Below are positions 1 through 64,000 of a stretch of DNA of 64,000 nucleotides, one piece after another. Each line of letters starts with the position of its first letter. Positions within the stretch are counted from its first letter, which is position 1. The translations under genes were made by a program, and so were the position numbers. Where the stretch lies: the NCBI RefSeq assembly GCF_009796285.1, contig NZ_CP047020.1, positions 7,378,001 to 7,442,000 on the forward strand, given 5' to 3'. Below the pieces are notes generated by a model, which saw only the letters and a list, made by a program, of their open reading frames with translations, made no database searches and was not told where the DNA came from. Origin of the DNA: Streptomyces broussonetiae (lineage in GTDB: Bacteria; Actinomycetota; Actinomycetes; Streptomycetales; Streptomycetaceae).

Positions 1-312
1 CCCCGGCTGGAGGCGGCACGGGGAGGACACCCACAGCAGTGGCAGATGGGAGGCGGGCTCATCAGGGAAGGTCAGGATGAGGTCCTGCACGACGATCGGC
101 TTGGGGCCGGTGTTGTGCAGGATGAGCGGAAGCCGTAGACGTGCCGTGGAACCGTGGACGATCGCCGCAAAGACATGAGGCTCCCACGCCTTCAGGCGCC
201 CCTGTCGGGCGTGGAGCCACCAGAACGACGCGACGGTGAAGAACAGTGCGCAGGCTGATACGACACTGGCGCCGGTAAGCGATGAGGACGCGGTCTGATC
301 CGCCGCGGCCAT
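1..312 (-). CDS. hypothetical membrane-anchored protein (C-terminus outside window)
   Basis: The frame opens at an ATG at 310-312 and runs off the left edge, so at least 104 residues are coded. Residues about 13-33 form one hydrophobic stretch containing FFTVASFWWLHA after a short polar N-terminus, so it is probably a single-pass membrane protein. Behind it comes a regular soluble segment (LILHNTGPKPIVV) that reads as beta-rich. I do not recognise the family. It lies 83 bp downstream of the DoxX gene on the same strand, so read-through from that operon is possible. Codon use is normal for the window, which supports a real gene. Confidence 0.7.
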   Translation of the reverse strand, partial: MAAADQTASSSLTGASVVSACALFFTVASFWWLHARQGRLKAWEPHVFAAIVHGSTARLRLPLILHNTGPKPIVVQDLILTFPDEPASHLPLLWVSSPCRLQPG

Positions 313-395
313 CAGCGGAACCACAGACCCAGTCTGCCAGTCCCCCGGTGGGCCCGCTCACAGGACGAGTGGCCGCCGGTCCTCCCCGGAACGGA

Positions 396-743
396 TCACA
401 GCTCGGCGAGGAGTACGAGATACCAGGCGACCAGGGCCGCGCACGCCACCGCGGGGACGAGCTTGCGCACCCCGTCGCCCTTGCGTACGTGCGTGGCCAC
501 GGCACCGGCGAGCAGCACCAGCAGCCCGGAACCCGCCAGGCCGCCGCACAGGGGCACGACCGGGCCGAGCGCCACGCCGAGGGCACCCGCCAGCTCCAGC
601 GCGCCGATGACCCGGTAGGCCGCGGTGGTGAAGCCGGCGTGGGCGGCCAGCTCGGGCATCGGCCCCAAGGCCAGAATCTTGGCCACGCCCAGCAGGGCGA
701 AGATCAACGCGATGAGACAGGTCAGTGAGGCGGAGAGGATCAC
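396..743 (-). CDS. DoxX-like small membrane protein
   Basis: A 115-residue protein with four hydrophobic segments that fill almost the whole chain, the size and layout of DoxX/DoxX-like proteins. An internal AAYRVIGALELAGALGV segment matches the family's second helix region. The start taken is a GTG at 741-743, whose GTGA overlaps the stop of the acetoacetyl-CoA synthetase gene; longer frames upstream only shadow that gene. DoxX proteins are often linked to quinone or redox enzymes, but no precise reaction is established. It is the last gene of the dioxygenase/monooxygenase operon, so a membrane redox role in that pathway is only inferred. Confidence 0.8.
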   Translation of the reverse strand: MILSASLTCLIALIFALLGVAKILALGPMPELAAHAGFTTAAYRVIGALELAGALGVALGPVVPLCGGLAGSGLLVLLAGAVATHVRKGDGVRKLVPAVACAALVAWYLVLLAEL

Positions 744-2773
744 GAGGCGCCTTCGAGGGTGTGCGGGCGGCGGGCCCGGCGGCGTTCGGCTCCCAGGCCG
801 GCGAAGTAGGCGATCAGGTCGGGGTTGTCGACCGCGGAGGGATTGAGGACCTGCTCGGCGCGGGTGCCCTGGAGGAGGCGCTTGACGGGGACCTCGAGCT
901 TCTTGCCGGTCTTCGTGTGCGGGATGGCCGGCACGGCGAGGATCTCGTCGGGGACATGGCGGGGTGAGGCGCCGGTGCGGATCGCGTCGCGGATCTTCTC
1001 GCACAGGGACTCGTCCAGGACGGTCCCGTCGGCGAGGACCACGAAGAGCGGCATCCAGTAGCCGCCGTCGGGTTCCTCTGCACCGATGACGAGGGCCTCG
1101 GCGATCTCAGGGAGGTGTTCGACGATGTCGTGGATGTCGGCGCTGCCCAGGCGCACGCCGTTGCGGTTGAGCGTGGCGTCGGAGCGGCCGTGCACGATCA
1201 CCGAGCCGTGGGAGGTGTGGGTGATCCAGTCGCCGTGCCGCCACACGCCCGGGTAGGCGCTGAAGTAGGCGTCGCGGTAGCGGCTGCCGTCGGGGTCGTT
1301 CCAGAAGTTCAGCGGCATGGACGGCATGGGCCGGGTGACGACCAGTTCGCCGACCTGGTCGACGACCGGCCGGCCCGCGCCGTCGTACGCCGCGAGCGCC
1401 ACGCCGAGGTTGGGTGCCGACAGTTCACCCGCCCACACCGGGGTGGTGGGGGCGCTGCCGGCGAAGCCGGAGACGACGTCCGTGCCGCCGCTGGTGGAGG
1501 CCAGCTGGACGCCCGCGCCGACGTGGTCGCGGACCCAGGGGTAGGCGGAGGCGGGCAGGGCGGAGCCGGTGCAGCCGATGACGCGGATCGACGACAGGTC
1601 GTGCACGGCAGCTTCGATGCCGAGTTTGGCCATGGCCAGCAGGTATTGGGGGCTGGTGCCGAAGACGGTGACCTTGTGGCGGGCCGCCAGCTCCCACAGG
1701 ACGTCCGGGCGCGCCACCGGCGCGGGGCTGCCGTCGTAGGTGCAGGTGGTGGCACCGGTCAGCAGGGTGGAGACGACCAGGTTCCACATCATCCAGTGGG
1801 TCGTGGTGTACCACAGCAAGCGGTCCCCGACGCCCAGGTCGCAGTGCAGGCCGAGGATCTTGAGGTGCTCCAGCAGGACGCCGCCGTGCCCGTGGACGAT
1901 GCCCTTGGGCAGGCCGGTGGTGCCGGAGGAGAAGACGATCCACAGCGGGTGGTCGAAGGGCACCGGGGTGATGGTGAGGTACTCGGCGCGGGTGGCCGCG
2001 TCCTGCCAGGGAACCGTCAGTCCTGCGGTGCGGGTTTCGGGCCGGGCGAGGCCCGTGTGGTTCACGAGGACCGTGGCCTTGAGTGTGGGCAGGGCGCCGG
2101 CCAGCTCGAGTGAGGCTGCGCGGCGGTCGTGGGTGGTGCCGTTGAAGAGGTAGCCGTCCGCGGTGATGAGCACGGTGGGTTCGAGCTGGGCGAAGCGGTC
2201 GGCGGCGGCCTTGGGTGCGTAGTCCTGGCCGCACACGGACCACACCGCGCCCAGGCTGGCGGTGGCGAGGAAGGCGATGACGGCGTGGGGGGTGTTGGGC
2301 AGGTAGCCGACCACCCGGTCGCCCGTTCCGACGCCGAGGTCGCGCAGGGTGGCTGCGACGGAGGCGACCTGGGCGCGTAGCTCCCTGCCCGTGATCTCGT
2401 AGCTGGCTCCGGTCTCGTCCAGTGCGGTGATCGCGGGTGCGTCCGGATGCAGGTTGCGCAGCGCGTGGTGGGCGTAGTTGAGGGTGGCGCCGGGGAACCA
2501 GCGGGCGCCGGGCATGGTCTCCTCGTCCAGCACCCGCTCGTACGGAGTGGTCGCGTCGATGTCGAAGTACCTCCACACCGCCGCCCAGAAGCTCTCCAGG
2601 TCGGTGACGGACCAGTGGTGCAGGGACTGGTAGTCGGTGGGGTCCTGGAGCCCTTCGGCGTGATGGTGCCGGGCGGCCCAGCGGGCGAAGTCCGCGATGC
2701 GGCTGTTGGCGGCCGCCTTCGGGTCCGGCGGCAGGAAGGGCTCCGGATACTGAGTGGCGCGCGGGGTGGTCAT
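740..2773 (-). CDS. acetoacetyl-CoA synthetase (acetoacetate--CoA ligase)
   Basis: This 677-residue member of the adenylate-forming ANL superfamily activates acetoacetate to acetoacetyl-CoA with ATP. Visible features are the N-terminal ACAS-type cap with FPGATLNYAHHAL near residue 95, WSVCGQDY near 180, the phosphate-binding loop SSGTTGLPKGIVHGHGG near 277, TSGGTDVVSGF near 400, and the C-terminal lysine motif TKTGKKLEVPVKRL near 630. Length is typical of the acetoacetate branch. The ATG at 2771-2773 has a GGAG ribosome site. The gene sits between the flavin hydroxylase and DoxX. A neighbouring FAH-family enzyme could release acetoacetate, which would explain its presence. Confidence 0.92.
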   Translation of the reverse strand: MTTPRATQYPEPFLPPDPKAAANSRIADFARWAARHHHAEGLQDPTDYQSLHHWSVTDLESFWAAVWRYFDIDATTPYERVLDEETMPGARWFPGATLNYAHHALRNLHPDAPAITALDETGASYEITGRELRAQVASVAATLRDLGVGTGDRVVGYLPNTPHAVIAFLATASLGAVWSVCGQDYAPKAAADRFAQLEPTVLITADGYLFNGTTHDRRAASLELAGALPTLKATVLVNHTGLARPETRTAGLTVPWQDAATRAEYLTITPVPFDHPLWIVFSSGTTGLPKGIVHGHGGVLLEHLKILGLHCDLGVGDRLLWYTTTHWMMWNLVVSTLLTGATTCTYDGSPAPVARPDVLWELAARHKVTVFGTSPQYLLAMAKLGIEAAVHDLSSIRVIGCTGSALPASAYPWVRDHVGAGVQLASTSGGTDVVSGFAGSAPTTPVWAGELSAPNLGVALAAYDGAGRPVVDQVGELVVTRPMPSMPLNFWNDPDGSRYRDAYFSAYPGVWRHGDWITHTSHGSVIVHGRSDATLNRNGVRLGSADIHDIVEHLPEIAEALVIGAEEPDGGYWMPLFVVLADGTVLDESLCEKIRDAIRTGASPRHVPDEILAVPAIPHTKTGKKLEVPVKRLLQGTRAEQVLNPSAVDNPDLIAYFAGLGAERRRARRPHTLEGAS

Positions 2774-2789
2774 GGTGCGGTGCTCCTCG

Positions 2790-4394
2790 TCAGGGGGCGG
2801 GCCGGGCTTCGGCGGGGCGGCGGGCGGTATGCAGCAGCGGGGCCCAGGCTGCGGTGTCGGTGAAGTCGCCGGCGCCTGTGGGGACGGTGTCCAGTACGAC
2901 GCGGTCGGGGCGCAGCAGGACGGCATCGGCGCGGCCGCGGGCCAGCCAGGCGGCCAAGGTGCCGCCCTCGTCCAGGTCGCCGACGTGAACCGTGGGCGCG
3001 CCCAGTGCCGTGGCCACGCCTGTCATCTGCGCGGTCGGCGGCACGGCGGTCAGGACGGCGAAGGAGTCGCCGAGGACGTCGTCGAGGCGCACTCGCCTGC
3101 CGCCCTGCAGGACCCAGGGTTGGGGGCAGAAGGTGCCGGCCAGCCCGCGACCGGTCAGGCGGGGGCGGCGCCGTACGAGTGGACCGGCGGTCAGGGCGGG
3201 GCTGAGGTCGCGGCTGACGGTCGCGGTCACGCCGGGGATGCGGCAGGCCGTACCCATGACGGTCCGGCGGAATGCCGCGCCGCGGTCCTGGCCGCCGGTC
3301 ATGGCCCAGCCGACGGCGACCGCGACACGGATGAGGTGGCGGGCGTGTGGCTTGCGCTCGCGTTCGTAGGTGTTCAACAGCCCGTCGCCTGCGCCCTGTC
3401 GGAGAACGCGGGCAAGTTTCCAGGTGAGGTTGTAGGCATCGCGCAGGCCCGCGCACAGCCCCTGCCCGATGAAGGGTGGGGTGAGGTGGGCGGCGTCGCC
3501 CAGCAGGAAGACGCGTCCCCGGTGCCACCGGTCGGCGAGGCGGGCCCGGAAGGTGTACTGCGCCTGCCGGATCACCTCGAAGTCGTCGTCCTCCGACCCG
3601 TCGGACGGCAGATCCACCCAGGGCGCTACCAGCTCCCGCAGGCGTGCCCGCCCCTGCGGGCCGTCCAGGCGCTCGTCATCGTCCAGCCGGAACTCCCAGC
3701 GGTAGCGGTCCTCGCCGACCCGCATGTAGGTGGCCGGACGGGTGGGGCAGCAGATCTGCTCGGCGCCGTCCCAACTGCTCACCCGGCGGCTGGTGCGCAC
3801 GTCGATGACCCGCCAGCTCTCCTCGAAGTGCAGGTCCTCCCAGACGGCGCCGATGGCCTCCCGGGTGATGCTGCCCGCGCCGTCGCAGCCGAGGACGGCG
3901 TCGGCCCACAGGTGCTCCTCCTCTTCGCTGCCGTCGCGGCGGAAGGGCACCCGTACCGGAGCCGTGCCGTCGGCGGGCTGCGTGACGGACACGGCCTCGG
4001 CGCCGCTCCACAGCTCGCACTCGGGGCGGCGCTTCAGGGCATCGCGCAGCAGGCGTTCCAGTTCAGGCTGGTCGAACATGTTGGTCTGGGCGAAGCCGTG
4101 GTGGCCGTGCGGGGAGCGCGGGAACTCGGTGATCACGCGGCGCCGGGGATCCAGCAGCCGCAGGCCCGGTGCCGGGCGGGCGACGGCGGCGAACTCCTCG
4201 TGGACGCCGACGCTCTGCAGGATCCGGCAGATCTCGTCGTCCGCGACGACGGCCCGTGGCAGGGGGTAGATGTCCCGGTGGCGTTCGAGGAGCAGGCTGG
4301 GCACTCCGTGTCGTGCGAGCAGGAGGGCGGCCGTGACCCCGACCGGTCCCGCGCCGATGATCACCACCGGTCTGCGGGCTGCTGCGGCGCTCAC
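2790..4394 (-). CDS. FAD-dependent aromatic hydroxylase, MhpA-like
   Basis: A 534-residue class A flavoprotein monooxygenase. It shows the Rossmann motif VVIIGAGPVGVTAALLLARHG (cited in two parts: GAGPVG, then LLLARHG) near residues 9-30, the DG motif GCDGAGSITREAIG near 170 and the GD motif GDAAHLTPPFIGQGL near 300. The order and length fit 3-(3-hydroxyphenyl)propionate hydroxylase (MhpA) and related ring hydroxylases that use NAD(P)H and O2; the true substrate is unknown. A GTG start at 4392-4394 overlaps the stop of the FAH-family gene (GTGA), indicating translational coupling. The likely role is to hydroxylate an aromatic ring before cleavage by the dioxygenase of the same operon. Confidence 0.87.
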   Translation of the reverse strand: MSAAAARRPVVIIGAGPVGVTAALLLARHGVPSLLLERHRDIYPLPRAVVADDEICRILQSVGVHEEFAAVARPAPGLRLLDPRRRVITEFPRSPHGHHGFAQTNMFDQPELERLLRDALKRRPECELWSGAEAVSVTQPADGTAPVRVPFRRDGSEEEEHLWADAVLGCDGAGSITREAIGAVWEDLHFEESWRVIDVRTSRRVSSWDGAEQICCPTRPATYMRVGEDRYRWEFRLDDDERLDGPQGRARLRELVAPWVDLPSDGSEDDDFEVIRQAQYTFRARLADRWHRGRVFLLGDAAHLTPPFIGQGLCAGLRDAYNLTWKLARVLRQGAGDGLLNTYERERKPHARHLIRVAVAVGWAMTGGQDRGAAFRRTVMGTACRIPGVTATVSRDLSPALTAGPLVRRRPRLTGRGLAGTFCPQPWVLQGGRRVRLDDVLGDSFAVLTAVPPTAQMTGVATALGAPTVHVGDLDEGGTLAAWLARGRADAVLLRPDRVVLDTVPTGAGDFTDTAAWAPLLHTARRPAEARPAP

Positions 4395-5329
4395 CTCGCG
4401 TCCGCCACGGCGTTCCGCTGCGCGCCGAGGTCGATCCGCCCGTCCGGGGTGGCGATCGTGGCGGTGATGAGGTCGCCGTCGCGCAGGTAGAGGGGGTTCT
4501 TGGCCTGCCCCTTGAAGAACGCCTTCCACCTGACCGCGGGCGGCAGCAGCGCACTGATCTTCGCGACCGGCTTGGGCGGGGCCTTGAGCGCCGTGCCGCC
4601 GGGTGTGCCGGTGAGCAGCAGGTCGCCCGGGTCGAGGGTCTGGAAGCGGGCGAGCAGGGTGAGGGCCTGGGCGGGCCGTACGATCATGTCGGCGAGCGTG
4701 CGGTCCTGGCGCGGGGCGTCATTGACATTCAGCCGCAGCCGCAGGTTCAGAAGGTGGGCGAAGTCCTCGGGCTCCAGCAGCGCCAGGTACGGACCCGTCG
4801 GCGTGAAGGTCGGGTACGACTTGCTCTCGTAGAACTGGGTCTTGGTCAGCTGCACATCGCGGGCGCTGACGTCGTTGGTGAGGACGAGCCCGGCGACGTA
4901 GCGGGGCAGGTCCTGCTCTTCGACGACGGTGCCCACGGGCAGGCTCGCGCCCATGACGAGGCCGAGTTCCACCTCGTAGTCGAGGAACTTCACATGCGCC
5001 GGGCGGACGATCGTGTCATGCGGGCCGCTGACCGAGCCCGACGCCTTGCGGAAGAAAGTGGGCGGGATGTCGCCGGTGAAACCCGAATCCTTGGCGTGAC
5101 TGCGGTAGTTGACCATCTGGGCCACCACCCGGCAGGGCGTGGTGACCGGGGGCAGCGCCACCAGGTCGGCCACGGGCGTGCCGGCCTCACCGGAGGCGGC
5201 GGCCTCCCGCACCGCGGCCCGGTCGGCGAGCAGTTCGGCGGTGGTGAGCGCCTCGGTGTCGACGCGGACGGCGCGCTCGTCCCGGACGGCCCACCAGCCG
5301 TCGGGGGTGCGCAGGACATTGGTGCTCAT
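4391..5329 (-). CDS. fumarylacetoacetate hydrolase family protein
   Basis: A 312-residue protein with the FAH C-terminal fold: DYEVELGLVMG near residue 117 carries the acidic metal ligands (ExE), followed by TNDVSARDVQ and FTPTGPYL, and LTGTPGGTALK near 245. Family members cleave C-C bonds of acylpyruvates or hydrate/decarboxylate ring-cleavage products. It starts at ATG 5327-5329, overlapping the dioxygenase stop (ATGA). It is placed between a dioxygenase and a hydroxylase, so it probably processes the ring-cleavage product. With the downstream acetoacetyl-CoA synthetase, release of acetoacetate is a reasonable inference, but not proof that the substrate is fumarylacetoacetate itself. Confidence 0.88.
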   Translation of the reverse strand: MSTNVLRTPDGWWAVRDERAVRVDTEALTTAELLADRAAVREAAASGEAGTPVADLVALPPVTTPCRVVAQMVNYRSHAKDSGFTGDIPPTFFRKASGSVSGPHDTIVRPAHVKFLDYEVELGLVMGASLPVGTVVEEQDLPRYVAGLVLTNDVSARDVQLTKTQFYESKSYPTFTPTGPYLALLEPEDFAHLLNLRLRLNVNDAPRQDRTLADMIVRPAQALTLLARFQTLDPGDLLLTGTPGGTALKAPPKPVAKISALLPPAVRWKAFFKGQAKNPLYLRDGDLITATIATPDGRIDLGAQRNAVADAR

Positions 5330-6471
5330 GAGCTCATCGCTTTCATCAGGCCCAGCAGGCGTGAGGGGTCGAGTTCGTTGTCGCCGCGCAGGGCCGTCAC
5401 GACCTCGCGCAGCTTGGCGGGGGAGGGGTTGGCGCCGAGGAAGTCACGGGTGACGGGCGGGCCCCACTGAGCCAGGCCGCTCGCCGACATCGGCGCCCAG
5501 CCGGGTTCGAGGTCGCGGGAGAACAGGTCGCCGTCGGCGAAGTGCTCCAGCATGAAGCGGTCGGGGTCGCGCCAGTAGTCGAAGAGCTGGCTGCCCTGGA
5601 TGTGTCGGCCGATGCCCCAGCTGCGCCGGTAGCCGCGCTCGGCGAGGTACTCGCCGCCGGCGGCGATCGAGTCGAGGTCGGTGACCTGGTAGGCGGAGTG
5701 GACGTATCCGGTACCCGGCCCGAGGTGCAGGGCGAGGGTGTGGTGGTCCACGGGCGTGCTGCCCTGGTCGCAGCGGATGAACGCCATGGTCGGCCCGCGG
5801 TCGCGCTGCCCGTCCAGGAACAGGAAGTCGGACACGATCATCCCGAGGGTGTCCAGGTACCAGTTCAGGGCCCGCAGGAACACCCGCGTCTCCAGCACCA
5901 CGTGACCGAGCCGCTGGATGCGCGACGGCTCGCGGGGCGGTCGCTGGGTGGCGTTCGTACGGCGACGCCCGGTGCCGGTGTTGAGGATCAGCGGCTGCTG
6001 CTCGGGCAGAGCGGGCAGCTGCTCGGCGCAGTGCACGACCCGGACCGGGAAACCCGAGGGATCGAGCAGGGCGACCGCTTGTCCGCCGCCGGGGACGTCG
6101 ATGTCGCGGACGTCACTGCCGGTCGCGCGGGCCAGCCGGTCCAGATCGGCCCGTTCGGCCGCGCGGAATGCCGGCCCGACGAAGCGGGACGCCTGCCCAC
6201 GACGGATGACCATGCACGGTGAGCCCGCGAAGGTGCCGCGCAGCCACAGCTCCCGTTCGGTGCGGGCGGCGATCTGGAAGCCGAAGTCCCGGGCGAACAC
6301 CTCGGCCCGGTCCAGGTCCGGCTTCTCGAACTCCAGCCAGGCCAGGTCCGCCACCTTGATGACGGGGTTCCGGGACCGGCCGGGGTGCTCACCGCGCAGG
6401 GCGCCCAGCTCACTGTGGAGATCTTGATGGGGCGTCTGGAGATCGGCCCTGTTAACGGGGGTGTGGGACAT
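5326..6471 (-). CDS. VOC-family extradiol-type dioxygenase
   Basis: A 381-residue protein with two vicinal-oxygen-chelate modules. The N-terminal module (about 50-150) lacks clear metal ligands. The C-terminal module (about 190-330) keeps the three expected ligands: His in RLGHVVLET, His in VDHHTLALHLGPG and Glu in RFMLEHFADG. This matches type I extradiol ring-cleavage enzymes (catechol 2,3-dioxygenase type). The ATG at 6469-6471 with GAGGGC upstream was chosen over an earlier in-frame ATG at 6513 that lacks a ribosome site. It is the first gene of the operon, preceded by two direct repeats that are probably the operators of the divergent TetR gene. Confidence 0.85.
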   Translation of the reverse strand: MSHTPVNRADLQTPHQDLHSELGALRGEHPGRSRNPVIKVADLAWLEFEKPDLDRAEVFARDFGFQIAARTERELWLRGTFAGSPCMVIRRGQASRFVGPAFRAAERADLDRLARATGSDVRDIDVPGGGQAVALLDPSGFPVRVVHCAEQLPALPEQQPLILNTGTGRRRTNATQRPPREPSRIQRLGHVVLETRVFLRALNWYLDTLGMIVSDFLFLDGQRDRGPTMAFIRCDQGSTPVDHHTLALHLGPGTGYVHSAYQVTDLDSIAAGGEYLAERGYRRSWGIGRHIQGSQLFDYWRDPDRFMLEHFADGDLFSRDLEPGWAPMSASGLAQWGPPVTRDFLGANPSPAKLREVVTALRGDNELDPSRLLGLMKAMSS

Positions 6472-6498
6472 GGTGCCCTCCAAGCAACACTGCCGTAA

Positions 6499-6512
6499 TG
6501 AGGAAATCATCA
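6499..6512. promoter_or_regulatory. probable TetR operator, copy 1 (TGAGGAAATCATCA)
   Basis: An imperfect palindrome (TGAGGA-AA-TCATCA) 28 bp upstream of the dioxygenase start, in the divergent promoter region. A second copy lies 56 bp away, and a perfect palindrome of the same type lies at 22010. That the divergent TetR regulator is the binder is inferred from position. Confidence 0.55.
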
Positions 6513-6554
6513 ACTTTGCCGCTGCTCATCGTCAATAGAGCAAACCCAAAGAAG

Positions 6555-6568
6555 TGAGGGAATCATCA
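6555..6568. promoter_or_regulatory. probable TetR operator, copy 2 (TGAGGGAATCATCA)
   Basis: It differs from the copy at 6499 by one base and has the same orientation, 42 bp before the TetR start codon. The two sites bracket the divergent promoter region, so one regulator could control both itself and the catabolic operon. Confidence 0.55.
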
Positions 6569-6609
6569 GTCATGCGGGTGTCATCGGCCCAGTTGTTACA
6601 CTCGGTCGT

Positions 6610-7245
6610 ATGCCGACGTCAGCCCCGCCCCGCAACCGCTTCGAACGGCGCCGCGCCGAGACCCGTCAGGCACTCGTCCGTGCGGCCCGGCAGATCCTCG
6701 CTGAGACCGGGGACACCAGCGCCAGCATCCAGGCGATCGCCGAGCGCGCGGACGTCGGTTTCGGCTCCTTCTACAACCACTTCGAGTCCAAGACGGAGCT
6801 GTTCGACGCCGCGGTGACGGACGCTCTGGAGGAGTTCGGCCAGGTCATCGACGAGCGTGTGGAAGGGATCGACGACCCGGCCGAGCTGGTCGCTGCGGGA
6901 TTCCGGCTCACCGCGCGGATGGCCGACTCCCACCCGGAACTCATGCGGATCCTGCGGGACCGCGGCCTGGCCCACATCCACTCCGAGCGTGGCCTGTCCC
7001 CCCGAGCGCTTCGTGATCTGGAACGCGGCATCGCCTCCGGGCGCTTCACCGGCACCGACCCGACCACGGCCCTGTCCGCTCTGGGCGGGACCCTGCTGTC
7101 CCTGGTGGCGCTACGGCTGGCCCGCCCCGACCTCGACGGCGACGAGACCGCCTCCGAACTGGCCGAGATGGTCCTGCGCATGCTCGGCCTCTCCCAAGAC
7201 GACGCGCACGAGGTCACCCGGCGCCCGCTGCCCGGCCTCGACTGA
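6610..7245 (+). CDS. TetR/AcrR family transcriptional regulator
   Basis: A 211-residue one-domain-pair repressor. The N-terminal helix-turn-helix spans about residues 18-62 (ARQILAETGD, then IQAIAERADVGFGSFYNHF), followed by FESKTELFDAAVTD. The remaining alpha-helical part is the ligand-binding/dimer domain. It is divergent from the dioxygenase operon with a 138-bp spacer holding two TGAGG(A/G)AATCATCA repeats, the classical layout for a local repressor responding to a pathway aromatic. Its stop lies 4 bp from the stop of the convergent TetR gene. Confidence 0.9.
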   Translation: MPTSAPPRNRFERRRAETRQALVRAARQILAETGDTSASIQAIAERADVGFGSFYNHFESKTELFDAAVTDALEEFGQVIDERVEGIDDPAELVAAGFRLTARMADSHPELMRILRDRGLAHIHSERGLSPRALRDLERGIASGRFTGTDPTTALSALGGTLLSLVALRLARPDLDGDETASELAEMVLRMLGLSQDDAHEVTRRPLPGLD

Positions 7246-7248
7246 CCG

Positions 7249-7890
7249 TCAACCCACCTCTGCATCGCGCAGAAGGTCCCGAACCCGGCGCGCAGCGACC
7301 CGCGGTGCCACGCCGGCGGCGACGAGGAACGCGGTCGCCGCAGCCTCACCCCTGGGATCCGCCCACGTGGACTCGGTGTTCTCCTCGGCCAGTGCCAGCA
7401 TCAGGGCCTCCAGTGCCTGGGCGAGGACACGTGCGGGGACATGGTCCGCGAACACGCCTTCGTCCTGGCCACGTCGTAGGGTCGCGACGGCCTCTTCGCG
7501 CGCCGGCGCCAAGGTGGTGCGGATCGCCTCTCGTCCCACAGCGCGGCGCCCCAGAGAGACGAGCATGCGGTACTGGTCGCCCACCGCCCATGCCGCCAGG
7601 GCCATCCGCGCCATCTCCGCCAGCGGATCAGCGCCCGGGATGCGTGTTGCGGCGAACGCCTGTTGCAGTGCCTGGGCTGCTTCCTGTGTCAACTCGGCGA
7701 TCAGCGCCTGCCGGCTGGAGAAGTGGTGGTAGAGCGTGCGCCGGGCGACGCCGGCTGCCTGAGCGATGCTGTCGAGGCTCGCGTCGGGGTCGTCCCGCAG
7801 TTTCTGCCGGGCGGCGGTGAGGATGCGGCTGCGGTGGGAGTGAGCGTCCCTGAGCTGCGGGATGCGAGCCAGGGTGTCGGGAGTCTGCAC
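7249..7890 (-). CDS. TetR/AcrR family transcriptional regulator
   Basis: A 213-residue protein. The HTH is at about residues 20-65, with SRILTAARQKL, then SLDSIAQAAGVARRTLYHHF and SSRQALIAELTQE. The C-terminal domain is Ala/Arg-rich and helical. The start chosen is GTG 7888-7890 preceded by GGACGGA; an upstream ATG would add 33 residues across a terminator-like hairpin. It follows the zinc alcohol dehydrogenase on the same strand, separated by that hairpin, so it is probably transcribed on its own. The target is unknown; the adjacent dehydrogenase is the obvious candidate. Confidence 0.88.
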   Translation of the reverse strand: MQTPDTLARIPQLRDAHSHRSRILTAARQKLRDDPDASLDSIAQAAGVARRTLYHHFSSRQALIAELTQEAAQALQQAFAATRIPGADPLAEMARMALAAWAVGDQYRMLVSLGRRAVGREAIRTTLAPAREEAVATLRRGQDEGVFADHVPARVLAQALEALMLALAEENTESTWADPRGEAAATAFLVAAGVAPRVAARRVRDLLRDAEVG

Positions 7891-7928
7891 GGCTCCGTCC
7901 TTCCACGGGTTCTGCCTGTCGGAAAACC

Positions 7929-7964
7929 GTGGGCGCCGGTGCTCCCTCACGCACCGGCGCCCAC
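7929..7964 (-). terminator. hairpin terminator downstream of the zinc alcohol dehydrogenase
   Basis: A perfect 14-bp inverted repeat (GTGGGCGCCGGTGC and its complement) with an 8-nt loop, 41-76 bp past the dehydrogenase stop and before the TetR start. No T-run follows, as is usual for Streptomyces terminators. Confidence 0.7.
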
Positions 7965-8004
7965 TCACCCCTGCCCGAGGTGGCTTCACATCCCGCTGAC
8001 GGCG

Positions 8005-9051
8005 TCAGGGGACGAGGATGAGGCGGATCGGGTCGCCGATCTTGTTCTCCAGACGGTTGACCGCGTCGGCCGCCTCGACGAGCGGGATGTGGTCCGTGAT
8101 GGAGGGGGCCAGATCGAGGCGTCCGCCTGCGGCGAGCTGCACCAGCTCGTAGACGCCGTCGGGCGTGCCGCCGTAGTGGCCGCGGACTTGCTTCTGCAGG
8201 TAGTTGAAGGTCAGGCCCTCGGTGATGGTCAGCGGCCTGGGGGTGATGCCGACCAGGATCAGGGAGCCGCCCAGGCCGAGGACGGAGGCGGCCTGCTCGC
8301 GGACGGCGGGTACGCCGGCGCAGTCGAAGGCGAAGTCGAGGCCGCGTCCGCCGGTGGCCGCGCGGACCTGGTCGGTGAAGTCCGGGGCGGCCGGGTCCAG
8401 GGCGAAGTCCGCGCCGAAGGCGAGAGCACGCTCACGCGCGCTGGGCAGCGGGTCGACGGCGATGATGGGTGCCGCGCCGACCAGGCGGGCCAGGCGCACG
8501 TTGTGCGCGCCGACTCCGCCCACGCCCCAGATGCCGACGGACTGGGCGGGACGGACGCCCGCGGTGGCGACGACGGCGGCGTAGGGGGTGGAGACCGCGT
8601 CGGGGATGATCGCGGCCTGGTCGAAGGGCAGGCTGTCGGGGATGGGGACGACGGTCTCCTCGGGGGTGACCATGTACTCGGCCCAGCCGCCGTCGTAGTC
8701 GATGCCGGCGGTGCGGACCTGGGCGCAGGCGCGATGGCGCACACAGCCCTCGCACTTGCCGCACGTCTTGCCCGCCTCCAGGGTGACGCGGGTGCCGACG
8801 GTCAGGTCCCGCTTGAGGTCGGGGCCGAGGGCGTGGACGACACCGGAGACCTCGTGGCCGACGGTGACCGTGTCGGAGTCCAGGAAGAGCGGAGGCAGGG
8901 AGCCGTCGAGCAGGTGGACGTCGGAAAGGCAGACGCCTGCGGCCTTCACCTCGATGAGGACCTCACCAGGTCCGGGTACGGGGATGGGGACCTCCTCCAC
9001 GGCGAACTTCTTGCTGTCCACGTGGAAGCGTCCGGCGAGCATGGTGTCCAT
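8005..9051 (-). CDS. zinc-dependent alcohol dehydrogenase (MDR family)
   Basis: A 348-residue medium-chain dehydrogenase/reductase. Catalytic zinc ligands are visible in AGVCLSDVHL and VGHEVSGVVHAL, and the structural zinc lobe in CGKCEGCVRHRACAQ. The NAD(P)-binding motif is GVGGVGAHNVRLARLVGA, near residue 175, so it should oxidise an alcohol to an aldehyde or ketone, or the reverse. The ATG at 9049-9051 was preferred; a farther ATG at 9084 has no ribosome site, and an ATG three codons inside is also possible. It lies just downstream of the fused P450 gene on the same strand, separated by a hairpin, and may act on its hydroxylated products. Confidence 0.88.
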   Translation of the reverse strand: MDTMLAGRFHVDSKKFAVEEVPIPVPGPGEVLIEVKAAGVCLSDVHLLDGSLPPLFLDSDTVTVGHEVSGVVHALGPDLKRDLTVGTRVTLEAGKTCGKCEGCVRHRACAQVRTAGIDYDGGWAEYMVTPEETVVPIPDSLPFDQAAIIPDAVSTPYAAVVATAGVRPAQSVGIWGVGGVGAHNVRLARLVGAAPIIAVDPLPSARERALAFGADFALDPAAPDFTDQVRAATGGRGLDFAFDCAGVPAVREQAASVLGLGGSLILVGITPRPLTITEGLTFNYLQKQVRGHYGGTPDGVYELVQLAAGGRLDLAPSITDHIPLVEAADAVNRLENKIGDPIRLILVP

Positions 9052-9127
9052 GAGGAACTGCTTTCTGTGAGCGGCACCGATCATGGGGATTCAGCGGTGC
9101 CCTGGTGTGTGATGGCTTGTGGTGGCG

Positions 9128-9170
9128 GGGAGGCGTACGGCTGGCAGCGGGGGAGTGCCGCACGCCTCCC
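9128..9170 (-). terminator. hairpin terminator downstream of the fused P450 gene
   Basis: Inverted repeat GGGAGGCGT / ACGCCTCCC with inner pairing, 40 bp beyond the P450 stop at 9210 and before the dehydrogenase start. Confidence 0.6.
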
Positions 9171-9209
9171 GGCGTGGGGAGGTCACACGCCTTGACGACG
9201 TTGTAACGG

Positions 9210-12200
9210 TCAGGCGAAGACGTCCTGCTGGTAGCGCTCGTCCGCTTCGAGCTGGGCGAGCCACTGCTGGGCGGTCTCGTCTTCGCTGCCGGTCCTCTGA
9301 CGGTGGATGGCGGCGAGGGCCTCGCGGACGGCGGGCGCCATACGGCGGCCGTCACCGCAGACGTAGATGTACGCGCCGTCCTCGATGGCCTGCCACACCG
9401 TGTCGGCGGCGCCCACGATGGCGTTCTGCACGAACCGGGCCGGGTGGCTGGTCACCGCGGAGTAGGCGGTGTGGATCTGCGCGATGCCGGCCTGCTCCCA
9501 GTCCCGCATCTCCTGACGGTAGAAGTAGTCGTGCTCGGGGTGGCGGCAGCCGACGAAGACCTGCGCCAGGCCGACCTGGATGCCGTGCTCGTGCTGCCAG
9601 GCCCGCTCCTCCAGGAAGCCGCGCAGGGGCGCGATGCCGGTGCCGGGGCCGATGAGGATCAGCGGCGTGGCGGGGTCGGCGGGCGGGGCGAACGTCGGGG
9701 AGGGCACGCGGACGTAGCCGTAGACGACGTCCCCGGGCTCCAGGCCCGCGATGTAGGAGGAGCAGGTGCCGCGGTAGTGGCCGTCGCCGGACAGGGCCGG
9801 GCCCTCCAGCAGGCCAACGGTCAGGCGCACCTGCCGTGGGTTGGCCGACGGGGCGGAGGAGATGGAGTAGAAGCGCGGACGGATCGGGCCCATCATCTCC
9901 AGGAAGACCGCCAGCGGCAGCTCGACCGCCGGAAAGCGCTCCAGCAGGCCCAGCACCGAGACCCGCTTGCCGAGGATCTCCTTGCTGTAGCGCTCCTCGG
10001 CCTCCTCGGTGTCGGCGGTGTACGCCTGGAGCTGCGGCCGGGTCCACGGGCACTGGGTGTACTCGGCCAGGGTTTGGATCTGGGAGCGGGCGGCCACGTC
10101 CTGCAGTTCCAGGAACTCGGTGAGCAGGATGCCCGCGGTGACGGGGACGCCGACCGGCAGGTGCGTGCGGCCGCCTGCGGGCAGGTCCAGGCGCAGCACC
10201 TGGTCGTACTCGACACCGAGCCGCTTCAGCGCGCGGTTCACCAGGGCAGGCTCGTTCTTGGCGAAGACGGCCACGTGGTTGCCGGTGTCGTAGGTGACGC
10301 CCTCGGGCAGCTCGAAGGTGATGGACCTCGCGGACGGGCGCGGCGGCTCGATCCGGAAGTCCCACAGGCCGGTCGCGTCGGCCACCAGCTCCTCGTTGGC
10401 CACCACCTTGAGCGGATATGCCTGCTCGGAGACGATCGCGGGACGCACGTCGGACTCGGTGAGCAGCTGGACCTCGTAGCGCGGGCCGCTCGCCTCGGAG
10501 GTGTCGGCGGCGTACTCCTCGGCCAGGGTGGCCCACAGCGTGTCCATCCAGCGACTGGCCATGCCGTCGAAGTCACCTGCGGCGTCCGCGATGCCGCGCT
10601 CGACGACCGGAGTGGCGCCGGCGGCCAGCAGCCCTTCCTCGATCCGCTTGGGGAACGCCTGGTAGGTGGCCACCCACTGGGTGTTGCCGGCGCCCAGCAG
10701 CGCGAACCGCACGTTCGACAGAGAGCCCTCCGGCAGTCCGGCGCGCAGCAGGTCGTCGAAGCGCTGCGCGTTGTCAGGGGCCTTGCCGTTGTAACTGGCG
10801 GCAACAACCACGAGCAGACCCTCGGTGGGCAGGTTGTCACCGAGCTCGTCCAGGCTCATCAGCGTGGTGCCGAACCCGGAGCGCTCACCGCGGTCGGCGA
10901 TGGTGCGCGCCAGGTCCTCGCACGAACCGAGGCTCGATCCGTAGGCGACGGTCAGATTCACCCCGACGCCGCTCACCGCGGCCTGCTGCCGCTCGTCGTC
11001 GCTGTGCAGGTCGACGGCGCCGAACACGGCCCGCTCGTGCTCCTGACGCCTGCGGATGACGAGTTCGAAGTCGCCGGGCTTGCGCGTCAGGGCTTCCCGC
11101 ACGTCCATCTTGTAGTCGGTGGTGTCGGAGAACTTGAACTTCTGCAGCACCAGCGCCAGCGCCAGGCGGGCCTCGGTGAGGGCGAACTGGCGGCCGATGC
11201 ACGCGCGCCGGCCGTTGCCGAACGGCTTGTAGGCGTGCTGGTGGTGCCGGGCGCGGTTCTCCGGCAGCCACCGGTCGATGTCGAACTCGTGCGGCCTCTC
11301 CCATGCCTTGGGGTGGGTGTGCAGCGGACCCATCAGCAGGTTCGTCTTCGTGCCCTGCTTCAGTTCGTACCGGCCTCCGATGACGGTGTCCTCGAGCGGC
11401 GCCTTCATGATCTGCGGTATGGGAGCCCACAGGCGCAGGGTCTCCTCCAGGATCCGCGGGATCACGTCCATTTTCATGATCGTGTCGTAGTCCGGGAGCG
11501 TGTCACCCGGCATGAGGCGGTCCACCTCGGCGTATGCCTGGGCCAGCACGTGCGGGTTGCGCATCAGCGAGTACGTGGCGAACGACAACAGGCCGCTGGT
11601 GGTCTCGTGGCCGGCGATCAGGAACGTCACTACCTGGTCGCGGACGTTGTCGTCGTCCAGCGGCCTGCCCGTCTCCGGGTCGGTGGCTTGAAGCATCAGG
11701 CCCAGCAGGTCGTCCTCCCCGCTGCTCCTGCCCTGACGACGTTCCTTGATCACGCTCTCGACGAGGTCCCGCATCAGCTGGATGTTCGTGCGGTAGCGCT
11801 TGTCGTCGTCCGTGCGCAGCGCGGTCATCTCCGGCAGTTCCTGGGAGCGCCGCATCGACTCCACCAGCGCCTCCAGCAGGGCGTTGAGGAAGGGGTGCAG
11901 CTCCTCCTCGGCGAAGGAGTCGAACCGGTAGCCGAAGCCGGACAGGGCGATGGTGTCCAGCGTCAGCCGGGTGTAGTCGTCAGTGATCCTGACCGGCTCG
12001 CCTTCCGCGTTCGCCCACTTGCCCACCAGGCTCTGGGCGATCTCCAGCATCTGTCCGTAGTAGTTCTTCATGGCGCGCTGGCTGAAGGCCGGCATGAGGA
12101 TCCGGTGGGCCATGCCCCAGGCATCACCGTCCTCGACCTCGTGGGCCGTGAACAGGCCCGCTCCCGTGTAGTCCCGGACATGGCTCAGCGGCGCGAAGAT

Positions 12201-12434
12201 CGGCTTTCCGAAGCGGGTCTCGTCGCTGACCTCGGTGACCAGGTCCGGGTCGTAGACGAAGACGTTCTCCTGGCCGGCGATGTTCAGGCTGAAGATCCCC
12301 TCCGGGAACTGCTTGGACAGTTCACCGAAGAACGCCACCGGGCTGGTGTCGGGAAGCGGCGGTGCGGGGTCGAGGACCGGGATGCCCTGCGAGGACGGGG
12401 TGGGGCGAAGGTCGTTCGCGGCGTGCGTGGTCAT
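9210..12434 (-). CDS. self-sufficient cytochrome P450 / NADPH-P450 reductase fusion (CYP102 type)
   Basis: A 1074-residue P450 BM3-like fusion that needs only NADPH and O2; fatty acids are the usual substrates of the family. The heme domain (about 1-470) has the I-helix FLIAGHETTSGLLSFA, ExxR in EETLRLWAP and the heme loop FGNGRRACIGRQFA. The flavodoxin/FMN domain follows (VAYGSSLGSCEDLARTIA, near 500), then the FAD/NADPH ferredoxin-reductase domain (RFYSISSAP, LIGPGTGIAPLRGFLEER, YVCGDGRRMAPAV). The ATG at 12432-12434 has GAGGAGCACGTC upstream. It is divergent from a TetR gene over palindromic operators, as Bm3R1-type repressors control BM3 in Bacillus. Confidence 0.95.
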   Translation of the reverse strand: MTTHAANDLRPTPSSQGIPVLDPAPPLPDTSPVAFFGELSKQFPEGIFSLNIAGQENVFVYDPDLVTEVSDETRFGKPIFAPLSHVRDYTGAGLFTAHEVEDGDAWGMAHRILMPAFSQRAMKNYYGQMLEIAQSLVGKWANAEGEPVRITDDYTRLTLDTIALSGFGYRFDSFAEEELHPFLNALLEALVESMRRSQELPEMTALRTDDDKRYRTNIQLMRDLVESVIKERRQGRSSGEDDLLGLMLQATDPETGRPLDDDNVRDQVVTFLIAGHETTSGLLSFATYSLMRNPHVLAQAYAEVDRLMPGDTLPDYDTIMKMDVIPRILEETLRLWAPIPQIMKAPLEDTVIGGRYELKQGTKTNLLMGPLHTHPKAWERPHEFDIDRWLPENRARHHQHAYKPFGNGRRACIGRQFALTEARLALALVLQKFKFSDTTDYKMDVREALTRKPGDFELVIRRRQEHERAVFGAVDLHSDDERQQAAVSGVGVNLTVAYGSSLGSCEDLARTIADRGERSGFGTTLMSLDELGDNLPTEGLLVVVAASYNGKAPDNAQRFDDLLRAGLPEGSLSNVRFALLGAGNTQWVATYQAFPKRIEEGLLAAGATPVVERGIADAAGDFDGMASRWMDTLWATLAEEYAADTSEASGPRYEVQLLTESDVRPAIVSEQAYPLKVVANEELVADATGLWDFRIEPPRPSARSITFELPEGVTYDTGNHVAVFAKNEPALVNRALKRLGVEYDQVLRLDLPAGGRTHLPVGVPVTAGILLTEFLELQDVAARSQIQTLAEYTQCPWTRPQLQAYTADTEEAEERYSKEILGKRVSVLGLLERFPAVELPLAVFLEMMGPIRPRFYSISSAPSANPRQVRLTVGLLEGPALSGDGHYRGTCSSYIAGLEPGDVVYGYVRVPSPTFAPPADPATPLILIGPGTGIAPLRGFLEERAWQHEHGIQVGLAQVFVGCRHPEHDYFYRQEMRDWEQAGIAQIHTAYSAVTSHPARFVQNAIVGAADTVWQAIEDGAYIYVCGDGRRMAPAVREALAAIHRQRTGSEDETAQQWLAQLEADERYQQDVFA

Positions 12435-12512
12435 GACGTGCTCCTCTGCGTGGAGTGGAGGGGATGGGCAAGGGCGCGCTGCGCTGGTCGGTGCCGCGCT
12501 GCACCACAGAAA

Positions 12513-12640
12513 CATACGCCGTATGGATTGGTACCGTACGTCGTATGGAAACTCGGTGCAACCCCGGCCGAGGGGAGGGATGCCGTGAGCGGAGTCGTTT
12601 TCCGTACGCTGTACGGGCGCTGATACCGTACGAGGTATGG
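12513..12640. promoter_or_regulatory. four palindromic operators between P450 fusion and TetR gene
   Basis: Four copies of a 15-bp palindrome fitting CCRTACGNNGTAYGG, with small deviations: CATACGCCGTATG (12513-12525, spacing one base shorter), CCGTACGTCGTATGG (12534-12548), CCGTACGCTGTACGG (12602-12616) and CCGTACGAGGTATGG (12626-12640). The last contains the ATG of the TetR gene (12637), so a bound repressor would cover its own start. Two further copies occur at 15841 and 15875. Confidence 0.8.
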
Positions 12641-13374
12641 AAAAAAAGGTGAGACGTCCCCCGCGGGGAACGAGGAAGAGAGACGTGCCTCTGACCGAGG
12701 CCGGGATCTACGCCGCCGCCCTGCGGCTGATCGACGAGGACGGGGCCGAGGCGCTCACCATGCGCAAACTCGCGACCGTGCTCGATGCGAACCCGATGTC
12801 GCTGTACCACCACGTGCCGAACAAGGAAGCCGTGCTGCGCGGCGTGACGAGAATGGTCGGAGCCCGGTTCCGCACCGTGACGCTTCAGGACGCTCCCTGG
12901 CAGGAGCGCCTCCGGCTGCTCGCCACGGACTTCCGGACGCTGGCACACCGGCACCCCGAGCTGATGGCGTACTCGTTCAGCCACCAGCCCGACTTCATCC
13001 AGCACGACGACCCGTTCTGGACGGCCCTCACCGCGATCGTGGCCGCTGCCGGCGTGCCGTTGTCGGAGGTCCCTGAGATCGCGGCGCTGATCGTCGCCGT
13101 CGTCATCGGTGTCCTCGGCGCCGAACTCAACGGAGCGCTCCACCAGTGGGCGAACCTCAAGCCCCCCGGCCCTGATACCGACGGCGGAGACGGGCCCACG
13201 GATGCGGCCCCCGGCTCCACGGGTGCAGGGACTGCGGGCCCTGATCGGGACCACATGTTCCGTCTCGTGATGGACACGCTGATCACGGGCCTGGAAAGCC
13301 GGCTCACCGCTGACCGTGAAACAGCCAGGACGCCGGCCGCCGTTGAGTCCGCGGCTCGAGGTGCTACGGCTTGA
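12637..13374 (+). CDS. TetR family regulator with TetR_C-type domain
   Basis: A 245-residue regulator. The HTH lies at about 20-65 (EAGIYAAALRLIDEDG, then MRKLATVLDANPMSLYHHV, NKEAVLRGVTRMV), the form seen in TetR_C-domain regulators of drug and P450 genes. The C-terminal part has FSHQPDFIQHDDPFW and a Gly/Thr-rich loop near residues 185-210. Its ATG lies inside an operator palindrome, so autoregulation is very likely. Divergent placement makes the P450-reductase fusion its main target. The same palindromes upstream of the small secreted protein at 15315-15752 suggest a second target. Confidence 0.9.
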   Translation: MEKKVRRPPRGTRKRDVPLTEAGIYAAALRLIDEDGAEALTMRKLATVLDANPMSLYHHVPNKEAVLRGVTRMVGARFRTVTLQDAPWQERLRLLATDFRTLAHRHPELMAYSFSHQPDFIQHDDPFWTALTAIVAAAGVPLSEVPEIAALIVAVVIGVLGAELNGALHQWANLKPPGPDTDGGDGPTDAAPGSTGAGTAGPDRDHMFRLVMDTLITGLESRLTADRETARTPAAVESAARGATA

Positions 13375-13600
13375 GGCTCGTCCGTGGCAGGCGAACTCGG
13401 GGCGCTGCGGCCGGAAGAGATCGTTTCCGGCGCTGTCCGAGCTTCCTGCGTTCCGAGGTCGGCCAGCAGTGACAGCAGGCTCGCTCGTGCCGAGAGGCGT
13501 GTGGAGAGCAGCACCGCCCCGAACCAGTCCACGAGCGGTACCGACCTCGACAGGGAGCGACGCGCGGAGTGTGCCCCACCCCGCAAGGCATAAAAATGGC

Positions 13601-14161
13601 TTATGGGTGCACACGGGAGATCGGAAGACCGCTTCTTGGCGCCGCAGGCGGGGCGCGGGCTGCTGGTGACCGCGCTCGCACTGATCGTGGGCATCACCGT
13701 GACGGACATCGGATCGACATCCACGATCAGGGCCCGCAGGCCGAGATGCTCAACTGCGGCCATCCGCCACCCCTGCTGATCCGTGGTGACCAGGTGACCG
13801 TCCTGAACTCCCGCCGACCCTCACTCCCGTTGGGTCTGTGCGCCTTGTGCACACGCAACGACCGCAGCGACCCGTTCACCTTGGAACCGGGCGACATGCT
13901 GCTGCTCTACACCGACGGCGTGATCGAAGCCCGCTCACCGACCGGAGCCTTCTACCCTCTCGCCGAACGGTTGCCTCCTTCCCTGCCTCAGGCCCCGACG
14001 CCCTGCTGCACCGCATTCACCGCGACCTGCTCGCGCACACCGGGGAGCAGCTCAGCGACGACGCCGCTTTCCTGATCATCGAACGCACCCCCGCGCGCCA
14101 TCTGCACCGGCCGCACCTCATGTCCCACGCTGGGGGACCTCTCCCGTCCACAACTGGCTGA
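13601..14161 (+). pseudogene. decayed PP2C/SpoIIE phosphatase
   Basis: Pieces of a membrane-bound SpoIIE-type serine phosphatase in changing frames. An ATG at 13601 begins a piece with a hydrophobic helix (LLVTALALIVGITVTDIGS). From about 13725 a second frame carries the phosphatase core (MLNCGHPPPLLIRGDQV, LEPGDMLLLYTDGVIEARS). Near 13970 one base is missing, and the end (PDALLHRIHRDLLAHTGEQL, DDAAFLIIER) continues in the first frame to 14161. The central catalytic segment with its first aspartates is absent. At least one internal deletion and one single-base frameshift make a functional product unlikely. Confidence 0.8.
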
Positions 14162-14283
14162 CCTGTCACACCGTCCCCGCCGGGTGGCGCACGGCGCACT
14201 GGTGCCCACGGCGGAGCCCGGCCGCCGCCCATGCCCACCGCTGGACTGACAGTCACCTGGCCGAGTTGCGCCGAGCCGCTGAG

Positions 14284-14517
14284 TCAGCTCAGGGGCGAGC
14301 CGGTGGTGGGCGTGAGCACGGTCTCGGCGATGCCGACAATCCGGCTGAGGTCGAAGCCCTCCATGTCGGCGCGAAAGTCCGGGCTGGCCAGGTACGCCCG
14401 CAGCCGCTCCTGCACGTCGTCGGTGTCCCTGTAGGAGACGAGGGCGTACAGCTGGGGCGTCTCACTCCCGGAAGCCGCTGGCACCGTCCAGACGACACGA
14501 AGCTGGTACTGGGACAT
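14284..14517 (-). CDS. small hypothetical protein, 77 aa
   Basis: A 77-residue protein (starts MSQYQLRVVWTVP, contains YALVSYRDTDDVQERLRAYLASPDF). It has an alternating beta/alpha pattern reminiscent of a half ferredoxin-like (EthD/ABM or dimeric barrel) fold, but no family motif is certain. The ATG at 14515-14517 has AAGGA upstream. It lies 42 bp downstream of the SsgA-like gene on the same strand and may be cotranscribed. Codon use is typical for the window, which supports a real gene. Confidence 0.65.
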   Translation of the reverse strand: MSQYQLRVVWTVPAASGSETPQLYALVSYRDTDDVQERLRAYLASPDFRADMEGFDLSRIVGIAETVLTPTTGSPLS

Positions 14518-14559
14518 GAACGCTCATTCCTTTTCTGTCTGGGCATGGATGGGCAGCGG

Positions 14560-14979
14560 TCAACTTTGGGAGAGCAGGTACGCCAGTTCGGTGTCCCAGT
14601 CGATGCGTCCGGCCTCGGTACCCCGTGGCACCAGAGCCTCCGTGCTTTCCAGGAAGCTCTCGACGTCCCGCACGGGAACCTCGAGCAGGGCGGCGCCCGC
14701 GCGAGACCCGAGAGCGATGTACATCGCCTGGTCACCACGACCGACGGCCGACCAGATCCGGACGTCCCCATGACCGGCGCAGCCCTCCAGGCCATCGGCG
14801 AGAAGGTCACGCCCCAGGACCCATTCGACGGGCTCGTCACTGCGGGAGAAGAAGGTCGCACGGACGACATAGGGATCAGCGGGCTCGTACCGCAGACGCA
14901 TACGCAGGGGCAGCGAGTAGACCCGCGAGACGACGAGCCGGGCAGTCAGTCCCTGGACCACAGTCCTCGAAGACTCCAT
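14560..14979 (-). CDS. SsgA-like sporulation and cell division regulator (SALP)
   Basis: A 139-residue protein with the full SsgA-like fold: VVQGLTARLVVSRVYSLPLRM, then RYEPADPYVVRATFF and WVLGRDLLADGL. Later parts are VRIWSAVGRGDQAMYIALGS and the terminal EVPVRDVESFLESTEALVP. (First motif positions about 8-28.) SALPs are restricted to sporulating actinomycetes and control septum placement and peptidoglycan remodelling with SsgB/FtsZ, so this is the best lineage marker in the window. The ATG at 14977-14979 is 9 nt from GGAG; the ATG two codons earlier is too close. It is probably one of several paralogues in the genome. Confidence 0.9.
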   Translation of the reverse strand: MESSRTVVQGLTARLVVSRVYSLPLRMRLRYEPADPYVVRATFFSRSDEPVEWVLGRDLLADGLEGCAGHGDVRIWSAVGRGDQAMYIALGSRAGAALLEVPVRDVESFLESTEALVPRGTEAGRIDWDTELAYLLSQS

Positions 14980-15314
14980 CGGCATTCACTCCAAGGCGCC
15001 CCTCCCTCGGCTGCGCCCGCCGCTCGCGGCGGTAAAGACGCATCGGAGGAAGAGGTGTTGCAGCAGGGCCCGGGCGCCGGGACGGCATCGGCAGACCGCG
15101 CTATTCGTGGCGTCGCGGCAGATGGGCGACGCGTGCCTGTGACACGAGGTCGGTGTCGGCAGGCAGGTTCGAGAGGAGCGGGGCCTCGCTCAATCGCCCG
15201 CCTGGGCGGCGGTAGGGGGACCGTTGATCCTTGACCAGCGGTCGTGTCCCTGCCGCCGACAGGCATCGGGGCGAGGGATACAGCCTCGGCCCATGGGCAC
15301 CGACAGAACCTGTC
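14980..15314. other. intergenic, no gene seen
   Basis: About 335 bp between the SsgA-like gene and the end of the secreted protein gene. Only shadow frames are present; I see no convincing coding signal or strong hairpin. Confidence 0.5.
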
Positions 15315-15752
15315 TCACCGGTCACCGTGGTTCCGGTCGAAGTGGTCCCAGCCGCCGTAGTTCCGGTCACCGTGGTTCCCGCCGTGGCGGTCCCAGTCCC
15401 GGCCGTCGTGCTCGTAGCGGTTCCAGCTGTGCCGGTACGACCTGTCGGACTTCCACCCGCGCCCCTCGTCGCTCCAGTAGCAGCGACCGTCGCGGCTGTG
15501 CCAGGACGAGTCGGTGACACGCTCGTCGTGGTGCCAGCCACGGTTCTCGTCCCAGCAGTAGCCCTGCTCGATCAGGTAGCCGATGCCGTGGTCCCAACGG
15601 TAGGCGGCGGGGTTGACGCCGACGGCCGGCCGCTGGACGTGGGCGGAGGAGGGAGTCGCGGCCGAAGCGGTGCCCCCGGCACCGATGACGGCGACACCCG
15701 CGATCGCCACGGAGGAAACAGCGACAGCGATCCGCTTCGTGAGCTTCTTCAT
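15315..15752 (-). CDS. small secreted His/Asp/Trp-rich protein
   Basis: A 145-residue protein with a clear Sec signal peptide (MKKLTKRIAVAVSSVAIAG, cleavage near TASA-ATPSS, residues 28-32). The mature part has one Cys-containing GYCWDENRGWHHDE and another RCYWSDEGRGW, so a single disulfide is possible. The C-terminal third is a low-complexity run rich in His, Asp, Gly, Arg and Trp (DRHGGNHGDRNYGGWDHFD), which could bind metal ions. I do not know the family. Two palindromes identical in type to those in the P450/TetR spacer lie 89-137 bp upstream. Confidence 0.8.
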   Translation of the reverse strand: MKKLTKRIAVAVSSVAIAGVAVIGAGGTASAATPSSAHVQRPAVGVNPAAYRWDHGIGYLIEQGYCWDENRGWHHDERVTDSSWHSRDGRCYWSDEGRGWKSDRSYRHSWNRYEHDGRDWDRHGGNHGDRNYGGWDHFDRNHGDR

Positions 15753-15838
15753 GATCTTTCCTTCCGGTTGGCGCGATCTGCACCAACGTCTTCTCGTGCA
15801 GGCGGTGTGTAGTGCCTAGCCCTTGTTCGATCAAGCTT

Positions 15839-15889
15839 TTCCATACGTTGTATGGAAGCACCTCTCAAGGATTACCATACGACGTATGG
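15839..15889. promoter_or_regulatory. two distal copies of the P450/TetR operator
   Basis: CCATACGTTGTATGG (15841-15855, extended by TT/AA to a 19-bp perfect palindrome) and CCATACGACGTATGG (15875-15889, perfect arms). Centre spacing is 34 bp. They lie upstream of the secreted-protein gene on the minus strand; no plausible plus-strand gene follows. Confidence 0.75.
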
Positions 15890-16575
15890 AAATGCCGCAG
15901 GTGGGGACGGTGACACGCACCACAGGCCGCGGGGTCACCGGAGCAGTCGTCCTGGCAATCCGGCCGAAGGGGCGCACCCCATTTCGGCGACGTGCCATCC
16001 CCGGAACAGCTCTCGCGAGATCGTCGACGCGTGGTCGCCCACCAGGAGCTGACCTCATGAGCGCGTGGTCGACGCTGGTGATCGGGCCCCGCCAGGTGTG
16101 ATCAGCGGCTTGGGCCGGATCGGTTGGCCGAGGCCCGTGTTGTATCCGTAAACCATCGTGATCAGGTGGCAGCTTGCTCGCTGACCTGCTCTCCGGCAGC
16201 CCCTGACCTGCAGGCACCCGTCAATGACCAAGAGCTGCCCCGTCCTCGAGACGTGCTGGGCCCCGAACTGCGGTTTGCGATCGTCGGAAGGCGGCGCGAG
16301 CATTTTTCTAGGGGCGCAACGGCCGGGCCAAGCCTTGAATGCCGGCGCCATGGGAGGAGGGACGCGCCCTTCGTGCTGCGACACTCCGACAGACGTCGCC
16401 CGTGAAGCGGCGGCGCAGCGAATAAGACCGGACCTGCTCAGCCGGTGTTCCGGGCTGACGGGTAGAACACCCGCGGTCGGCTCACCTGGCAGACGGCCTG
16501 AACTCCGCCACAGCCGCATGACCGTGTCGGTGGTCGCCGCCGTGGGGCGGTCGGCAGAGCGGAAGGAGTCTGCCC
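15890..16575. other. intergenic, no gene seen
   Basis: Nearly 700 bp without a convincing coding frame on either strand. The open frames here have random composition. The last 20 bp contain the ribosome site of the ferredoxin gene. Confidence 0.5.
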
Positions 16576-16794
16576 ATGCGGATCGTCGTGGACCTGAATC
16601 GATGCCAGGGATACGCACAGTGCGTGTATCTGGCGCACGAGGTCTTCAGGTTGAACGGTCAGGAGGCGCTCACCTATGAGCCGAACCCTGATGACGCGCG
16701 GCGCCTGCAGGTCGAGCGAGCCGCTGCGGCGTGCCCGGTGCAGGCGATCGTGATCGACCGCTTGGACGGCGAGGAGCGGGGCGAGACGTCATGA
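16576..16794 (+). CDS. ferredoxin, probably 3Fe-4S
   Basis: A 72-residue acidic ferredoxin of the type that feeds actinobacterial P450s. Cys in RCQGYAQCVYL (CxxxxxC) and in AAACPVQAI give three cluster ligands, with Tyr/Ala at the position where a fourth Cys would sit, so a 3Fe-4S cluster is expected. The ATG at 16576 follows GGAAGGAG. Its stop overlaps the reductase start (ATGA), showing a tight electron-transfer operon: reductase to ferredoxin to P450. Confidence 0.9.
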   Translation: MRIVVDLNRCQGYAQCVYLAHEVFRLNGQEALTYEPNPDDARRLQVERAAAACPVQAIVIDRLDGEERGETS

Positions 16795-18194
16795 CCTGGC
16801 GGGCAACGGTCGAGGAGCTGGTGCGCGAGTTCCGGGCCAGCGGCCGGATCGTCATCGTGGGTGCTTCTCTGGCCGGGCTGCGGGCCGCGGAGACCCTGCG
16901 TGAGGAGGGCTTCACCGGTTCTCTGACCATCATCGGGGACGAGCCGTACGAGCCGTATGACCGTCCCCCGTTGTCCAAGCAGGTGCTCAAGGGCTGGGTG
17001 CCGGCCGACCACACCAAGCTGCCCCGTATGCGGGAAGTGGATGCGGACTGGCGGCTCGGGGTGGCTGCCATCGGGCTGGACCGGGCCGCCAAGCAGGTGC
17101 GCCTTGCCGACGGTGAGCAGGTCCCGTACGACCGGTTGCTCATCGCCACGGGCACCCGCGCACGGCAGTGGCCGAACCCGGACGAGGCCGCCCTGGACGG
17201 GGTCCACACGATTCGCTCGCGCGATGATGCGGAGCAGTTGCAGAAGGAACTGGCCGAGCCGCCGTCACGGGTGTTGGTCATCGGCGCCGGGTTCATCGGC
17301 TCGGAAGTGGCCTCTGTCTGCCGGGAACTGGACATCCCGGTGACCGTCGTCGAGCGGGGTTCGGCGCCGCTGGTCGGCGCGCTGGGCGGGGTGATCGGGG
17401 AGATCGCCGCGCAGATGCAGCGTGATCACGGTGTGGACCTGCGCTGCGGGCTGGGCGTGTCGTCACTTGAGGGCGACGCCGCCGGCCATGTGCGGCGTGC
17501 TCGGCTTTCGGACGGTTCGACCGTCGACGCCGATGTGGTGGTGGCTTCGCTGGGGTCGATCCGCAACGTGGAATGGTTGGAGGGCTCCGGGCTGGCGGCC
17601 GGTTTCTGGGGCGTCGGGTGTGACGCCGGTGGCCGGGCCTTCGACATCAACGGCGTGGTCACCGACAGCATCTTCGTGGCAGGGGATGTGGCACGTGCGC
17701 CTCATGTGCTCTACGAGTATCAGTTCCTGGCGATGGAGCACTGGGACAACGCGGTGCTCGGCGCGGAGGCCGCGGCGCACAACATGGTGAACCTCGAGCC
17801 CAACTACCGCCCGCATCTGCTGCTGCCCGGCTTCTGGTCCGGTCAGTTCGGCGTGAACATCAAGTCCGTCGGCGTGCCGCCGTTCGGCGACGAGATCGTC
17901 TTCACCCAGGGATCCGTCGAGGAACGCCACTTCGCCGCCGCCTACGGTCACCGGGGCCGCATCGTCGCGGCCGTGACCTTCGACCACGGCAAGTGGCTGG
18001 AGTACTACGGGAAGCTGATCGAGCAATCCGGTCCGTTCCCGCCTCCCCCTCCGGGATGGGACCAACCGCCCGACGTCAAGCCGATGCCGGCCGAGTTCCC
18101 GGACCCGAGGGTCCCGACGGCGATCCCCGACGTCGTCCTGACCGGCCACGCCCCGAGCGAGCGCACGGCCGAGTTCCGGCCGCGACATCGCTGA
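16791..18194 (+). CDS. FAD-dependent ferredoxin reductase
   Basis: A 467-residue NAD(P)H:ferredoxin reductase of the CamA/putidaredoxin-reductase group. It shows the FAD motif IVIVGASLAGLRAAETL (residues about 20-36), YDRPPLSKQVL, the NAD(P) motif VLVIGAGFIGSEVASVCREL near 160 and the second FAD motif DSIFVAGDVAR near 290. The C-terminal reductase domain (LPGFWSGQFGVNIK) is complete. About 15 residues precede the first beta strand (MTWRATVEELV), slightly longer than usual. The ATG at 16791 overlaps the ferredoxin stop. It should deliver electrons through that ferredoxin to the P450 encoded next. Confidence 0.92.
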   Translation: MTWRATVEELVREFRASGRIVIVGASLAGLRAAETLREEGFTGSLTIIGDEPYEPYDRPPLSKQVLKGWVPADHTKLPRMREVDADWRLGVAAIGLDRAAKQVRLADGEQVPYDRLLIATGTRARQWPNPDEAALDGVHTIRSRDDAEQLQKELAEPPSRVLVIGAGFIGSEVASVCRELDIPVTVVERGSAPLVGALGGVIGEIAAQMQRDHGVDLRCGLGVSSLEGDAAGHVRRARLSDGSTVDADVVVASLGSIRNVEWLEGSGLAAGFWGVGCDAGGRAFDINGVVTDSIFVAGDVARAPHVLYEYQFLAMEHWDNAVLGAEAAAHNMVNLEPNYRPHLLLPGFWSGQFGVNIKSVGVPPFGDEIVFTQGSVEERHFAAAYGHRGRIVAAVTFDHGKWLEYYGKLIEQSGPFPPPPPGWDQPPDVKPMPAEFPDPRVPTAIPDVVLTGHAPSERTAEFRPRHR

Positions 18195-18254
18195 CCCGAC
18201 CGCCGACCGGGCGGATGAGCGGACAGCACCGACAGGAAGAAGGAGGGGAGCCTC

Positions 18255-19517
18255 GTGGTCGAGGAAACCCCCTGGCAGCAGGCCCTGCGCTACGCCAACC
18301 GCGCCAACCCGTACCCCTTCTACGAGGAACTGCGCAAGACACCGGTGGCGCGGCAGCCGGACGGCACCTATGTCGTCAGCACCTACCGGGAGATCGTCGC
18401 GCTGTTGCATGATCCCCGGGTCAGTTCGGACCCGAGGAAGTGTCCGGTCGCGGCCGGTACGGAGGACTTGGGGGAACCGGCGGCTGAGCCGATCAGAGAG
18501 GCGCTGACCGAGCCGAACATCATCACCTGCGATCCACCCGAGCACGACCGGGACCGCCGGACGATGATGCCGCACTTCGTCGGCCCGCCCCAGGCGCCTC
18601 ACCTGATCTCCGACTTGGAACCCGACATCCGCCGCCTCGTGGACGGCCTCCTCGACGACATGAAGGGCAAGACCCGGATCGACGCCGTCGACGACTTCGC
18701 CTACCCCCTGCCGGTGACGGTGATCTGCAAGGTCCTGGGCGTGCCACTGGAGGACGAGCCACGCTTCCACCACTGGATCGAAACGGCCCTGGACGCCTTG
18801 GACTTCGGCCCCGAGGCCGCCTCCGAAGAGATCCGGAGCCGGCAGGCCGGGGCCCGCCAAGCCGTGCAGGACTTCGGGCAGTTCGCAGCCGAGCTGCTCG
18901 ACCGGTACGCCGACCAGCCCGGCCCCGGCATGCTCTCCGCCTTGGTCAACGAGGACGGCCCGGAAGGACGGATGTCCAAGGGCGTCCTCGCGAGCAACGC
19001 CCTGCTCCTGATCTTCGCGGGACACGAAACCACGGTCAATCTCATCGCCCACAGCGTCCTCACCCTGCTGCGCCACCCCGACGCCCTCGAGAAGCTGCGG
19101 CGCCGACCCGAGTTGATCGTGCCGGGGGTGGAGGAACTGCTGCGCTTCGAGTCGTCGGTGCAGTTCTGGCACACCCGCTCCGCCCTGGAAGACATCGACA
19201 TCGCCGGCACCACCATCCCCAAGGGGGCGCCGATCTTCCTGGCGTACGGCTCGGCGAACCGCGACCCGGAACGGTTCACCGACCCCGATGAACTCGATCT
19301 CGAGCGCCGCGACAACCAGCACCTGGGATTCAGCCAGGGCATTCACTTCTGCTTCGGCGCTCCGCTTGCGCGGCTCGAGGTCCAGGTCGCGGTCGGTGAG
19401 TTCGTCCGCCGGGTGCAGAATCCCCGGCTGGTCGAGGACCCGCCGCCGTACCGGCACAACCAGATCTTCCGCGGCCCGCGGCACGTCCTGGTCGACATCG
19501 ACGGCATCCGCGACTGA
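18255..19517 (+). CDS. cytochrome P450 (class I, bacterial)
   Basis: A 420-residue soluble P450. Motifs are the I-helix IFAGHETTVNLIAHSVL (about 248-264), the ExxR motif in VEELLRFESS, and the heme loop LGFSQGIHFCFGAPLARLE near 355 with the cysteine ligand in HFCFG. A GTG start at 18255 follows AGGAAGAAGGAGGGG, one of the strongest ribosome sites in the window. The gene stands between its redox partners and an alcohol dehydrogenase, an arrangement like the camphor operon, so the dehydrogenase probably oxidises the alcohol this P450 makes. The substrate cannot be named. Confidence 0.93.
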   Translation: MVEETPWQQALRYANRANPYPFYEELRKTPVARQPDGTYVVSTYREIVALLHDPRVSSDPRKCPVAAGTEDLGEPAAEPIREALTEPNIITCDPPEHDRDRRTMMPHFVGPPQAPHLISDLEPDIRRLVDGLLDDMKGKTRIDAVDDFAYPLPVTVICKVLGVPLEDEPRFHHWIETALDALDFGPEAASEEIRSRQAGARQAVQDFGQFAAELLDRYADQPGPGMLSALVNEDGPEGRMSKGVLASNALLLIFAGHETTVNLIAHSVLTLLRHPDALEKLRRRPELIVPGVEELLRFESSVQFWHTRSALEDIDIAGTTIPKGAPIFLAYGSANRDPERFTDPDELDLERRDNQHLGFSQGIHFCFGAPLARLEVQVAVGEFVRRVQNPRLVEDPPPYRHNQIFRGPRHVLVDIDGIRD

Positions 19518-19540
19518 GCGCGTGTGTGTGAGGGATCGCT

Positions 19541-20587
19541 ATGCGGGCTTTCCAACTGGTCGGGTGGCGGCATCCGCCGGAGCTGCGCGAGGTGCCGGTT
19601 CCCGAGCCCGGGCCGGGGCAGGTGCTGGTGAAGGTCGCGGGTGCCGGTGCGTGCCACTCCGATCTGCACATCATGGAGGCACCCGGGCCACCACCCGGGC
19701 TCGTCACCGAACTGCCCTTCACGCTCGGCCACGAGAACGCGGGATGGGTGGAACGGCTGGGAGCGGGCGTCACCGGGTTCACGCCCGGGGACCCTGTGAT
19801 CGTCTATGGCTCCTGGGGCTGCGGGGTGTGCGCCAACTGCCGCCAGGGCCGGGAGAACTACTGCCAGAACCTCGGCGGTCAGGGCCCCGGCCTTGGAGGC
19901 GGTCACGACGGCGGCATGGCCGAGTACCTGCTGGTCCCGGCGCCGCGGTACCTGATTCCGCTCGGCACCCTTGACCCCCGCCGGGCCGCCCCGCTCAGCG
20001 ACGCCGGACTGACCAGCTATCACGCCGTCAAACGGTCGCTGCACCTGCTGGGACCGGGCTCGACCGCGGTCGTGATCGGGGCCGGCGGTCTGGGTCAGAT
20101 GACCATCCAGATTCTGCGCGCGCTCACCACGGCAACCACCGTAGTCGCCGTGGACACCGACACGGGCAAGCTGAAAACCGCCAAGCACATGGGAGCCGAC
20201 GAGGCACTGCTCTCGGGCGACGAGACGATTACGCGCATCAAGGACCTCACGGGACAGGTGGGCGCTGAACTCGTGCTGGACATGGTCGGAATAGACCCGA
20301 CGCTGCGGATGGCTGCTCAGGTGGCCAGGGTGCTCGGCCACCTGACCATCGTCGGCCTCGGCGGCGGAGCCCTGCCCGTCGACTTCTCCAGCCCGCCGCA
20401 CGAGTGCTCGGTCGCCTCGCCCTACTGGGGCACCCTCCCCGAACTGATGGAAGTGATCACCCTCGCCCAGCAGGAAAAGATCAGGATGCTGGTCGAGCAC
20501 TTCCCATTGGAACGCGCCGCCGAGGCGTACCAGCTCCTGCACGACGGCAAGATCCAAGGGCGCGCCGTCATCACGCCCCACGCATGA
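19541..20587 (+). CDS. zinc-dependent NAD(P) alcohol dehydrogenase
   Basis: A 348-residue MDR alcohol dehydrogenase. Zinc ligands are in GACHSDLHIM and LGHENAGWVE, with the structural zinc lobe CGVCANCRQGRENYC. The coenzyme motif is VIGAGGLGQMTIQILRAL near residue 175. Length and motifs fit the AdhA type of actinomycetes. It starts 24 bp after the P450 stop, so it is cotranscribed, and should oxidise the P450 product to a ketone or aldehyde. No regulator gene is attached to this operon, and the region upstream (15890-16575) shows no obvious operator. Confidence 0.92.
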   Translation: MRAFQLVGWRHPPELREVPVPEPGPGQVLVKVAGAGACHSDLHIMEAPGPPPGLVTELPFTLGHENAGWVERLGAGVTGFTPGDPVIVYGSWGCGVCANCRQGRENYCQNLGGQGPGLGGGHDGGMAEYLLVPAPRYLIPLGTLDPRRAAPLSDAGLTSYHAVKRSLHLLGPGSTAVVIGAGGLGQMTIQILRALTTATTVVAVDTDTGKLKTAKHMGADEALLSGDETITRIKDLTGQVGAELVLDMVGIDPTLRMAAQVARVLGHLTIVGLGGGALPVDFSSPPHECSVASPYWGTLPELMEVITLAQQEKIRMLVEHFPLERAAEAYQLLHDGKIQGRAVITPHA

Positions 20588-20687
20588 GTACCGACGCCAA
20601 CGCGGCCGACACGCACATGCGGCGTGGTCGGGTGACGACGGACATGCACTGACGCGACAGCGCTGCGCCAAGAAGGAGGCAGGCGCC

Positions 20688-21365
20688 ATGACATTCCCCA
20701 CCGATTCCCTGGGCCCCGTTCCCCCGCGCGGCACCGAGCCGGAAGAGAGGCCTGTGTCAGAAGGCATGGCCGCCCTGGCGAACATGGGCTGGCAGATCCT
20801 GCTCACGATGGGCCTCGCCACCATCGCCCTGGGCGTCATCGCCCTGGCCTGGCCGGGCGCGACGCTGCGCGTCGTTGGCATTCTCTTCGGTGTCTACCTA
20901 CTGGTCACCGGTGTCTTCCAACTCGCCGCCGCCTTCGGCACCCACGTCCCACGGCACCTTCGCGTGCTGCACTTCATCACCGGCGCGGCCTCCGTCCTGC
21001 TGGGACTGATCTGCTTCCGGGGCACCCTTGAGTCGATCCTGCTGCTCGCCCTGTGGATCGGCTTCAGCTGGCTGCTGCGCGGCACCACGGAGACGGCCGC
21101 GGCGGCCTCAGCCCCGGCCATGCCGGGGCGCGGCTGGCACGTCGCCTTCGGGATCGTCGGAGCTCTGGCCGGCATCGTGATGATCGTCATGCCGTTCGCC
21201 TCGATCGCGACACTCACCCTGGTGGTGGGCGTCATGGCCATCATCGTGGGCCTGACCGAGGTGGTCCGCGCCATCAGGACGCGCGTCGAGATCGGTCATC
21301 TCGCTTCGGGCACGGCCACCCAGCGGCGTCCTCTGTTCCACGCGCGTCCGCACCCTCAGCACTGA
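20688..21365 (+). CDS. HdeD-like integral membrane protein
   Basis: A 225-residue protein with six predicted membrane helices arranged as repeated pairs (MGLATIALGVIALAWPG, LFGVYLLVTGVFQLAAAFG, FGIVGALAGIVMIVMPF, LVVGVMAIIVGLTEVVRA). This repeat pattern is that of the HdeD/DUF308 family, linked to acid resistance in enterobacteria but of unknown role in Streptomyces. A polar N-terminus of about 35 residues precedes helix 1. The ATG at 20688 follows AAGGAGGC. It is monocistronic on present evidence. Confidence 0.85.
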   Translation: MTFPTDSLGPVPPRGTEPEERPVSEGMAALANMGWQILLTMGLATIALGVIALAWPGATLRVVGILFGVYLLVTGVFQLAAAFGTHVPRHLRVLHFITGAASVLLGLICFRGTLESILLLALWIGFSWLLRGTTETAAAASAPAMPGRGWHVAFGIVGALAGIVMIVMPFASIATLTLVVGVMAIIVGLTEVVRAIRTRVEIGHLASGTATQRRPLFHARPHPQH

Positions 21366-21394
21366 CCGGCTGGAAGCGGTGAGCGGCGTTCGGG

Positions 21395-21634
21395 TCAGTC
21401 GGTGTGACGGCCATGAGACCGTCCGACGAGTGAGGCCGCCCGCCGGACGACGGCCCATCCCGGCGTCCGCCATCCGGTGGGCACGGCGCCCGGTCGATGG
21501 TGGGGAACCCATACTCGTAGCGTCCGGGGACTGATCCGGCACCGTACGGGAGTGGGCAGGGTGACGGCTTCGCCGTCGAGCCCGACGGGGACGACCGGGG
21601 CGTCGGCGTGGATGGCGACGTCGTCGGGTGTCCC
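21395..21634 (-). pseudogene. C-terminal remnant of a diacylglycerol-kinase-like lipid kinase
   Basis: On the minus strand about 75 codons read without a stop and end in TGA at 21395-21397. The segment DAPVVPVGLDGEAVTLPTPV followed by RCRISPRTLRVWVPHHRPG has the look of the C-terminal tail of DagK/YegS-type kinases (D/N-GE motif before a final beta strand). There is no start, ATP-binding or glycine-rich part, so only the 3' end survives. Its broken end meets, head to head, the broken end of a transporter remnant on the plus strand. Confidence 0.65.
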
Positions 21635-21852
21635 GGACGGTGAAACTCAACCCCCTCACCGTGCTGCTGGCCATCCTGATCGCCGCCGAGGTCGCCGGGA
21701 TCCTCGGTGCATTGCTGGTCATTCCGGTCACCGGCGTCATCCAGGTCGTCCTCGGTGACCTCTGGGCCCACCGCAAGGGTCGGCCGCTTAGGTCGGCGAT
21801 GAGCGCAGACAACAGCCCCGAGAACGCCGACGGGTCCGGCGACCCTGGATGA
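21628..21852 (+). pseudogene. C-terminal remnant of an AI-2E/PerM family transporter
   Basis: About 74 codons starting near GTG 21628. VKLNPLTVLLAILIAAEVAG followed by ILGALLVIPVTGVIQVVL is the characteristic last two membrane segments and amphipathic tail of the AI-2E exporter family. The full protein has about 350-400 residues, so some 80 percent is missing at the 5' side. A GTG without a good ribosome site heads the frame, so expression is doubtful. Confidence 0.7.
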
Positions 21853-21883
21853 CCGCTCCGTGACACTCGGCCGCCGGGAGCGG
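21853..21883 (+). terminator. weak hairpin after the AI-2E remnant
   Basis: CCGCTCC and GGAGCGG arms separated by 17 nt, immediately after the remnant's stop codon. It is probably the old terminator of the lost transporter gene. Confidence 0.4.
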
Positions 21884-22009
21884 CATCTCTGTTCCACGCA
21901 CGTCCGGAGGAATGCCACCGGTACCCAGGCAACGGCGAAACCTGTGCACATCAACATCAAGTGATCATTCAATCAGTCTTGAGGTGCTTGACGATGGCGC
22001 CGCTTTATC

Positions 22010-22023
22010 TGATGATTTCATCA
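22010..22023. promoter_or_regulatory. perfect palindrome TGATGATTTCATCA upstream of the PAS-PP2C gene
   Basis: Arms TGATGA/TCATCA around TT. The complement of the repeat at 6499 (TGATGATTTCCTCA) matches it in 13 of 14 positions. It lies 143 bp before the phosphatase start, within an AT-rich patch unusual for this window. It may be an operator for the same TetR regulator or a relative. Confidence 0.45.
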
Positions 22024-22166
22024 TAAGTGGGCAGAATGCCGGATATGGCGCCATGCCCCCACGTGTGCCGCTCAACCGGACAACGCCGTTCACCACCGCT
22101 GCACACAGAGCCGCCGCGCCCCGCGCCGACGCTCTCTTCACCTCCGCAACGATGGGATGAACCGCG

Positions 22167-24725
22167 ATGACCTACACCGAGCACACCCCCCGCGCCGAAC
22201 CGGTGAGCCCCCGAGAGATGCCCGACGCCGCGATCGCGATGCTCGATGCGGAGGGAATCGTGGTGGGGTGGACGCAGGCCGCGCAGCAGCTTGTCGGCTA
22301 TGTGGCCGGGGAGGTGGTGGGACGGTCTGCCGAGCACGTGCTGCCGCCATTCGGGGAGGTGCGGACGGCTTCGGCCTTCGCCGAGCAGTGCCGGGCGCGA
22401 GGTGGCTGGTCAGGGACCGCGGCGATACGCCACCGCGACGGCCACACGCTCAGCATGACGCTGCGAGTCTCGTCGTTGTGCGGGCAGGACGCCGACACCC
22501 GGTGGCTGGTGTCCGTCACGGACATAGGTTCCCTGTCCTCGGGAACGGCCGGAGGACCGGTGCGCGAGTCGCTCCTCACCCGCGCTCCGATCGGCATCGT
22601 CGTCTATGACCCGCGGCTGCGCTGCGTCTATGCGAACGACGCCATGGAGCGTCACGACGGCGTGCCTCGGCACCGGCGCTTCGGGCGTGGCCTGAAGGAC
22701 TCGCTGCCCGCCGTGGAGGCCGAAGCGCTCGAGGTGGTGATGCGGCAGGTGCTGGAGAGCGGGACCACGAGGGTGCACGAGTACCGGGCCTGGCCGCCGG
22801 CAGACCGGCGCCGTGAACATGCGTTCTCGGCCTCGTTCTTCTGCCTCCAGGGCGCGGACGGCACGCCCCTGGGCGTGTGCTCCATGACCGTGGACGTCAC
22901 CGGAAACCGGCGGGCACGCGAGCGCCTCGCCATCCTCAGTGAGGCCAGCACGCACATCGGCAGCACCCTCGACGTGATGCGGACCGGGCAGGAACTGGCC
23001 GAACTCGCCGTACCCCTCCTGGCCGACCACGCCCTCGTCGATCTGGTGGAGTCTGTTCCGTTCGGCATCGAGCCGTCGGCTCGGATCGGCACGATGAGCG
23101 GCCGTCCACTGCTGATGCGCCGTGCCGGTGTGGCCTCAGTCGACCTGGGTGTCCTGGAGTTGCCGTGGGTGCGCGAGGAAGTGGTCCACGCCCACCCGGA
23201 CTCACCGTTCACCGCCGCCGTACGCACGGGCCGTTCCTACTTGGAGCCCGCGCTGGACACCCGTTCCGGCCCCTGGGTCGACCACGACCCGGTACGGGCG
23301 CAGAGGGTACGCGACAGCGGCGTCCACTCCTTGATGGTGGTACCCATCCGTGCGCGGCGCTGCGTGCTGGGACTGGCGCTGTTCGGCCGCTCCGAGGAAC
23401 AGACGCCGTTCCAGGAGGACGACCTGCTCCTCGCCGAGGAGTTGGTCACCCGGGCGGCACTCTGCCTGGACAATGCGCTCCAGTACGCCCGCGAACGCAC
23501 CGCCGCCCTCACGCTGCAGCGCGACCTGCTGCCCCACCGGGTGCAGGGCGGTGCCGCCGTTGAGGTCGCCTCGCGCTATGTGCCGGCCGACATGGACCAC
23601 GGCGTGGGGGGTGACTGGTTCGACGTGATCGAGTTGTCCGGGGCCCGGGTGGCCCTCGTCGTCGGCGATGTGGTCGGACACGGCATCAACGCCGCGGCGA
23701 CCATGGGCAGGCTGCGCACCGCCGTGCGCACGCTCGCGGACCTGGACCTGCCCCCCGACGAACTGCTGGCACACCTCGACGACACGGTCCGGCGGCTGAA
23801 CGACGAGGACGCCGACGACTCCGGCCAGGCCCCGGCGGTGGTGGGCGCCACCTGTCTGTACGCCGTCTACGACCCGGTCACCCGGCGGTGCACCATGGCG
23901 CGCGCCGGGCATCCACCGCCCCTGATCGCCGGCGCACAGGGCCGGGTCACCGTCCCCGAGTTGCCCGCCGGAGCCCCGCTCGGCCTCGGTCTCGGCCTGG
24001 TTCCCTTCGAGTCCGTGGAACTGGAACTGCCCGAGGGAAGCGTGATCGCCCTCTACTCCGACGGGCTGGTGGAGTCCCGGGACGAGGACATCGACGTCGG
24101 CCTGCGCCGCCTGGGCGCCGCCCTGGCACATCCGGGTGCGTCCCTGGAGGACATGTGCTCAAGAGTGATGGAGACCTCGCGGAATTACACACCGGCCGAC
24201 GATGTCACCTTGCTCCTTGCCCGGACCCGCGCGCTCGAGCCCACTCAGGTCGCTTCCTGGGACCTGCGGAACGAACCGGCCGTCGTCACGACAGCCCGGC
24301 GCCTGGCCGCCCGTCAGCTCAGGGAATGGGGTCTGGAGTCGCTCGTGACGCCCATGGAGACGATCGTCAGCGAACTGGTCACCAACGCCATCCGCCACGG
24401 CGACGGCCCCAGTCGCCTGCGGCTCATCCAGCACCGGGTGCTGACGTGCGAGGTCTCCGACAGCAACACCGGCCAGCCACGCCCCCGCCATCCCCACACG
24501 CTCGACGAGCACGGTCGCGGCCTCCACCTGGTCGCCCAACTCTCGCGCAGGTGGGGTTCCCGCTGCGCAATGGACGGCAAGATCGTCTGGGCCGAACAGG
24601 ACCTGCCCTCCGCGAGCGGCGCACGGTGTGCCGTCGGGGAGCGGGGAGACCGACAGCGAGCGTCCGCGCATGCTTCCGTAGCCGCAGCCTCTGACAAGGA
24701 AGGCGGAGACACGACCACCCAGTGA
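22167..24725 (+). CDS. PAS-PAS-GAF-PP2C(SpoIIE)-HATPase signalling phosphatase
   Basis: An 852-residue multidomain sensor phosphatase. A first PAS domain spans about 20-125 (AIAMLDAEGIVVGWTQAAQQL) and a second about 140-245 (GIVVYDPRLRCVYANDAM). A GAF domain spans about 255-440 and a PP2C/SpoIIE phosphatase about 450-680, with metal-binding Asp in GVGGDWFDVIELSG, VGDVVGHGINAAATMGRL and LYSDGLVESRDEDIDVGL. A HATPase_c domain like anti-sigma kinases spans about 700-805 (SELVTNAIRHGDG). In Streptomyces such proteins tune anti-anti-sigma factors by dephosphorylation and kinase activity. It appears monocistronic; an operator-like palindrome lies at 22010. Confidence 0.9.
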   Translation: MTYTEHTPRAEPVSPREMPDAAIAMLDAEGIVVGWTQAAQQLVGYVAGEVVGRSAEHVLPPFGEVRTASAFAEQCRARGGWSGTAAIRHRDGHTLSMTLRVSSLCGQDADTRWLVSVTDIGSLSSGTAGGPVRESLLTRAPIGIVVYDPRLRCVYANDAMERHDGVPRHRRFGRGLKDSLPAVEAEALEVVMRQVLESGTTRVHEYRAWPPADRRREHAFSASFFCLQGADGTPLGVCSMTVDVTGNRRARERLAILSEASTHIGSTLDVMRTGQELAELAVPLLADHALVDLVESVPFGIEPSARIGTMSGRPLLMRRAGVASVDLGVLELPWVREEVVHAHPDSPFTAAVRTGRSYLEPALDTRSGPWVDHDPVRAQRVRDSGVHSLMVVPIRARRCVLGLALFGRSEEQTPFQEDDLLLAEELVTRAALCLDNALQYARERTAALTLQRDLLPHRVQGGAAVEVASRYVPADMDHGVGGDWFDVIELSGARVALVVGDVVGHGINAAATMGRLRTAVRTLADLDLPPDELLAHLDDTVRRLNDEDADDSGQAPAVVGATCLYAVYDPVTRRCTMARAGHPPPLIAGAQGRVTVPELPAGAPLGLGLGLVPFESVELELPEGSVIALYSDGLVESRDEDIDVGLRRLGAALAHPGASLEDMCSRVMETSRNYTPADDVTLLLARTRALEPTQVASWDLRNEPAVVTTARRLAARQLREWGLESLVTPMETIVSELVTNAIRHGDGPSRLRLIQHRVLTCEVSDSNTGQPRPRHPHTLDEHGRGLHLVAQLSRRWGSRCAMDGKIVWAEQDLPSASGARCAVGERGDRQRASAHASVAAASDKEGGDTTTQ

Positions 24726-25110
24726 GGGTGAAAACGCCGACTCGACAGGTGCCTCCCGAGCAGCGATGAGCGGCTCCGGTGTCGGCCCCGGCGGCAGGGT
24801 GTCCGCCTTGGTCGGCCTGGCAGCCGCCGTGCTCGACGATCGGAGGCGTGGTGGTGGGGGAGGGTGGGGGGACCGGCACGGCAGAGGATCTGAGGGGGCC
24901 CCACCGTCGAAGTCCACGCCCGCCCCGTGTGGGAATTGGTGGCCGACCACACGGACGATCGCCGCGGACAAGGCTCTGCAGGACAGGGCGAGCGGCAGGG
25001 CCAGCCCGGCGGCCCGCGCGTCGTTGTGGTCGAAGCCGAGGTCGTTCTCCTTGCACGGGTGGCGCTGGGCGCGACGAACCTCTCCGCCGAACAGCTGAGG
25101 TGGGCGAAGA
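24726..25110. other. intergenic, no recognisable gene
   Basis: About 385 bp after the phosphatase gene. One frame (24927-25124) is open but low in complexity and has no ribosome site. I see no domain in it. Confidence 0.45.
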
Positions 25111-25153
25111 CTCACACGCTGTGAGACCAGCCTGAGTCTCGCAGCGTGTGCGA
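25111..25153. promoter_or_regulatory. paired operators in front of the BlaI-type regulator
   Basis: A perfect palindrome CTCACACGCTGTGAG (25111-25125) is followed by GTCTCGCAGCGTGTGCGAC (25136-25154), which holds the complement of CACACGCTG from the first site and arms TCGCA/TGCGA. They lie 63-106 bp upstream of the start codon and fit a pair of BlaI/MecI-type dimer sites. Confidence 0.55.
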
Positions 25154-25216
25154 CAAAGGGGTGCCGTAGTCTCCGTAGCGACGGACGGCGGCGGACGGGA
25201 AGGAAGGGAGCTGACC

Positions 25217-25609
25217 ATGCCTGGCGCGCATGACGGGGCCGACGCCGCCGAGGCGGCTACCCGGCGTCCGGCCGGGGCACTTGAGGCCGAGATCATGGCC
25301 GCGCTGTGGGCCGGCGAAGGGCCGATGACCGCCGCCGAAGTCCACCAGCGGCTCGGCGACGGCTTGGTCTACAAGACCGTGCTGACCGTACTCGGCCGGC
25401 TCCGCGCCAAGGGCCTGGTGGATCGAGAGCCCGTGGGCCGTGCGTACGCCTACACGCCCAGCCGGGCAGCGGCAGAGGTAGCCGCTCAGGAGATGAACGC
25501 CGCGCTGCGCCGCACCGGTCACCGCGCCGAGGTGCTCCAGCGCTTCGTGGACACCCTGGACGTCGATCAGCAAGCCGCCCTGCGCGCCCTGCTCGACTCC
25601 ACGGACTGA
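25217..25609 (+). CDS. BlaI/MecI/CopY family transcriptional repressor
   Basis: A 130-residue winged-helix repressor. The N-terminal wHTH has LEAEIMAALWAGEGPMTAAE, then VHQRLGDGLVYKTVLTVLGR and LRAKGLVDREPVGRAYAYTP. The C-terminal helix bundle mediates dimerisation and in this family contains the cleavage site used by the partner peptidase. The ATG at 25217 follows GGAAGGGAG. The next gene encodes an M56 peptidase, so the classical antirepressor pair is present. Targets are probably its own operon through the operators at 25111-25153. Confidence 0.92.
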   Translation: MPGAHDGADAAEAATRRPAGALEAEIMAALWAGEGPMTAAEVHQRLGDGLVYKTVLTVLGRLRAKGLVDREPVGRAYAYTPSRAAAEVAAQEMNAALRRTGHRAEVLQRFVDTLDVDQQAALRALLDSTD

Positions 25610-25635
25610 GCCGGTCCGGAAAGGCGACGAAGTCC

Positions 25636-26532
25636 GTGTACCTGACCGTCTACCTCCTGCTTCTCGCGCCGGCCGTGCTGGCTGCCGTCGGCCCCCGTCT
25701 GGCCCGGCAGCTCGCACCGGCTGCCGCGGCGCGCACCCTGGCGGCCATCACGGCGGTCGCGGCGGCGTCCACGGTCTGGGGCCTGCTGGTCTTGGCGGCC
25801 GGCGGCCTGGGCCGCATCGCAGAGGTCCTCGCCTACACACGCCCCGACCCGGCCGCGCTCGCCGCCGCTGATCCGGTGCCGCGCACGCTCGGGGTGCTGG
25901 CTGCCGCTCTGTTGTCCTGCGGCCTCTTCCGTCTGGTGCGCGCTGGGTGGCGACGGCGCCGTGAGATGCGGGCACTGGCCGGTCTGCGGGCCCTGCCTGC
26001 GGCCGGCGACCTGATCGTGGTGGCCGACGATGAGCCGGACGCCTACGCGCTGCCCGGCCGGCCCGGGCGGATCGTGGTCACCTCCGGCATGCTGCGCGCG
26101 CTGCCCGGCGACGAGCGAGCGGTGCTGTTGGCCCATGAGCATGCCCACTTGGCGCACCGGCACCACTACTACACGGCCCTGGGTGAGATGGCTTCTGCGC
26201 TCAACCCCATCCTGAGACGTCTGCGCGGCGAACTCGGCTTCGCAGTGGAACGCTGGGCTGACGAGGACGCCGCCCACGCGGTGGCCAGCCGAGCGCTCGC
26301 GGCCCGCTCTCTGGCCCGAGCCGCCCTCGCCGGCACCGGCCGAGGCCCCGCCACAGCGCCGGCCTACCTGCGCCACCAGGTCACCGCACGGGTCCGCGCC
26401 CTGCAGGGCGCTCGCCCGGAAAGCCGCCGAAGCGCCGCACTGCTGGCGGCGTCCCTGGTCACCGCGACGGCAGTCGCGCTCGCCGACGCCACCTCGGCGC
26501 TCAACCGATTCCTGGAGATCTTGCACCCGTGA
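25636..26532 (+). CDS. M56 (BlaR1-like) membrane metallopeptidase
   Basis: A 298-residue membrane protein with three N-terminal hydrophobic segments (VYLTVYLLLLAPAVLAAVG and two more before residue 105). The gluzincin motif HEHAHLAHRHHYYTALGE lies near residue 165, with the downstream Glu region LGFAVERWADEDAA. Family members cut a partner BlaI repressor. There is no penicillin-binding sensor domain at the C-terminus, so it is the short actinobacterial form, not a full BlaR1. The GTG at 25636 starts 26 bp after the BlaI stop. Its last codons overlap the MFS gene (GTGA). Confidence 0.88.
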   Translation: MYLTVYLLLLAPAVLAAVGPRLARQLAPAAAARTLAAITAVAAASTVWGLLVLAAGGLGRIAEVLAYTRPDPAALAAADPVPRTLGVLAAALLSCGLFRLVRAGWRRRREMRALAGLRALPAAGDLIVVADDEPDAYALPGRPGRIVVTSGMLRALPGDERAVLLAHEHAHLAHRHHYYTALGEMASALNPILRRLRGELGFAVERWADEDAAHAVASRALAARSLARAALAGTGRGPATAPAYLRHQVTARVRALQGARPESRRSAALLAASLVTATAVALADATSALNRFLEILHP

Positions 26533-27731
26533 ACGGGCCCGCAACGCCAACGCCTTCATCCGCAGCACGCCCGACGTGGCTGACCCACAACGTGAAAGTA
26601 CTGTGTGGGGTGTCCTTCCTCCAGGACGCCGCCAGTGAGCTGCTCTATCCGATCCTGCCGATCTTCCTGACCACCGTTCTCGGCGCCCCGCCCGCCGTGG
26701 TCGGCGCGATCGAGGGCCTCGCCGAAGGCGCCGCGTCGGTCACCAAGGTCGCCGCCGGCCGCCTGGCCGACCGATTCGCCCGCCGGCCGCTCATCGGCGC
26801 CGGATACGGACTGGCCGCAGTCGGCAAGCTACTCATCGCTCTCGCCACCGTGTGGCCGCTGGTGCTGGTGGCCCGGGTGGTGGACCGGCTCGGCAAGGGA
26901 GTGCGGGGCGCCCCGCGTGACGCCCTCCTCGTCGACGGCGTTCCGCAGAGGCAGCGAGGCAAGGTGTTCGGGCTGCACCGGGCGGCCGACACCGCCGGCG
27001 CCGTGGTCGGTCCACTGGTGGGTCTCGCGCTGTACGAGGGCCTCGACCACCGTCTGCGGCCGTTGTTCTGGGTCGCGGTGATCCCGGCTGTCGCCTCGGT
27101 CGCCCTGGTCGCCGTCGTCCGTGACCCGGGCCGGACGGGTGGCGCTTCGGCGAAGGCCGTACGCACCCGGTGGCGGTCGCTGCCCCGCCCGTACTGGCGC
27201 GTTCTGACGGTGCTGTTCGCCTTCAACCTGATCAACTTTCCCGACGCGTTGCTCTTGCTGCGTGCCCACGAGCTGGGCCTGTCCACGGCCGGAGTCGTCG
27301 GTGCGTACGCGGTCTACAACCTCGCCTACGCCGCCCTGTCCTACCCCGCCGGAGCCCTGTCCGACCGGCTGCCACGACCGCTCGTCTTCGCCGCGGGCCT
27401 GGTCTTCTTCGCCGTCGGCTACCTCGGCCTCGGCCTCATCCATGCGCCCTGGCTGGTGTTCGTCGTCCTGCCCCTGTACGGCGGATTCGCCGCCTGCACC
27501 GACGGTGTGGGCAAAGCCTGGATCTCCACCCTCGTTCCCGACCGCCAGCAGGGCACGGCCCAGGGCCTCTACCAGGGGGCAACCGGCGCCGCCGTCCTCC
27601 TCGCCGGACTGTGGGCCGGGCTCGCCTGGGGCTCCGACGGGCATGTCCCGCTCCTGGTGTCCGGCGCTGCTGCCCTCGCCCTCGCTGCTGGCCTGCCCGT
27701 CCTCGGCCGCTCCCCGCAGGCCGACAGGTGA
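26529..27731 (+). CDS. major facilitator superfamily (MFS) transporter
   Basis: A 400-residue protein with about 12 hydrophobic segments. The loop 2-3 signature reads AAGRLADRFARRPLIGAGY (near 75) and a related VVDRLGKGVRGAPRDALLVD follows helix 4. A second-half counterpart is YPAGALSDRLPRPLVFAAG. It resembles drug-efflux-like MFS proteins, but the substrate is unknown. The GTG start at 26529 overlaps the M56 peptidase stop, so it should be under BlaI control, and a cell-envelope or antibiotic stress cue is plausible. Confidence 0.88.
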   Translation: MNGPATPTPSSAARPTWLTHNVKVLCGVSFLQDAASELLYPILPIFLTTVLGAPPAVVGAIEGLAEGAASVTKVAAGRLADRFARRPLIGAGYGLAAVGKLLIALATVWPLVLVARVVDRLGKGVRGAPRDALLVDGVPQRQRGKVFGLHRAADTAGAVVGPLVGLALYEGLDHRLRPLFWVAVIPAVASVALVAVVRDPGRTGGASAKAVRTRWRSLPRPYWRVLTVLFAFNLINFPDALLLLRAHELGLSTAGVVGAYAVYNLAYAALSYPAGALSDRLPRPLVFAAGLVFFAVGYLGLGLIHAPWLVFVVLPLYGGFAACTDGVGKAWISTLVPDRQQGTAQGLYQGATGAAVLLAGLWAGLAWGSDGHVPLLVSGAAALALAAGLPVLGRSPQADR

Positions 27732-27898
27732 CCGAACCGGCAGGCGATTATTGACGTGTCCTTGACTCCTTCCTCCAACTCCGGTCCCACGACGCCGGGC
27801 TAGGCTCGCCAGGCGACTCATGTCCCGGCGACACCGGGACCGTACCTGCGCCAGCACAGCCCAAGACGGACCGTCTTTCGCGGAGTTGGGGAATCGCC

Positions 27899-29482
27899 AT
27901 GCGCACACGTACAAGAGCGTCTTTCGCGGCCACCGCCACTGTGTTCCTGCTGGCCGCCGCTGTGGGCAGTTCCGCGGCCCTGAGCGGCAGCCAGCCAGTC
28001 CACCTGGTCTCACCCACCGACCCATATGCCACCTGCGACATCAGCGGCGACGGGAGCGGCACCAATTACCCGTCTGCTGAGGACGAGCCGTACGTCACCG
28101 TCTCCCCGCGCGACCCGCGCGACGCGGTCGGGATCTTCCAGCAGGACCGCTGGTCCAATGGCGGTGCCCGGGGGCTGACCGCCACGTACACCCACGACGG
28201 GCGGCACTTCACCGAGACTCCGCTGCCGTTCTCGCACTGCGCGCCGGCCGGCCTCGACTACCAGCGGGCGTCGGACGGCTGGGTGAGCACCGGCCCCGAC
28301 GGCACGGTCTACGCCAGCGGCCTGGTGTTCGACGCCACCGACGCGCGCAACGGCGTCGCCGCGTCGACCTCGTACGACGGCGGACGTACCTGGAAGCACA
28401 CCACCCGCCTGATCGACGACACGCAAGCCGCGTACACCGACGACAAGAACGCCGTCACCGCCGACCCCGTCCGTCCGGGCGTCGCATACCAGGTCTGGGA
28501 CCGCATCGACGAGGACGACTCCGCCAAGGTCTACGACGGGCCCGCCTACATCTCCGTCACCCGCGACGGCGGCAGGCACTGGTCCAAGGCCCGCCCGTTC
28601 GTCGACACCTCGGTGGTGCCGCACTCGCAGACCATCGGCAACGTCATCGTCGTCGACCCGCGCACCGACACCCTCTACGACGTCTTCGACTGGCAGACGT
28701 ACGACATCGACTACACGACCGGCACCTTCACGCCCACCGACCTGCACTTCGCTGTCGTGAAGTCGACCGACCAGGGGCGCACGTGGAGCAAGCCGGTCAC
28801 CATCGCCAAGGACACGTCCGTACCCGAGGTCGATCCCAACGCCCCCACTGACGCGACCAAGTCCCTGCGGGCGGGCGGCGATCTGCCGAACGTGGCCATC
28901 GATCCGCGCACGGGTGAGCTGTACGTCGCCTATGAGGGTTCGGACTTCAGCGGTGGCGCCTACGACTCCGTGGAACTGATCCATTCCGTCGACGGTGGGC
29001 GGACCTGGTCGGCGCCGAAGAGGGTGAACACTGTCGCCTCGGCACCCGCTTTCACGCCCTCCATCAGCGTGGGCACCCGGGGCACGGTGGCGATCACCTA
29101 CTACGACCTGCGCTATCTCGCTGCCGGGAACACCACCACCCTCCCCACCGCAGCCTGGCTCGTCTCCCTGCCCCGTGGTGCGGAAGGCCGTGCCACCGAG
29201 CGCCGCGTTTCCCGCGTCTTCGACTGGCTCCAGGCCCCTTACGCCGGTGGCCACTTTCTCGGCGACTACGCGGGCCTCGCTACGGACGGCCGCGCCGCCG
29301 TACGGCCACTGTTCGTCGAGACCAACGCCAACGCGCCGCAGGACTCAACGGACGCCTACAGCGGTGTGCTCCCCACCGGGAGGACCGGGAGGCCCTACGG
29401 ACCGTTCACCGAGGCCGCGGCCACAGCCCCAGCGCGCGTGGCGGGAGCGCTGACAGCCCGGCCGCACAGGATCGTCCGGTGA
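27899..29482 (+). CDS. secreted BNR-repeat (sialidase-like) beta-propeller protein
   Basis: A 527-residue protein with a Sec signal peptide (MRTRTRASFAATATVFLLAA, cleavage around residue 27). At least three Asp-box repeats (SxDxGxTW type) are visible: STSYDGGRTWKHTTR, KSTDQGRTWSKPV and SVDGGRTWSAPK, spaced as in a six-bladed sialidase propeller. The catalytic Arg triad and Tyr/Glu of true sialidases cannot be confirmed by eye, so substrate and activity stay open. The ATG at 27899 is preceded by GGGGA. Another Asp-box protein follows in the same direction. Confidence 0.82.
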   Translation: MRTRTRASFAATATVFLLAAAVGSSAALSGSQPVHLVSPTDPYATCDISGDGSGTNYPSAEDEPYVTVSPRDPRDAVGIFQQDRWSNGGARGLTATYTHDGRHFTETPLPFSHCAPAGLDYQRASDGWVSTGPDGTVYASGLVFDATDARNGVAASTSYDGGRTWKHTTRLIDDTQAAYTDDKNAVTADPVRPGVAYQVWDRIDEDDSAKVYDGPAYISVTRDGGRHWSKARPFVDTSVVPHSQTIGNVIVVDPRTDTLYDVFDWQTYDIDYTTGTFTPTDLHFAVVKSTDQGRTWSKPVTIAKDTSVPEVDPNAPTDATKSLRAGGDLPNVAIDPRTGELYVAYEGSDFSGGAYDSVELIHSVDGGRTWSAPKRVNTVASAPAFTPSISVGTRGTVAITYYDLRYLAAGNTTTLPTAAWLVSLPRGAEGRATERRVSRVFDWLQAPYAGGHFLGDYAGLATDGRAAVRPLFVETNANAPQDSTDAYSGVLPTGRTGRPYGPFTEAAATAPARVAGALTARPHRIVR

Positions 29483-29655
29483 CCGGAGAGGCGTCGCAAA
29501 CCGGCTGCGGCCACCGGAACTTCGGATTCATGTGAGGCGCCAGGTAAACAACCCGCCATTTTTCCTGTGAGCCCTTGGTGTGGCTGTTGTGGTCACGCCA
29601 AGATCCCCTCTGCGCCCAGGACACCCCCATGCTCCCGGCGCAGGGAGGAGCGGGC

Positions 29656-32331
29656 ATGTTGCCCCCGAAGCACCAGCGACGGTTCATAACCTGCACCGTC
29701 GTAGCGGCCGCGTTCGGACTGGTGACCACCCAGTCGTACGCGGCGTCCAACAACGCAAAACCCCGCCCCTGGCAAGCACGCCACCAGGCCGCCATCGGCC
29801 GGCAGCACATCAAGGCAGTGCACGCTGGTCACGGCGTGTCCGCGTTCGCCGCGGAAGGCGGCGATGACGACGGGGCCGACGAGGCGGAGAACTCCGCCGA
29901 GGCGACCGCCCAGTTCACCGAGGCCCGCACCGCGCCCGGCGTGGTCGCACCCGGCGCCTACGGGGCGGCCTGGCAGCAGTTGCAGTCGATGAAGCACACG
30001 AGCGGCAGCTGGGACCACGTCACCAGGAAGGCGTACAACGCCGACGACCCCCGCTACCGCGATGTGAACTCCAACTCCAGTGCTGGCGCGGGCCAGGTCA
30101 CGGGCCGGATCACCGGCATCACGGCCGACGACCAGGGCTATGTGTACGCGGGCGGCGCCAACGGCGGTGTCTTCCGCTCCACGACCGGCGGCGGGCACTG
30201 GAAGCCGATCTCCGACAAACTGCCGTCCCTGTCGACGGGCACCCTCTCGCTGGACGGGCAGAACCGGCTCTGGTACGCCACCGGCGAGTCCAACACCGGG
30301 GCGACGTCCTTCGTGGGGACGGGCGTGTACGTCCTGAAGGACCCGCGCCACGGGCAGTTCCAGCCCGGCGACCGAGTGGGCGGCGCCGAGCTGGAGTCCA
30401 CGGTCATCCACGCCCTGCGCTTCGCCGGGACTACGGCGTGGGCGGCCACCAGCACCGGCGTCTGGTCGCACTCCACGACCACCTTGTCCGGGCCCTGGAA
30501 GCACGAGTTCGCCCCCAACCCGGACTACCTGCCGGGTGGTTCGAAGGCGGACGACCCGAGCGCGCCGTACAAGAACATCGCCAACGACATCGCCGTCGAC
30601 CCCAAGGACCCCTCCAAGGTCCTCCTCGCGGTCGGCTGGCGCGGCGGCGACACCTACAACGGCCTGTATGCGAAGCAGGACGACGGCAGCTGGAAGCCGG
30701 TCAGCGGCCTCGGTGACCTGCCCACCAGCAGTGCCGACGTCGGCAACATGACGTTCGCCGCCGCGGCCGACGGCTCGCGCCTGTACGCCATCGACCAGTC
30801 GCCGGCGCAGATGGCCGCCAACCCGGACAGCGGGCTCAAGGGCGTGTACGTGTCGAAGAACGGCTCGCCCTTCGGGCCGTGGACGCAGATCGCGGACTAC
30901 ACCAAGCTGAAGGCGTCCGGATCCGCCCTGCAGAGCGCGGGCTACATGCCCGGCATCCAGTCCTGGTACAACCAGTTCCTCCAGGTCGACCCGGCCAACG
31001 CCGACCATCTCTACCTCGGCCTGGAAGAGGTCTTCGAGACCAAGAACGGCGGCCAGAGCTGGACCGTGCCCGGCCCGTACTGGAACTTCCCCTTCCCCTG
31101 CTGGAGCATCGACCCGGCCAAGCAGACCGGTGACTGCTCGCCCACCGTCCACTCCGACCAGCACGCGGTCGCGATCGGCAGCTACAAGGGCAGGACCTGG
31201 GCGTACGTCGGCAACGACGGCGGCATCTACCGGCGCCCGCTGAACGGCGCCGTCGACTCCGGCGGTCACGCCAAGGACTGGCAGTCCCTGAACGACGGCA
31301 CGCTCGACACCCTCCAGTACTACTCGGTGGGTGTCGGCAAGGACCTCACCTACGGTGGCGTCTCCGTGACCGGCGGCCTGCAGGACAACGGCCAGTCGAT
31401 CCTGCGCGGCCGTGACAAGGTCATGGGCTCCAACTTCGGTGGCGACGGCGGCGATACCATCACCGACCTCGCCAACGGCTGCAACATCGCCCAGGAGTAC
31501 GTCTACCTGGACATGTGGGTGACACAGGACTGCGGCGTGAACGACGGTTCCTGGTCGACGGACCCGTCCAAGGCCACCGAGTACGAGGTCGCCCCGCCGG
31601 ACAAGGACCAGGGCGGCGCGGGCGCCCGCTTCATCGCGCCGATCACCGCCGACGCCAAGGACACCAACACCTGGATCGCCGGTGGCCGGCACGTGTGGGT
31701 GAACACCAAGGGCTTCGCCATCCGCTCCGGAAAGGAATGGACGAACGCCTACGACCTCGGCGAGGGCCACACAGCTACGGCCGTGGCGTCCTCCGGCGGC
31801 ACGGTCTACGTCGGCTGGTGCGGGCCCTGCAACAACCAGGGCTTCACCCGGGGCATCGCGGTCGGCAACGCCGACGGCACCGGCTGGCACCAGCTCAACC
31901 TCCCGGTCGACGGCACCATCCCCAACCGCTACATCTCCGGCTTCGAGATCGACCCGGCCAACGCCCAGCACGTGTACGTGGCGATCAACGGCTTCTCCCG
32001 CCGCTTCACCGAGGGTCCCGGGGCGGGCGTCGGCCACGTCTTCGAGTCCGGGGACGGCGGCGCGAGCTGGACGGACATCTCCACCGACCTGCCCGACGTC
32101 CCCGCCGACACGGTCAAGCTCCTGCCGAACGGCGGCCTCGCCCTCGGCACCGACCTGGCCACCTTCTACCGGCCCGCCGGCGCCACGAAGTGGCTGGTCC
32201 TGGGCCACAACCTGCCCACGACGGCCGTGATGCAGCTGCGCCTCGGCCCCGACGGCAAGCTCTACGCCGCCACGCACGGACGCGGCATCCGGTCCTTCGA
32301 CGTACGCCGCCTCACGGGCCGCAAGGACTGA
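29656..32331 (+). CDS. secreted large BNR/VPS10-like beta-propeller protein
   Basis: An 891-residue secreted protein. The N-terminus MLPPKHQRRFITCTVVAAAF is followed by a signal-peptide core ending TTQSYAA. A pre-region of about 130 residues precedes repeats such as GGVFRSTTGGGHWKPISDKL, TKNGGQSWTVPGPYW and SGDGGASWTDISTDLP. This repeat type occurs in sortilin-like/xyloglucanase (GH74-like) propellers; the catalytic Asp pair cannot be assigned by eye. Paired Cys in FPCWSIDPAKQTGDCSP and GWCGPCNNQG suggest disulfides. The ATG at 29656 follows GGGAGGAG. A strong terminator follows. Confidence 0.82.
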   Translation: MLPPKHQRRFITCTVVAAAFGLVTTQSYAASNNAKPRPWQARHQAAIGRQHIKAVHAGHGVSAFAAEGGDDDGADEAENSAEATAQFTEARTAPGVVAPGAYGAAWQQLQSMKHTSGSWDHVTRKAYNADDPRYRDVNSNSSAGAGQVTGRITGITADDQGYVYAGGANGGVFRSTTGGGHWKPISDKLPSLSTGTLSLDGQNRLWYATGESNTGATSFVGTGVYVLKDPRHGQFQPGDRVGGAELESTVIHALRFAGTTAWAATSTGVWSHSTTTLSGPWKHEFAPNPDYLPGGSKADDPSAPYKNIANDIAVDPKDPSKVLLAVGWRGGDTYNGLYAKQDDGSWKPVSGLGDLPTSSADVGNMTFAAAADGSRLYAIDQSPAQMAANPDSGLKGVYVSKNGSPFGPWTQIADYTKLKASGSALQSAGYMPGIQSWYNQFLQVDPANADHLYLGLEEVFETKNGGQSWTVPGPYWNFPFPCWSIDPAKQTGDCSPTVHSDQHAVAIGSYKGRTWAYVGNDGGIYRRPLNGAVDSGGHAKDWQSLNDGTLDTLQYYSVGVGKDLTYGGVSVTGGLQDNGQSILRGRDKVMGSNFGGDGGDTITDLANGCNIAQEYVYLDMWVTQDCGVNDGSWSTDPSKATEYEVAPPDKDQGGAGARFIAPITADAKDTNTWIAGGRHVWVNTKGFAIRSGKEWTNAYDLGEGHTATAVASSGGTVYVGWCGPCNNQGFTRGIAVGNADGTGWHQLNLPVDGTIPNRYISGFEIDPANAQHVYVAINGFSRRFTEGPGAGVGHVFESGDGGASWTDISTDLPDVPADTVKLLPNGGLALGTDLATFYRPAGATKWLVLGHNLPTTAVMQLRLGPDGKLYAATHGRGIRSFDVRRLTGRKD

Positions 32332-32360
32332 TCACCACCCGTACGCCACGTAGCACGACG

Positions 32361-32399
32361 ACGGCCGGTGCGGCCCCGCTCATGGGGCGCACCGGCCGT
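32361..32399 (+). terminator. strong hairpin terminator
   Basis: ACGGCCGGTGCGGCCCC pairs with GGGGCGCACCGGCCGT through 16 base pairs with one bulge and a 6-nt loop, 30 bp after the propeller gene stop. It also lies before the end of the convergent lipoprotein gene, so it may act for both. Confidence 0.8.
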
Positions 32400-32411
32400 C
32401 CGGCGTTCGGG

Positions 32412-33020
32412 TCACTGCACCGGATATGCCGCCACACTCAGCCGGAGCGTGAAGAGCGGCGCGCCCTCGGGACCCCACGTCACGGACACCGATCCGATGC
32501 GCGCGGCACTCACCGTGACCCGGGTGACGCCCCTGCCGTCGGTGGCGGACGAGGTCACCAGCGCCAGCATCGGGTTGCTGCTGCGCGGCTGCGGCCAGGA
32601 GCCCTGGGCGCGGGGCTCCAGGACGACCGTCACCGTCGTGCCGGATCGCACACACAGGCTTCGGATCGAGGCATCCCCGGCGCTGTGGGTGATCGTGGCA
32701 GAGCCTGCCAGGCAGCCTGACGACGCAGAGGCCGTAGGGCGGGGCCTGGCGGTGTCCCTGGGTGGCGACGACGGTGTCCCTGGAGGTGCTGTCGCCGAGG
32801 GCGACGTGGCGGGCGAGGCTGGGTGACTCGCCCTCCCTGTACTGCTTGCCGACGGCGTCGTGGCGCGCGGGTCGGCGGAAGAGCGCGGTGGCGTGGAGCC
32901 GGAGTGGTCGCTACTGCCGCTGCTTCCGCAGGCGGTCAGCAGGCAGCCGACCGCAACGACGGCGGCCCCGAACCACGACCCTCTGAGCACCGGCCTGCGT
33001 CTTTGCTGCTCAAGCGCCAC
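32412..33020 (-). CDS. lipoprotein of unknown function
   Basis: A 202-residue protein with a lipoprotein signal: basic LEQQRRRPVLRGSW, hydrophobic FGAAVVAVGCLLTACGSSG with lipobox LTAC near residue 28. A Ser/Thr/Pro-rich linker of about 65 residues follows, then a beta-rich domain (CLAGSATITHSAGDASIRSL, VTVSAARIGSVSVTWGPEG) with two Cys that may pair. The GTG at 33018-33020 has GAAGAGG six bases upstream; the earlier ATG in frame lacks a ribosome site. The function is unknown; it is anchored on the outer face of the membrane. Confidence 0.78.
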   Translation of the reverse strand: MALEQQRRRPVLRGSWFGAAVVAVGCLLTACGSSGSSDHSGSTPPRSSADPRATTPSASSTGRASHPASPATSPSATAPPGTPSSPPRDTARPRPTASASSGCLAGSATITHSAGDASIRSLCVRSGTTVTVVLEPRAQGSWPQPRSSNPMLALVTSSATDGRGVTRVTVSAARIGSVSVTWGPEGAPLFTLRLSVAAYPVQ

Positions 33021-33115
33021 AACTGCCTCTTCACGTCGCCGCACGCCACTGTGACGTCCGGGTCCGGCGCCCGGTTCCTGCGCCCATAGTCCCGTGCTCA
33101 TACACAAAGGTGCGC

Positions 33116-33484
33116 GCCGGCGTCGTACCGGTGGGCATCGGCCCGGACCGCGCAGTCACCTTGCTGATCACCATGGGGGACAATCCCGAACGGCTGAACA
33201 CCGAGGCGTCCTTTGCTGCGCTTTGCGGAGTCAGCCCCGTCGAGTATTCGTCGGGCCGTCGGAGCACACGCCGGCTCAACTACGGCGGCGACCGTCAGGC
33301 GAACGCCGCCCTGCACCGCATCGTGTTCACCCGGCTGCGCCACGACCCGCGCACCCAGGCGTACTACGAACGCCGCACCCAGGAGGGAAAGGCCCGACGT
33401 GAGATCGTCCGATGCCTCAAGCGGTATGCCGCCCGAGAGGTCTTCAACCTGGTCAGACCGGTTTCTCGCACCCCTGCGTTATAG
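33116..33484 (+). pseudogene. C-terminal fragment of an IS110-family transposase
   Basis: About 120 codons of the Transposase_20 half: LLITMGDNPERLNTEASFAA, LCGVSPVEYSSGRRSTRRLN, ALHRIVFTRLRHDPRTQAYY, and an end at VRPVSRTPAL. The N-terminal DEDD RuvC-like half is missing. A close relative lies at 54853-55474 in the same orientation, and the similarity extends about 20 bp beyond the stop (TATAGGGGCGTCTGTGAGAG), which probably marks the old element end. Confidence 0.85.
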
Positions 33485-33953
33485 GGGCGTCTGTGAGAGC
33501 GCCAGTTCGACGGCAAGCCTGCAGACGCGGCCGGAGGGCGCTTCCGAGGGGGTGTGCTGCAGCTCCGGCGGTGGCACCGCACCCCTCGGGTTCTCCCCCA
33601 ACGAGCACTTGACGCGAGGGCGTAGTGATGACAGACACGCCTGCGGTAGATGCGGCCCGGGGCCCTTGGCGACCAACAGGTCATAGCATTCGCTTCTGCA
33701 AAGTCGAACGTCTCTGAAGGTGCCTGAGGCGATGCCTGCCCCGCTTGATGTTCCGAATGACAGGGACGCTGGAGCAGAACTTCAAGAGCGTCCTACGCCG
33801 TAACAGGGCGGGCGGGGGGGACCGGATCGCCTGTACCGCCGACTCCACCACCAAGGTCTGCCAAACCGTCGTATCCCAGAGCCGCTATCACATCGAGGGC
33901 TGAGTGCTCCGGCGATCCCCCGCCGACCGGGGTTGCGTCCTATTACTCCTATG
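33485..33953. other. intergenic, tiny ORFs only
   Basis: About 470 bp between the IS110 fragment and the intact IS110 gene. A 48-codon frame at 33757-33903 (starts MTGTLEQNFKSVLRRNR) is open but has no clear family. It might be a gene remnant or a boundary of the mobile element. Confidence 0.4.
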
Positions 33954-35006
33954 TCAAGCGGCCGTTGCGAGAGTGATCACGTTGCTGTGTGATTCTCGGG
34001 CGTCGCGCCGGAGGGCCCGGTAGACGACGTCGGACAGGTGACGCTTGAGGGCGCGGATGGCTTCGGTTGTGGTGTTGCCGGCGTTCTGCCGACGCTGGAG
34101 GTAAGCGCGGGCGTCGGGGTGGTAATGGGCCTGGGTGACCGCGATGCGGTGCAGGGCTGTGTTGAGCTGGCGGTTTCCGGTACGACTGAGTCGGTGTCGT
34201 GCGCGGTTGCCCGACCACACGGGCAGGGGTGCGGTGCCGTTGTGTCGGGCGAAGGCGGCCTCGGACCTGAAGCGCGTGACGTCGGCGGTCTCGCCCAGGA
34301 TCTTCGCAGCGGTGAGCGTGCCGCAGCCGGGGATCTTCAGCAGGTTCGGGGCCAGCGTCTCGATCCTGCCGGTGATCTCCTTCTCCAGCTCACGGATCTC
34401 GTCGGTCAGTGCCTGGCAGCGAGCCAGCAGTCGCCTGGCCAGCCGTGCAACGATGCCGTCGGAATCACGCAAAAAGTCCTCGACCACGGCGACCTGCCGG
34501 GAATGTGTCAGGCTGCGAGCCGGGGGATCAAGACCGGGGTCGAGTTCGTGCAGATGCCAGCGCATCCGGTTGATGATGCGCGTGCGTTCGGTGACCAGGT
34601 CTTCGCGGTAGTCGACCAGCAAGCGCAGTTCCCTGCTGGGCCCGTCCAGTTGGGCTGTGGGTAGGTCGGGTTCACGCAGCGCGGCCCGGGCGACGGCCAA
34701 GGCATCGATGGGGTCGGACTTGCCGTATGTGCGGGCCGCCTTACGGCAGTTGGCCATGAGCTTGGGAGGCACGCGGACAATGCGTTCCCCGGCTGCCAGT
34801 AGATCGGCTTCCAGCCGCCGGGAGAGTTGTCGGCAGTCTTCCACCGCCCACAGACGGTGCTCGCCGAACCGCCGTGCCCAGGCCAGTAAACGCAGGTGAT
34901 CGGAACTGGTGGTGCCGGTGGTGTGAGTCCCAAGCTCACGGCCTCGCTCATCAGCAGCGACTGCGGTGTGGTTGCGCTTGTGGGCATCAATTCCCAAGAC
35001 GACCAT
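33954..35006 (-). mobile_element. IS110-family transposase (apparently intact)
   Basis: A 350-residue DEDD transposase. The N-terminal RuvC-like half has the first catalytic Asp in VVLGIDAHKRNHTAVAAD, Glu in RLWAVEDCRQL and Asp in YGKSDPIDALAVARAAL. The C-terminal Transposase_20 half has LLKIPGCGTLTAAKILGET, ARHNGTAPLPVWSG and TGNRQLNTALHRIAVTQ. No frame disruption is seen. The ATG at 35004-35006 was used. IS110 elements lack inverted repeats and carry a non-coding bridge RNA at one end; the DNA upstream of 35006 is the place to look. It is unrelated in detail to the two fragments nearby. Confidence 0.92.
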
Positions 35007-35447
35007 CGATCCCCTCCTCTGTGCTCGCACAACGGACGGGCCGGGCGACGGGCACCCCTCAATGCGGACGAACTCACACTCCTATCAAGCCACTGCCGCT
35101 GGCCCGCAAGGCCGCCCCGCGGGCCGCATAACGGGACTTGGCCACCGACAACGAGGCACGAAGTGGTCGAGCGAACCCGCGGGACTACTACCGAGCATGA
35201 CATTGAGGGAAGTGGTGTACGGGCTCCCACCTGATCCGGGCGTTTTCCGCGGCGTCGGAGCGAGTGTCCGGATACAAGAACGGCCACCGGCTGATCTTCG
35301 AGTTGTCGAAGGCTCGAAGGAGATCAGCATGATGACCGTTTCCCCCGTGTGCCCAGAACGTGTCCGTTGCGACGCACCTGAGCGACTGGCTGAACAGGGA
35401 GGCGCCGCTCCGACGAGGGTGCAGCGGCCACGAGGGGGGAGGGGCAG
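35007..35447. other. IS110 upstream non-coding end and intergenic DNA
   Basis: About 440 bp without a convincing gene. The first 200 bp upstream of the transposase are the candidate non-coding end that would hold a bridge RNA. The rest has short shadow frames only. Confidence 0.4.
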
Positions 35448-35696
35448 ATGGCCGAGGTAGCGGCTCCGCCGTTCGGTTGGCGGTGGACGCCTACTCGCGC
35501 CTCGGACCCGGACAGCCTTCCCGACCTGTGCCAGCTTGTGTGTGTTCGGCTTGCCTTGGGGCGAACGTTGGCGAGCACAGTCCGAGGACTGGAGGAGACG
35601 GTCGATGGCACGTGGCGGACGGCCGCCGGGTTCGGCTTCCCCTGGTGGAACACCACGCCGCGGACCCGAAGAGAGACCGGCGCCGAAACGGCTTGA
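35448..35696 (+). CDS. possible small protein, 82 aa
   Basis: The ATG at 35448 follows a strong GGGGAGGGG ribosome site, and the 82-residue frame (contains DPDSLPDLCQLVCVRLALG and LEETVDGTWRTAAGF) shows moderate third-position GC bias. I do not recognise it. It lies directly upstream of the molybdopterin oxidoreductase operon. If real, it makes the farther upstream start of that gene at 35605 unlikely. It could also be chance. Confidence 0.3.
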   Translation: MAEVAAPPFGWRWTPTRASDPDSLPDLCQLVCVRLALGRTLASTVRGLEETVDGTWRTAAGFGFPWWNTTPRTRRETGAETA

Positions 35697-35754
35697 TCGC
35701 ATGCGGTGCGCCGCGGCCGCCGCCGTGGCGGCATGCGGTGCGCGGTGCCGTGCG

Positions 35755-37041
35755 ATGGCTCGGCGTGCCGGGCGCCTGCCTGCGCCACCGGGTCCTTTCC
35801 GGCCGGAGTTCTGGCGCAGTCCGATCCGCGGGCCCTGGCTGACGTCGGTGTTCGGCCTCGTCCTGCTGATCGGCATTCCGTTGCTGTTCGTCACTGGACT
35901 GCTCTCTTACGCGTCCTACAACCCGGGCCTGAGCCCCTTCAACGACGAGACCCCGGACAAGGGCGTTCTGGGCTTTTATCTCTTCAGCTGGCCCACGCAC
36001 CCGTACTGGCTCTACCGGCTGCTCCAGGGCGTCCACGTGACCCTGGGCGTGGTACTCGTTCCGGTCGTGCTGGCCAAGCTGTGGTCGGTCATCCCGAAGC
36101 TCTTCGAATGGCTGCCCGTGCGGTCCGTCGCCCACGGTCTGGAGCGGCTGTCTCTGCTGATGCTGGTCGGCGGTGTCATCTTCGAGTTCGTCACCGGCAT
36201 CCTCAACATCCAGCTCTACTACGTCTTCCCCGGCTCGTTCTACCGCCTGCACTTCTACGGCGCCTGGGTGTTCCTCGCCGCGTTCGTCGTCCACGTGTCC
36301 CTCAGACTCGGCCGGATGACCAGGGCCCTGCGCTCACGCAGTCTTGGCGCCGAACTGCGCACCGGTCTCGCCCACACCCTGCCCGAACCCCCGGATCCGG
36401 ACGGCCTGGTGCCGGCTGCCCCCGCCGCGCCGACGATGACACGGCGCGGCGCGCTGGGCATGGTCGGCGCGGGATCACTGCTCCTTCTCGTCGTGACCGC
36501 GGGACAGAGCATCGGCGGCCGGCTGCGCGCCACCGCGCTCCTCGCACCACACAACCGCAACCCCGGCAGCGGCCCGAACGCCTTCCAGATCAACAAGACG
36601 GCGGCGGCCGTGGGTGTCACTCCCCAGCTGGTCGGCACCGACTGGCGGCTGGAGATCCATGGCCGCGGCCCGGGTCTGGTCCTCACCCGTGAGCAGCTCC
36701 TGGCGATGCTCCAGCACACCGCCGCACTGCCGATCGCCTGCGTGGAGGGATGGTCCACCGAGGACCAGCACTGGAGCGGCCTACGACTGGCCGACCTCGC
36801 CGCCCTGGCCGGGATGCCCGACGCCGGAAGTGTTCTGGTCGAGTCCGTCCAACCGCCGGGCCCCTTCACCAGAGTGGTGCTGCGGGGCAACCAGATCCGC
36901 GATCCCCGGTCGTTGCTCGCCCTCCGGGTCAACGGCGCGGACCTTTCGCTCGACCACGGCTACCCGGCCCGAGTCATCGTTCCGGCCAACCCCGGCGTGA
37001 ACAACACCAAGTGGGTCGGCCGACTCACCTTCAGGGCGTGA
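35755..37041 (+). CDS. membrane cytochrome b-like / molybdopterin-dependent oxidoreductase fusion
   Basis: A 428-residue protein if the ATG at 35755 is used. The N-terminal half has four or five membrane helices (LTSVFGLVLLIGIPLLFVTG, LLQGVHVTLGVVLVPVVLA) with His residues suited to heme. After a second twin-arginine-like segment (TMTRRGALGMVGAGSLLLLV) comes a sulfite-oxidase-type molybdopterin domain (CVEGWSTEDQHWSGLRLADL near 320, Cys as possible Mo ligand; VNNTKWVGRLTF at the end). An ATG at 35605 with GGAGGAG is an alternative start, but its extra 50 residues are low complexity, and the decayed copy at 45229 begins at the 35755 position. It is the first gene of a three-gene operon. Confidence 0.85.
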   Translation: MARRAGRLPAPPGPFRPEFWRSPIRGPWLTSVFGLVLLIGIPLLFVTGLLSYASYNPGLSPFNDETPDKGVLGFYLFSWPTHPYWLYRLLQGVHVTLGVVLVPVVLAKLWSVIPKLFEWLPVRSVAHGLERLSLLMLVGGVIFEFVTGILNIQLYYVFPGSFYRLHFYGAWVFLAAFVVHVSLRLGRMTRALRSRSLGAELRTGLAHTLPEPPDPDGLVPAAPAAPTMTRRGALGMVGAGSLLLLVVTAGQSIGGRLRATALLAPHNRNPGSGPNAFQINKTAAAVGVTPQLVGTDWRLEIHGRGPGLVLTREQLLAMLQHTAALPIACVEGWSTEDQHWSGLRLADLAALAGMPDAGSVLVESVQPPGPFTRVVLRGNQIRDPRSLLALRVNGADLSLDHGYPARVIVPANPGVNNTKWVGRLTFRA

Positions 37042-37043
37042 CC

Positions 37044-37547
37044 ATGGCACGATTCGTCCGCTGGTACGGCTCCGGCCCCCTGCATCTACTGGTCCTGATC
37101 GCCTCGTTCGCCCTCACCGGCTACGCCATGGTGCGCCTGTTCGCCGTTCAGCCGCTCGCGGTGGCGCTCTGGTTCGTCGGAGCAGCGATCCTCCACGACC
37201 TGATCCTGCTGCCCCTCTACTCGCTGGCCGATCTGTCGGCCCTCTCCGTGCTGCGCCACCGCTCTGCCGGCGGGCGGACAGTCCCGTGGATCAATCACCT
37301 GCGCGTCCCCGCCTTCCTGTCGGGTCTGCTCCTGCTGGTCTGGTTCCCCCTCGTCTTCCGCATGGCGGCCCGATACAGCGGAGACACCGGCCTGTCCGAC
37401 ACGGTCTACCTCGGTCGGTGGCTGGCCATCACCGGTGCGCTCTTCGCCGCCTCGGCAGCGGCCTTCGCGCTCAGACTGCGCCGCGCCCGGCGGGCCGGCC
37501 GAGGCGACGAAAGCCGACCGGTCACGGACCATGGCTCCACACCATGA
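37044..37547 (+). CDS. integral membrane protein, four helices
   Basis: A 167-residue protein starting 2 bp after the oxidoreductase stop. Hydrophobic segments are at about 8-30 (LHLLVLIASFALTGYAMVRL), 38-58, 88-108 (FLSGLLLLVWFPLVFRMAA) and 125-145. The middle carries HDLILLPLYSLADLSALS with a conserved-looking His-Asp pair. I do not know the family. Tight coupling on both sides suggests it is a subunit or assembly partner of the membrane oxidoreductase. Confidence 0.8.
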   Translation: MARFVRWYGSGPLHLLVLIASFALTGYAMVRLFAVQPLAVALWFVGAAILHDLILLPLYSLADLSALSVLRHRSAGGRTVPWINHLRVPAFLSGLLLLVWFPLVFRMAARYSGDTGLSDTVYLGRWLAITGALFAASAAAFALRLRRARRAGRGDESRPVTDHGSTP

Positions 37548-38212
37548 CAACCGACGAGGGCGAGCAGTACGGCGCGGAGGAGGATCCTTATGCGCTGGTT
37601 CTGCGTCCGGCCTGGGCTCCGGTGTTCCTGCGGTTGGCGAACGGTCGCCGGATCCGGATGCCGGTGCGCCGCTGGCATGAACCACCCACGGCGGACGACG
37701 AGACCGTGCTGGAGCGGTGTGTCGGCCCCGTTCTCGATGTCGGTTGCGGACCGGGGCGGTTGTGCAGGGAACTTCTGAGCCGGGGCGTCTTCGCCCTGGG
37801 AGTGGACATCGCGCCCCGCGCGGTCGCGCTGACCTGCGCCCAAGGCGGACTGGCACTGTGCCGGTCGGTCTTCGACCGGCTGCCGGCCGAGAGGGCCTGG
37901 CAGACGATTCTGCTCATCGACGGCAACATCGGTATCGGAGGTGATCCTTACGGCCTGCTGCGCCGCTGTGGCGGGCTCCTGGCCCCGACTGGACGCCTCG
38001 TCATCGAGGCCGAGCCCGAAGACGTCGAAGAGTGCTCGGCCGTTCGGTACGAGGGCCCTCATGGTCGCTGTGGGCCGCCCTTTCCCTGGGCGCGGCTGGG
38101 GCTGCGTGCGGTCCACGGGGTCGCTGCGGACCTTGCCTTCAACGTCACCGACCAGTGGACGAGCGGGCACCGCCGCTTCGCCACCCTCATGCACGCGCGG
38201 ATCGGCATCTGA
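37544..38212 (+). CDS. class I SAM-dependent methyltransferase
   Basis: A 222-residue Rossmann methyltransferase. Motif I is VGPVLDVGCGPGRLCRELL near residue 64, followed by GVFALGVDIAPRAVALT (motif II, acidic end). TILLIDGNIGIGGDPYGLLR and LLAPTGRLVIEAEPEDVEE supply motifs IV-VI. The ATG at 37544 overlaps the upstream stop (ATGA). The substrate is unknown; operon position ties it to the membrane molybdo-enzyme. A degraded copy of its C-terminal half lies at 45343-45622. Confidence 0.85.
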   Translation: MTTDEGEQYGAEEDPYALVLRPAWAPVFLRLANGRRIRMPVRRWHEPPTADDETVLERCVGPVLDVGCGPGRLCRELLSRGVFALGVDIAPRAVALTCAQGGLALCRSVFDRLPAERAWQTILLIDGNIGIGGDPYGLLRRCGGLLAPTGRLVIEAEPEDVEECSAVRYEGPHGRCGPPFPWARLGLRAVHGVAADLAFNVTDQWTSGHRRFATLMHARIGI

Positions 38213-38572
38213 CCCTGTGCGGAGGCGAGCCCCTGACGCCAGGGCGAGAGCGCGGAGGAACGAACTGGAGCCGGGGGCGCCTCTCGACGCGACGTCGAGT
38301 CCTTCGACAGCGCGAACTCCCTGCTGCTTCCAAAGGCCGGCGGAGCCACATGGAGGTCGCGGCCGAACTCAGTGAACGATCCCCAATGCTTCCGACGATG
38401 ACGGGGGACGGATCGCAGGACGTGGTCCGCATGCGGCGCGTGCTCGAGTGGACGAGGGCGGCAGCTTGGCCGGGGATGCCCCGCTGGCCAGGTTCCGATC
38501 GTGCTACGGACAGTAGCCATGGCGCATGAGCGGTCGGTCTCCAAGGAAGTGAAGGTGTTCCTGCACGCCGGG
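38213..38572. other. intergenic, no gene seen
   Basis: About 360 bp between the convergent methyltransferase and DUF4142 genes. No coding signal or strong hairpin was recognised. Confidence 0.45.
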
Positions 38573-39337
38573 TCATCCCGCAGTTGGGGAAGCCGTGGGT
38601 GAGGGTTCCGTGGCGGGGCCTGTCGGTACCCCCTCGGTCGACAGCCCGGGGGGCACCGTGAGGGTCACGACGGGCGCGCCCGGCTGCGGCACCGGTGGTG
38701 TGACCTGGGCTGCGGGGAGCTTGGGCGGGGTCGTCTCCTGGAAGTTCACCTGGTCGAAGTTGACCAGTCCGGTCTTCTCCATCTGTGTGATGTGGTCCAG
38801 GACCACGTCGTTGGCCTGGTCGGCGAGGGCCCGCACGAGAGTGTTCTCCGTGGTGGAGCGGATCTTGGCGATGGTGTTGAAGATCGAACCGTGGGTCATG
38901 CGCAGGGTGTTGGCGAAGTCGGTGTCGAACTGCCTGCCCCGGTCGGACTGGAACGTCGCAAGGAAGCCCTGCTGCTGGGGTGTGGGCTGGTTGGGGATGG
39001 TGATGTTCAGTTCGGGGGCGATCCTGCGACAGCTGGCGTCGAGCGCGGCGTGCCCGATGACCAGGTGCCGCCCGGCTTCGCGCACGGTCGCTGTCGTCCC
39101 CTTCTGCATGGCCAGCTGCCCCGAGGGGCCTTCCCACAGCCCGGCGGAGCGCACGAAGACGACGAAGTTCCGGTCGGCTTCGGTGAGCGGTCCCCACTGG
39201 GTGTTGGCGATGATGCGGGACTGGTTCGAAGCGGTGTTCTGAATGCCCAGCATGCTCGGGTAGATGAGCGCAGCAAGGGTCAGGACCAGGGAGCCGCCAA
39301 CGGCGGCGGTTCCGATCGCGTTGCGTGAGACGGGCAT
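38573..39337 (-). CDS. DUF4142-type exported protein
   Basis: A 254-residue protein with an N-terminal signal/anchor (AIGTAAVGGSLVLTLAALIY). The helical domain is typical of DUF4142: LTEADRNFVVFVRSAGLWEG, HLVIGHAALDASCRRIAPEL, and FDTDFANTLRMTHGSIFNTI followed by repeated helices. A Pro/Thr-rich tail of about 55 residues ends the chain. Its role is unknown; the family is ferritin-like in shape. The ATG at 39335-39337 has GGGAGG. A TTTGCAT-type palindrome and another AT-rich inverted repeat lie 64-95 bp upstream. Confidence 0.85.
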   Translation of the reverse strand: MPVSRNAIGTAAVGGSLVLTLAALIYPSMLGIQNTASNQSRIIANTQWGPLTEADRNFVVFVRSAGLWEGPSGQLAMQKGTTATVREAGRHLVIGHAALDASCRRIAPELNITIPNQPTPQQQGFLATFQSDRGRQFDTDFANTLRMTHGSIFNTIAKIRSTTENTLVRALADQANDVVLDHITQMEKTGLVNFDQVNFQETTPPKLPAAQVTPPVPQPGAPVVTLTVPPGLSTEGVPTGPATEPSPTASPTAG

Positions 39338-39417
39338 GGTGCCTCCCAGGGCGGACGGGGGGTCGTCATCCGGGATACGCAGACCGCAATGCAAGAGAAC
39401 CTTTGCTCTAGGTAAAG

Positions 39418-39432
39418 ATTGCATGATGCCAA
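39418..39432. promoter_or_regulatory. TTTGCAT-type palindrome (13/15), DUF4142 promoter
   Basis: ATTGCATGATGCCAA, 81 bp before the DUF4142 start. Immediately next to it CTTTGCTCTAGGTAAAG (39401-39417) has matching ends CTTT/AAAG. The match is weaker than the sites at 51-55 kb. Confidence 0.45.
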
Positions 39433-39606
39433 ATATGACCTAAGGAGTCGGCCGGGAACCGCGGCGGGTTACGGCCTGGACCGGATCTCCCAGCCGCTCA
39501 CTGTGCCTCCCGACCGCCACCCCACCGAGCGCGGCGAAGAACTCCAGGCGCTGAACGCGGCCTTCACGGGTACTACCGGCGGTACCGACCGGACGGGCCG
39601 GCTCGC

Positions 39607-40117
39607 TCAGGGCGAGGAGACCCGCGCCTGGAACCGAACCAGTCCGGCCACGCCGAACTGCAGGGCCACCGGCAATATCTGTCGCGTGCTGACACCGTGC
39701 ACGTGATGGAGCAGGACGCGTGGTCCGTCGGCGCTGCCGAAGGTCACACTGGTCCCGCTCGTCACCAGAATGCCGGCGGTGGACAGTGAGCCGTCGCCCT
39801 CGGCCGACTTCCCCCCGACCAGTTCCCCGCGTTTCCCACGGGGGGTCGCGACCATGCCAAGGTGTTCGTGGACGCCGTCGTCGTTTCGTACGGTCATGTG
39901 GAGTGAGCCGTCACCGGAACGGTCCAGATGCGCGACGGCATCCGTGATCGTCAGGTCGACCTCGCCGGTGACGACCACATACACACGGCCAGGAACGGCC
40001 GTACTGCTCGTGACTGGTCGAGTTGAGTCAGAGGTGGGGGCGGAGGAGCCGTTCGCGCAGCCCCACGGACAGCGAGGCGGCCAGAAGGATGTGGATGCGC
40101 GGTGCTGTGCCAGCCAT
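39607..40117 (-). pseudogene. frameshifted PCu(A)C-like lipoprotein
   Basis: From the ATG at 40115-40117 a lipoprotein signal (MAGTAPRIHILLAASLSVG) reads into the wrong frame. One base less in the run GGGG at about 40062 would give LSVGCANGSSAPTSDSTRPV, a proper lipobox and linker. The rest then reads to TGA 39607 as a PCu(A)C copper-chaperone-like domain: DLTITDAVAHLDRSGDGSLH, VRNDDGVHEHLGMVATP, VLLHHVHGVSTRQILPVALQ. A GTG at 39984 gives an unexported 125-residue piece. It is either a recent inactivation, a phase-variable G tract, or a sequencing error. Typical PCu(A)C ligand His/Met are partly present. Confidence 0.7.
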
Positions 40118-40118
40118 C

Positions 40119-40133
40119 TTTGCAGTATGCCAA
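40119..40133. promoter_or_regulatory. TTTGCAT-type palindrome, PCu(A)C-like gene
   Basis: TTTGCAGTATGCCAA starts 2 bp before the start codon of the frameshifted lipoprotein. One arm is TTTGCA, the other TGCCAA (one mismatch). Confidence 0.5.
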
Positions 40134-40514
40134 CGTCATTTGGCCCGGCGACTCAGCACCCCCTCGGACGTTCCGCGTTGCTGTGACTCCACGGTGTGGC
40201 CTCGTGCCGCAATTTGCGGCGGGCCCCCATCGGCGATTCCGCGGCACCGCGAGCGCTCGATTGCCGATTCTGATCACTGCCACGCCCAAGGAAGGGTGAG
40301 AGCTGGCTCTGAATGGCCGCCTGATGATCAAGGTGACGCAGCCGGACGGCGAGGTACGCGGTAGGCCGTGCCCCGCGCACGCCGAAAATCCCGACTCGCT
40401 AATGGCGGGGGACGCGGCGCTGCTGCGGGGGGAGTCGGGCGAAGGCTTCCAGGTTCGGCTGCCGAGGCCAAAGGGTCGTAACGCTCAGCGGTCGTGGTGG
40501 GGTAGGAAGGGTAG

Positions 40515-40931
40515 GTGACCGATAGAGGTGAACCGGGCGCGGGTGCTGCCCCGCCAGAACTGTGTGATCTATGCGGGGAAGCGATCTCGGGGCAGGCCGA
40601 GGTCCACGCGTTGGTGCCTGATTCCTCGGTGATCCATGGGCATGATCCGAAATTGGATGGCAAACGGTGGCTGACGGCGTGTTCACGCGAACATTTGGAT
40701 GCGCTGGTCGACGTGTACAGACAGCGGCCGTTCGTGGATGCCGAGCTGTGGGCAGGCAAGATCGGCCGTGCGATCGAGGCTCACCGTGGGAGGATCAGCC
40801 CGGAGGAGCTGGCCAAGGAGACCGGGCTCACTCAGGAGCAGATCGAACTTGGGGAGTCGTGGCAGAGCCAGGACGCCTTGCGCTGGCGTCGACCCTTCGA
40901 GAAAGCCGACGGCCCAGAGTCTTCTGGGTGA
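40515..40931 (+). CDS. hypothetical protein with a possible zinc knuckle, 138 aa
   Basis: A 138-residue soluble protein. LCDLCGEAISGQAEVHALVP near residue 16 has a CxxC, and KRWLTACSREHLDALVDVYR has a Cys and a His that could complete a zinc site. The C-terminal half is helical (GRISPEELAKETGLTQEQIE) with a possible small helix-turn-helix. The GTG at 40515 follows AGGAAGG. I do not recognise a named family, and no operon partner is evident. Confidence 0.75.
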   Translation: MTDRGEPGAGAAPPELCDLCGEAISGQAEVHALVPDSSVIHGHDPKLDGKRWLTACSREHLDALVDVYRQRPFVDAELWAGKIGRAIEAHRGRISPEELAKETGLTQEQIELGESWQSQDALRWRRPFEKADGPESSG

Positions 40932-41183
40932 CCACGCTGCTTGCTCAAGCCGCGCAACGACGCCATCCACTGCGTGGACCCGTGGACACCACACGACGGT
41001 TTCCCAGGCGATGAACGTCAAGTTTGGCGGTGAGGATAACGTCCTGCCGTGGCGACAGTGGCGTGGCCCCGGAGTGAGCAAACTTTGACAGCGCCTCCTC
41101 GGTCGCCCACCCTCAGCCGACTTCTCGATCGCGCCCGGCGGGCACCGTGGTCCAGCATCGGGACCGGGCGGTGCCCGGTCGGG

Positions 41184-42098
41184 TCATGCTGGGGTGAGCA
41201 CGATCTTCTTGCCGCCGGCCCGACCGGTGACCACTCGGGCGAACGCGGCCGGTCCCTCGCTCAGCGGCAGGGGTTCCGGTGCGAGTTTCAAGGTTCCCGC
41301 GGCGGCCTGCTCCGCCAGCCGGAGAAGCTGCGCGGCGTTGGGCTCGAGGTAGAGGTTCCAACTCGTGATGCCTCGTTCCTCCGCAGGCGCGTCCGAGGTC
41401 AGGGAGCACAGTCGACCGCCGTCCCGGACCAAGGGCAGGGCGGCGTCCGCCGTGCCGGTGGCGATGGTGAGTGCGGCGTCGAACCCGCCGCGTACCCTGG
41501 CCGACCAGTTCGGGTCGTGGTAGTCGACAGCCTCCCTCGCTCCCAGACCGAGCAGGCGCTCTGCGGCGGCAGCAGAGGCGGTCGCGGTCACCTCGATGCC
41601 CTGGGCCGCGGCGAGCTGGATGGCCAGGGCTCCGGTGGCCCCGCCTCCGTTGGTGATCAGGAGCCGCTGTCCTCGGCTGAGGTCCAGTTTCTCCAGGGAC
41701 TGCCAGGCGGTGAGTCCGTTGACCGGCAGCGCCGCCGCGTGCACGGCGTCCAGCCCGGGTGGGCAGGCTGCCGTATGGTCGGCGTTGATCAGAACGCGTT
41801 CGGCCCAGAAGCCGCTTCCCCCGGGCAGCGGGGCCTCGTGTGCGAGCACCCGGTCGCCCACGGCAAACCCGGTGACACCCGCGCCGACGGCCAGCACCTT
41901 GCCCGCGCCCTCCACTCCCAGCGCCGCCGGGGGGCGCAGCCCCACGTCCCAGCCGGCGCCGTTCAGCAGTTCGTCCCACGGGCCGACCCCGGCCGCCTCC
42001 ACCGCCACCAGGATCTGACCGGGCCCGGGAGATGACGGTTCGGACAGCTCCAGCAGGGCGACTTCCTTCCCGGCCCCGGATACTCCGCACGCCTTCAC
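41184..42098 (-). CDS. NADP-dependent oxidoreductase, quinone-oxidoreductase-like MDR
   Basis: A 304-residue zinc-independent medium-chain reductase. The N-terminal GroES-like part has EAAGVGPWDELLNGAGW and ALGVEGAGKVLAVGAGV without zinc ligands. The coenzyme motif is LLITNGGGATGALAIQLAAA near residue 140. The end, ARVVTGRAGGKKIVLTPA, is typical of QOR/crotonyl reductase-like proteins. It should reduce a quinone or enone with NADPH. It starts at ATG 42096-42098 and stands alone. Confidence 0.88.
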   Translation of the reverse strand: MKACGVSGAGKEVALLELSEPSSPGPGQILVAVEAAGVGPWDELLNGAGWDVGLRPPAALGVEGAGKVLAVGAGVTGFAVGDRVLAHEAPLPGGSGFWAERVLINADHTAACPPGLDAVHAAALPVNGLTAWQSLEKLDLSRGQRLLITNGGGATGALAIQLAAAQGIEVTATASAAAAERLLGLGAREAVDYHDPNWSARVRGGFDAALTIATGTADAALPLVRDGGRLCSLTSDAPAEERGITSWNLYLEPNAAQLLRLAEQAAAGTLKLAPEPLPLSEGPAAFARVVTGRAGGKKIVLTPA

Positions 42099-42474
42099 AG
42101 CAGATCTTTGTCCTCTTACTCAGTCCGGCCGACCGGGAGGTACGGGCCGGAAATCCAAACCAGGCACGTGTCGACCTCGGGATCCCCTGCAGAGGTCGCC
42201 CGTGGTCTCAGCCGCATTGGTGTCGAGCCTATGCATCTAGTGGCCCGGGCATGTGGTCCATTTGAAGAGTGGCTAACCGGGCCAATGGTGGAATGGATCT
42301 GCACCGGATCTTGGGTCGGGTCGAGGAGTACGTCATCGTGTTCGAGTAGCGAAAGCGTCAGTCACGCTGAGGCAGCAGCGGCTCCAGGCGTTAGCCGTTG
42401 TTACTGACCTGCGGCGGCCTCTCATGCTCCTGGCAATTGGACGGCTTGTGGTGTCGAGAACCTGGGCCGGCGGG
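42099..42474. other. intergenic, no gene seen
   Basis: About 375 bp with lower GC than the neighbours in places. Short open frames here show no domain. It could be old insertion-sequence debris. Confidence 0.4.
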
Positions 42475-44166
42475 TCAGAACGGTCCGCTGAGGCTGCCGA
42501 GCCGATCGGTCAGGCGCAGGTTCTCGGTGTAGTCGACGGGGCAGGCGATCACGGAGACGCCTTCGTCGTCGAGGGCGCGACGCAATGCGGGCAGCAGCTG
42601 GTCGGCGGACTCGACCCGGTAGCCGTGTGCGCCGAAGCTTTCGGCGTAGGCGACCAGGTCCGGGTTGGTGAAGCGGGTGTGGCTGTGGCGGCCGAGTTCG
42701 AGTTCCATCTTCCAGGTGATCAGGCCGTACTCCTCGTCCACCAGGACGAGGACGACCAGGGGGATGTGTTCGCGGTCGGCGGTTTCGAGTTCCTGGGAGT
42801 TCATCAGGAAGGAGCCGTCGCCCATCATGGCCAGGACGCGCCGGTCGGGCCTGGCCAGTTTGGCGGCGATGGCGCCCGGCAGTGCGAAGCCCATGGTGGA
42901 CAGGCCGTTGGAGACGAGGCAGGTGTCGGGTTCGTAGGTGGGGTAGAGGCGGGACATCCACATCTTCCCGGCGCCGGTGTCGGCGAGCACGATGTCGTGG
43001 CGGTCCAGGGCGGTCCGGACATCGCTCACCACACGCTGGGGCACCAGCGGGAAGGCGTCGTTGTCACGCCCGTACGCTAGTTCGTCGTCGAGCAGTGTAC
43101 GGATCTTCACGATGCTCTCCGAGTCGTAGGTGAACCCTTCGGGCAGTGCCGAAGCGAGTGCGTCCAGCGCCTGTGACAGGTCGCCCTCGATGCCCACTGC
43201 GACCGGGTAATGTGCGTCCACCTCGGAGGGGAAGCGGTGTACGTGCACGATGCGCTTGTCGCCGTCGGGGTTGATCTTGGTGGGGTCGAATTCCTGGATC
43301 TCGTAGCCGACGCAGATCACCACGTCGGCGGTGTCGAAGCCGAAGTTGCTGTAGTCGTGGCGCATGAAGCCGACCGCGCCGAGGGCGTTCGGATGGTCGT
43401 CGGGGAAGACACCCTTGCCGTGGAAGGTGGTCGCGACCGGGATGTCCAACCGCTCGGCGAACCGCACGAGAGCGTCCGAGGCGCGGGCTCGCGCGGCGCC
43501 ATGGCCTGCCAGCACGACAGGACGCCGTGCCGTGGTGAGCACCTCGACCGCCCGCGCGATCTGCGTGAGTGACGGCGCGTCGGCGTGCACCGTGTCGATC
43601 TGCAGGGGTGCCAGATGCTCGGCGGGCCGCTCCGCTTCGATGTCCTCGGGCACGGCCAGGAACACGGCACCGGGGCGCTCGCTCTGCGCGATCTTGAAAG
43701 CCTTGCGTGTCATCTCCGGCACCGCGTCGGGACACTCCACGCGGGCCGCCCACTGGGTGACGGGGGCGAACATCGATACCAGATCGATGACCTGGTGCGA
43801 CTCCTTGTGGGTGCGGCGCAGCGAGCCCTGGGCGGCAAGGGCCACCATCGGTGCGCTGTTGGTCATGGCATCGGCGGTGCCGAGCAGCAGGTTGATCGCG
43901 CCGGGGCCCAGAGTGGCCGAACACACCCCGGCCCGGCCGGTCAGCCGTCCGTAGATCTCGGCCATGAACGAGGCGGCCTGCTCGTGGCGCACCAGGACGT
44001 ACCGGATCCCGGAGCCGCTCAGGGCGTCGACGAAGCGGATGTTCTCCTCGCCGGGGATCCCGAAGACGTACTCGACGCCTTCGGCTCGCAGACAGCGCAC
44101 CAGCAGGTGTGCGACGTCGTCCGCTGCTGCCGTGGTCCGCGACCTGGTCGCGCCTTCGGTGCTCAT
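42475..44166 (-). CDS. acetolactate synthase-like TPP-dependent enzyme
   Basis: A 563-residue thiamine-diphosphate enzyme with the three classical parts. The N-terminal PYR domain has catalytic Glu in RHEQAASFMAEIYGRLTGRA (about residue 60), then CSATLGPGAINLLLG. A central domain follows. The C-terminal PP domain has MMGDGSFLMNSQELETADRE and EEYGLITWKMELELGRH near 450-480. MNSQELETA is characteristic of catabolic acetolactate synthase (AlsS) type proteins, which join two pyruvates. No small subunit or decarboxylase gene is nearby. The ATG at 44164-44166 has a weak ribosome site. It is divergent from a flavodoxin-fold gene. Confidence 0.88.
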   Translation of the reverse strand: MSTEGATRSRTTAAADDVAHLLVRCLRAEGVEYVFGIPGEENIRFVDALSGSGIRYVLVRHEQAASFMAEIYGRLTGRAGVCSATLGPGAINLLLGTADAMTNSAPMVALAAQGSLRRTHKESHQVIDLVSMFAPVTQWAARVECPDAVPEMTRKAFKIAQSERPGAVFLAVPEDIEAERPAEHLAPLQIDTVHADAPSLTQIARAVEVLTTARRPVVLAGHGAARARASDALVRFAERLDIPVATTFHGKGVFPDDHPNALGAVGFMRHDYSNFGFDTADVVICVGYEIQEFDPTKINPDGDKRIVHVHRFPSEVDAHYPVAVGIEGDLSQALDALASALPEGFTYDSESIVKIRTLLDDELAYGRDNDAFPLVPQRVVSDVRTALDRHDIVLADTGAGKMWMSRLYPTYEPDTCLVSNGLSTMGFALPGAIAAKLARPDRRVLAMMGDGSFLMNSQELETADREHIPLVVLVLVDEEYGLITWKMELELGRHSHTRFTNPDLVAYAESFGAHGYRVESADQLLPALRRALDDEGVSVIACPVDYTENLRLTDRLGSLSGPF

Positions 44167-44342
44167 GAGGCGAACGTAGGTACCCCTGGCTGCCCGGGCC
44201 ACTCGTCCGCCGCCGACCGGGCGGGGACCGCTGTGGCCGTTCGGAGGCGTTGTGGTGGCGGCTGCCGCGGTCGGACCGCACGCTGGCGAAGTGGGAACGA
44301 TCCGCCGTGCACGAAGCGGCGGCGGAACTCCGGGAGGACCGT

Positions 44343-45080
44343 GTGACCCCTTCGTCGCCCGACACCGACGCACCGCCGGCCCGGTACGACGACCTGCGTG
44401 CGCTGGTGATCAACTGCACCCTCAAACGCTCACCGGAGAAGAGCAACACCCAGGGACTGATCGACCGCAGCACCGCCATCATGGACGCGCAGGGCGTGCA
44501 CGTGGACGTCGTACGGGCGGTGGACCACGACATCGCGACCGGTGTGTGGCCCGACATGCGGGAGCACGGCTGGGAGACGGACGCCTGGCCGGACCTCTAC
44601 CGGCGGGTCCTGGAGGCCGACATCCTGGTACTGGCCGGACCCATCTGGCTGGGCGACAACAGTTCCGTGACGAAGCAGGTGATCGAACGCCTCTACGCCT
44701 GCTCCAGCCTGCTCAACGAGGCCGGGCAGTACGCCTATTACGGCCGTGTCGGGGGCTGTCTGATCACCGGCAACGAGGACGGCGTCAAGCACTGCGCCAT
44801 GAACGTCCTCTACAGCCTCCAGCACCTGGGCTACACCATCCCGCCCCAGGCGGACGCCGGATGGATCGGCGAGGCGGGCCCCGGCCCCTCGTACCTCGAC
44901 CCCGGCTCGGGCGGCCCGGAGAACGACTTCACCAACCGCAACACCACCTTCATGACCTGGAACCTGCTGCACCTGGCCCGGGCTCTGAAGGACCTGGGCG
45001 GCATCCCCGCCTACGGCAACCAGCGCACCGCCTGGGACGCCGGCTGCCGCCGCGACTACGAGAACCCCGAACACCGGTGA
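44343..45080 (+). CDS. flavodoxin-fold NAD(P)H-dependent oxidoreductase
   Basis: A 245-residue flavoprotein. LRALVINCTLKRSPEKSNTQ near residue 17 is the FMN phosphate loop of the NADPH-dependent FMN reductase group. VLEADILVLAGPIWLGDNSS near 85 holds the PIW segment, and YYGRVGGCLITGNEDGVKHC follows. The C-terminal 60 residues are unusually long. It should bind FMN and reduce a quinone, azo or metal substrate; which one is unknown. The GTG at 44343 follows GGGAGGA. It is divergent from the TPP enzyme with about 175 bp between starts. Confidence 0.87.
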   Translation: MTPSSPDTDAPPARYDDLRALVINCTLKRSPEKSNTQGLIDRSTAIMDAQGVHVDVVRAVDHDIATGVWPDMREHGWETDAWPDLYRRVLEADILVLAGPIWLGDNSSVTKQVIERLYACSSLLNEAGQYAYYGRVGGCLITGNEDGVKHCAMNVLYSLQHLGYTIPPQADAGWIGEAGPGPSYLDPGSGGPENDFTNRNTTFMTWNLLHLARALKDLGGIPAYGNQRTAWDAGCRRDYENPEHR

Positions 45081-45228
45081 CGTGATGCCGGGGAAACCGG
45101 CGGGCGGCCGTCGGTTTCGGCCCCGCCCATCGGGTCCCAGCGTCGGGCACCGGGCCCGAAGCGTGCCCGGGAGTGGCCCAAGCGTGTGCGGACCGGTGGG
45201 ACGGCTGCGGTGGTGTGGGCGACCGTCC

Positions 45229-45622
45229 ATGGCCGAGGGCGGTGCACCGCTTCCGGCTGCTGCCCCGCTCCCGGGGCCGTGCCGGCCGGAGTTCTGGCGC
45301 AGTCCGATCCGCGGGCTCGGGCTGACCGCGGTGTTCGGCTGATGCTCCTCGACCGGCTGCCGACAGAGAATGGCTGGCAGCCGGTTCTGCTGATCGACGT
45401 CAATATCAGCATCGGAGGAGATCCGCGTAGCATGCTGCACCGCTGTCGCGGGCTCATCACCCCGACCGGGCGGCTTGTGTCGTCAAGGCTGATGCCATGA
45501 CATCGCAGAACGGCGCACGGCTCGTCCGAAGGACCTTCAGGGCCGTAGTGGACCACCCTTTCCCCTGTGCGCGGCTACTGGCCAGTGGACGAGCGGGCAG
45601 CGGCGTTGCGTCGTCCGGCTAA
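45229..45622 (+). pseudogene. fused, decayed copy of the molybdo-oxidoreductase/methyltransferase operon
   Basis: The first part (45229-45342) matches the N-terminus of the protein at 35755 (RPEFWRSPIRG is identical) and stops at TGA 45340. The next part (45343-45500) matches the middle of the methyltransferase (LLDRLPTENGWQPVLLIDVN against its FDRLPAERAWQTILLIDGN). The end at 45545-45622 matches the GPPFPWARL and DQWTSGHRR region in yet another frame. About 2 kb between the two joined pieces is absent, with GTGTTCGG at the junction in both sequences. It cannot make a product. Confidence 0.8.
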
Positions 45623-46179
45623 CCGCAGATCATTTTGGGCTCTTGATCGGGCTGCCCATGCCGAAAGGATCGAACTCCCGCGCCTGATTGCCGCGATGTA
45701 GGTCCGCTGAACTGGTGACCAACGCGATCCGCCATGCGACCGGGCCGGTCTGCCTGCGCCTTATCCGGGACCGCGGCCTGATCTGCGAAGTCTCCGGTGC
45801 CAGCAGCATCTCGCCCCGCCTGCGTCACGCGCGGGCCACCGACGAGGGAGGACCGGGCCTGCTGATCGTGGCCCACATGGCCCGCCGCTGGGGCACGCGG
45901 TACACGAAGACCGGCAAGATCATCTGGACGGAGCAGGTCATTGCGGCTGACGCGATCGGCTAGCCCGGCGGGCGGATCCGCCATCGCCCGCGCAACGTGG
46001 ATCTGATGGCTCTGGCAGGCGGGGCAGCGGGGCGACTGCCTGCCGTCAAGGTGGTAGACGGGAGCGATCCTGTCACGCTCGTCCACGATCATGTCGATGT
46101 CGTACGTGCCGTCCCAGCCATGTCTGCAGTCGAGACAGAGAAATGAGCAAGGGATGCAACGGGCGTGCTCCGCGTTCAT
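45619..46179 (-). CDS. zinc-ribbon protein with run-on C-terminus
   Basis: The ATG at 46177-46179 (GAAGG upstream) starts a protein whose first 70 residues match the small protein at 52321-52566: FLCLDCRHGWDGTYDIDMIV, then AYHL-like VYHLDGRQSPRCPACQSHQI. Two CxxC pairs form a probable zinc ribbon. The relative stops after 81 residues, whereas this frame continues to 186 residues through DNA antisense to a HATPase remnant, so the extra 115 residues look like loss of the original stop. Function unknown. A TTTGCA-type palindrome lies 191 bp upstream. Confidence 0.65.
   Translation of the reverse strand: MNAEHARCIPCSFLCLDCRHGWDGTYDIDMIVDERDRIAPVYHLDGRQSPRCPACQSHQIHVARAMADPPAGLADRVSRNDLLRPDDLAGLRVPRAPAAGHVGHDQQARSSLVGGPRVTQAGRDAAGTGDFADQAAVPDKAQADRPGRMADRVGHQFSGPTSRQSGAGVRSFRHGQPDQEPKMICG
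45697..45963 (+). pseudogene. HATPase_c remnant of a PP2C-type regulator
   Basis: About 85 codons matching the last domain of the phosphatase at 22167. SAELVTNAIRHATGPVCLRL has the N-box, and GPGLLIVAHMARRWGTRYTK followed by GKIIWTEQ is the G-box and end. Everything upstream of the N-box is lost, and the frame starts without a plausible ribosome site. It lies antisense to the C-terminal extension of the zinc-ribbon gene. Confidence 0.75.
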
Positions 46180-46822
46180 GGCTGACCTTCTGAAACATGG
46201 CACTGTGCTCAGCCGCAGTGGTGTGGGAACGGTGTCTCCCGCCGGCCTCGGCGCGGAACCGCCCACACTCGTCCAAGAGTGCCGCATCCGGGACCGGATG
46301 GTCGCTGGTGCTCAGGCAGGACAACGCATCCAGGGGCTCGGCCGGCAGGTGTCCGTGTGCTCTCCATTCTTTGCACTGCGCAAAGCTCGGGTCAAGGAGC
46401 TACGTAAATTACCCGCATGTGGCAGCGATGCGGGCGCAGGCCGAGTGAGGGGCGGCCCGGCCGCCAGGGGCACCCGTCCGGACCGGCCGTCGGCCGGGTC
46501 GGCACCCCTGAGTGTCATGGCGTGGCCCGCATGGGCTGTCATGTCGGCCACGGTCTGTGCGGCGTGGTCGACGGGGAGGGCTCGTACGGGATCGTTGTGT
46601 GCCTGTCATAGGAGTCAGACGTACTGACCCGGTGCCGTACGAGAGATAGCCGGCCAGTGCCACCGTATGGCTCGAGCGATCGGCCGGAGCACCGGTCGTC
46701 GTGCCCTGTCTCAGGGAGAACCGCAGGTGCAGCCCTGCCTCACCGGCCAGGAGAGTGAGCAGGATGCCGGGCAGGGAGCGCTCACGTCCGGGCCATGAGC
46801 ATTGCCCTGGTCGAGTGTGTTG
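46180..46822. other. intergenic with one operator-like site, no gene seen
   Basis: About 640 bp. Apart from the palindrome at 46370, I find only shadow frames. Half palindromes resembling the P450/TetR operator (CCGTACGAG near 46634, CCGTATGG near 46664) are probably chance. Confidence 0.4.
46370..46384. promoter_or_regulatory. TTTGCA-type palindrome
   Basis: TTTGCACTGCGCAAA, extended to CTTTGC/GCAAAG arms. It lies 191 bp upstream of the zinc-ribbon gene on the minus strand, farther than the other copies. Confidence 0.55.
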
Positions 46823-47617
46823 TCACCTGCCTGTGCGCTTGCGGGTCCGGATTCGGAAGATGACCAGCCCTGCCGTGCTGAACGCGGCGGTCCCCCCGAG
46901 TCCCAGTGCGAGGTGTCCCCACAGGGTCGTGTGGCCGAACGCCCCGCCGACGGCGAACTGCATGGGGCCGAAGGACGGAAACCATTGCAGGACGGGCTTG
47001 TTGGCGAGCGGGTTGCCAAGTGGGTTCTGCAGGAATGTGTCCATCAGCCCGCCCATGATGATGAGGAAGAAGCCGTCCAGGTCTCGTTTGACCAGGACGC
47101 CGAGGAGGAGACCGAAGGCGCCGTAGGTGAGGGCGATGATCGCGAATCCTGCGAGTACGGCGAACCAACCGGCCCCCGTAGGCCGCCAGAAGAACAGGAT
47201 GGCGAGTGCGGTGTAGAGGGCGATCGCGGTGGCGACCACCGTGACGGCGAGGGTCTTGGCGCCGATGAGGGTGGACTGCCGGTAACCGGCGAAGACGAGC
47301 CGCCGGTCGAAGGCGAGGGCCTTGCGTACGGCGTCGAAGACGACGAATCCGGTGATCATCGTGACGGAGTTGAGTCCCGCCGAGATCAGGGTGAGGTGGC
47401 CGCCGTCGATGCGCAGGACCTGCCCGGTCGCGTACAGCTTGAAGTCGAGTGCCTCGCCCGAGGCCATGGCGTTCATCACCAGGTACCAGACGGGCACGAA
47501 GACCAGGAGCAGAAGTCCCGCGAGCCGGTTGCGGGTCTGGTCGCGTACGGAGATGCGCAGAGCTGTGGGGAACGCGCTGTAGACGGATCGGGTCGGTGAG
47601 GTCTCAGGCGCCGGCAT
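46823..47617 (-). CDS. ABC-2 type transporter permease
   Basis: A 264-residue protein with six hydrophobic segments (LAGLLLLVFVPVWYLVMNAM, LISAGLNSVTMITGFVVFDA, ALYTALAILFFW, FAVLAGFAIIALTYGAFGLL, LGLGGTAAFSTAGLVIFRI). This is the layout of ABC-2 permeases for drug or lipid export. Its ATG at 47615-47617 overlaps the 3' end of the ATP-binding gene, so the two are coupled. The partner ATPase contains an in-frame TGA, so function depends on whether that stop is real. Confidence 0.85.
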   Translation of the reverse strand: MPAPETSPTRSVYSAFPTALRISVRDQTRNRLAGLLLLVFVPVWYLVMNAMASGEALDFKLYATGQVLRIDGGHLTLISAGLNSVTMITGFVVFDAVRKALAFDRRLVFAGYRQSTLIGAKTLAVTVVATAIALYTALAILFFWRPTGAGWFAVLAGFAIIALTYGAFGLLLGVLVKRDLDGFFLIIMGGLMDTFLQNPLGNPLANKPVLQWFPSFGPMQFAVGGAFGHTTLWGHLALGLGGTAAFSTAGLVIFRIRTRKRTGR

Positions 47618-48263
47618 GGTTGTCCTCCCGGGAGGATGCGCGGGGGGTGAGGCGGCCGTCGTTGAGGTCGGCGAGCACGTCGAACCGGTCCTGCTCGAAG
47701 ACGAGGTGGGTGATGATCACGACGGCCCGGTCCCGGGCGCGCAGGTCGTCGACCAGGTCTCAGAACCGCAGGTACGTCTCCCAGTCGAAGCCTTGGTACG
47801 GCTCGTCCAGGAGGAGGACGTCCGGGTCGTGCAGCAGGGCGAGGGTGAGGTTGAGTTTCTGTCGGGTGCCGCCGGACAGCTGTCCGGCGGTCGACCGTGC
47901 GTATCGCTCGTAGCCGAGGAGGCGGACGAGTTCGTGGCCGCGGTCCAGATCGGGCAGGCGGTGGGCGGCGGCGAAGTAGCGCAGGTGCTGCTCGACGGTG
48001 AGTGCCGTGTTCAGGACCGGTTCCTGCGGGCAGTAGCCGAGAGTGCCGGGCACTGCGAGCTCGCCGCGGTCCAGGGGGAGGACACCGGCCAGTATCTTCA
48101 GCAGGGTCGATTTGCCGGCGCCGTTCTCGCCGACGACGGCGACGAGTTGCCCGGGTCCTACCGTGAGTTCGGCACCGCGCAGGACAGGGTGCTTGCCGTA
48201 GGACTTGTGGACGTCGGTGGCCCGAAGGACGGGCGCTGGAGCGGGTGTTGATCCGGGCGCCAT
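47604..48263 (-). pseudogene. ABC transporter ATP-binding protein with in-frame TGA
   Basis: From the ATG at 48261-48263 the frame codes a normal ATPase: Walker A VGENGAGKSTLLKILAG, Q-loop GTLGYCPQEPVLN, signature GQLSGGTRQKLNLTLALLHD, Walker B PDVLLLDEPYQGFDWETYLR. TGA at 47760-47762 then stops it after 167 residues, where related proteins have Trp (FWDL). Past the stop the same frame continues perfectly with VDDLRARDRAVVIITHLVFE (the H-loop His) to TGA 47604-47606. The short form lacks the H-loop and should be inactive. It is a nonsense mutation or sequence error. Confidence 0.8.
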
Positions 48264-48274
48264 GCGCGGTCTCC

Positions 48275-48685
48275 CTATGGGGTGTCTCCTTGTGGTGGGG
48301 GTGGTGCCGCGTTCAGTCCGCCCGCGTAGATGCTGAGCATCCCCGGCGCCCACCGGGTCGTGCCCTCGGCCGACAAAGGGTCTGTACCGAGGACTTCGGT
48401 GAGACGGTCGCGCAACAGGAACAGCGCCAGGTCGTTGGCGAGGAACAGGGCGGCGCGCACAGCCGGATCGTTTCCCGGAGCAGCCAGCCCAGCCGTGGCC
48501 AGCCCGTCCAGCGCGGCCCTGCTCAGGTCGTACATCCGCCGGAAGAGCAGCCGTCCGGCATCCGTCTCGGACAACAGGAGCCGGCGCAGATACGTCGGCA
48601 GGGGATCTCGCTGCTCGCCGTGATCGATCCCGATTCGTCGAGTGCGTGCCTGGCGGGGGCCTGTCGGCGGCCGGCGTCGCTCCAT
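48275..48685 (-). CDS. TetR-type regulator lacking its DNA-binding domain
   Basis: A 136-residue frame. DPLPTYLRRLLLSETDAGRL, LFRRMYDLSRAALDGLATAG and AVRAALFLANDLALFLLRDR are the ligand/dimer domain of a TetR regulator, ending in LSIYAGGLNAA. No HTH is found upstream in any frame, so the N-terminal 70-100 residues are missing. It heads the ABC transporter gene pair, 12 bp before the ATPase start. It may be a pseudogene or a domain without DNA binding. Confidence 0.6.
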   Translation of the reverse strand: MERRRPPTGPRQARTRRIGIDHGEQRDPLPTYLRRLLLSETDAGRLLFRRMYDLSRAALDGLATAGLAAPGNDPAVRAALFLANDLALFLLRDRLTEVLGTDPLSAEGTTRWAPGMLSIYAGGLNAAPPPPQGDTP

Positions 48686-48742
48686 CGCGATGACGCTTCA
48701 CTCCATGGCGCCGTGCAACCTCCGACGGCCGACTAGGCCCCC

Positions 48743-48766
48743 CATGCAAGTCTTGCATGATGCAAA
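48743..48766. promoter_or_regulatory. two overlapping TTGCAT palindromes
   Basis: CATGCAAGTCTTGCATG (48743-48759, perfect) overlaps CTTGCATGATGCAAA (48752-48766). They lie about 60 bp upstream of the truncated TetR/ABC operon on the minus strand. Confidence 0.65.
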
Positions 48767-48842
48767 AAGTGGCGCCAGTGTCTCGGCTGTGGGCGTGTAA
48801 GGCGGCAAGGCGGGTTTGCCGTGCCCGTCATGCCAGCGGGGA

Positions 48843-49290
48843 ATCGGTGCCGGTGTCCAGTCGAACGAAGGGTATGGCTCTGCCTGCCTGGACTCGACCT
48901 CGCCGCCGTCCGACGACAACTCCAGGAGCGCACAGGCTGCGCGTGGTTCGGGAATGCCGGGGGCGCGGTGCAGCATGATGTCGGCGCCTTCGTTCGGCGT
49001 GAGCAAGTGTGCCGTAACGGCGTCGGGTTGGTTGCCGACCCGGACGACCGGCTTCGGCTGAGCGTGCAGATTGCGGTACCAGGCTGCCCTTGGTCGAAAG
49101 CCGAAGGCGACGGTCCAACTGCAGGGCCGTCGGCTCATGCTCCCTCAGGACCACCCCACGGGCCGGTCCGGTGGCGCGGCCCCGCGTGCTGCAGCAGAAG
49201 GCGCCTGCCGGAGAATCATCCCAGTATCGCGCGGAAGACGGCGATCGGCAGCCGTGCGCCAAAGCGCAGCCAGCTGAAGGGGGGTTGAGG
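48843..49290 (-). pseudogene. decayed deazaflavin (F420)-dependent nitroreductase-like gene
   Basis: Three pieces in different frames. 49290-49150 reads WLRFGARLPIAVFRAILG, a TGA at 49216-49218 where Trp is expected, then FSGRRLLLQHAGPRHRTGPW. 49135-48930 reads AWYRNLHAQPKPVVRVGNQP followed by DAVTAHLLTPNEGADIMLHR. Near 48860 the frame changes to GRAIPFVRLDTG. This order (small aromatic N-part, AWYRNL, IPFVRL end) fits the PF04075 family. At least one stop and two frameshifts exist, so it is dead. Identification is by motif order only. Confidence 0.55.
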
Positions 49291-49489
49291 CCGGTTGGGA
49301 GCGGTCTGTCGGCGGGGCATCTTCGCCTTCCGGAGAGTAGGGCGTGTCGATTCTCCGCCTCCGTTGGGTAAAGGGCCGGGGGGTGCAAGCCGCTTTCCTG
49401 CGTGAACCTTTGCAGTCTAAAGGCGGGGAGGTGACTGTGTCAGATGTGATCGGCGGCTCCCGTGCTCTGCTGTGCCGTTGGAGGACGTG

Positions 49490-50554
49490 GTGACCGTGCA
49501 CAAACTGACATCGGGTTCCGTGATGCTGTCCTGGCTGCCGGTGGCGGCGATGGCCGTGGTGGCCGCGGCGGACGTCGTTGCCGGGCCAGGGGTGGGGTTT
49601 TTGCCGTTGGTCTCGCTCGGGCCGGCTTTCTCCGGGCTGGTCGGCGGGTGGCGTCGTACGGCGCTGATCGGCGCGGTGGCCCTATTGGTGTGTGTGGGGC
49701 TCGGTCTGTACGACGGGCTGTTCGAGGAGCGCCGAGGGTTCACGGCGATGGCGTCGGTCGCCGGGGTCACCGCGGCGGGCATCGCGGCGGCCGTGATGCG
49801 CTTGCGTCGGGAGGCCGAGCTGGCCAGCGTCCGGTCGGTCGCGGAGGTGGCTCAGCGGGTGCTCCTGCGGCCGGTGCCGCGGACAGCGGGCCCGCTCCAG
49901 GCGGCGGTGTCGTACACATCGGCCGTGGCGGAGGCTCGCATCGGAGGCGACCTGTACGAGGTGGTGGCCTCGCCGCACGGGATCCGCGCGATCGTGGGGA
50001 TGTGCAGGGCAAGGGGCTGGCTGCGGTGGAGACGGCCGCCGTCGTGCTCGGCGCTTTCCGGGAGGCAGCCCACGACGAGCCGGACCTGGTCAGGCTGGGG
50101 GAGGGGGGAGCGGAGCGTGGCCCGTGAGCTGGAGGGAGAGAAGTTCGTGACCGCGGTCCTCGCTGAGTTCGGATCGGAGTACGAGGCGGTCTTCCTCAAC
50201 TACGGGCATCCGGCCCCGTTGGTTGTCCGTGAAAGCGGCAGCGTCGATTTTGCACAGCCGCCGTCCTTCGCCCTGCCGCTGGGTCTGGGCGCGCATGGCG
50301 GTGAGGGGCCGCGGCCCTATCGGGTGGTCTTCGCGCCCGGTGATCAGTTGCTGTTGTACACGGACGGTGTCACTGAAGCCCGGGACCCGGGCGGCTCCTT
50401 CTATCCGCTCGGTGACCGGGCGGGCCTGCTGAAGGAACCGGATGCGGATCGTGCCCTGGAGGCGCTGCGTGAGGACTTGGTCCGGCATGCCGCCGGGCCG
50501 CTCCATGACGATGCCGCGATGCTTTTGCTCCGCTATCACGACCATGCGGGATGA
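49490..50554 (+). CDS. membrane PP2C/SpoIIE phosphatase with two compensating frameshifts
   Basis: A 354-residue frame. Three or four membrane helices (LSWLPVAAMAVVAAADVVAG, RTALIGAVALLVCVGLGLYD) are followed by the phosphatase domain (AVAEARIGGDLYEVVASPHG near 155, LNYGHPAPLVVRESG, LYTDGVTEARDPGGSFYPLG, HDDAAMLLLRYH). Between about 49997 and 50105 the frame is wrong. The neighbouring frame reads the expected DVQGKGLAAVETAAVVLGAF and DEPDLVRLGE there, so a lost base near GTGGGG and a change in the run near GGGGGG compensate. The metal-binding Asp of GDVQGKG is therefore not translated, and activity is doubtful. Either GTG 49490 or 49496 may start it. Confidence 0.75.
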   Translation: MTVHKLTSGSVMLSWLPVAAMAVVAAADVVAGPGVGFLPLVSLGPAFSGLVGGWRRTALIGAVALLVCVGLGLYDGLFEERRGFTAMASVAGVTAAGIAAAVMRLRREAELASVRSVAEVAQRVLLRPVPRTAGPLQAAVSYTSAVAEARIGGDLYEVVASPHGIRAIVGMCRARGWLRWRRPPSCSALSGRQPTTSRTWSGWGRGERSVARELEGEKFVTAVLAEFGSEYEAVFLNYGHPAPLVVRESGSVDFAQPPSFALPLGLGAHGGEGPRPYRVVFAPGDQLLLYTDGVTEARDPGGSFYPLGDRAGLLKEPDADRALEALREDLVRHAAGPLHDDAAMLLLRYHDHAG

Positions 50555-50608
50555 ATGTCTGTTCGTATGAAGGGCAAGCGGGCGGCTTCGGCACGGTAGA
50601 AAGGATGT

Positions 50609-51145
50609 ATGGCGGAGCAGCAGACCCCCAAGGGTGCCTTGGACGACGTAGATGCGGTTACCAGAGCGGTGCTGACCGCGTCGCGCCTGTTGGTTGCGGT
50701 CTCCGCCCGATCGTTGGCGGCGGTGGAGGAGAGGGTGACCGTCGCCCAGTTCCGGATGCTGGTGGTGCTGTCCACCAGGGGGACGACCAAGCTGGTCGAG
50801 CTCGCCGAGCTGCTCCAGGTGGCACCTTCCACCGCCATGCGTATGGTCGACCGGCTCATCGTCGCCGGGCTTGCCGACCGGCAGGCCAATCCCGTCAACC
50901 GTCGCGAGACCCTGCTGCGGCTGACTGAAGAGGGCCGGCGCACCGTCGAGGAAGTCACCGCCCGGCGGCGCGCCGAGATCGCTGCCATCGTCGAACGACT
51001 TCGCCCAATGGAACGGCTGGCGCTCGTGGAGGCGCTCAACGCCTTCAACGAGGCGGGAGGCGAGCCTCCGGCACCGGGAGCGGACGATCCGGAGCCGCAC
51101 CCGCTCGGCTGGATCGTGGACGGAACGCTGGCGCACGACGCCTGA
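50609..51145 (+). CDS. MarR family transcriptional regulator
   Basis: A 178-residue winged-helix regulator. The N-terminal dimer helix is DAVTRAVLTASRLLVAVSAR. The wHTH has VTVAQFRMLVVLSTRGTTKL, VELAELLQVAPSTAMRMVDR and LIVAGLADRQANPVNRRETL, the last being the Arg-rich wing. The C-terminal tail of about 35 residues is acidic. The ATG at 50609 has AAAGGA. It sits in the middle of a region where TTTGCAT palindromes, a typical MarR-type operator shape, precede many genes, so it is the prime candidate to bind them. No such site lies directly in front of it. Confidence 0.9.
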   Translation: MAEQQTPKGALDDVDAVTRAVLTASRLLVAVSARSLAAVEERVTVAQFRMLVVLSTRGTTKLVELAELLQVAPSTAMRMVDRLIVAGLADRQANPVNRRETLLRLTEEGRRTVEEVTARRRAEIAAIVERLRPMERLALVEALNAFNEAGGEPPAPGADDPEPHPLGWIVDGTLAHDA

Positions 51146-51204
51146 CGGGGCGCGGTCGGCCGTGAACTACCTTCAGGGGCTCCCTATCTCTGCTTCCCCC
51201 ACGT

Positions 51205-51219
51205 TTTGCATAATGCAAG
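51205..51219. promoter_or_regulatory. TTTGCATAATGCAAG operator-like palindrome
   Basis: It matches the TTTGCATNATGCAAA consensus in all but the last base and lies 45 bp upstream of the membrane protein gene at 51264. The CATAAT inside could serve as a -10 element. Confidence 0.75.
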
Positions 51220-51263
51220 CGAACTGGAGGAGCATCGGCGGTCGCCGATGGACAGGGACAAGA

Positions 51264-51998
51264 ATGCGGGGTGCGGAACGCATGCGCCGAAGGCGTCGGT
51301 CCTCGTCCTCCGCTGAGTCACACCTCATGTCGCATGTGCGCACTACGGTGTGGGGGCCGGCCGAGTTTGTCGGGCTGCCGCCCGGATGGCTCGTCGCAGA
51401 AGGCGTCCTCGCGGGGGCCGTCGCCACCGCCGCAATCGTCGGAACGGCACTCTTCGGTGCATGGTCGGGCAGACCTTCGCTGGCCGACGGCGAAGCAGGG
51501 CTGGTGTGCGGGATCGCGCTGGCCCTCTATCTGGCGTCCGTGGGAGCCGGCCGCGTACTGGTCGGTATCACCGCCCTGCTCGGCGTGTGTCTCGCGCTTC
51601 AGGCGCCGCAGGCCGCCGCTGGTGTGGTGCTGGCTGAGCGCGGGCAGGTGCAGTCGGTGGTGGTGACATCGGTCGACGATGGCCAGGCGGCGAACGGTGG
51701 TCACGGCCGCTACCTCTGCTCGGTGATGGACCACGACGGCGTCCCGTTCAAGACTCGGATCTGGCGCGGCTGTGGCGAGGCGACACGGCCGGGAGATGCG
51801 CTGGCGATCATCTACGACCCCGAAGGGCGGGTGCCGCCGCGTGGCGTGGCCGGAGGTCCGGGACCGCTGCGGGATCTTGCCTCGTGGAGCATGGCCCTCA
51901 TGGCCGCGAGCGTGACCGCTGTGGTGCGCTCCTACAGGCTTTCCAGTCCTCCCGACGTTGCCCAGGTCAGCGAACGGCGCCCCACGGGCCGCCGCTGA
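51264..51998 (+). CDS. membrane protein with C-terminal DUF3592-like domain
   Basis: A 244-residue protein. Helices lie at about 45-70 (VLAGAVATAAIVGTALFGAW), 80-100 and 103-125 (GRVLVGITALLGVCLALQAP), and one near 205. Between them RGQVQSVVVTSVDDGQA, YLCSVMDHDGVPFKTRIWRG and GDALAIIYDPEGRVPPRG resemble the extracytoplasmic DUF3592-type fold of Streptomyces. The function is unknown. The ATG at 51264 follows AGGGACAAG; ATGs at 51282 and 51327 are alternatives. The start must lie after the palindrome at 51205. Confidence 0.7.
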   Translation: MRGAERMRRRRRSSSSAESHLMSHVRTTVWGPAEFVGLPPGWLVAEGVLAGAVATAAIVGTALFGAWSGRPSLADGEAGLVCGIALALYLASVGAGRVLVGITALLGVCLALQAPQAAAGVVLAERGQVQSVVVTSVDDGQAANGGHGRYLCSVMDHDGVPFKTRIWRGCGEATRPGDALAIIYDPEGRVPPRGVAGGPGPLRDLASWSMALMAASVTAVVRSYRLSSPPDVAQVSERRPTGRR

Positions 51999-52096
51999 TC
52001 AACCCTCGTCGGGATGGTGGACGGCGCGGGCGAGGCTGTGTTTTTCGGCATTTCCCGGGGCGGGTCGAGGGCTACCACGGGTGCCCCCGGTTTGCG

Positions 52097-52324
52097 TCAT
52101 GCGGCCTTGGGTGGGCCAGCCTGGTAGAACCAGAGCGCGGCGGGACCCCAGTACAGAGCTGTGATCGGGTACACGAGGTGCATGATCCACATGCGCTGCC
52201 GGTATCCGCGCAGTGTCATGTTCCCCACGATGGCCAGGGCGCTCGCCCCTGCCACCGCGAGACTGGTCCAGCCGAGCGCCTCCAGCCAAGGCGGAGGCGG
52301 GTGGTGTGGCTCCACTGCCGTCAC
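52097..52324 (-). CDS. short DUF4396-like membrane protein
   Basis: A 75-residue protein. After a Pro-rich N-terminus come two helices: LGWTSLAVAGASALAIVGNM and HLVYPITALYWGPAALWFYQ. The second is the signature start of DUF4396, whose members normally continue for 60-100 residues or more. Here it ends ten residues later, so it looks shortened at the C-terminus. The GTG at 52322-52324 overlaps the stop of the zinc-ribbon gene, so both form one operon under the palindrome at 52614. Confidence 0.6.
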   Translation of the reverse strand: MTAVEPHHPPPPWLEALGWTSLAVAGASALAIVGNMTLRGYRQRMWIMHLVYPITALYWGPAALWFYQAGPPKAA

Positions 52325-52566
52325 CTCTCGTGCAGCCGTGCCGACGCCACGCGCCCCGGTCGCATGATGCGGATCTTGCGGCCCTCACAATCGGGGCAGC
52401 GCGGCGACTGCAGCGGTGAAGGCACGAGCTTGCCGCCGAGGTGGTAGGCGGCAATGATCTGCCCGCGATCGTCCACCGTCACATCGATGTCGTACGCGCT
52501 TTCCCATCCGTGCCCGCAGTCGAGGCAGACGAACGAGTAGGCGCGCCGGACGCGCTTCGTGTCCAC
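52321..52566 (-). CDS. small zinc-ribbon protein
   Basis: An 81-residue basic protein. FVCLDCGHGWESAYDIDVTV and LQSPRCPDCEGRKIRIMRPG give two CxxC pairs about 35 residues apart, a zinc ribbon. The central beta hairpin DDRGQIIAAYHLGGKLV separates them. A GTG start at 52564-52566 follows AGGAGGTG. A relative is at 45619-46179. Such small ribbons may bind nucleic acid or another protein; no function is established. Confidence 0.8.
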   Translation of the reverse strand: MDTKRVRRAYSFVCLDCGHGWESAYDIDVTVDDRGQIIAAYHLGGKLVPSPLQSPRCPDCEGRKIRIMRPGRVASARLHER

Positions 52567-52613
52567 GGTTCACCTCCTGGAGCGGAATGCCCATCGAGGT
52601 CCCTGTATCCATT

Positions 52614-52628
52614 TTTGCACGATGCAAA
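52614..52628. promoter_or_regulatory. TTTGCACGATGCAAA operator-like palindrome
   Basis: Arms TTTGCA/TGCAAA, 48 bp upstream of the zinc-ribbon gene start (minus strand). Confidence 0.75.
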
Positions 52629-52669
52629 AGAGTTCTCGGGCGTGGATCGCAACATCTGGGGAGGCGAGT

Positions 52670-54460
52670 TCAGGTGGTCGCGTGTACCGCGCGAAGTGCG
52701 CTCTGGTGGCTGAGCCATCCCACCGGCTTGCCCCGCTCGGAGTCCAGGACGGGTACCCCGGTTCCGGCGGCCGACAGCAGGGCGTGCAGGGCCTGGGCGA
52801 GGGGCTGCTCCGGCGTGACGGTCGTCGGTGGCGCGGCGAGTTGCTCGACGGTGTGCGGCGCGGCGTCCGGTTGTTCCGCGAGGGCCTCGGCCACTGCCTG
52901 TGCCGTGACGACGCCGACATACTCCCCGGTCTCGGCGACGACCGGGAGTGCGCCGTGGCCGGACAGGCTCAGGAGGTCGGCGGCGTCGGCGAGAGCTGTG
53001 GTCGCGGGCAGCGGGGAGGGCAGTGGTTCCATGACGGCACCGACGTGCTGGGTGCCGATGGCCGCTCCGGGGGCCGGGCCTTCCAGGTCGATGCCGCGGC
53101 GGCGCAGCTTCAGGGTGTAGATGGTGTCGCGGGACAGCAGGTGGCTGGTGGCGGTGGCCAGCACGATGGCCAGCATCAGGGGCAGGATGATCGAGTACTC
53201 GCCGGTTAGCTCGAAGAGGATGACCACGGCGGTGATCGGCGCCCGGGCCGCGCCGGCGAAGGTGGCACCCATGCCGATCACGGCATAGGCGCCTACCGCG
53301 CCGGCGGTGCCGGGCAGCAGGTGGTGGACGCCGATGCCGTACGCGGAGCCCAGCATGGCACCGATGAACAGGCTCGGCGCGAAGACGCCGCCCGAGCCGC
53401 CGATGCCGATGGTGAGGCTGGTCGCCAGCATCTTGCCGGCCAGCAGCAGGAGCAGGAAACCGACCGCGTAACCGCCCTCGGTCGCCTTCTCCAGGACCGG
53501 GTAGCCGACGCCGTACATCTCCGGGAGCGCCAGCAGCACCAGGCCGAGCAGCCCACCGCCGACTGCGGGGCGCAGCCACTCCGGGCCGCGCCAGAGCCAG
53601 TCGCAGGCGTCCTCGATCAGGTAGAGGAAGCGGGTGAAGCCCAGGCCGACGAGCGCGGCGACGATACCGAGCAGGGCGAAGAAGCCGTACTGGGCGAGGT
53701 GGTCGACGTGGAAGGCGGGCAGGGTCAGGAAGGCGACGTCACCGAAGGAGGCGCGGCCGATGACGCTCGAGGTGACGCTGGCCAGCACCGTCGCGCCGAA
53801 CGCCTCCGCCGAGAAGGTGCCGAGGATCAGTTCCATGGCGAAGAAGACGCCGGCCAGGGGGGCGTTGAAGGTGGCCGCGATGCCGCCCGCCGCGCCGCAG
53901 GCGACCAGCAGCTTCGTGCGGCCCTCGGCCGCCTTCGTCACGCGGCCGAGGGTGGAACCGAGCGCGGAGCCGATCTGCACGATCGGGCCCTCGCGTCCGA
54001 CCGAGCCGCCGGAGCCGATGCACAGGGCGGAGGCGAGCGTCTTGACGACGGCGACCTTCGGGCTGATCTTCCCGCCGCGCTGAGCGACGGCCAGCATGAC
54101 CTCGGGCACGCCGTGCCCGCGGGCCTCCTTGGCGAAACGGTTGACCAGCGGGCCGTACAGCAGACCGCCGATCACCGGGACGAGCACCACGAAATACGGG
54201 CCCAGCCACGGCACGTGCGGATTGCTCGTGCCGGGGGAGGCGGAGTAGTCATTGTGCCCGGACAACAGGCGGGTGAAGGTCTTGATGCACCAGCGGAAGA
54301 CGACCGAGCCGACGCCCGCACCAGCACCGACCACCACGGCCAATGCCATGACACCCCACGAGGCGTTCCGTAGTCCCGCGAGCCGTTGCGCGGGTTCGGC
54401 CCCGCTCGCTGCCGTGATGGGTCCTCGTGTTCTGTCCCTCGTCGCCGGTATGGCAGTCAT
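52670..54460 (-). CDS. ClC-type chloride channel/transporter with CBS domains
   Basis: A 596-residue ClC protein. Selectivity-filter segments are GSGGSVGREGPIVQIGSALG (near residue 150, with the gating Glu), FNAPLAGVFFAMELILG, and GIGGSGGVFAPSLFIGAMLG (near 350). About 16 membrane helices are present. Two C-terminal CBS domains start at HVGAVMEPLPSPLPATTALA (near 465) and TVEQLAAPPTTVTPEQPLAQ. The gating Glu is kept, which is compatible with either Cl-/H+ exchange or a channel. The ATG at 54458-54460 follows GGAAGGGG. A perfect TTTGCAT palindrome lies only 20 bp upstream, between a TTGACT -35-like box and the start. Confidence 0.92.
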   Translation of the reverse strand: MTAIPATRDRTRGPITAASGAEPAQRLAGLRNASWGVMALAVVVGAGAGVGSVVFRWCIKTFTRLLSGHNDYSASPGTSNPHVPWLGPYFVVLVPVIGGLLYGPLVNRFAKEARGHGVPEVMLAVAQRGGKISPKVAVVKTLASALCIGSGGSVGREGPIVQIGSALGSTLGRVTKAAEGRTKLLVACGAAGGIAATFNAPLAGVFFAMELILGTFSAEAFGATVLASVTSSVIGRASFGDVAFLTLPAFHVDHLAQYGFFALLGIVAALVGLGFTRFLYLIEDACDWLWRGPEWLRPAVGGGLLGLVLLALPEMYGVGYPVLEKATEGGYAVGFLLLLLAGKMLATSLTIGIGGSGGVFAPSLFIGAMLGSAYGIGVHHLLPGTAGAVGAYAVIGMGATFAGAARAPITAVVILFELTGEYSIILPLMLAIVLATATSHLLSRDTIYTLKLRRRGIDLEGPAPGAAIGTQHVGAVMEPLPSPLPATTALADAADLLSLSGHGALPVVAETGEYVGVVTAQAVAEALAEQPDAAPHTVEQLAAPPTTVTPEQPLAQALHALLSAAGTGVPVLDSERGKPVGWLSHQSALRAVHATT

Positions 54461-54479
54461 TCATTTACCCCTTCCTACA

Positions 54480-54494
54480 TTTGCATTATGCAAA
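54480..54494. promoter_or_regulatory. TTTGCATTATGCAAA perfect palindrome, ClC promoter
   Basis: The only copy with fully perfect 7-bp arms, placed 20 bp before the ClC start codon. On the minus strand TTGACT precedes it by a few bases, so a bound protein would block polymerase. Confidence 0.8.
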
Positions 54495-54629
54495 ACGAGT
54501 CAAGAGGGCGCTTTGTCTGTCCACCCATCGGGACCGGAGGGCCGCAGGGAACACGTCAGGGTCGGCGTCGCTGCCCAGCACGCGCAGGCCTTCGCGAACA
54601 GGATCGCTGCTCGTCTTGACGCGCTAAGC

Positions 54630-54644
54630 TTTGCATAGTGCAAA
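54630..54644. promoter_or_regulatory. TTTGCATAGTGCAAA palindrome, FAD-protein promoter
   Basis: 58 bp before the truncated FAD oxidoreductase. TTGACG lies 10 bp upstream, a plausible -35 box. It is divergent from the ClC site 143 bp away. Confidence 0.75.
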
Positions 54645-54701
54645 ATGGGTGTCGGCCGGTAGCTCGCTGAACGTGCCTGAGCATGAAGGTGGTATGTGCC
54701 G

Positions 54702-54852
54702 ATGAGGGTCGTCATCTGTGGGGCCGGTATCGCGGGACTCGCCCTGGCCGGCCGCCTGCACAACGTGCTCGGCTGGGAGGTCGTGGTCCTGGAGAAGGCG
54801 CCCCAGCCCCGCACCGAGGGCTACATGATCGACTTCTTCGGGCCCGGGAGGC
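54702..54852 (+). pseudogene. 5' fragment of an FAD-dependent monooxygenase
   Basis: About 49 codons from the ATG at 54702 (GAAGGTGG upstream): MRVVICGAGIAGLALAGRLH, the FAD-binding beta-alpha-beta motif, then VVLEKAPQPRTEGYMIDFFG, which is typical of PHBH-fold hydroxylases at this distance. After GPG the sequence switches to IS110 transposase coding DNA, so the remaining 350 or so residues are lost. Promoter, operator and ribosome site still look intact. Confidence 0.8.
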
Positions 54853-55474
54853 GATCAACCAACTCAAGGCCGTCCTGGTCATCGCCGATCCCGCCCTGCG
54901 GGAACAGCTGTCCAGCCTGGGCAACCGCGAGCTGTTCCGCACCTGCGCACGCCTCGGCCCACCCGCCGGTGGGGGAGACGAGGACGCGGTGGCCCAGGCC
55001 ACCCACCTGACCTTGCGCATGCTCGCCGAACGCATTGAGCAGCTCACCGGGCAGATCGATGAGCTGAACCAGCGCCTGACCCAACTCGTCGAAGCCCACG
55101 CCCCCCAGCTGCTCGTACCGGTGGGCATCGGCCCGGACAGCGCCGTCACTCTCCTGATCACCATGGGGGACAATCCCGAGCGGCTGAACACCGAGGCGTC
55201 CTTTGCTGCCCTTTGCGGAGTCAGCCCAGTCGAGTATTCGTCGGGCCGGCGGAGCACGCACCGGCTCAACCACGGCGGCGACCGCCGTGCGAACGCGGCC
55301 CTGCACCGCATCGTGTTCACCCGCCTGCGTCACGAGCCGCGCACCCAGGCGTACTACGAACGCCGCACCCAGGAGGGAAAGACCCGACGCGAGACCATCC
55401 GATACCTCAAGCGATATGCCGCCCGAGAGGTCTTCAACCTGGTCAGACCGGTTTCCCGCACCCCTGCGTTATAG
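54853..55474 (+). pseudogene. IS110-family transposase fragment, larger copy
   Basis: About 207 codons in the same frame as an upstream open frame: EAINQLKAVLVIADPALREQ, a helical linker MLAERIEQLTGQIDELNQRL, then the Transposase_20 half LLITMGDNPERLNTEASFAA, VEYSSGRRSTHRLNHGGDRR and the end VRPVSRTPAL. The N-terminal catalytic DEDD part is missing. It joins the FAD fragment on its left without a visible target duplication. It is similar, but not identical, to 33116-33484, and the same 20 bases follow both stops. Confidence 0.85.
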
Positions 55475-55917
55475 GGGCGTCTGTGAGAGAGGGCGAAGCA
55501 GTGAAGCCCTTCCGGGAACCATCCCCCGACGGGGCTTCTGCTCGGCGCCATGAGACGAAGCCCCCGCCGGAGCGCTCCGGCGGGGCTTCGCCGTGATCTC
55601 GACTGTGCTTGCGCGCATGACCGCGTTCGGCTCCGCACACAGTGCGCGCTCCTGCGATGCTCGCGGGACGCTGGATTTGCGATTGCGCCCATCTGGGAGG
55701 GGAGCCGTAAGACGACGCAGCCGCGCCGGGAAGCCGACGGGGCTGTTCCAGCCGCTGGGTCTCACCGGATCACTTCAGCCGGGCACCGGGAAAAGGCGCT
55801 GGAGTACGGCAAGGGCATCTGGATGCGTTACAGCTGCCGACTCATGCAAGCGGTTCGACGGGATTGCCTCCTGGTTCAGACAGGGCGGCGAGATCATCTA
55901 CCGTCGGCGCCGGTGCG
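55475..55917. other. intergenic with one strong hairpin
   Basis: About 440 bp without a convincing gene between the IS110 fragment and the desaturase. It holds the hairpin at 55556-55590. Confidence 0.45.
55556..55590. terminator. long GC hairpin, possible bidirectional terminator
   Basis: CGAAGCCCCCGCCGGAGC pairs with GCTCCGGCGGGGCTTCG, 17 pairs with one bulge and almost no loop. It lies 82 bp after the IS110 fragment and 330 bp past the desaturase stop on the other strand. It could also be an end structure of an old mobile element. Confidence 0.5.
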
Positions 55918-56970
55918 TCATGCTCGGGCGCTGCTGATACGGGCACGCCGCAGTGGCGCTCCTGCTCGGTGGAGACTGGCGAGTGCTTGCCGGTAGGAGG
56001 CGATCAGTCCGGTTTCCAGATAGTCGACTCCCAAGTCCTGGCAGTAGTGGCGGACGATGGGCCGGGCCCTGCGCAGGTGGGGGCTGGGCATGCTGGGGAA
56101 CAGGTGGTGTTCGATCTGGTGGTTCAGGCCGCCCAGGGCGAGGTCGGTGAACCAGCTGCCGCGTACGTTGCGTGCGGTGAGGACCTGCCGGCGCAGGAAG
56201 TCGGGGCGGTCGTTGCCGGTCAGGGTCGGCATGCCCTTGTGGTTGGGGGCGAAGAGGTAGCCGAGGTAGAGGCCGAACAGGCCCTGGTTGACGGCCAGGA
56301 ACGCGATCGCCATGCCGGGTGGGAGGACGAGGAACACTGCGGTCAGGTAGGCGGCGATGTGCCCGTAGAGCAGCGTGCCGTCCAGGACGCGGTTCTTCAG
56401 GGCGCGGTTGCCCAGTGCCCGCGCGCTGGAGACATGAAGGTTGACCCCTTCGAGCAGGAGCAGGGGAAAGAAGAGGAACGCCTGCCGACGGCCGATGATC
56501 CTCGGCAGTCCGGTCGCGGCGCGGGCCTGGTCCTGGGACCACACGAGCAGGTCGGGGGCGATGTCGGGGTCGAGGTCCTCGTGGTTGGGGTTGGCGTGGT
56601 GGCGGGTGTGTTTGTCCTGCCACCATCCATAGCCCATCCCGATCGCGGCCCCGGCGATGCGGCCAGCCGTCTCGCTGGGCCGGCGCCGACGGAAGACCTG
56701 GCGGTGGGCGACGTCGTGGGCGAGCAGAGCCACCTGGCCGAACATCATGGCGAGGAACGCGGCGACCGCCAGGGTCCACCAGCCGGCGCCGATGACGACG
56801 AACGCGCTCCAGCCCCCGGCGTAGGCGACGGCCACGGCGATGGACCGGACGGTGTAGTAGCCGGGGCGCCGGTTCATCAGGCCGGCCTCGGCGATCTTCT
56901 TCGACAGGCGGGCGAAATCACTGCCACCTGCGGGGGGAGGCGGGCGACGGCGCGGGGTATGGGTGGTCAT
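55918..56970 (-). CDS. membrane fatty acid desaturase (acyl desaturase)
   Basis: A 350-residue membrane di-iron desaturase. The three histidine boxes are present: LLAHDVAHRQVF near residue 85, DKHTRHHANPNHED near 122, and GGLNHQIEHHLFPSMPSPHL near 300. Four hydrophobic segments lie between them. It inserts a double bond into a membrane lipid acyl chain or acyl-CoA using O2 and an electron donor not encoded nearby. The ATG at 56968-56970 was chosen; the farther ATG would add 67 residues of shadow. It is divergent from the CorA gene. Confidence 0.92.
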   Translation of the reverse strand: MTTHTPRRRPPPPAGGSDFARLSKKIAEAGLMNRRPGYYTVRSIAVAVAYAGGWSAFVVIGAGWWTLAVAAFLAMMFGQVALLAHDVAHRQVFRRRRPSETAGRIAGAAIGMGYGWWQDKHTRHHANPNHEDLDPDIAPDLLVWSQDQARAATGLPRIIGRRQAFLFFPLLLLEGVNLHVSSARALGNRALKNRVLDGTLLYGHIAAYLTAVFLVLPPGMAIAFLAVNQGLFGLYLGYLFAPNHKGMPTLTGNDRPDFLRRQVLTARNVRGSWFTDLALGGLNHQIEHHLFPSMPSPHLRRARPIVRHYCQDLGVDYLETGLIASYRQALASLHRAGAPLRRARISSARA

Positions 56971-57218
56971 GGTCTCGGAGTGTCCTTCCCGGCTGACGTG
57001 CCGCATCCGGTCGTGCGGTGTAGGCCGGATGCGATGCGGCAGCCGGGTACCCACATCCCTGCCTTCGGACCGGCACCCGATGTTCGTCGGTCGGAGCTCC
57101 GGATGTCGCGGGCTTTGACGTAAGGCCCCCACGGAGGGTGGCTGCTGTCGATGAACCTGCCGCGCTGGCAATCGGGGCGAAGCGGCATGACAGGGGTATA
57201 AGACACTAGCCTCGGGCC

Positions 57219-58196
57219 ATGGTGACGCGTACCCGGCTGTATCACGACGGCACTCTGGTCCTGGAGGACTTTCCCGTCAGTGACGTCCCTGCGCATCTCG
57301 CTGATCCGGCGTCGGTCCTGTGGCTGGACCTGCACCGGCCCGGAGCCGCTGAACTCACCATGCTCGGTCAGGAGTTCGGCATCCACGAACTGGCTCTGGA
57401 GGATGCCGCTCACCATGGACAGCGGCCGAAACTCGACCGCTATCGCACCCACGAGTTCCTCAGCGCCTACGCCGTGACCGTCAGCCCGGACGGTGCGCAA
57501 CTGACGTACAGCGAGATCGCCGTATTCCTCACCAGCCAGGCCATGATCACCGTCCGCAAGGACGACGGCCTCGACATCGAGGACGTCGTCGCCCGCTGGG
57601 ACGAGAGCCCGGACCTGGCCGGCCACGGCGTCGGATTCCTGCTGCACGGTCTGCTCGACCATCTCGTGGACGGACATTTCGCCGCGGTCCAGCAGTTGGA
57701 CGACAGCATCGAGGACCTGGAGGGTCTGCTCTTCGCGGCCGGGCGCCGTGAGATCGAAGCCGTGCAGCGCCGAGTTTTCGCACTGCGTAAGTCGCTCGTC
57801 CAGCTGCGCCGCGTCGTGCTCCCGATGCGTGAGGTGGTCAACACCCTCATGCGCCCCGGCCTGCACCTGATCAACGATCCTCTCGCCCCGTACTACCAGG
57901 ACGTCTACGACCACGTGCTGCGTGCCACCGAGTGGACGGAATCACTGCGGGACCTGGTGGCCTCGGTCATGGAGACGAACCTCTCGGTCCAGGCCAACCG
58001 CATGAACCTGATCATGAAGAAGGTGACGAGCTGGGCCGCGATCATCGCCGTACCCACCGCGATCACCGGCTACTACGGCCAGAACCTCCCCTATCCCGGT
58101 TTCGGCCGCGAGTCGGGATTCGTCACCTCCGCCGCCGTCATCGTGCTCCTGTCCGCATTGCTGTATCTGACGTTCAAGCGCAAGGACTGGCTCTGA
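57219..58196 (+). CDS. CorA-family divalent cation transporter with GQN signature
   Basis: A 325-residue CorA/MIT protein. The cytosolic funnel has VLWLDLHRPGAAELTMLGQE, then LALEDAAHHGQRPKLDRYRT and a long stalk helix (QANRMNLIMKKVTSWAAIIA). Two C-terminal membrane helices follow. The loop between them reads TGYYGQNLPYPGFGRE. Classical CorA has YGMN; here Met is replaced by Gln (YGQN), a change that may alter ion choice. The gene ends in KRKDWL, the usual basic end. The ATG at 57219 was used. It is monocistronic; a hairpin region follows at 58222-58263. Confidence 0.9.
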   Translation: MVTRTRLYHDGTLVLEDFPVSDVPAHLADPASVLWLDLHRPGAAELTMLGQEFGIHELALEDAAHHGQRPKLDRYRTHEFLSAYAVTVSPDGAQLTYSEIAVFLTSQAMITVRKDDGLDIEDVVARWDESPDLAGHGVGFLLHGLLDHLVDGHFAAVQQLDDSIEDLEGLLFAAGRREIEAVQRRVFALRKSLVQLRRVVLPMREVVNTLMRPGLHLINDPLAPYYQDVYDHVLRATEWTESLRDLVASVMETNLSVQANRMNLIMKKVTSWAAIIAVPTAITGYYGQNLPYPGFGRESGFVTSAAVIVLLSALLYLTFKRKDWL

Positions 58197-58221
58197 CCGG
58201 CATCGGCACCGGCGACCAGGT

Positions 58222-58263
58222 CCCGAAGGCAGGAAACTGCCTGGTCATCCCGGGCTTTTCGGA
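58222..58263 (+). terminator. possible terminator after the CorA-family gene
   Basis: An inner stem GGCAG/CTGCC with a GAAA loop lies inside an outer CGAA/TTCG pairing and ends in CTTTT. Stability cannot be computed by eye. Confidence 0.4.
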
Positions 58264-58270
58264 CCGGTGA

Positions 58271-58330
58271 GCGGAGTAGTGTGAAGACACCGGGAGTTCT
58301 TCGCGCACCGGCTCCGCTGCGGGTGCCGTT
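58271..58330 (+). promoter_or_regulatory. 5' leader of DUF5994 gene, diverged copy
   Basis: It starts with GCGGAGTA (58271-58278). The next 50 bp align without gaps to the leaders at 63273 and 63577, sharing CACCG, TTCGC, CACCGGCT and GTTC at the same spacing. Identity is roughly 60-65 percent. Confidence 0.45.
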
Positions 58331-58385
58331 CCCGGTGATCGACAGCGCCGGGCCGCACCCACGAGCCCGGGGACAGGTTCGCGCC

Positions 58386-58922
58386 ATGGCCGTGACCATT
58401 GACCGTACGACATCGAGCAGATGTGCGCCGCCGCAGCCGGCCCGGCTGTCCCTGACGCCCGCGCCGGGCGGGCTGGACGGTATGTGGTGGCCTCGCTCCC
58501 GTGCCTTCACCCGTGAGCTGCCGTCGTTGACGGCCGCATTGGGTGATCTCTGGGGTCGTATCACGAGTGTCACCGTGCACCCGGCCTACTGGCCCGTCCT
58601 GCCGCATTGGGTGTCCTACGCCGGGCGCACCGTGCAGGTGGGCTGGTCCACCGAGGAGCAGGATCCCCACCGACTCACTCTTTTCTCCGCTGACGGCCGC
58701 CGGGACGTGCTGGTGATTCCGCCGGAAACCGGTGCGGATGCCGCCGCGCAGTTGATGGTCGGCGACGGCGTCGATGCCTCGGCCCGGGAGCAAGCAGCAG
58801 ACAGGATCGATGCACGAAACAGGGAAGAAGCCTGGGAGGACGACGGCGGAGCAGGTCGACCGTCGTCCCGGCCCCGGCCCATCGGCGCGGCAGGGCCTTC
58901 GCCCGCCGGTCGACGGAGGTGA
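58386..58922 (+). CDS. DUF5994-type protein (paralogue 1)
   Basis: A 178-residue soluble protein. The family core is LDGMWWPRSRAFTRELPSLT, then LWGRITSVTVHPAYWPVLPH, VQVGWSTEEQDPHRLTLFSA and DVLVIPPETGADAAAQLMV. Three other genes in the last 6 kb share WWPRSR, WGRIT and the HxLxLxS and IPPET segments. The function is unknown; Streptomyces genomes usually carry several copies. The ATG at 58386 follows GGGGACAGG; a GTG at 58281 in the same frame would include the conserved leader. It is followed after 6 bp by the next gene. Confidence 0.82.
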   Translation: MAVTIDRTTSSRCAPPQPARLSLTPAPGGLDGMWWPRSRAFTRELPSLTAALGDLWGRITSVTVHPAYWPVLPHWVSYAGRTVQVGWSTEEQDPHRLTLFSADGRRDVLVIPPETGADAAAQLMVGDGVDASAREQAADRIDARNREEAWEDDGGAGRPSSRPRPIGAAGPSPAGRRR

Positions 58923-58928
58923 GATCCC

Positions 58929-59453
58929 ATGCTCGTCATCGCCGTGGCCGTGCTGCTCGTCCTGATCGCCGTCGGAGTCGTTCTGATCCACCAGCTCAAT
59001 GGTCAGCACGCCGAACGGATCGCTGCCTTCCACTACAGCGATGTTCTGCCGGGGATCGGGCGTCGGCCCCGGAGACACCGTCGGTCGGTGGACGCGACCG
59101 TTCCGACGCGCCCCACCGCGACGGCGACCGCGGATGACATCGGCTTCGGCCCGACCGTGGGCAGTAGAGGAAGGCGCGTCATGGCGATGTTGCGGGACCG
59201 GAAGACGTACCGCGAGAGGATCATGCAGGCTCTGTACCAGGCCGCCGAGGGTAATCGCCTCCTGGGTGTCGATGGGGCGAAGCTCCGCACGGACCTGGGT
59301 ATCCCTGAGCAGGACATGGCCGCTGCCTGTATGTACCTGGCAGGTGAAGGCTGGGTCGTCGTGGACTGGGAGAGGGGCAACACGCCCGGGATGATCACGC
59401 TGACGCACCAGGGGATCCGGCAGATGGAGACGGAAGAGGAAGGGCGTGGCTGA
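58929..59453 (+). CDS. membrane-anchored protein with winged-helix-like C-terminus
   Basis: A 174-residue protein. One N-terminal helix (LVIAVAVLLVLIAVGVVLIH) anchors it in the membrane. A basic linker (GRRPRRHRRSVDATVPTRPT) follows, then about 85 residues with the pattern of a small winged helix: RERIMQALYQAAEGNRLLGV, LRTDLGIPEQDMAAACMYLA and WVVVDWERGNTPGMITLTHQ. The ATG at 58929 follows GGAGGTGAG. It is probably cotranscribed with the DUF5994 gene. Unknown function; the C-terminal part alone resembles proteins that read DNA. Confidence 0.75.
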   Translation: MLVIAVAVLLVLIAVGVVLIHQLNGQHAERIAAFHYSDVLPGIGRRPRRHRRSVDATVPTRPTATATADDIGFGPTVGSRGRRVMAMLRDRKTYRERIMQALYQAAEGNRLLGVDGAKLRTDLGIPEQDMAAACMYLAGEGWVVVDWERGNTPGMITLTHQGIRQMETEEEGRG

Positions 59454-59576
59454 ACCGCCGCGTCGGCTTCTCGGACCGAAGTGAACCCTCGCAAGGATTG
59501 CTTATGGCGGATTAGTCCCTTTGACGTAACCTGGAAAGCGGGTCGGCGCACGCTCACGTGCAATGACCCGGAAGGG

Positions 59577-59604
59577 CGGCTCCGGCGGGTATACGCCGGA
59601 GCCG
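59577..59604 (+). terminator. intrinsic-type terminator
   Basis: A perfect 11-bp inverted repeat CGGCTCCGGCG with a 6-nt loop is followed by TTGCCTGTTT. It lies 120 bp after the upstream operon and before the next DUF5994 gene. Confidence 0.7.
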
Positions 59605-59655
59605 TTGCCTGTTTCCGCAACCGCGCCTGCGGCGAAGCGCTCGCGGGAGCGTCGT

Positions 59656-59663
59656 GCGGAGTA
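59656..59663 (+). promoter_or_regulatory. GCGGAGTA box shared with other DUF5994 leaders
   Basis: GTGCGGAGTACCGTG here is identical over 15 bases to the sequence in front of the paralogue at 62638-63222. The rest of the conserved leader is not present. Confidence 0.35.
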
Positions 59664-59736
59664 CCGTGAGGTAGCAGGGTCGTATCATGGTCGCACGCCG
59701 TGCGGTCGCACTGCTCTCTGCGGACGGGCGGACACC

Positions 59737-60222
59737 ATGGCAGGCTCAGACACCCCCGACTTCCCCAGGCTCCTGCCGGACGCCGTGCACCGGTCGGTGA
59801 AACCCGGAACGGCCCTGCTGCGACTGGAGACCACCCACGCACGCGAGGGAATCCTGGACGGCGCATGGTGGCCGCGGTCCCGGGACATCGGTGCCGAGCT
59901 TCCCTCGCTGATCTCCGCGTTGACCGAGCATCTCGGGCCTGTCACCCGGGTCGGTCTGGACGGCAGCGCCTGGGACGAACTGCCGACCCGGGTGATGGTC
60001 GACGACCGGGTCGTGCACATCGACTCCTTCCCGGTCGGTGACGACACCGTCCTCATCACCCGAGGCGAAGGGGACCTTTTCTCTCTGTTGCTGGTCCCTC
60101 CGGACACGTCGCCCGACGCGGCACGCGCCGCGATGGCCAGGGCCGTACGGGCCGAAAACGTCACCGAGGCCAGGCAGATCCTCATCGAAACGGGCAGCGA
60201 CACGCCACCTACGCCGGCCTGA
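59737..60222 (+). CDS. DUF5994-type protein (paralogue 2)
   Basis: A 161-residue protein with the family pattern: ALLRLETTHAREGILDGAWW, PRSRDIGAELPSLISALTEH, then a more divergent middle (GPVTRVGLDGSAWDELPTRV) and LFSLLLVPPDTSPDAARAAM. The usual WGRI and HKL segments are altered, so it is the most diverged of the four. The ATG at 59737 follows GGGCGGAC. It stands alone between a terminator and the convergent GNAT-AAA gene. Confidence 0.8.
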   Translation: MAGSDTPDFPRLLPDAVHRSVKPGTALLRLETTHAREGILDGAWWPRSRDIGAELPSLISALTEHLGPVTRVGLDGSAWDELPTRVMVDDRVVHIDSFPVGDDTVLITRGEGDLFSLLLVPPDTSPDAARAAMARAVRAENVTEARQILIETGSDTPPTPA

Positions 60223-60261
60223 CACGTCCGTCGCAGATCGACTCCCCACCCGGCCTGGACG

Positions 60262-61530
60262 CTAGATGCGGGCGAACTCCTCCGTCTGCTGGGCGAATTC
60301 CCGGGCCATGGCAGCGCTGACCGTGGGCTTGGTGTCGCAGATCGTGTCCAGGTAGTCGTCGGTGGTGGGGGTGGTCCGGGTTCCGGTGTCGAAGGTGCGC
60401 TCGAACTGGGCCTGGGAGACGGTACGCGCCGCGTGGGCGATGTCGGCGGGGGTGAACCCCTCGCTGGCGGACGCGAGTACCGCGCTGTCGGCCCGCGCGC
60501 CCGCTCGGGCCAGGTAGCTCTCCCACAGTGCGGTCCTGGCGGTGTGGTCGGGAGGGCCGATCGGCAGCACGTAGTCGAAGCGGCCGTGCCGCAGGAACGC
60601 GGAGTCGAGCGTGGTCACGTTGTTCGTGGCGCAGACGAGCAGCCGTCCGTCCTGGCTTCGGAACCGGACGATCGCCTTGAGCAGTTCGTTGACGACGCCG
60701 ACAGCGGTCGCGTCCGCGCCGCCGCGTTCGCCGGCGACCTCCTCGACCTCGTCGATGAAGACGAGGACGTGGTCGAGCCGGGCGATCTCGTCGAAGCGCC
60801 GGTTCAGCCCGGTCGCCAGGCCGTACTCGGCGGCCAGACGGGCGGGGAACAGTTCGAGGAAGGGCCATCCCAGGCGGCTGGCGATCGCGTGCGCGAACGT
60901 GCTCTTGCCGGTCCCGGGCGGGCCGAACAGCATCACCGCCCGTGGCGGTTCCACTCCGTGCTGGGCGGCCAGTTCGGGATGGGCCAGCGGCAGGACCAGG
61001 CGCCGCTCGATGAGCTGCTTCTCCCGTTGCATGCCCGCGACCTTCTGCCAGAGCCCCCCTGGCGGCAGCTCCGCTCCGAGCGAGGACAGCGTGCCGGCCG
61101 ACTGCGGGGTCACCGGTCCGCGTTTCTCGAAGAAGACCAGCCCGGGGCGGGCGCCGAAGTCGCAATTGCGCAGGGCGGTGGCACCGGTCTCGCCCTCGGG
61201 CAGGGCGGCGTGCACCGCGCGGACGCCGGCGGCGAAGACGCGTTGCTCAAGGGCGGTGATCAGGGCACTGCCCAGCCCGCGCTGCCGCCAGGTGGGCGCC
61301 ATGCAGATGCGCAGGATCCATGCCCGTTCGCCCTCCACCCTGCTCACCGCGGCGCCGATCAGCACGTCGTCGGCCGTGGCCACCACGGCCGGGTGGCGGG
61401 TCTGGAGGGCCGTCACGGCGTCCGAGAGTGGGAAGAGCGGCGGCTCCTCGGTCGTGCCGCTCTGCATGTCGACACGGATCACCGCTTCGAGATCGTCCTG
61501 GGTGTAGTCCCTGACCCGCCAACCCGTCAT
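60262..61530 (-). CDS. GNAT acetyltransferase / AAA+ ATPase fusion
   Basis: A 422-residue two-domain protein. Residues 1-145 are a GNAT N-acetyltransferase domain (VRDYTQDDLEAVIRVDMQSG; acetyl-CoA loop MAPTWRQRGLGSALITALEQ). Residues about 160-400 are an AAA+ ATPase with Walker A MLFGPPGTGKSTFAHAIASR, Walker B HVLVFIDEVEEVAGERGG, sensor 1 LLVCATNNVTTLDSAFLRHG and an arginine-finger region RFDYVLPIGPP. This looks like a FtsH/Cdc48-type single ring ATPase. The two could couple acetylation to protein remodelling. Its substrate is unknown. The ATG at 61528-61530 was used. Confidence 0.88.
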   Translation of the reverse strand: MTGWRVRDYTQDDLEAVIRVDMQSGTTEEPPLFPLSDAVTALQTRHPAVVATADDVLIGAAVSRVEGERAWILRICMAPTWRQRGLGSALITALEQRVFAAGVRAVHAALPEGETGATALRNCDFGARPGLVFFEKRGPVTPQSAGTLSSLGAELPPGGLWQKVAGMQREKQLIERRLVLPLAHPELAAQHGVEPPRAVMLFGPPGTGKSTFAHAIASRLGWPFLELFPARLAAEYGLATGLNRRFDEIARLDHVLVFIDEVEEVAGERGGADATAVGVVNELLKAIVRFRSQDGRLLVCATNNVTTLDSAFLRHGRFDYVLPIGPPDHTARTALWESYLARAGARADSAVLASASEGFTPADIAHAARTVSQAQFERTFDTGTRTTPTTDDYLDTICDTKPTVSAAMAREFAQQTEEFARI

Positions 61531-61649
61531 GATCAGCTCCGCGTGTTCGGCCGTACCCCCATCATCAGCCGGTGCCCGGAGGATGCGCGCGACAGGCGAC
61601 GGTCACGAATCCTCCCTGGTGCCACGGATCGCTCGGGCCGTAGTCGGCT

Positions 61650-62513
61650 TCACGCCGCGGTGCCGGGCGCGCTGCCTGCCGGGCTGAGGGACGTGTGGGT
61701 GCGGCCGGTGCCGGCCGGTGGCGCTGCCGCGGCGGGTGCGGCGGCAGCGGTTTCCCGGGCGAGGAAGGAGCCGAGCTCGCCGATCGTGCTCATGAGGGGG
61801 GCCGGGAAGACGACGGTGGTGTTCTGGTCGACACCGATCTCCACCAGGCTCTGGAGATTGCGCAGTTGAAGCGCCAGGGGGTGGGCCATCATGGTGTCCG
61901 AGGCGTCGCCGAGCGCGGCTGCGGCCAGGGACTCGCCCTCCGCGTTGATGATCTTCGCTCGCTTCTCCCGCTCGGCCTCAGCCTGGCGGGCCATGGCGCG
62001 CTTCATGGTGTCGGGCAGCTGGATGTCCTTGAGCTCGACCAGGGTGACCTGCACACCCCAGTCGACGGTGGTGACGTCCAGGATCTGGCGGATGTCCAGG
62101 TTGATGCGGTCCGTCTCCGACAGTGTCTCGTCGAGCGTGTGCCGGCCGACGACCTTCCGCAGGGTGGTCTGGGCGATCTGGTTGATCGCCGCGTTGACGT
62201 TCTCCACGGCGACGACCGACTTCACGGCGTCGACGACCCGGAAGTAGGCGACCGCCGACACGTCCACGCTCACGTTGTCCCTGGTGATGATGCCCTGGGA
62301 CTGGATCGGCATGGTGACGACCCGCAGCGACACCCGGTGCAGGGCGTCGACGAACGGGATGATGAACCGCAGTCCCGGGGAGCGTGTTCCGACGAGTCGG
62401 CCGAAGCGGAACAGCACTCCCTTCTCGTACTGCTTGACGACCTTCACGGACAGGGCGAGGGCCAGGACGGCCAGAAGACCGATCACGACGATGAGAACGA
62501 TCAGGGCTTGCAT
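61650..62513 (-). CDS. SPFH/stomatin-like membrane protein
   Basis: A 287-residue slipin/stomatin homologue. An N-terminal membrane segment (MQALIVLIVVIGLLAVLALA) precedes the SPFH domain (VVKQYEKGVLFRFGRLVGTR, ITRDNVSVDVSAVAYFRVVD) and helical stretch (AMARQAEAEREKRAKIINAE). A Pro/Ala-rich tail of about 45 residues ends it. Such proteins form oligomeric membrane microdomains. The ATG at 62511-62513 follows GGAGCAG. An NfeD partner, common beside slipins, is not seen. It lies 119 bp upstream of the GNAT-AAA gene on the same strand. Confidence 0.9.
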   Translation of the reverse strand: MQALIVLIVVIGLLAVLALALSVKVVKQYEKGVLFRFGRLVGTRSPGLRFIIPFVDALHRVSLRVVTMPIQSQGIITRDNVSVDVSAVAYFRVVDAVKSVVAVENVNAAINQIAQTTLRKVVGRHTLDETLSETDRINLDIRQILDVTTVDWGVQVTLVELKDIQLPDTMKRAMARQAEAEREKRAKIINAEGESLAAAALGDASDTMMAHPLALQLRNLQSLVEIGVDQNTTVVFPAPLMSTIGELGSFLARETAAAAPAAAAPPAGTGRTHTSLSPAGSAPGTAA

Positions 62514-62637
62514 GTACTGCTCCTCGGGACGAGGACCACGTGGGGCGGAGACTCGCCGGTCGAGACCCCTGCATGTGCCTGCGCCGGCTCGTGAGGCAGG
62601 TCCGAAACCCGTGAAGGCACCGGTCGTGGCGGCCGTC

Positions 62638-63222
62638 TCACATGCCGATGACCAGGCGACTGGCGCGATCCGTCCGTGCCGGAACGGCCGCTGAGGCGGG
62701 GCCGTCCTCCTCGTGCTTCCCTGCCTCGTCCGGTTCGAGTGGCCGGTCGGCGGCGGAGACGGCGTGCCGGGTCTCGTCCGCGGCGATGAGAGCGCTTGCG
62801 GTCAGCGGTGGGCCGTCGTAGTCGGACGCGGCCGCCATCAGGCGGGCCGCCGACTCCGTCTCGGTCTCGGGCGGGATGACCAGCAGGTCCCAGCGGCCGG
62901 TGCCGTAGGAGAGCAGCAGCAGCTTGTGCGGGTCGATCTCCGGGGTGAACCATCCGACCTTGACGACATGACCGCCCACGGGGATCTCGTGCGGGATGAC
63001 CGGCCAGTACTTCGGGTTGACGGCGATGCGGGTGATGCGGCCCCACAGAGGGTCCAGCACATCGGTCAGTGCGGGCAGCTCGCTCAGCAGGTCTCGGGAG
63101 CGGGGCCACCAGGCACCGTCCAGGAGGCCGCGCGACGGGCCGTCGGTCTTCAGCGCGAGACGCACGGCCGGGGCTGCGACGGGCTCGTGGTGTGGCAGGA
63201 GTTGGTGCAAGGTCGCCGACAT
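62638..63222 (-). CDS. DUF5994-type protein (paralogue 3)
   Basis: A 194-residue protein. The core is LLDGAWWPRSRDLLSELPAL, then LWGRITRIAVNPKYWPVIPH, EIPVGGHVVKVGWFTPEIDP, HKLLLLSYGTGRWDLLVIPP and ETETESAARLM. A low-complexity acidic tail of about 50 residues follows. The ATG at 63220-63222 sits 15 bp after a hairpin. An uninterrupted frame reaches farther upstream through the conserved leader (63273-63340), so the exact start is uncertain. It is closest to the paralogue at 63675. Confidence 0.85.
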   Translation of the reverse strand: MSATLHQLLPHHEPVAAPAVRLALKTDGPSRGLLDGAWWPRSRDLLSELPALTDVLDPLWGRITRIAVNPKYWPVIPHEIPVGGHVVKVGWFTPEIDPHKLLLLSYGTGRWDLLVIPPETETESAARLMAAASDYDGPPLTASALIAADETRHAVSAADRPLEPDEAGKHEEDGPASAAVPARTDRASRLVIGM

Positions 63223-63237
63223 GATGCGGACCCGTCT

Positions 63238-63340
63238 CCGGGCCGCCTTGGCGGCGCCCCGGGTTTCGTCTCTCGCCGAGAACGACCCGGCGTGGAAGCC
63301 GGTGTGCGAAATGCCCTCGGTGCTGTCCACGGTACTCCGC
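63238..63340 (-). promoter_or_regulatory. conserved structured leader of DUF5994 paralogue 3
   Basis: On the minus strand: GCGGAGTA (63333-63340), then a 49-nt block (63273-63321) that matches the leader at 63577 in all but three positions. A GC hairpin (63238-63263, GCCGCC-AA-GGCGGC core) and GGTCCGCATCATG follow. Within the block CCGAG/CTCGG and CCGGC/GCCGG can form a stem with an inner hairpin. Confidence 0.7.
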
Positions 63341-63557
63341 ACACGCCGGGGCGGTTGTGGAGACGCCGCCGCATTCGGTGAAGCGGCTGTCGATACCGGC
63401 GGCAGTGGGCCGAGGGCGCCGGGGCCCTTCGTATGCCGGCTCCCGGACCGGTCTCACGCCCGACGGCCCGCATGCCCCGGCCCAGCACTCCCCTGGCTCT
63501 GTGACGTGTGTCGTTCCGTTCAGCCCGTCACTCCCCGCCAGTCCGCCGGGCCTCGGC

Positions 63558-63659
63558 GAGGAGTATCCTGGTGATTACCGAGAGCATCTCGTACACCGGC
63601 TTCCACGCCGGGTCGTTCTCGGCGATTCATGGCAACCGGGCCGGCCGTGACCGGCCCGG
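63558..63659 (+). promoter_or_regulatory. conserved structured leader of DUF5994 paralogue 4
   Basis: GAGGAGTATCC (63558-63568) is followed by the conserved block (63577-63625) with stems CCGAGA/TCTCGG and CCGGC/GCCGG. A perfect hairpin CCGGGCCGG/CCGGCCCGG (63636-63659) then ends 15 bp before the ATG. Same order and spacing as in the inverted copy at 63238-63340. Confidence 0.7.
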
Positions 63660-63674
63660 GGTTGGGTCCGCGTC

Positions 63675-64000
63675 ATGACCGCGACCATTCCGTTCACACC
63701 CGCAGTCGGAGACCGGGCCCCTTCTTCGTCACCGCTCCGACTCACGCTGGCGCGGGCCGGCGCCCCTCCGGCCCTGATCGACGGTGCCTGGTGGCCCCGT
63801 TCGCGCAACCTGACGGAGGAGCTCCCGGCGCTCGTCGAATGTCTCGACCCGCTGTGGGGGCGGATCACCCGGATAGCGGTGAGCCGCACGTTGTGGCCGG
63901 TCATCCCGGGTGAAGTGCCCGCGCACGGCCACATGGTGCGCGTCGGCTGGTCCAACGCCGGGCAGGACCCGCACAAGCTGTTGCTGCTGTCCCACACCTT
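63675..64000 (+). CDS. DUF5994-type protein (paralogue 4), cut by the window end
   Basis: The frame from the ATG at 63675 stays open to the right edge (108 codons). LRLTLARAGAPPALIDGAWW, PRSRNLTEELPALVECLDPL, WGRITRIAVSRTLWPVIPGE and VRVGWSNAGQDPHKLLLLSH match the other paralogues in order and spacing. It is divergent from paralogue 3 across about 450 bp holding the two inverted leaders. Confidence 0.85.
   Translation, partial: MTATIPFTPAVGDRAPSSSPLRLTLARAGAPPALIDGAWWPRSRNLTEELPALVECLDPLWGRITRIAVSRTLWPVIPGEVPAHGHMVRVGWSNAGQDPHKLLLLSHT

Follow-up and report, generated by a model that had tools for sequence, protein, structure and literature searches.

The window analysed here (the whole stretch of 64,000 nucleotides from Streptomyces broussonetiae) codes for four proteins of the family PF19457/DUF5994. 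Three of their genes (62638-63222, 63675- and 58386-) are preceded by a structured leader and the fourth, at 59737, by a promoter-like box only. The features are listed below, with P1, P2 and P3 for the three stems and R1 for the covariance model built in this work.
62638-63222, minus strand: DUF5994 gene behind copy 1 (PF19457, E 4.4e-40)
63238-63262, minus strand: GC hairpin P3 of copy 1, directly upstream of the ribosome-binding site (RBS), read from the sequence
63266-63328, minus strand: structured leader, copy 1 (R1 72.5 bits, E 6.6e-20); from pair counts, P1 is 63313-63320 with 63276-63283 and P2 about 63298-63305 with 63285-63291
63329-63334, minus strand: −10-like hexamer TACCGT of copy 1 in the box GGAGTACCGTGGA (63326-63338), with the family-invariant TA...T
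63564-63569, plus strand: −10-like hexamer TATCCT of copy 2 in the box GGAGTATCCTGG, from sequence and family logo
63570-63632, plus strand: structured leader, copy 2 (R1 65.2 bits, E 1.6e-17); P1 is 63578-63585 with 63615-63622 and P2 about 63593-63600 with 63607-63613
63636-63659, plus strand: GC hairpin P3 of copy 2 (CCGGGCCGG / CCGGCCCGG), from sequence and fold
63675-64000, plus strand: DUF5994 gene behind copy 2, which continues past the window end (PF19457, E 1.7e-26; the domain is complete in the genome)
58277-58282, plus strand: −10-like hexamer TAGTGT of copy 3 in the box GGAGTAGTGTGAA (58273-58285)
58282-58345, plus strand: structured leader, copy 3 (R1 69.8 bits, E 5.2e-19); P1 is 58290-58297 with 58328-58335
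58348-58370, plus strand: GC hairpin P3 of copy 3, from sequence and fold
58386-58922, plus strand: DUF5994 gene behind copy 3 (PF19457, E 5e-32)
59656-59671, plus strand: box GCGGAGTACCGTGAGG without the leader, upstream of the second-type DUF5994 gene at 59737
Between 57219 and 62513 the leader genes are clustered with an ATPase gene, an SPFH gene and one for a probable CorA-type transporter, all assigned to their families by translation alone.

The leader was first seen as a duplicated block of 49 nucleotides found at 63273-63321 on the minus strand and at 63577-63625 on the plus strand. The two copies differ at exactly 3 of the 49 positions, as the sequence-only reading of this DNA had it, and the top match among 200 shuffled pairs from both block regions is 32 of 49. 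A repeat finder extends the duplication to inverted arms of 84 nucleotides with 80% identity (63255-63338 and 63560-63643). A GC hairpin and then GGGTCCGC(A/G)TCATG come after each copy, likewise as reported. The two closest paralogues of the window are 67% identical over their first 320 coding bases as against 94% in the block, which upholds the earlier statement that the block is kept better than the coding starts. The diverged copy that had been placed before 58386 is recovered by R1 as copy 3, and the GCGGAGTA box announced upstream of 59737 is present at 59656, where the hairpin leader is absent.

An nhmmer profile was run on the upstream regions from 120 sequences and yielded about 120 distinct elements, of which 57 sharing less than 88% identity were used to build R1 (64 positions, 17 pairs). 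R1 finds six elements in this genome, all with E 1.7e-9 or better. It has matches in 41 of 61 sampled Streptomyces genomes, a few borderline ones being probably false, and in 79 of 148 genomes of the order, another family included. In a sample of the class, true copies precede DUF5994 genes in one further family (loci L272 and L278). At E 1e-5, R1 matched Streptomyces alone among the 396 genomes of a phylum sample. When public genomes were scanned for an exact pattern, 45 contigs came up, nearly all of them labelled as Streptomyces (S. himastatinicus, S. lavendulae, S. griseofuscus, S. roseus and others), and a search of a plasmid collection gave no match. Copies thus recur far beyond recent duplicates, and the block in the window belongs to a folded RNA leader, apparently undescribed, that exists in hundreds of copies.

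The complete unit spans about 105 nucleotides and runs as follows: the −10-like box GGAGTANNSTGRA, 6-8 nucleotides, P1-P2, an A-rich linker, P3, the RBS and the start codon. P1 has 8 base pairs and is separated from P2, of about 8 base pairs with a six-nucleotide loop, by an asymmetric conserved AYUUCG bulge. The bulge bases U (0.85), C (0.95) and G (1.00) are strongly conserved, as are a YGA sequence after P1 (G 0.90) and a CC in the P2 loop. The stretches forming P3 fold with a mean z of −2.4 relative to shuffles (115 leaders), and P3 lacks a U tract in those sequences that were inspected. Downstream of P3 the region of the RBS is conserved (GRCRGGTYCGC, then ATG); the distance from the element to the ATG is 103-109 nucleotides in about 60 of 74 leaders. 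Within predicted folds the mean unpaired probability of the RBS is 0.34, with a wide variation from copy to copy. Three further pairings were considered and discarded. A pseudoknot between UUCG of the bulge and YGAG after P1 is compatible in its bases but sterically implausible (8-bp P1, no linker) and shows little covariation; pairing of the P2 loop with the RBS was seen by eye only and is inconsistent between copies; a start-codon hairpin GGUC...GACC appears occasionally in folds but is not general.

The covariance model and test for compensatory changes that had been proposed on sight of the sequence reveal strong covariation. Among 145 distinct matches, in an alignment fitted to R1 (an unfitted MAFFT alignment gives the same result), 93.4% of cells are paired and changes on both sides are found in 15 of the 17 pairs. 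The covariation score is 0.335 as compared to 0.234 ± 0.006 in shuffles, none of 500 of which reaches the observed value. Relatedness can mimic covariation and the 3′ columns were for that reason simulated along the tree of the elements: 0 of 400 simulations reach the observed values on any of four measures. Simultaneous double changes on the tree number 19 for the true pairs and 0-3 for pairs slid by 1-3 columns. With the same tree, a per-pair G-test of the R-scape type, whose null is too broad, finds no single pair significant, and significance lies only in the whole-structure statistics. Individual cases illustrate the compensation: the CCGAG/CTCGG of other leaders is replaced by GCGAG/CTCGC in those of the desaturase genes, and the leader of locus L168 carries CACGGAGAAC/GTTCTCTGTG. 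Pairing at the RNA level is under selection, and the strand and position of the element are fixed relative to the gene. The earlier view of the block as a nucleic-acid element, RNA or DNA, and not a peptide is supported by this covariation and by the failure of the peptide reading (see below).

The box lies at a fixed spacing from the element, with GTA at −6 to −8 in 134 of 144 elements. Aligned on GTA, these 134 boxes give the consensus GGAGTANNSTGRA, in which T, A and the second T hardly vary; GTA is part of the box selection and the unaligned frequencies agree. The pattern of copy 1 is expected by chance 0.03 times per window, and the 9.7-Mb genome has just two occurrences of the extended pattern GSGGAGTANNGTGRA, each of them at this element. 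The box fits the −10 hexamer TANNNT, from which we infer its role as a promoter; the predicted start, seven bases on, would be an A (70%) just before P1. An EM motif search for a −35 element gave nothing clear, only a weak CCGGTC at scattered positions. By the criteria used, the leader is present at 87 of 173 DUF5994 genes, the box alone at 48 and neither at 38. The second DUF5994 subfamily has the same GGAGTA box and lacks the hairpin leader, so box and leader are separable. SigB-type promoters of Streptomyces also have TA at a similar −10 place, and their homologous sigma factors require GGG where the −10 region begins (PMC8346170), whereas the box here has GGAGTA (A in 80%). A SigB-type promoter was rejected on this ground and on that of the −35 region, in which the GTTT-like (GTTT/GNNT) sequence of these promoters was not found. 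At three loci (L010, L011, L012) the box lies within a palindrome, e.g., CACTACTCCGCG...CGCGGAGTAGTG, just 5′ of the leader and about 170-215 nucleotides before the DUF5994 domain. This palindrome may be the site of a regulator or represent two divergent promoters that overlap.

DUF5994 is present in 123 of 200 sampled Streptomyces genomes, frequently in multiple copies. In an unbiased search of the genus, 69 of 104 examinable elements lie within 450 nucleotides of a DUF5994 domain. About one third thus precede other genes, which identifies the element as the leader of a regulon; its initial assignment to DUF5994 genes holds for most copies but is too narrow. The other carriers code for a STAS-domain fusion, an AlaDh_PNT protein, a fatty-acid desaturase and an SPFH-like protein, as well as for an unnamed family resembling the second half of the STAS fusion, a small unnamed protein and broken DUF5994 remnants. 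The two lowest-scoring matches (L175, L180) look false. Well-kept leaders precede apparently broken or truncated DUF5994 genes at L115 (14826-14889, minus strand), L116 (8656-8719, plus strand) and L168 (2712-2775, plus strand). Three genomes have the element and no detectable DUF5994 gene, so that autoregulation by DUF5994 is not general. The DUF5994 proteins of the window (62638-63222 and 63675-64000) are predicted to adopt a confident alpha/beta fold (mean pLDDT 81). No PDB entry matches this fold (best E 0.32), no solved relative is found by sequence either, and a literature search returned no paper that mentions the family. A role of DUF5994 as an RNA-binding autoregulator was discarded as unsupported, given the lack of a PDB fold match and the genomes in which the element is found without the gene.

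We consider, with a probability of roughly 0.6, that the leader is a cis-acting structured RNA with which the mRNAs of a small regulon in Streptomyces begin, and it probably controls the joint expression of its carrier genes. We infer the following scheme, from promoter and start site to factor binding and direction of control. With the box GGAGTANNSTGRA acting as −10, transcription would start at or next to the A before P1 and the mRNA would begin with P1. P1, the AYUUCG bulge, P2 with its six-nucleotide loop and the flanking YGA could then present a specific recognition surface, P3 being placed directly before the RBS at a nearly fixed spacing to the start codon. A trans-acting factor common to the regulon (in the first place an RNA-binding protein, in the second a small ligand) would bind P1-P2 and, for all carrier genes, would alter either the initiation of translation or the decay of the mRNA. 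By analogy, a bulged hairpin with fixed unpaired bases before unrelated genes has the look of a protein-binding leader, which we therefore rank first, ahead of a riboswitch and of a plain stability stem. A more ambitious formulation, which we put forward tentatively and at less than even odds, is that of a new regulon-wide RNA signalling element in which one promoter type and one sensor RNA control DUF5994 paralogues, STAS fusions, the desaturase and the AlaDH/PNT-like enzyme via an RNA-binding protein or a ligand.

A riboswitch class, in which P1-P2 would be the aptamer for a small molecule or an ion and P3 with the RBS the expression platform, would account for the conserved bulge and loop, the presence before several unrelated genes and the fixed distance to the RBS. 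It is unlikely, as the element is a small single hairpin, the carrier genes have no obvious metabolite in common, and no predicted pairing consistently alternates with the RBS; no alternative fold consistently hiding or exposing that site was found in the predicted folds, in which no expression platform is thus evident. Somewhat less credit still goes to a 5′-terminal stem that merely shields the mRNA from decay without any regulator. The transcript would indeed start at the foot of P1 if the box is a promoter, but such a stem explains neither the near-invariant unpaired bases nor why unrelated genes use a single stem with a single bulge. A DNA operator for a repressor binding just past the start site is very improbable: its position directly after the promoter-like box and the inverted-repeat content would suit it, but G-U or U-G pairs, which a DNA palindrome would not keep, make up about one fifth of the P1 cells (summed from the pair table), the changes are compensatory, and the spacing between the arms is long and asymmetric in an element that precedes the gene on its coding strand. 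A peptide encoded by the leader, or an N-terminal extension, starting at the GTG after GGAG was rejected and retains a negligible probability, for although the GTG frame of copy 1 enters the DUF5994 frame and that of copy 2 ends in ATGA at the start codon, neither a short reading frame nor a start codon is conserved: by their distance to the ATG the leaders fall into each of the three frames (29/27/18), more than a third of the elements have CTG, GTT or CTC as the start-like codon, and the frames stop anywhere from 2 to 300 codons. The related observation that reading frames differ between copies stands for the distance to the ATG and for copies elsewhere, which are out of frame, but not for the two closest copies of the window, whose local block frame is the same.

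To our knowledge, few structured leaders shared by a whole regulon have been described in Streptomyces. The one described here links the uncharacterised, multi-copy DUF5994 family to unrelated genes through a common box and RNA, which offers a direct route to the regulator and to the purpose of DUF5994, and it could be put to use in antibiotic producers as a native part for control. No Rfam 15 family matches the window copies or the element in the 12 loci searched; the one weak match among these loci is far under the cut-off and lies elsewhere in its locus. In genome G289, which we take to be that of S. avermitilis MA-4680, the only R1 matches lie upstream of DUF5994 and of an unnamed small-protein gene. 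The element was not found at the STAS gene (L302:5173) with the R1 filters off, and the genome has no close AlaDH/PNT-like gene, the nearest AlaDH-like one being 23% identical and without the element.

These last genes are of interest in view of the nearest candidates in print, two Streptomyces motifs termed dauA, which precedes STAS genes, and pntA, which precedes genes annotated pntA; the dauA fold is a three-stem junction that takes in the RBS (PMC11109978). Like the leader here, both are structured Streptomyces leaders near the RBS, and in some genomes our element is likewise found before STAS and AlaDH/PNT-like genes. Code 36 of the search from which the two motifs came appears to be S. 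avermitilis (PMC11109978). By gene context and described fold, dauA and pntA appear different from our leader; WRC-36-1 or another supplementary motif of the study could be this element (PMC11109978). Actino-pnp, msiK and mraW, Actinobacteria cis-regulatory RNA candidates obtained by comparative genomics (PMC2864571), are of the same kind as the leader here, which differs in matching no Rfam family. The ANTAR-target RNAs of Actinobacteria resemble it as hairpins in the 5′ leaders of a regulon, with a six-nucleotide loop and often near the RBS, and are protein-bound (PMC8164766). They are defined by two hairpins, each with A1 and G4 in a six-nucleotide loop (PMC8164766), whereas the P2 loop here has no fixed first base and a C at position 4 and the P3 loop is variable, a difference by which an ANTAR target was ruled out.

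A different repeated structured sequence, CGCCGGGGGCGACGCCGACCTGA...CCTCGGTNTCTTCA, was encountered in two other actinobacterial families (L270, L273, L275, L276 and L277, each at 1501-1564). R1 matches it and no Rfam family does, but the repeat, which lies near transposase or integrase genes at three or more of these loci, is distinct from the leader of the DUF5994 genes.
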